A DNA stretch of 17,763 nucleotides from Candidatus Latescibacterota bacterium (GTDB lineage Bacteria > JAAXHH01 > JABIQT01), in NCBI GenBank assembly GCA_018667995.1, contig JABIQT010000603.1, positions 1-17,763 on the forward strand, read 5' to 3'. A program made the position numbers and the translations under genes. Positions 1 through 17,763 of this stretch are shown one piece after another. The notes below the pieces were generated by a model. The model saw only the letters and a program-made list of their open reading frames with translations. It searched no databases and was not told where the DNA came from. Position 1 is the first letter of the stretch, and each line of letters opens with the position of its first letter.

Positions 1-53
1 CCTATGATAACTACCTGAATTCGGTGATGCGAGCCGCCGGGGAGGTGTCCTGA
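1..53 (+). CDS. C-terminal tail of the [2Fe-2S] subunit of a molybdenum hydroxylase (partial)
   Basis: Only the last 16 codons are inside the window. They read YDNYLNSVMRAAGEVS and end in TGA at 51-53. The TGA shares its last base with the ATG of the molybdopterin subunit (TGATG). In xanthine-dehydrogenase-family small subunits the protein ends shortly after the second cluster motif, C-x-C-T-G-Y, followed by a short amphipathic helix; the visible tail fits that ending. The call rests on this fit and on the usual small/large/medium gene order. The cluster cysteines and any twin-arginine signal lie upstream of the window. That missing N-terminus would decide whether the enzyme is cytoplasmic or exported. 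Confidence 0.72.
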   Translation, partial: YDNYLNSVMRAAGEVS

Positions 54-2452
54 TGGCACGATTAATTGGTAGAGACTTTACGCCTCCTGACGTGCAGGCG
101 AAGGTTACTGGAAAGGCGAAGTATTCCGAAGATTTCCGGGTTGAGGGAATGGTCTTTTGCCGAATACTGCTCAGTCCAATGCCTCACGCAAGAGTGACCC
201 GTCTCGACGTTTCCGCTGCACTAGAAATGGAAGGCGTCCTTGGTGTCTTGACGGCGGACGACGTGAGCGCACAGCCATCCCCACAAAACCCCATACTCAC
301 GAATGAACCACTCTACGTAGGAGACCCAATACTTGCAGTAGCGGCCGTTGATGAGCAGATAGCCTCGAACGCATTGGAGCAGATTCGTATTGAGTATGAG
401 CCTCTGCCATTTACGCTGGATCCACTTGAAAGTTTATATCCCGGTGGAACAGACGCGCGAGAGGAGGGCAACGTTCGCGATCGTCGGGAGGGATCCAAGT
501 CGGTCAAGTGGACGGCACGGGATTTTGCGGCAGCTGGAGAGGACAAGTGTCCGACAGGTGAGTCGGCGGCAGAATGGTCCTATGGGAATGTGGACGGAGG
601 ATTCAACAAGGCACGCGTGACGCTCGATGAGAGCTTCGTAAGTGCCAGTAACCCGCACATGTCCATGGAGCCACGGTCTGCCATGGCGTACTGGGAAAAC
701 GGCAAGTGCTTCCTGCACGGATCGACCCAGAGCCAGAGTTTCGTGATTCCGGGATTGGCTGCTTACATCGGCGTAGAACCAAAAGATCTGGTGTATGTAT
801 CCGAATTCTGCGGCGGTGGCTTCGGCTCAAAGGGTGGTGCATATCCTGCCTTGGCTATTCCGGCACTCATGTCCAAGAAAATAAGCCGGCCAGTCATGAT
901 GCGGATAAACCGAGCTGAAGAGTACTTTCTCGGTTCGGCCAGATGCGGCTTCCAAGGGCGTATCCGCATGGGCTTTGATCGTAGAGGGCGAATTAAGGCC
1001 GTGGATCTCTATATCGTCCAGGACAACGGGGCGTACTCCGGATTTTCAGATTGGTCATCCGCAGGCGACGCTGTCTCCCTGGTATATACACCCGAGGCTA
1101 TGCGGTTTCGGGGTATACCTATTTATACGAATACCCCTATGAGGGGCGCCCAACGGGGTCCCGGCCAGAACCAGATTGCATGTATGGTTGAACCCCTTCT
1201 GGACAAGGCTGCTGAGCAACTGGGTTTGGACCGGCTTGCCATTCGTAGAATCAATGCGCCAGACAGCAAATCGAAGTACAGTGACGAGCGTAGCCCGGTC
1301 ACCAGTGCCTATCAGAAGGAGTCCCTTAACATAGGCGCCAAGGCGTTTGACTGGCCGGCGCGAAAGAGGCGGGCTCGACGCAGAAACGGATCCAAGGTAA
1401 TCGGAGTGGGTGTGGGTCAGGCGTTTCACCCGGCAGGTTCCAGTGGCTTTGACGGATTGGTCCACATCTCGCCCGATGGCAAACTGCATATCCACACAGG
1501 TGTCGGCAACCTGGGTACCTTCTCCCACAGCTCCACTTCTCGAGTTGCCGCGGAAGTGCTGGACTACGACTGGGACAACTGCATCGTCGAACGGGGCGAT
1601 AGTCGACGCGCTCTGCCCTGGAATCTGGGTCAATTCGGAAGTAACACCTCCTTCACCATGACGCGTACAAACTATGCGGCCGCCATGGACGCCCGACGGA
1701 AACTGCTCGAGATCGCAGCCAAAGATCTGGGTGGAGCGGCGCGCGACTATGATATCGCCGACGAGAAGGTATTTCGGAAAGCAGACAGGTCGAAGCAATT
1801 GACTTTCGCCCAAGCTGCGCAGCGTGCAATCGGGTTGGGTGGCGAATATGCAGGACATGAGTCAGCAGATGACCTTAATTCACTCACAAAAGCGGCTGTT
1901 GCCAGTCTGGCAGGTAAAGGTCTCGTAGGCGCAGCCAAAGACAATCTTGAAAAAAACGGAACCGTACCGGCACTCGCGACGGGCTTTGTAGAGATTGAGC
2001 TGGATCTGGAAACCGGGAAATTCGAGATTCTTGACTATTTGGGCATCTCCGATTGTGGTACAGTAATTCATCCTAAGGGCCTTGAAACACAGATAAAGGG
2101 CGGTGCGGTAATGGGTTTCGGTCTGGCTTCGCTGGAACGATATGTCTATGATCCCCAGAATGGCCTGCCGGCCAATCTGGCACTCTATCAATGCAAGCCT
2201 CCTTCATACCTTGATGTTCCACCGGCCATGAAGACGGGGGCTGTGAACAAATCGGATCCGCAGAATCCTGTAGGAGCCAAAGGGGCTGGTGAACCACTTC
2301 AAGGCTGTGCGGCTTCCGCCCTGCTCTGTGCAATATCCGACGCCCTTGGCGGACACTATTTCAACCGAACGCCAGTAACTCCTGATCAGATATTGAACGC
2401 TGCAGCGGGACGTCCGCAACCAGGTAAGTCTATGAAGACCAATACGGTATAA
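53..2452 (+). CDS. Molybdopterin-binding large subunit, xanthine dehydrogenase/aldehyde oxidase family
   Basis: This is the catalytic subunit of a molybdenum hydroxylase, a family that hydroxylates aldehydes, purines or N-heterocycles with water as the oxygen source. It is 799 residues long, close to the usual 750-810. Residues 1-120 form the N-terminal a/b-hammerhead domain. The cofactor loop GGGFGSKGG is at 254-262, the loop NTPMRGAQRGPGQNQ with conserved Arg368 is at 360-374, and the C-terminal GAKGAGEP is at 741-748. Glu747 matches the family's catalytic base. The CO dehydrogenase active-site motif (AYxCSFR) is absent, so a CO dehydrogenase is unlikely. The stretch at about 130-180 is longer and more charged than usual. 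The start overlaps the stop of the small subunit, and GGGGAGG lies 6 bases upstream. No signal peptide is seen, but this subunit rarely carries one. The substrate cannot be told from sequence. Confidence 0.93.
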   Translation: MARLIGRDFTPPDVQAKVTGKAKYSEDFRVEGMVFCRILLSPMPHARVTRLDVSAALEMEGVLGVLTADDVSAQPSPQNPILTNEPLYVGDPILAVAAVDEQIASNALEQIRIEYEPLPFTLDPLESLYPGGTDAREEGNVRDRREGSKSVKWTARDFAAAGEDKCPTGESAAEWSYGNVDGGFNKARVTLDESFVSASNPHMSMEPRSAMAYWENGKCFLHGSTQSQSFVIPGLAAYIGVEPKDLVYVSEFCGGGFGSKGGAYPALAIPALMSKKISRPVMMRINRAEEYFLGSARCGFQGRIRMGFDRRGRIKAVDLYIVQDNGAYSGFSDWSSAGDAVSLVYTPEAMRFRGIPIYTNTPMRGAQRGPGQNQIACMVEPLLDKAAEQLGLDRLAIRRINAPDSKSKYSDERSPVTSAYQKESLNIGAKAFDWPARKRRARRRNGSKVIGVGVGQAFHPAGSSGFDGLVHISPDGKLHIHTGVGNLGTFSHSSTSRVAAEVLDYDWDNCIVERGDSRRALPWNLGQFGSNTSFTMTRTNYAAAMDARRKLLEIAAKDLGGAARDYDIADEKVFRKADRSKQLTFAQAAQRAIGLGGEYAGHESADDLNSLTKAAVASLAGKGLVGAAKDNLEKNGTVPALATGFVEIELDLETGKFEILDYLGISDCGTVIHPKGLETQIKGGAVMGFGLASLERYVYDPQNGLPANLALYQCKPPSYLDVPPAMKTGAVNKSDPQNPVGAKGAGEPLQGCAASALLCAISDALGGHYFNRTPVTPDQILNAAAGRPQPGKSMKTNTV

Positions 2453-2467
2453 AAAGGGAGACAGGGC

Positions 2468-3457
2468 ATGCCAAAGGACGTAATGGCAAACTTCGAGCTG
2501 TTCCAGCCGGCCGACATCGCCAACGCACTGGACTTGCTTGATCGATACGGTGACGAAAGCTGGATCATGGCCGGAGGCCAGGACAGCTTAGACTGGTTTA
2601 AGGATCGCGCGAAACAACCAAAGGCAGTGATCGACATAAATGGCATCAACGAGTTAAAAGGCGTACGAGAAACAGGCGACGGTATTGAGATCGGTGCCTT
2701 GACCACCCTGACGGAGGTTCTGGCAGCCCCAGTTATCCAGGCTAAATACGGCCTACTGGCAGAAGCCGTCTCCCACGTCGCCAGTCCCCAGATTCGGAAT
2801 GTGGGCACCATTGGGGGAAATATCTGCCAGGACACTCGTTGTTGGTACTATCGATATGGACTGGACTGCTATCGTATGGGCGGGAATACCTGCTATGCGG
2901 ATACCCCGGAGGGCATAGATCGAGAACACTGCCTGTTTGGAGCAGACCGGTGTGTGGCCGTATCACCTTCGGACGCTGCGCCCGCACTCGTGGCGTTGGA
3001 TGCCCAGGTAGTTATCATTAATACCGAAGGCGAAAAGACCATACCCATAGAAGAATTCTTCATTGGTCCTGATATCGATATCACGCGTATGACAGTTCTG
3101 CAACCGGGGGACATTTTGAAGAGCATACGCATTCCCGCAACATGGTCCGAGGCTCGATTCTATTTCGAGAAGGTGGCAGATCGGAATACCTGGGATTTCG
3201 CGCTCGTTAACATAGCCTCAGCCATGAAAGTCGATGGTGACGTGATATCCGATATCCGGATGGCCATCGGTGGCGTAGAGTGTGTGCCGAAACGAATGTC
3301 CGTGGTGGAGGGCATCGTAAAGGGATCCGCGCCCGATAATGAAACCGCTGATCGCGCCGCGGGATCGGCCAGCAGAGGCGCCACGACACTCAACTTTAAT
3401 GAATTCAAAGTGCCGCTCATGGAAAATCTGGTGAAGCGAGCCATCCGGGACAGTTAA
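2468..3457 (+). CDS. FAD-binding medium subunit of the molybdenum hydroxylase, with a cysteine-rich insert
   Basis: This subunit takes electrons from the [2Fe-2S] clusters onto FAD. FAD-binding segments MAGGQD (34-39) and GTIGGN (113-118) are clear, and the C-terminal CO-dehydrogenase flavoprotein domain covers about 225-325. Between them lies an insert with Cys120, 125, 134, 142, 155 and 162, including CWYYR at 125-129. In the E. coli periplasmic aldehyde oxidoreductase PaoABC, the homologous insert of PaoB holds an extra [4Fe-4S] cluster, and 4-hydroxybenzoyl-CoA reductase has a comparable one. A [4Fe-4S] cluster is therefore likely here, though the exact ligands are not proven. AGGGAG lies 7 bases before the chosen ATG; an internal ATG at codon 6 is less well placed. 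The gene starts 15 bases after the large subunit, and its TAA shares one base with the next ATG. Confidence 0.92.
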   Translation: MPKDVMANFELFQPADIANALDLLDRYGDESWIMAGGQDSLDWFKDRAKQPKAVIDINGINELKGVRETGDGIEIGALTTLTEVLAAPVIQAKYGLLAEAVSHVASPQIRNVGTIGGNICQDTRCWYYRYGLDCYRMGGNTCYADTPEGIDREHCLFGADRCVAVSPSDAAPALVALDAQVVIINTEGEKTIPIEEFFIGPDIDITRMTVLQPGDILKSIRIPATWSEARFYFEKVADRNTWDFALVNIASAMKVDGDVISDIRMAIGGVECVPKRMSVVEGIVKGSAPDNETADRAAGSASRGATTLNFNEFKVPLMENLVKRAIRDS

Positions 3458-3615
3458 TGGAATTCCTCCGCTACAGTAGAGATGCCTGGGGACAGACAGT
3501 CCTCGAAGGCATGTCGTGGGATCTTTTCTGGTACTTTGTGGGTGCCGGCGGCGCGTTTATCTTGCTCCACATGGTTTATATGCGTCTGGTGAACCAGAAA
3601 AAGGGGCATGAATGA
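3457..3615 (+). CDS. 52-residue single-span membrane protein, possible small subunit of the complex
   Basis: This small gene begins inside the stop of the FAD subunit (TAATG) and ends inside the start of the cytochrome b gene (ATGA), so its translation is probably coupled to both. The protein has a polar N-terminus (MEFLRYSRDAWGQ), an aromatic entry (WDLFWYF, 21-27), one hydrophobic span at about 22-42, and a basic tail (RLVNQKKGHE). The basic tail suggests a cytoplasmic C-terminus. One histidine (His38) sits inside the span. I do not recognise a family. From its place between the hydroxylase and the cytochrome, I infer an anchor or docking subunit. The reading frame is open and fits the operon exactly, which argues for a real gene; the role is a guess. 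Confidence 0.72.
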   Translation: MEFLRYSRDAWGQTVLEGMSWDLFWYFVGAGGAFILLHMVYMRLVNQKKGHE

Positions 3616-4298
3616 CGGTGGTAGAAACCACATTACCGGAGGACGGCAGTCAGGAGAAGCATGTTGCCCGTCACAGCCTCACCACACGGCTTAATCACTG
3701 GCTCATTGCAGCCAGCGTCATAGCCTTGATTCTTTCCTCATTTCTGCCCATTCTTGGAATCAAATTTGCGTGGGTGACCATTCATTGGGTTACAGGTCTC
3801 GCTTTCACCGCTTCCATCGTTTTCCATACGGTCTACGCATTGCTGTATCAAGACTGGAGGACCATGTGGATCAGAGCAGCGGAATTCAAAGATGTAATCG
3901 CCTCCATGGCTGGGCGCCTGGAGATGCTGAAGGTACCACCCGGCAAATACTGGCTCATGCAAAAAGTATATCACCACGTGATCACCTTGTTCGGCATCAT
4001 AGTCATCATTACAGGGATACTGATGATGTACCGAATTGATTCGTCATTCTGGGATCGTGATCCCTATTTCCTGTCCGCAGAAATATGGGGAATAGTATAT
4101 GTGCTTCACGGATTCGCGTCTCTGTGCTTTGTCCCCATGTTGATGATGCATATCTACTTCGCCATCAGGCCGGAGAAGCTGTTTTATACCCGCTCCATGA
4201 TCAAAGGGTGGATCACGAAAGATGAATACTTGTCACATCACGATCCGAAAGTATGGGTGCTGGACCAAGAGAGCGATCCTGAGGAGCAAAAGGAATGA
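3612..4298 (+). CDS. Diheme cytochrome b subunit, FdnI/b561-like membrane anchor
   Basis: This integral membrane protein of 228 residues has four hydrophobic spans at about 30-48, 54-78, 121-140 and 156-185. It resembles the gamma subunit of formate dehydrogenase-N and the b-type cytochromes of Ni-Fe hydrogenases, which hold two b hemes and reduce quinone. Likely heme ligands are His29 (in TTRLNHW), His72 or His58 in span 2, and His166 and His180 in span 4. The 14-residue gap between the last two matches the gap between the two span-4 ligands in FdnI. The gene overlaps the small membrane protein before it and the unknown gene after it (ATGA). The position directly after three hydroxylase subunits suggests that it takes their electrons to the quinone pool. 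Such a partner is unusual for this enzyme family. Confidence 0.87.
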   Translation: MTVVETTLPEDGSQEKHVARHSLTTRLNHWLIAASVIALILSSFLPILGIKFAWVTIHWVTGLAFTASIVFHTVYALLYQDWRTMWIRAAEFKDVIASMAGRLEMLKVPPGKYWLMQKVYHHVITLFGIIVIITGILMMYRIDSSFWDRDPYFLSAEIWGIVYVLHGFASLCFVPMLMMHIYFAIRPEKLFYTRSMIKGWITKDEYLSHHDPKVWVLDQESDPEEQKE

Positions 4299-4684
4299 CT
4301 GAGCACATAGAATCAGGCTGGGCAGATCGGGTGGAAGCTATAGAGGCAGGTTATGAATTCATGCTGGCCTATGCAGCACAGGGCAGAGAGAACGATGATC
4401 CAACATCCCAGATCAGGCAGTTCCTCGAGGGAATGTATACGGCTCTCGATGGTTTGGCTGAGGTGGGTAAACAGGCTGCCACCCATAAAAACGTCTTGGG
4501 CAGTGAAGCCTTCCTCGAACTAATCGCGTCCGATGGTAAGAAGACCCGGGCAGCCCTGGCCCTGGTAATCGCTCAAGACAACGTCAGTTCCCAGCTGATC
4601 GATAACCTGAACGCTTCGATTCATGTCCGGGCTCTGCTTACCGATCTCTTTCTAATTGACGAAATTCTCAAACAGTCCCCCTAA
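4295..4684 (+). CDS. 129-residue helical protein of unknown function, last gene of the hydroxylase operon
   Basis: The start overlaps the stop of the cytochrome b gene by four bases (ATGA), so it is very probably co-expressed with the hydroxylase. The protein appears almost wholly alpha-helical, soluble and acidic. It has no cysteine, no signal peptide, no membrane span and no motif I recognise. Alternating stretches such as ALDGLAEVGKQAA and ASIHVRALLTDLFLIDEIL suggest a small helical bundle. A dedicated assembly chaperone or a regulatory subunit would fit the position, since many molybdoenzyme operons end with one. It does not look like an XdhC/PaoD- or TorD/NarJ-type chaperone, which are longer. 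I do not assign a function. Confidence 0.75.
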   Translation: MTEHIESGWADRVEAIEAGYEFMLAYAAQGRENDDPTSQIRQFLEGMYTALDGLAEVGKQAATHKNVLGSEAFLELIASDGKKTRAALALVIAQDNVSSQLIDNLNASIHVRALLTDLFLIDEILKQSP

Positions 4685-4720
4685 CAATTCATTCCTGCTT
4701 AGCATAAGGAGACCCCGCGT

Positions 4721-5941
4721 ATGGCGCCGAATTCATCACACTGGGCGATTTGGTTACTAATCAACCTGGTATTCACACTGCCTCTATCAGTTACAGCGCA
4801 GGAAGAATCTCTTCCCGTGGTCAGGATTGACCGTATTCCTACATCACCCGCTTTTGCCGGGCAGACACGAGCGCCTGCAGCCAGAGAATCTGCCTACAAG
4901 GTGGAATCCGTAGTTTCTGAGCTTTCCTTCCCGTGGGCATTCGCCTTTCTCCCCGATGGTGATATCATAATCGTCGAGCGCCGGATTGGCCTCAGGATTT
5001 TCGGTGGGGATGGAACGCTCTCTCCCCCGTTGAGCGGCATACCAGCAGCCTCTGAGTACCCGGACTATCCATCATTTGGATGGTTCGACGTGGCGTTGGA
5101 TCCTGACTTTCAGACCAATCGATTACTGTATTTCTCATATTATGCGGCGGACGAGAATGATCCTGAAGCGGCAGGTACCGCCACGGTGGCACGTGCAAGA
5201 TTACGCGAAGATAAGATGGGTGTGGAGAATCCTGAAGTTGTCCTCCGTGGCTTTGGCACTCAGGAAATCCACTTCTCCCCGAATGGCAGTCTTCTCGTAT
5301 CCGGCGCCGGTGACTTCAACGTCGACAATCCCCAGGATCCCGCCAACGCCAACGGAAAGCTACTGCGCGTCCGGGCAGATGGTTCCGTGCCTGATGACAA
5401 TCCGTTCCGCTCGAAAACCGGAGCGATGCCGGAAGTGTTTACTGTGGGACACCGAGACATTTCTGGAATTGATACGAATCCCGTGACTGGCGATGTCTGG
5501 ATATCCGAACACGGTCCCCGCGGTGGAGACGAGTTGAACATTATCCGATCTGGAAAGAACTATGGATGGAAGGTTATCTCATACGGTACAGATGATTCGG
5601 GGAAACCAATTGGCAATGGCGAGGCCACAGCGATAGGCATGGAGCAAGCGGTTTATTTCTGGCGGCCGTCCATCGCGCCATCAAGCCTCTCATTCTACGA
5701 AGGGGAGATGTTTCCGGAATGGCAGGGAAGCGTTTTCGTGGGCGCACTGTCGGGCGCACACCTGACCAGGCTGGTGATCAGCAATAATCGGGTAGTCGGG
5801 GAGGAACGCCTGCTGGTAGATCGCGATGAGAGGATTCGTGCCGTCAAGGCCGGACCGGACGGAGCCCTGTATGTCCTGACCAATGAAGCCTCGGGCGCAC
5901 CACGTGGGACTGCGGAACTGTTGCGCCTCACGAAACCATAG
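4721..5941 (+). CDS. Secreted PQQ-dependent sugar dehydrogenase-like beta-propeller, altered active site
   Basis: This 406-residue protein belongs to the soluble aldose sugar dehydrogenase (YliI/Asd) family, six-bladed propellers that oxidise sugars with PQQ in the periplasm. A signal peptide is visible at 1-27 (hydrophobic 8-25, ending VTAQ). Family motifs include LSFPWAFAFLPDG (68-80), DVALDPDF (123-130), HGPRGGDELN (264-273), YGWKVISYG (281-289), MFPEWQGSVFVGAL (330-343) and RIRAVKAGPDGALYVLT (371-387). The segment that in active members reads about HxGGR just before the F-x-P-D-G strand reads FGTQE here (178-182), so the usual catalytic His is missing. The protein may use other chemistry or only bind a ligand. 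AAGGAG lies 9 bases upstream of the ATG. The gene begins 36 bases after the hydroxylase operon and may be read through from it. Confidence 0.88.
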   Translation: MAPNSSHWAIWLLINLVFTLPLSVTAQEESLPVVRIDRIPTSPAFAGQTRAPAARESAYKVESVVSELSFPWAFAFLPDGDIIIVERRIGLRIFGGDGTLSPPLSGIPAASEYPDYPSFGWFDVALDPDFQTNRLLYFSYYAADENDPEAAGTATVARARLREDKMGVENPEVVLRGFGTQEIHFSPNGSLLVSGAGDFNVDNPQDPANANGKLLRVRADGSVPDDNPFRSKTGAMPEVFTVGHRDISGIDTNPVTGDVWISEHGPRGGDELNIIRSGKNYGWKVISYGTDDSGKPIGNGEATAIGMEQAVYFWRPSIAPSSLSFYEGEMFPEWQGSVFVGALSGAHLTRLVISNNRVVGEERLLVDRDERIRAVKAGPDGALYVLTNEASGAPRGTAELLRLTKP

Positions 5942-6087
5942 ACGTTCGGCATTACTGGCGCAACTTCAAGCACTCTAGAGCAGCCGACACTTATCCCGTC
6001 AGGCATCCCAATTGACACCGGCTTCATGTGAGGCAATCGGAATACGTGTGCCTGAAAGTAGATATTTGATATGATACTAGTGGTTTC

Positions 6088-8748
6088 CTATTCGTAGTTT
6101 AGTGTCTCTACGGGATTACTCAGAGCTGCTCTGAGTGCCTGGTGCGCCATGGTGACCAGGGCGATCACAAAAACGATAAGGCCGCCAATTATGAATGGCC
6201 CCACCTCAAAATCTATCCGATATGCAAAATCTGCTAACCACAAACCATGCATGATGTAATAGGCGCCGGGCCAGGCGATTACATTTGCTATCAGCACTAA
6301 GAAAGTGAATTCCTCCGAGAGCATCCTCATAATTGTGGTACCTGACGCACCAAGAACCTTTCTGACACCGATTTCCTTCGTCCTTTGCTCTGCGATGAAA
6401 GACACCATACCGAACAATCCAAGGCATGCGATAAACAGACCCAGTCCAGCAAAAATCCCCATAATCCGGGAGAATTGATCTTCGGCCAGGTACTGATTGT
6501 TAAAATCGTCGTCGAGGAAGAATGAATCAAAGAGAGATTCTGGAAATAGACGCCGATAGATGGTCTCGACGGAAGCTATCGAGTCATGGAGCCCGATGGT
6601 ACTGACCGTTAGAGTGATATATCGAAAGTCCTCATTCATGTGGAAGATTCCGACCGGCTCGATCACATCTTGAAGCCCCTTGATGTGGAAATTTCTGACC
6701 ACCCCTACAATGGGGGAACGATTATTCCCTATGGTCTTCCCAATTGCCTCGTCTGGTGAGTTCCAGCCGAAGGTCGTGACTGCTGCTTCGTTGATGACAA
6801 ATCCTCTTCCATGATCTCGTGACCAAGTATTCCCGGAAATCAGCTCGATTCCGAATTCAGAAAGAAAATCATGGTCCACCTGAAAGCAGTTGACCATTTG
6901 CGTATTCTCAGCCTCTTCTCCTGAAGGCCACAGTCGCCATAGGTACATCCACCGCCCCGGTACGCTTGAAGATGCAGTGGCCCCGGTTATCGAGTTCTGC
7001 TGTAGAAATTCGTTCTTTATCCGTTCGTGATTCTCTTGGGTCATGGCATTGTCCGGGATTTTCAGGACGAGCTTCTGCTCACTTTGAAATCCCAACGGAC
7101 GACTCTTCATATACTCTATCTGTTGGTAAAAGATGATCGTTCCTATGACCAGGATGATCGAGATAGCGAATTGACCCACCACGAGAACCTTCCGCATCAG
7201 GATCCTTCTAGCGCCACCTCGAAACGACCCTTTCAATACCCCCGCGGGTCGAAAGCCGGACAAATAGAATGCAGGATAGCTCCCCCCCACAATACCAGTA
7301 CCAATGGCCAGAATGAGAAGCCCCATCAGGATTCTCTGATCCACTATGTCGGCGGGAGTGAACTGCAGGCCTGTCAGGTTATTGAAATAGGGCATTGAAG
7401 CTGCCACCATAATCAAGGCGATTACCGTAGCCATCGTGGACATCAGAAGTGATTCCGCAAGAAACTGACAGATCAGCTGCCAACGTAGTGCGCCCACAAC
7501 TTTACGCAGGCCCACCTCGCTGGCTCTCACTGCCGCCCGCGCAGTTGTAAGATTCGTAAAATTCATACAGGCAATTGACAGAATGAGTACGCCTACGACG
7601 CAGAAAAAGTATACGTACTGGGGATTGCCCGGATTACCCAGTTCCCAGTTCAAATGGGAATAGAGGTGGATATCCGGCAAGGGCTGTAAAAAGCTCAGGA
7701 ACTCTATCCCCCGACCATTTACATCTTCGGAAATATACTGATGCGCCAGCCTACTGATTCGGTCCTCAAATACGTCCCGATCGATTCCGGAAGCTAACTT
7801 AACATAGGTGGGCACGTTCATTGGTGAATCCCAGCCCAGATCCATCCCCTCAACCTGTGAGAGAGTTTCCCAGGAGACGAGTATACCAAATCTCACATGC
7901 GTATTCATTGGCGGATCATCCACTACGCCTGTTATCTCACAATCGAACCGCCCCGCCATTCTCGAATCGATCTGAATAGTCCTACCTACAGGATTCTCGG
8001 CTCCGAAGTACTTCTCAGCCATAGCCGCCGTGAGCACACCAGTGTTCGGACGCTGGAGCGCGGTCGTAGGGTCCCCACGGAGCCAAGATATGGTAAACAG
8101 GTTGGAGATATCCGGCTCTGAATACAAGATTCCGTCTTCGTGAAATACTTCCTCTCCGGTTCGCACGGGAGAAGTGGCTTCCTTATGCAATCGTAGGGCA
8201 TATTCAACTTCAGGAAAATCAGTACGCAGGGTGGGTGCAAGCATCAGGAAATTTGCCGCAAAGTCGTTTCTCTGCCCATCCTGACTCATGGACTTAGCCA
8301 CTCGAAATACCCGGTCGGCATCCACATGATACGAGTCATAATCCAATTCGAAGTTGACGTATAGAAAGATGAGGATACAGGACGCTAGACCGACCGCGAG
8401 GCCAGATATGTTTATGATAGAATGCCCCGCATGACGCCTCATCTTCCGAAAGATATGCCTCCAGTAATGAGCGAGTAACGGCGGCGACCACGGATTGGGT
8501 TGCCAGGCTGGCCTACCACTGATACGGCGTGTATCTGTCTTATAGAAATCCGCAGCTATGGTATCGACAGATCCCAGGGCAGCTTCCGACTGTTGGAATG
8601 CTTCCTTAATATCGCATCCACGCGCCATGCGGGATTCAATATCATCTCTTAGATGGGACTCCAGCTCGATTATATAACCATCTTCGAAGGATGGGTTTTT
8701 CCGTACATTCTTGCGCCAACGTTTGATGGCGCTTTCCAGGCTAAACAT
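6088..8748 (-). CDS. MacB/FtsX-like ABC transporter permease with N-terminal prefix domain
   Basis: This large inner-membrane permease has two FtsX modules. With the start at 8748 it has 886 residues. Residues 1-75 form a charged helical prefix without membrane spans (AIKRWRKNVRKN, ELESHLRDDIE), like the permease prefix domains of Acidobacteriota-type transporters. Span 1 is at about 110-132, a MacB-like extracytoplasmic core at 133-375, the first FtsX module at 380-505 (ending GSYPAFYLSGFRPAGVLKG), another span near 522-542, and the last FtsX module at 765-880 with AEQRTKEIGVRKVLGA. GGAG lies 9 bases before the ATG at 8748. An ATG at 8763 is in frame but has a weaker site, and the frame runs open to 8913 only because it shadows the regulator gene. 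It follows the PadR gene in one operon. No ATPase is nearby, so the partner must be encoded elsewhere; the substrate is unknown. Confidence 0.9.
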   Translation of the reverse strand: MFSLESAIKRWRKNVRKNPSFEDGYIIELESHLRDDIESRMARGCDIKEAFQQSEAALGSVDTIAADFYKTDTRRISGRPAWQPNPWSPPLLAHYWRHIFRKMRRHAGHSIINISGLAVGLASCILIFLYVNFELDYDSYHVDADRVFRVAKSMSQDGQRNDFAANFLMLAPTLRTDFPEVEYALRLHKEATSPVRTGEEVFHEDGILYSEPDISNLFTISWLRGDPTTALQRPNTGVLTAAMAEKYFGAENPVGRTIQIDSRMAGRFDCEITGVVDDPPMNTHVRFGILVSWETLSQVEGMDLGWDSPMNVPTYVKLASGIDRDVFEDRISRLAHQYISEDVNGRGIEFLSFLQPLPDIHLYSHLNWELGNPGNPQYVYFFCVVGVLILSIACMNFTNLTTARAAVRASEVGLRKVVGALRWQLICQFLAESLLMSTMATVIALIMVAASMPYFNNLTGLQFTPADIVDQRILMGLLILAIGTGIVGGSYPAFYLSGFRPAGVLKGSFRGGARRILMRKVLVVGQFAISIILVIGTIIFYQQIEYMKSRPLGFQSEQKLVLKIPDNAMTQENHERIKNEFLQQNSITGATASSSVPGRWMYLWRLWPSGEEAENTQMVNCFQVDHDFLSEFGIELISGNTWSRDHGRGFVINEAAVTTFGWNSPDEAIGKTIGNNRSPIVGVVRNFHIKGLQDVIEPVGIFHMNEDFRYITLTVSTIGLHDSIASVETIYRRLFPESLFDSFFLDDDFNNQYLAEDQFSRIMGIFAGLGLFIACLGLFGMVSFIAEQRTKEIGVRKVLGASGTTIMRMLSEEFTFLVLIANVIAWPGAYYIMHGLWLADFAYRIDFEVGPFIIGGLIVFVIALVTMAHQALRAALSNPVETLNYE

Positions 8749-8765
8749 AGTAACCATCTCCATAG

Positions 8766-9104
8766 TTATTTCAGTGCCGGTAACGGTTCCCAAAGTTTCA
8801 GCATGGCCTCGTGCACATTTAGCCACTGCTTCCTTTCCGCAGCCAACTCGGTCCGCCCAGTATCGGTAATCGTATAGTACTTGCGCGGGCGGGTTCCATC
8901 CGAGACCTTCCATTGAGATACAATGAGTCCCTCTCTCTCAAGACGATGAAGAACTGGATACAGCATCCCGTCGGACCACTCCATAGTACCTCCTGAAATG
9001 CCCTTCACTCTCTGGATAATCTCGTATCCATAATTCTCGCCACTGAAAAGAATCGAGAGGATTATTGGCCTGGTTGACGCTGCCACTAATGTTTTAGAAA
9101 TCAA
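8766..9104 (-). CDS. PadR-family transcriptional regulator
   Basis: This small winged-helix regulator is typical of the PadR family: AASTRPIILSIL, NYGYEIIQRV, then SDGMLYPVLHRLEREGLI (the recognition and wing region), then PRKYYTITDTGR, and a short C-terminal dimer helix. I prefer a TTG start at 9104 because GAGGTG ends 4 bases before it and the resulting start (MISKTLVAAST) matches the usual short PadR N-terminus. That gives 112 residues. An ATG at 9116 and a GTG at 9122 are in frame but lack a ribosome site. The gene ends 2 bases before the first in-frame ATG (8763) of the permease, so the pair is one operon. In such pairs the regulator usually represses its own operon and responds to a small ligand or drug; that is family knowledge, not shown here. 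Confidence 0.9.
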   Translation of the reverse strand: MISKTLVAASTRPIILSILFSGENYGYEIIQRVKGISGGTMEWSDGMLYPVLHRLEREGLIVSQWKVSDGTRPRKYYTITDTGRTELAAERKQWLNVHEAMLKLWEPLPALK

Positions 9105-9120
9105 ATTGCACCTCATTGAC

Positions 9121-9161
9121 ACATATACATTGCATATCTATGTAACATATTTTTCTATGTA
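9121..9161. promoter_or_regulatory. Repeated ATGT/ACAT half-sites, candidate PadR operator
   Basis: The AT-rich stretch just upstream of the PadR gene holds ACAT at 9121, 9127 and 9145 and ATGT at 9140 and 9157. CTATGTA is repeated directly at 9138 and 9155, and ATGTAACAT (9140-9148) is a short dyad. Several PadR proteins bind ATGT/ACAT dyads close to their own promoter. This cluster could be the autoregulatory site of the PadR-permease operon. The base composition is low in GC, so chance repeats are possible. Confidence 0.4.
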
Positions 9162-9184
9162 TATAGATCGATCGACTTTGTCAA
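9158..9184 (-). promoter_or_regulatory. Candidate promoter of the PadR-permease operon
   Basis: On the minus strand a perfect TTGACA (9184-9179) is followed after 15 bases by TATACA (9163-9158). The spacing is short of the ideal 17 and the -10 box is imperfect. It lies about 55 bases before the PadR start and is the best match in this gap. The -35 box begins only one base after the T-tract of the terminator of the upstream gene ends, so the two signals almost touch. Confidence 0.4.
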
Positions 9185-9224
9185 TAAAAAGTTAGCCGTC
9201 CCAAAAACATCTGGAACGGCTAAC
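9185..9224 (-). terminator. Rho-independent terminator after the second permease gene
   Basis: On the minus strand GTTAGCCGT (9224-9216) pairs perfectly with ACGGCTAAC (9199-9191). The loop between them is 16 bases, and inside it GGG/CC bases could extend the stem with a bulge. The stem is followed at once by TTTTTAT (9190-9184). It lies 24 bases after the stop codon of the permease gene at 9248 and should end transcription before the PadR gene. Confidence 0.8.
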
Positions 9225-9247
9225 AGGGAATCATGGTTGCCGAGTTT

Positions 9248-11659
9248 CTATTGTGGCCTGAGGGAGTTCACCGGATTCGCAGTGGCAGCCTTAAGAGCCT
9301 GATATCCGACCGTGAGCCATGCGATCACCATGGCAACGGCACCCGCAATGACGAAATTCCAGAGACTTAGTTCGGTATGGTATGCAAAGCTCGAGAGCCA
9401 CTGGTTCATGGCATAGTAGGCCAGAGGCGTCGCGATCACAAAGGCGGCGATGACCAGACCGGTGAAGTTTCGAGAGAGCAGACGGACTATATCTGGAACA
9501 GTGGCACCGAGGACCTTGCGGACACCGATCTCACGTGTTCGCTGCTCTGCCATGAAAGAGGCCAGTCCGAACAGACCCAGGCACGTAACGAGAATCGCGA
9601 ACGTAGCAAAGGCGCCAAAAACCTGCTCCAATTGCTGTTCCGCTTTATACAGATTATCGTAGTCATCATCCAGGAAGGTGAACTCGTATGGAAAATCGGG
9701 CAATACTTCCTGCCACTTGTCTTCTATGGCCGCCATGGCGCTCTGAACGTTGTCACCACGAATCCTGATAGACGCGTACCACAGGTTGCCTGGTGTAGAC
9801 GTTGCCAGAATTGCCAACGGTTGGATCTTCTGATGCAAGGACTTCATGTGGAAATCCTTAGCCACGCCGATCACCCTGGGCCCCGGCTGATTTGAGCCGC
9901 TGATCTTAAGCTCCTTGCCGAGAGGATCATCCAATCCGAGCTCCCGAACGGCTGTCTCGTTGAGAATTACGGCTTGCTGTTCATCGGTTCCAAACTCAAG
10001 CGAGAACTCGCGCCCACTCACCAGTTCTATGCCCATAGTCCGTACATAGTCGTAATCTGCCATAATGTACTGCATCGTGAAGTTGTCGTCCCCAATGGGA
10101 ATCGTGTTGATCAGCCCACCGGGCATACTGGAGGCCCCTGTAGCACCGAGTATGTCGGGATGTTCCACCACGGCCTTCCGGAACGACTCCTCGTATCTCT
10201 GAGATATAAAGATATTAGCCAGACGAATCGTGACGACGTTTTCCTTGTTGAATCCGAGCTTTCGGTTACGCACGTAATCCAGTTGACTATAGACAGTAGC
10301 TGTGCCCACGATCATGAGAATGGCCATGGAGAACTGCCCTACCACAAGAACCTGCCTGAGACGCGTGCTCGCCGCACCCGCTTTCATAGCGCCCTGCAAG
10401 ACCGCTACCGGCCTGAATGAGGAAAGGAAAACAGCCGGATAGCTACCGGAGAGAAATCCGACCAGGAGTACAATAGCAGCCAAACCAGTGATGAAGCGAA
10501 CATCCGTTATGTCGAGAACCAGTGTCTTGCCGGCCAGGCCATTGAAAGCTGGCAGCAGAAGATAACACAGCCCCACCGAGACCAGCATGGAGATAAACGC
10601 CAATATCATAGACTCACCGATGAACTGCCAGACCAGGTGACTACGGTTTGCCCCGACGACCTTTCGCATACCCACTTCCCGTGCACGGTTGGCGGATCGG
10701 GCTGTAGCGAGATTCATGAAATTGATACATGCTATTGCAAGGATGATAAAAGCCAGCGCGGAAAAAATGTACACGTACTGAATATCCCCATTGGCTTCCA
10801 TCTCAGCCTCAAGGGCGGAGTACAGGTGGATGTCCGGCATCGGCTGCAGCGTAGGTTTGAACTGGATTTCCCGCTGGCGAAGCCGATCCCCGAGGTAGCC
10901 ATCTATAAATGATGGGAGTTTTGCCTCAAGGTCGGAAGCTGAAGCGCCTTCGGCCAAGAGTAGATAGGTGTAGATAATCGTATTGGCGCCCATTTGACCG
11001 AAGCTGGGACTGTAGAGATTACCATACATATTCGCACCGGGCCCGGGCCCGAGCGATGAAAATGAAACCAGAAAGTCGTAATGAAAATGAGAGTTCCTAG
11101 GCATATCTTCAACAATGCCAGTTACAGTCAACATCAGGAAATCTTCCGCATTGAAGACTTTACCCATTGGATCTTCATCACCGAAGTATCGTTTGGCCGT
11201 AGACTCGTTTATCACCACACTGTTAGGGCCGTTCAAGGCCGTTCTGGGATTGCCCTGAACAAATGAGTAACTGAAGACATCGAATATCGTGGAATCCGCA
11301 AAGAAGAATCCCCGCTCCCAGAACTCTCTCTCCTCGTGCTTGATCAACCAGCGCGAATTGGGCGTCTTGAAACGCACCATATTGACTACTTCGGGGTAGT
11401 CCTTGACAAGCGCTGGCCCCCACGGCGGCGCCGTCTGAGCACTGAATGCATGATTGTCTCCGACCACTGTTTCATTGACGACACGATAGATCCGATCGGC
11501 GCGGTCATGATATCTATCAAAACTTAGTTCGTCTTGTACGTACAGGAGTATCAGGGTACAGCATGCCATTCCAATGGCTAGGCCAAGCACATTGATCAGT
11601 GTGTAACCCTTATGCTTGACGATGTTGCGTAATGCGACGGTAAGATAACTTCTAAACAT
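9248..11659 (-). CDS. MacB/FtsX-like ABC transporter permease (no prefix domain)
   Basis: This is a permease of 803 residues with the same layout as its neighbour but without the cytoplasmic prefix. Span 1 is at 20-41 (LINVLGLAIGMACCTLILLY), an extracytoplasmic MacB-like core covers about 42-290, the first FtsX module 295-415 (AREVGMRKVVGA, then SGSYPAVFLSSFRPVAVLQG), a span lies at about 435-458, and the last FtsX module at 680-800 (AEQRTREIGVRKVLGA). The start at 11659 is chosen because GAGAGG lies 9 bases upstream and the protein then begins MFRSYLTVALRN, the usual start for this family; the frame is open 18 codons further but without a site. It is clearly a paralog of the neighbouring permease and ends at its own terminator. 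No ATPase, membrane-fusion protein or outer-membrane partner is in the window. Confidence 0.9.
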   Translation of the reverse strand: MFRSYLTVALRNIVKHKGYTLINVLGLAIGMACCTLILLYVQDELSFDRYHDRADRIYRVVNETVVGDNHAFSAQTAPPWGPALVKDYPEVVNMVRFKTPNSRWLIKHEEREFWERGFFFADSTIFDVFSYSFVQGNPRTALNGPNSVVINESTAKRYFGDEDPMGKVFNAEDFLMLTVTGIVEDMPRNSHFHYDFLVSFSSLGPGPGANMYGNLYSPSFGQMGANTIIYTYLLLAEGASASDLEAKLPSFIDGYLGDRLRQREIQFKPTLQPMPDIHLYSALEAEMEANGDIQYVYIFSALAFIILAIACINFMNLATARSANRAREVGMRKVVGANRSHLVWQFIGESMILAFISMLVSVGLCYLLLPAFNGLAGKTLVLDITDVRFITGLAAIVLLVGFLSGSYPAVFLSSFRPVAVLQGAMKAGAASTRLRQVLVVGQFSMAILMIVGTATVYSQLDYVRNRKLGFNKENVVTIRLANIFISQRYEESFRKAVVEHPDILGATGASSMPGGLINTIPIGDDNFTMQYIMADYDYVRTMGIELVSGREFSLEFGTDEQQAVILNETAVRELGLDDPLGKELKISGSNQPGPRVIGVAKDFHMKSLHQKIQPLAILATSTPGNLWYASIRIRGDNVQSAMAAIEDKWQEVLPDFPYEFTFLDDDYDNLYKAEQQLEQVFGAFATFAILVTCLGLFGLASFMAEQRTREIGVRKVLGATVPDIVRLLSRNFTGLVIAAFVIATPLAYYAMNQWLSSFAYHTELSLWNFVIAGAVAMVIAWLTVGYQALKAATANPVNSLRPQ

Positions 11660-11686
11660 CTGTGCAGACCTCTCAATTATGAATCT

Positions 11687-11692
11687 ATTGTA
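11687..11692 (-). promoter_or_regulatory. Candidate -10 box of the second permease gene
   Basis: The minus strand reads TACAAT (5 of 6 to consensus), 27 bases upstream of the ATG at 11659. This would give a leader of about 20 bases that contains the GAGAGG ribosome site. The matching -35 position (around 11710-11715) has no good consensus and touches the palindrome at 11714-11727, so the promoter may depend on a regulator. Confidence 0.35.
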
Positions 11693-11696
11693 GTTA

Positions 11697-11727
11697 CGGT
11701 GAATGAACCACACATCACCGAGGTGAT
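11697..11727. promoter_or_regulatory. Palindromic operator-like site with three GGTGA half-sites
   Basis: ATCACCGAGGTGAT at 11714-11727 is a palindrome with 6-base arms around a 2-base centre. A third half-site, CGGTGA, lies at 11697-11702 and forms a second dyad with TCACCG (11715-11720). The site overlaps the expected -35 region of the minus-strand permease gene, where a repressor or activator would be expected to bind. The binding protein is unknown. Confidence 0.4.
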
Positions 11728-11792
11728 ATTCAACAAGAATGTATCCTGATGTCTAATAGCGACTGGAAAATACGCAAAAAGGTTGGTACCTG

Positions 11793-11807
11793 CCCGTTAA
11801 TGACGGG
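11793..11807. repeat. Short perfect inverted repeat in the divergent intergenic region
   Basis: CCCGT and ACGGG flank a 5-base loop (CCCGTTAATGACGGG). It has no T-tract and lies about 155 bases before the deacetylase gene. It may be an operator or a small hairpin; chance is also possible. The rest of the 303 bases between the two divergent genes (11660-11962) holds only the promoter-like elements listed and no convincing gene. Confidence 0.3.
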
Positions 11808-11926
11808 ACGGTCCACCATTTCAGACGGGTAAGCGGAGCCGGGCGTTAACAGATCGCCTCAACATGACGCCGGGGGCGCGACTCAAAGAGACCATCCAAA
11901 ATAGGTCCGTACAGGGCATAAGCCAG

Positions 11927-11953
11927 TTGACACCCGATTGAAAATCATCTAAT
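11927..11953 (+). promoter_or_regulatory. Candidate promoter of the deacetylase gene, probably leaderless
   Basis: A perfect TTGACA (11927-11932) is followed after 15 bases by TCTAAT (11948-11953, 5 of 6 to consensus). Only 9 bases separate the -10 box from the ATG at 11963, so transcription would begin within about three bases of the start codon. The bases before the ATG contain no purine-rich ribosome site. Together these suggest a leaderless mRNA. Confidence 0.5.
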
Positions 11954-11962
11954 AATCTCATT

Positions 11963-12928
11963 ATGCGCAATCAGATCAAAATACGCACGACCTGGGCTGG
12001 CGGGTGGATAAGCAACCTGCTTGCAGTCCTTCTTTTACTGATGCCCGTAAACGCCCATGCCCAACAGCATGACCGTTCGGTGGCTTTCACAATCGACGAT
12101 CTACCCGCTGTACGTAGCCGCGATCTTGAATTCATGAGAACGATCACCGACAGGCTGCTGTCGGGACTCAAAACAGCACAGATACCGGCTATTGGCTTCG
12201 TCAACGAAGTTAAGCTACATGTACCCGGAGAACTCACGGAACGGAGCGCGCTACTGCGGGCCTGGCTCGACAGTGGATTCACCCTAGGAAATCACACCTA
12301 TGGCCACCTGTGGTTCTACGAGACCCCCCTCGACGTATTCAAACAAGACGTAATCAAAGGTGAAAAAGTTACAGGCACCCTCCTCGCCGGGAAGGGGCTC
12401 CCATTGAGATACTTTCGCCACCCGCGCCTGAACACGGGACCCGACCAGGAACGTCGTGCCTTGTTTGAGGCATTCCTACAGGAACGGGAATACACAATCG
12501 CGCCCGTGACCATTGACAACGACGAGTATGTATACGCGTTGGCGTACTACAACGCCTGGCGCGACAAGGAAACCGAACTGATGAACCGAATCGGCTCGGA
12601 CTATGTAAGCTACATGTCAGACATCTTCGGCTTCTATGAGACATTCTCGCGGCGGATCATTGGCCGCGAACCAGCGCAGACCTTGTTGATTCATGCAAAC
12701 CTTCTGAACGCTGACTATCTGCCCCATCTGGTGCGCATGTTGCGCGATAGAGGATATCAGTTCGTGAGTCTCGATGAGGCGCTGGAAGACCCCGCCTATT
12801 CGCTTCCAGATACATACACTGGCCGTACCGGATTTTCATGGTTGCATCGCTGGGCGATTTCAATGGGTAAGGACCATGAATCACAGCCGGGAGTACCGGA
12901 ATGGATCACAAAAATAGCTTGGCCCTGA
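11963..12928 (+). CDS. Secreted polysaccharide deacetylase family protein (NodB-like)
   Basis: This 321-residue protein has a signal peptide at 1-33 (basic start, LLAVLLLLMPV core, AHA before QQ), so it acts outside the inner membrane. The NodB-fold motifs are present: FTIDD (42-46, with Asp45 as likely catalytic base and Asp46 as metal ligand), NHTYGH (110-115, metal ligands His111 and His115), FRHPRLNTG (151-159), and LLIHANLLNAD (241-251, His244). These enzymes remove acetyl groups from N-acetylated sugars in a metal-dependent reaction; the polymer is not known here. The tail after 280 is short and aromatic and appears specific to this subgroup. The ATG is the only start that keeps the signal peptide. 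There is no ribosome site, which fits the leaderless promoter proposed. The neighbour upstream is divergent, and the next gene begins 73 bases downstream. Confidence 0.9.
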   Translation: MRNQIKIRTTWAGGWISNLLAVLLLLMPVNAHAQQHDRSVAFTIDDLPAVRSRDLEFMRTITDRLLSGLKTAQIPAIGFVNEVKLHVPGELTERSALLRAWLDSGFTLGNHTYGHLWFYETPLDVFKQDVIKGEKVTGTLLAGKGLPLRYFRHPRLNTGPDQERRALFEAFLQEREYTIAPVTIDNDEYVYALAYYNAWRDKETELMNRIGSDYVSYMSDIFGFYETFSRRIIGREPAQTLLIHANLLNADYLPHLVRMLRDRGYQFVSLDEALEDPAYSLPDTYTGRTGFSWLHRWAISMGKDHESQPGVPEWITKIAWP

Positions 12929-13001
12929 ACGGTATTCGGAGTCAATCCAGCATAGATTCTTCTTCGTAAAACTATTACCCAGAACCGGGAGTGCCGCAAA
13001 A

Positions 13002-14876
13002 ATGCCAAAGGGATATAATGGAACAATCCTTCGCGTTAATCTGACGTCTGGTACGATTTCCACCGAAACCCCAGACGAGACGCTATTCAGGCGCTATCTC
13101 GGCGGAGGCGGCTTGGGAGCATATTACCTCTATAAAGAGGTACCACCTGGCGCGGATCCACTGGGGCCTGAAAACAAGCTCATCTTCATGACCAGCGTTA
13201 TAAACGGAGCACCGCTCTCAGGAGCCAATCGTTATTCTGCCGTCGCCAAATCGCCTCTGACAGGCGGATATGGTGAAGCCGAAGCAGGCGGATATTGGGG
13301 GCCGGCACTCAAGTCCGCGGGCTACGATGGTATTATCATCGAAGGACAGTCCGATGCACCCGTATACCTGGACGTCAATGAAGGATCCTGCGAAATAAGG
13401 GATGCGGCCCAATATTGGGGCCAACTGGCGGATGCCGTACAACATGGACTCGAGGAGGAGATCGGAGATAAGAAAATCCGGGTGCTCCAGACGGGAATCG
13501 CCGGTGAAAACCTCGTACGGTACGCGGCACTCGTCAATCAGCAACGACACTTCCACGGAAGAGCCGGCCTTGGTGCCGTTATGGGATCAAAGAAACTCAA
13601 GGCCATTGTCTGTCGCGGCAGAAAGAGAATGGAGCCCGCTTCCAAGGAAGATGCTCAGGGCGTGTTCAAATGGTTCAAAGAGACCTACGATAAGGCAGCC
13701 GACCCGCGACACGACATGGGTACGGCCCAGGGCGTGCGACACCTCGATGCGGACGGAATTCTACCCACCTATAATTTCCGCGATGGTAGTTTCGCTGATG
13801 CGCTCGAAATCAGTGGAGAGAGGATGCGCGACACCATCCTAGTAAACCGTGGCACCTGTCATGCATGCGTCGTGGCCTGCAAGAGAGAGGTCGCCGTGGA
13901 GGGCACCGACATTACTGCCGAGTATGGTGGACCTGAATACGAAACCATAGCCGCTAACGGCTCCCTTCTCGGTATCGGCAACCTGAAACACATTGCCGAG
14001 GCCAATAAGCGCCTTGCTCAGTATGTGCTCGATTCCATATCCACCGGGGCGGTCATCGCCTTCGCAATGGAGTGCTATGAGAAAGGCATCATTACCGATG
14101 AGGATACCGGGGGCATCGCGCTCAACTGGGGCGACGAATCGGTGGCACTTCAACTGATCGACATGATTGCGAAACGTGAGGGTATCGGTGATATATTGGC
14201 TGAAGGTGTCAAGCGCGCCGCTGACCGATATGGTAACGGAGCCGACCATTATGCCATGCACGTTAAGGGCCAGGAACTACCCATGCACGAACCGAGAGGC
14301 AAGCGGAGCCTGGCATTGGCGTATGCCACATCTCCTACCGGCGCGGACCACATGGAGGCGCCACACGACCCCTTCTACGAGTCGTTCGATCCGCAGGGGT
14401 TCAGCGCGCTCTCGTCACTGGGGCTGATCGAACCAGTTGATCGGCTTGACATGGGACCTAAGAAGGTGAAAGCCTATTACTACACACAATTGGTCTGGAC
14501 ACTTTACGACACCGTGGGTATGTGCGACTTTGTGGGTGAACCGATCAACGACCTGTTGATCGACAAACTCGGCGTATATGTCAGTGCAGTTACGGGTTGG
14601 AATGTCAGTGTCTGGGAAATGCTAAAGGTGTCGGAGCGCACAAATATGTTGAAACGCGCCTTCAACGTGCGTGAAGGATTCACTCCCGCGGATGACAATC
14701 TGCCGGAACGTATGTTCGAACCTCTCATGGCTGGAGCTCTTGAAGGCGTTGCGATTGATAAGGGCGAGTTCGCCGAAATGCTGAATCTCTATTACGACAT
14801 GACCGGATGGGATCGTGAGACTGGATTTCCCACCAAAGCGAAATTGATCGAATTGGACCTGGAATGGCTGGCTTAA
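13002..14876 (+). CDS. Tungsten-type aldehyde:ferredoxin oxidoreductase
   Basis: This 624-residue protein belongs to the AOR family, which oxidises aldehydes to acids with a tungsten (or molybdenum) bis-pterin and a [4Fe-4S] cluster, usually with ferredoxin. The N-terminal domain (about 1-210) carries pterin-contact motifs such as LGGGGLGAYYLY (33-44) and GEAEAGGYWGPALKSAGYDG. The cluster ligands are Cys286, Cys289, Cys293 (CHACVVAC) and Cys508 (DTVGMC). In Pyrococcus furiosus AOR they are 288, 291, 295 and 494. Glu312 or Glu314 (GPEYET) and His450 (GADHMEAPHDP) match the active-site Glu and His of that enzyme. GGGAG lies 10 bases before the ATG. No ferredoxin, tungstate transporter or pterin gene is adjacent, so the electron partner is unknown. 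The gene is apparently full length and intact. Confidence 0.94.
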   Translation: MPKGYNGTILRVNLTSGTISTETPDETLFRRYLGGGGLGAYYLYKEVPPGADPLGPENKLIFMTSVINGAPLSGANRYSAVAKSPLTGGYGEAEAGGYWGPALKSAGYDGIIIEGQSDAPVYLDVNEGSCEIRDAAQYWGQLADAVQHGLEEEIGDKKIRVLQTGIAGENLVRYAALVNQQRHFHGRAGLGAVMGSKKLKAIVCRGRKRMEPASKEDAQGVFKWFKETYDKAADPRHDMGTAQGVRHLDADGILPTYNFRDGSFADALEISGERMRDTILVNRGTCHACVVACKREVAVEGTDITAEYGGPEYETIAANGSLLGIGNLKHIAEANKRLAQYVLDSISTGAVIAFAMECYEKGIITDEDTGGIALNWGDESVALQLIDMIAKREGIGDILAEGVKRAADRYGNGADHYAMHVKGQELPMHEPRGKRSLALAYATSPTGADHMEAPHDPFYESFDPQGFSALSSLGLIEPVDRLDMGPKKVKAYYYTQLVWTLYDTVGMCDFVGEPINDLLIDKLGVYVSAVTGWNVSVWEMLKVSERTNMLKRAFNVREGFTPADDNLPERMFEPLMAGALEGVAIDKGEFAEMLNLYYDMTGWDRETGFPTKAKLIELDLEWLA

Positions 14877-15044
14877 GTGCCCATTGTTTTCGCGAGGAAT
14901 CTTATCAAGCCAGCTCGGTACGCGGTTGCCTTCCCGGTGGAACTGACCTATCTGAGTGAAACACCGAAACCAGGCAACACCCTTCTTGAGGAATCTGCTC
15001 TATTGCCGTCTGGAGTCATTTGGTTACATGCTGGCGCCCGTTAA
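14877..15044 (+). CDS. Doubtful 55-codon open frame between the oxidoreductase and glycosidase genes
   Basis: A GTG directly abuts the stop of the oxidoreductase gene (TAAGTG) and opens a frame of 55 codons that ends 13 bases before the glycosidase start. The peptide begins VPIVFARNLIKPARYAVAFP and has no recognised motif. It is not a MoaD/ThiS-like sulfur carrier, since it lacks a Gly-Gly end. The ribosome site is weak. It may be chance, as this gap is otherwise without a gene; I list it only because the frame fills the gap. Confidence 0.15.
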   Translation: MPIVFARNLIKPARYAVAFPVELTYLSETPKPGNTLLEESALLPSGVIWLHAGAR

Positions 15045-15057
15045 CAGGAGAAAATGA

Positions 15058-17256
15058 ATGTCTGCCCACGTAAAACCGCACAACGGCACACCTACTCTGT
15101 TCATTGACAACAAGCCTACATTTGCAGGCCTCATGTGGGCTAGTGCCCCGGAACCGGACCACTATGCACTCGCTCCTATTGTGCGCAGCTATGCCGAATC
15201 AGGCATCCACCTATACACTTTCGATGTGGGTACCCAATCCACAAGAGAATGGCGGGGTCCGGGTGAGGGTTACGAAGGGGATTTTGACTTCTCAGAAACC
15301 GAAGCGCGCTTCAATCAGGTGCTTGAGGTCGATCCGGAGGCGCGCTTTCACCTGCGTGTGCACTTGGATCATCGAGGGACCTGGTGGACCGACGCGTATC
15401 CCGATGAGTGTGAACTGACTTCGGACGGACAGCGTTTCTTTCCGTCCTTCGCGTCCACCATATGGAGGGAACAGGCAAAGGATTTCCTCAAGGAGTACAT
15501 TGCCCACTTTGCGTCAATCGGACTCACTGACCGCATCATATCCTATCAGACTGGGGCCGGAGGTACCGGAGAATGGGTCAAGGGTGAGGCCTCGATGGCC
15601 TCACGTTGTGCGGACTATAGTCCACCTATGCGACGGTGGTTTCGTCAATGGCTGCGTGAACACTACAACAATGACATCACCGCCTTCCGCGATGCCTGGA
15701 ACGATACTGATGTGCGTTTCGACGATGCAGCAGTCCCGTCGCAAGCGGAGCAACTGTTCTCGACGGAAAGGATCTTTCGCGACCCAGGAACGGAACAACC
15801 GGTCATCGACTATTTCCGATCCCTGGCTGACCTCTGCGCGGATCTGCTGATCGATTTCCATCGTACGGTGAAAGAGGCCACGGACAATAACGCATTGGCG
15901 GGGGCATTCTTCGGATACATTATGGAACTCGCGTGGAATGCGAGCTTCTTCGGAGTCGAGCAGGAAAGCGAGTATGGCACGACACAACGAAGTGGCCATC
16001 TGGGTCTCGGGCGCCTTCTCCGTTCACCTTACACGGATTTCATCGTCAGTCCGTTCAGCTACGGCTTCCGCGGCATCGGAGGTCATGGCTGCGCTATGCC
16101 GCCTTCGGAAGCTATGAGAGTTCACGGCAAGCTCTACATGTTTGAAGATGATACACGGACTTATCTCAATCCGCCCGATGCCGGGTTTGGGCGCGTTACC
16201 ACCCTCGAAGACAGTATTACAGTGCTGCAACGAAATTTCGCTGAAGTCTTGACCCGAGGCCAGGCCATATGGTGGTTGGGGGGCTCAGCTGGAAATCCAC
16301 ACATTGACGCTAACACAGAGCCCGCTTTCGGCCCTTTACTAACGCAGTTCCAGAAATTGGGCACCTTCGGTCTGGAACTCGACCGTAGCCCTGCTTCAGA
16401 AATCGCAGTTATCCTTGACGATGAGAGCTATTTCTACCAGACCGTGCGCAACGATTTGGATCTGCCATTGGTGTTTCAACAGCGCCTCTGGGGTCTGCCC
16501 AAGCTCGGGGCACCCGCCGACTACTACCTTCTGGATGACCTGATCGAGGGGAAGATGCCTCCCTACAAACTCTACATCTTCCTGAATGCCTTCAGACTGG
16601 ATCGAAATCGGCGCGAAATGCTGGCCCGTGAACTCCGGCGTGATGGACGCGTTGCCGTGTGGATCTATGCCCCAGGGTATATCGAGGATGAGCCGGGACT
16701 CGAACATATGACCGACCTGACGGGATTCGAATTTGGTCGTGGCGACCATCCGTGGGGTCCGTTGATGCATATCACCGACTTTACCCATCCCATTACAGCT
16801 GGCTTACCCCAGGACCTGATGTGGGGTACCAACAGCGTCCTGGGCCCGGTATTCCACCTGGAGGATCCGGCCGCTGAAGTTTTGGGACAGGTCGTTTATT
16901 CTCAGGGACGATGTCTTCCCGGATTGGGTGTGAAAACCTTTGAGGACTGGACATCGGTTTATATCGCAGCCCCCAACATCCCAGCTCCGGTTTTGAGGGG
17001 CCTCGCTCGGTTTGCGGGGGTTCATCTATATAGTGATCAGGGGGACGTGCTCTACGCGTCAACGCAGTTGCTGAGCGCCCACTCGGTTTCGGGTGGACTG
17101 AGGACGTTCGTACTTCCCCATCAGGTAGAGGTAGTCTTCGATCTATACAAAGAAGAAGTACTCGGCAGGGACGTAAATCAATTTTCCGTGACACTTTCTC
17201 CAGCTTCTACAAGCCTGTATTACACCGGAGCAGCGAATCTACTGGAACGTCTATAA
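15058..17256 (+). CDS. GH42-like glycoside hydrolase, cytoplasmic, substrate unknown
   Basis: This 732-residue protein has no signal peptide and probably acts in the cytoplasm. Residues about 10-445 look like a (beta/alpha)8 barrel. GGTGEW (168-173) offers Glu172 as acid/base, and KLYMFEDDTRT (358-368) offers Glu363 as nucleophile. The two glutamates lie about 190 apart, close to the spacing in GH42 beta-galactosidases. Residues 446-660 resemble the Rossmann-like trimerisation domain of GH42 (SEIAVILDDESYFYQT; YKLYIFLNAFRLDRNRRE; then GRVAVWIYAPGYI), followed by a C-terminal beta domain (660-732). Overall similarity to classical GH42 is low, so it is an outlying member or a related uncharacterised family. 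The sugar cannot be told. AGGAG lies 7 bases before the ATG; a nearer ATG at 15054 is out of frame. The gene lies 181 bases after the oxidoreductase gene. Confidence 0.8.
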   Translation: MSAHVKPHNGTPTLFIDNKPTFAGLMWASAPEPDHYALAPIVRSYAESGIHLYTFDVGTQSTREWRGPGEGYEGDFDFSETEARFNQVLEVDPEARFHLRVHLDHRGTWWTDAYPDECELTSDGQRFFPSFASTIWREQAKDFLKEYIAHFASIGLTDRIISYQTGAGGTGEWVKGEASMASRCADYSPPMRRWFRQWLREHYNNDITAFRDAWNDTDVRFDDAAVPSQAEQLFSTERIFRDPGTEQPVIDYFRSLADLCADLLIDFHRTVKEATDNNALAGAFFGYIMELAWNASFFGVEQESEYGTTQRSGHLGLGRLLRSPYTDFIVSPFSYGFRGIGGHGCAMPPSEAMRVHGKLYMFEDDTRTYLNPPDAGFGRVTTLEDSITVLQRNFAEVLTRGQAIWWLGGSAGNPHIDANTEPAFGPLLTQFQKLGTFGLELDRSPASEIAVILDDESYFYQTVRNDLDLPLVFQQRLWGLPKLGAPADYYLLDDLIEGKMPPYKLYIFLNAFRLDRNRREMLARELRRDGRVAVWIYAPGYIEDEPGLEHMTDLTGFEFGRGDHPWGPLMHITDFTHPITAGLPQDLMWGTNSVLGPVFHLEDPAAEVLGQVVYSQGRCLPGLGVKTFEDWTSVYIAAPNIPAPVLRGLARFAGVHLYSDQGDVLYASTQLLSAHSVSGGLRTFVLPHQVEVVFDLYKEEVLGRDVNQFSVTLSPASTSLYYTGAANLLERL

Positions 17257-17402
17257 TGAGAGCAGTCATAGATTCGCACCACGGACTAACGCGTCTCTAT
17301 GCAGAAAGCTGAGATGTTTCTCGCTGGCTTACTCACTATAGTCCGACCATATCCGGGTGCGGAAGCATAACGAAGGCACATCTACCCAAAGAGATATCTC
17401 CC

Positions 17403-17763
17403 ATGGCCACATTCTCCAAAATGACCGTAGAAAACGGTCCTGAGGCCACACGCCTCCTGCGTATGTTTCTTCAGATGGATACGCACTACCTGGACAGCAG
17501 CGCCCAATATGGAGATGGCGGCGACGACGCACTTGATCGCGCTATCGCATTATTTCTAAGTACGGAACATCTGGGGTTTATTTGGATGGGGATGGAGGGA
17601 TCCGAGGGAATCGGTGTCTGTGTGGTCAGCCTTGCCATATCGACATCGGCCGGCTCACTCGTCGCGAAACTGGATGACGTGTATGTGGTGCCCCAGTGGC
17701 AAGGCAAAGGAATGGGGACGGCACTCATGACCAGCCTGGTCGATGAACTGAAGAGACTTCACG
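17403..17763 (+). CDS. GNAT-family N-acetyltransferase, N-terminal part (cut by window end)
   Basis: The frame is open from the ATG at 17403 to the end of the window, about 120 codons. The acetyl-CoA binding motif A is plain: DDVYVVPQWQGKGMGTALM (19 residues, near positions 94-112), followed by the helix TSLVDELKRLH. The preceding strand region (GIGVCVVSLAIS, SLVAKLDD) fits strands 3 and 4 of the GNAT fold. The end of the protein, about 30-50 residues, lies beyond the window. The frame opens upstream at a TGA near 17313 and no earlier start codon is seen. The ribosome site (AAAGAGA, 8 bases upstream) is weak. GNAT enzymes acetylate amines on small molecules or proteins; the acceptor is unknown. 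The 146-base gap before it shows no gene. Confidence 0.85.
   Translation, partial: MATFSKMTVENGPEATRLLRMFLQMDTHYLDSSAQYGDGGDDALDRAIALFLSTEHLGFIWMGMEGSEGIGVCVVSLAISTSAGSLVAKLDDVYVVPQWQGKGMGTALMTSLVDELKRLH

Follow-up and report, generated by a model that had tools for sequence, protein, structure and literature searches.

The known electron acceptors of xanthine-oxidase-family enzymes are NAD, oxygen, ferredoxin and cytochrome c. One member, the membrane-bound aldehyde dehydrogenase of acetic acid bacteria, is a respiration-linked enzyme at the outer side of the inner membrane and has a cytochrome c subunit, and another, HcrABC of Thauera aromatica (1rm6), is a reductase acting on CoA esters that is not known to have a Tat signal or a cytochrome b. 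PaoABC, the periplasmic aldehyde oxidoreductase of E. coli, is a three-subunit enzyme of the family that is exported by Tat as a trimer, with the signal on the small subunit alone (PMC4273604). Its described parts do not include a cytochrome subunit, and its terminal acceptor was reported as not identified (PMC3958847). We searched the open-licence full texts of the literature for an enzyme of the xanthine-oxidase family with a cytochrome b of the FdnI type and found none described.

The locus analysed here lies in a stretch of 17,763 nucleotides (the window) from a Candidatus Latescibacterota bacterium, which begins at the contig edge, so that the gene of the [2Fe-2S] subunit S is truncated (Table 1). 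We consider that the gene set probably encodes a membrane-attached respiratory molybdenum hydroxylase. The sequence-only reading had described six genes in a near-continuous block, and the coordinates bear this out, with overlaps of 1, 1, 4 and 4 bases at the junctions and a single gap of 15 bases. An artificial gene order from a misjoined contig was rejected, because the same arrangement is seen in independent genomes from several phyla.

Table 1. Positions of the six genes in the window and the basis of their assignment
Feature	Position	Strand	Basis
S, [2Fe-2S] subunit gene, 3' end (16 codons + stop)	3..53	+	frame 3 translation YDNYLNSVMRAAGEVS*
L, molybdopterin (catalytic) subunit, 799 aa, xanthine-oxidase family	53..2452	+	Pfam; 1rm6_A; Glu747
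F, FAD subunit, 329 aa, four-cysteine insert	2468..3457	+	Pfam; 5y6q_B, 1rm6_B, 5g5g_B; four Cys invariant
52-aa single-helix membrane protein	3457..3615	+	conservation; fused to cytochrome in one clade
FdnI-like four-helix cytochrome b, 228 aa	3612..4298	+	PF01292; alignment of 36; 1kqf_C
129-aa soluble all-helical protein	4295..4684	+	AF2 model; kept beside cytochrome gene

The catalytic subunit L has the domains of a molybdopterin-binding subunit of the xanthine-oxidase family (Ald_Xan_dh_C, E 1.5e-23; MoCoBD_1, E 4.9e-55; MoCoBD_2, E 8.1e-46), and the active-site glutamate of its GxGE motif, Glu747, is invariant in 35/35 homologues. It differs from PaoC, whose equivalog model it matches with 236 bits against a cut-off of 1180, and it resembles the large subunit of the membrane-bound aldehyde dehydrogenase (8gy3_C) weakly in sequence. 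The FAD subunit F, with FAD_binding_5 and CO_deh_flav_C domains, aligns to 5y6q_B and 1rm6_B and also matches PaoB (5g5g_B). The cysteine-rich insert that had been likened to that of PaoB is real: C125, C134, C142 and C162 are kept in 39/39 homologues, and judged from the alignments it is an insert of the HCR/PaoB type for an extra [4Fe-4S] cluster. The nearest solved chain to L is 4-hydroxybenzoyl-CoA reductase alpha (1rm6_A), and the beta subunit of that enzyme has the [4Fe-4S] insert in common with F, so that one could imagine the complex running in reverse, with electrons from quinol reducing the substrate, a role that ferredoxin plays in 4-hydroxybenzoyl-CoA reductase. We regard this as very unlikely, because both subunits score far under the equivalog cut-offs of that enzyme (352 vs 994.55 bits for L with the alpha model, 187 vs 404.55 bits for F with the beta model) and because the periplasm should hold no CoA esters for a Tat-exported enzyme and quinols are poor reductants for this type of reaction.

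The residues of S that remain in the window agree at 15 of 16 positions with the C-terminal end of a complete [2Fe-2S] subunit encoded at the corresponding site in a relative (L009:3918-4613), and it is in this relative that the two [2Fe-2S] domains, Fer2 and Fer2_2, are seen in a domain search, together with a weak TAT_signal match. A twin-arginine motif is present in all 36 readable S subunits of relatives, the window copy being truncated upstream at the contig edge. The twin-arginine signal that the sequence-only reading had proposed to look for on the small subunit was thus found in its homologues, as in PaoABC, where the [2Fe-2S] subunit likewise carries it. With the conserved gene set and the FdnI-like cytochrome, these signals support at the sequence level the proposal of a periplasmic enzyme that feeds electrons into the membrane.

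The cytochrome belongs to Ni_hydr_CYTB (PF01292, E 2e-18), and its likeness to FdnI was supported both by sequence and by predicted fold, since 1kqf_C was the sole match in the PDB sequence search (E 6e-9) and the top match of the predicted fold (Foldseek E 9e-6; VIA Z 14.9 over 191 residues). It differs from true formate dehydrogenase gamma subunits, scoring 46.4 bits with TIGR01583 against a cut-off of 115.85; all 36 cytochromes of the family match this model, and among the matches listed the best scores are below the cut-off. The partner enzyme also comes from another molybdenum enzyme family than that of formate dehydrogenase N. As in FdnI, there are four helices with matching histidines on helices I and IV, and a b-type cytochrome with histidines at both heme sites is predicted from sequence and fold. 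In the alignment of the 36 cytochromes (window numbering), the histidines at 21, 29, 58, 72, 121, 166 and 180 are invariant, six of them (29, 58, 72, 121, 166 and 180) in helices. H72 and H121, together with H38 of the 52-aa protein, are additional to those of FdnI; therefore, the diheme analogy may be incomplete, and these histidines might bind a third heme. The six invariant helix histidines would be needless in a plain anchor, and no gene for a cytochrome c was seen to recur beside the module. Both points speak against the idea that a soluble periplasmic carrier is the true acceptor and the cytochrome serves only to hold the enzyme at the membrane, which we consider most unlikely even though other exported relatives, such as the membrane aldehyde dehydrogenase with 8gy3_C, do use cytochrome c.

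The 52-aa protein has no Pfam match, and its conserved N-terminal part (WGQ..L.G.SWD) is predicted to be periplasmic; the positive charge of the loops fits the FdnI topology and places this N-terminus outside. It has one conserved histidine, H38, within the helix. In 24 of the 36 sequences, which form a single clade (support 100/97), it is the N-terminal domain of the cytochrome, and on account of this fusion we would count it as a subunit of the cytochrome rather than an extra protein. The model of the fused cytochrome has low confidence at its N-terminal end (mean pLDDT 57 for residues 1-10). The arrangement differs from FdnH/FdnI in that the lone helix, instead of belonging to a [4Fe-4S] subunit, forms a protein of its own or is fused to the N-terminus of the cytochrome.

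Relatives of the cytochrome were collected at 43 loci, all from MAGs, of Gemmatimonadota, Acidobacteriota, Alpha- and Gammaproteobacteria and one unclassified bacterium; a scan of viral contigs gave none. The 129-aa gene lies immediately downstream of the cytochrome gene at 43/43 loci and the FAD gene immediately upstream at 40/43, and the full order S-L-F-cytochrome-129-aa gene is kept at 34/43. A survey of 298 genomes of Gemmatimonadota showed both the cytochrome and the 129-aa protein in one identical set of 66, of which 64 also have F and 65 have L. Of the 67 cytochrome matches, 63 are no more than 300 nt away from the 129-aa gene, and 63 are likewise within 300 nt of F. The suggestion that these genes belong together was to be given up if relatives did not keep them as neighbours, and it withstood the comparison at 43 loci and in 66/66 genomes with cytochrome and 129-aa protein. 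Adjacency is not universal, as L, S-L-F or the cytochrome/129-aa genes are separated in some genomes, and three pairs (L035, L040 and L041) have no S-L-F beside them. Such pairs, and the fact that the E. coli superoxide oxidase 5oc0 is the second-best fold match (Z 12.8, 158 residues), would suit a separate quinol-linked cytochrome b561 that shares the operon by coincidence. However, the top match is a formate dehydrogenase subunit and not an oxidase, F and L are nearly always present in the genomes that the cytochrome shares with the 129-aa protein, and both genomes with stand-alone pairs encode L and F elsewhere, which makes a separate function quite unlikely. Outside the module, no recurring neighbours were recognised except in near-identical loci, so gene context gives no clue to the substrate; spurious ORFs of high-GC DNA blur this comparison.

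The AF2 model of the 129-aa protein is all-helical and soluble (mean pLDDT 93.7). The window protein has no Pfam match, and its family showed no common Pfam family (scattered single matches only), no convincing PDB relative and no PHROGs match. Assigning a function from the fold was discarded, because the matches are generic four-helix bundles and Z values of 10-12 among helical bundles say little.

Taking the observed gene set, conservation, co-occurrence, fusion, signals, ligand residues and fold relationship together, our best reading is a Tat-exported hydroxylase with an electron path from FAD through [4Fe-4S] and hemes b to quinone; assembly, the electron path and its direction, quinone as acceptor, substrate and the role of the 129-aa protein are what we infer from them. 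The S-L-F trimer would fold in the cytoplasm, cofactors included, and be exported through the signal of S, with L and F carried along in the PaoABC fashion. In the periplasm, L would oxidise a small molecule, of the aldehyde or heterocycle type, at the Mo centre with the family glutamate, and electrons would pass through the two [2Fe-2S] clusters of S to FAD and the [4Fe-4S] cluster in the insert of F. They would then reach the periplasmic-side heme (His58/His166), the cytoplasmic-side heme (His29/His180) and finally quinone. The one-helix protein, with its N-terminus outside, may dock the soluble trimer onto the cytochrome, as the lone helix of FdnH does toward FdnI, and the 129-aa protein may be a cytoplasmic partner of the cytochrome, either as an assembly chaperone or as a peripheral subunit. 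Some genomes have extra L or S-L-F genes distant from a single cytochrome pair, which suggests a membrane module common to several L. A reading that we consider slightly less likely than not is that a single module (the cytochrome with the one-helix and 129-aa proteins, sometimes also S and F) serves a number of exchangeable molybdenum catalytic subunits whose genes lie at other sites in the genome, each acting on another substrate. If true, periplasmic hydroxylases would have one respiratory socket in common.

The gene set names two uncharacterised protein families, and it offers a direct candidate acceptor type to test, given that PaoABC was reported to have no identified acceptor (PMC3958847). 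With an FdnI-like cytochrome b of their own, xanthine-oxidase-family enzymes would become primary respiratory dehydrogenases comparable to formate dehydrogenase N, and electrons from small molecules probably enter respiration directly through this cytochrome. Because the cytochrome occurs in 66 of the 298 sampled Gemmatimonadota genomes and in several other phyla, this may be a common energy route, and uncultured bacteria may commonly draw energy from small molecules by such a cytochrome-linked hydroxylase.

The contig containing this block (G000:C1104) comes from an incomplete genome and is the window in its entirety; its first bases truncate the gene of the [2Fe-2S] subunit (S). We could assign the first codons to S because the C-terminal end of S in the nearest relative, the uncultured-bacterium MAG G001 (locus L009, 3918-4613, record CAJXCW010000206), is YDNYLNGVMRAAGEVS. 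The junctions were just as the sequence-only reading had described them, with overlaps of 1, 1, 4 and 4 bases and a single gap of 15 bases. By Pfam and NCBIfam, the molybdopterin (L) and FAD (F) subunits belong to the xanthine-oxidase family and the cytochrome to the b561 family; the 52-aa and 129-aa proteins matched no family.

Genes of the hydroxylase-cytochrome block in the window
Feature	Position	Strand
S, 3' end only, YDNYLNSVMRAAGEVS*	start of window	+
L, Mo subunit	53-2452	+
F, FAD subunit	2468-3457	+
52-aa protein gene	3457-3615	+
Cytochrome b	3612-4298	+
129-aa protein gene	4295-4684	+

The gene order is the same in L009, where the full S-L-F-52aa-cytochrome-129aa set is followed by a protein with a weak HD-domain match (17.2 bits, short of Pfam's cut-off of 22) and then by a second L (10106-10589), which probably continues on another contig (G001:C175). 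In the window, a glucose/sorbosone dehydrogenase-type gene with a signal-like N-terminus lies 36 bases 3' of the module (4721-5941, +; GSDH E 1e-96), and it is probably not part of it, since L009 carries other genes at that place. Farther along are an adjoining pair of large MacB/FtsX-type permeases (6088-8913 and 9248-11713, both -), an aldehyde ferredoxin oxidoreductase (13002-14876, +; AFOR_C E 5e-127), which adds another type of molybdenum or tungsten enzyme to the contig, and a 732-aa protein (15058-17256, +) with zero Pfam matches at E 0.001.

The module is real and conserved. When the cytochrome alignment was used to scan a collection of named genomes, it found 43 loci. All come from MAGs, they span Gemmatimonadota, Acidobacteriota, Alpha- and Gammaproteobacteria, and one of them (L011) is the G001 contig counted again. 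By manual count from the locus tables, S-L-F-cytochrome-129aa stand in this order on one strand in 34/43 loci, F is directly 5' of the cytochrome in 40/43, and the 129-aa gene is directly 3' of it in 43/43; the loci off the full order are at contig ends (L016, L031, L033, L037), without L (L019, L038) or lone cytochrome pairs (L035, L040, L041). In the relative G012, L-F-52aa-cytochrome share one contig and the 129-aa gene is on another. Directly 3' of the module, L044 (8032-10901) encodes a [2Fe-2S] subunit and another molybdopterin subunit, which differs from the first and has a twin-arginine-like start of its own.

The sequence-only reading had proposed that the genes would be separate if relatives did not keep them together, and linkage was upheld when we examined 298 genomes, an even sample of the phylum to which a Gemmatimonadota locus belongs: the cytochrome and the 129-aa protein each occur in 66/298, in identical sets of genomes, although shared ancestry of these genomes inflates a simple co-occurrence probability. 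F (E <= 1e-80) was found in 66/298, 64 of them common to the cytochrome set, and L (E <= 1e-150) in 67/298, 65 of them common by by-eye comparison. The 129-aa gene lay within 300 nt of 63/67 cytochrome matches, as did F (63/67), and several non-adjacent matches are at or close to contig ends. The linkage also extends across several phyla, and the module is probably a functional complex.

The nearest solved relatives of L are 4-hydroxybenzoyl-CoA reductase (HCR), quinoline 2-oxidoreductase and PaoC, and those of F are a bacterial aldehyde oxidase and the beta subunit of HCR; against equivalog models, both fell far below every cut-off. The catalytic Glu of L is kept in 35/35 sequences and several positions close by vary, so members may differ in substrate. 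F retains the four cysteines of the extra cluster (39/39). S bears a twin-arginine motif in 36/36 relatives, with a lipobox-like Cys as well in 8/36 (all eight among the proteobacterial and G001 relatives), and no export signal of their own was seen in the sequences of L or F. In the E. coli periplasmic aldehyde oxidoreductase PaoABC, PaoA carries PaoB and PaoC out of the cytoplasm (PMC4273604).

The cytochrome resembles FdnI, the cytochrome subunit of formate dehydrogenase N, which was the sole sequence match of the family profile in the PDB (E 6e-9). An AlphaFold2 model of a fused cytochrome (mean pLDDT 82.8) also found FdnI first with Foldseek (E 9e-6) and VIA (Z 14.9, 2.9 A, 191 residues), and next in VIA came superoxide oxidase (Z 12.8), then the cytochrome of hydrogenase-1. 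Seven His are invariant across 36 cytochromes (window positions 21, 29, 58, 72, 121, 166 and 180). Positions 29, 58, 166 and 180 align with the four heme ligands of FdnI, His 58 of the helix II pair having been matched by eye where the printed FdnI alignment slips. FdnI has Phe in place of His 121 and lacks a His 14 residues past the helix II His, whereas the window cytochrome has His 72 there. Because His 72, His 121 and, in the 52-aa protein, His38 are all predicted to lie near the cytoplasmic side, this side may hold a quinone site or an additional heme.

The 52-aa sequence consists of an N-terminal WGQ..L....WDL part and, after it, a hydrophobic helix in which one His is conserved. In 24/36 aligned sequences it is fused to the cytochrome at the N-terminus, and in 12/36 it has its own gene, which is the arrangement of the window; the helix His is kept in 13/13 listed separate copies. 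Fused forms make one clade in the cytochrome tree (support 100/97), so a single fusion or split suffices. Loop charges predict an outside N-terminus and an inside C-terminus, and the conserved pre-helix part would therefore face the periplasmic enzyme, by analogy with the helix region of FdnH, which does so in formate dehydrogenase N.

The AlphaFold2 model of the 129-aa protein has six confident helices (mean pLDDT 93.7), and neither a signal peptide nor a membrane helix was seen in its sequence; solved structures matched the model as generic bundles only. The cytochrome is probably its partner, because the 129-aa gene stays directly 3' of the cytochrome gene at loci (L035, L040, L041) whose S-L-F genes are elsewhere. 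It may be a NarJ-like chaperone or a peripheral subunit; maturation of the NarI cytochrome needs the chaperone NarJ (PMC10609526). Partial or second 129-aa copies occur a few kilobases 3' of the module in two related genomes (L013:10457-10846, L090:15271-15618).

Lone L genes without S or F nearby were seen at L075, L076, L077, L079, L083 and L084, with the cytochrome elsewhere in the genome; that of L083 adjoins a relative of gluconate 2-dehydrogenase subunit 3, and that of L076 is near a UGSC-family protein. The L038 genome keeps S-F-52aa-cytochrome-129aa together without L and has two L genes far off. In the L035 genome, four close L genes, a single close F and one cytochrome pair lie on separate contigs. 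In about 29 of the 66 Gemmatimonadota genomes, another F lies apart from the cytochrome; in the examples examined it is part of an S-L-F set without cytochrome, and most of these second F and L copies resemble those of the window more than the cytochrome-side copies do. This gene-count pattern is consistent with a single membrane module that would be shared by several catalytic parts. Our literature search found no description of the gene set, which would best be filed as a hydroxylase resembling PaoABC and HCR that carries an FdnI-like quinone module.
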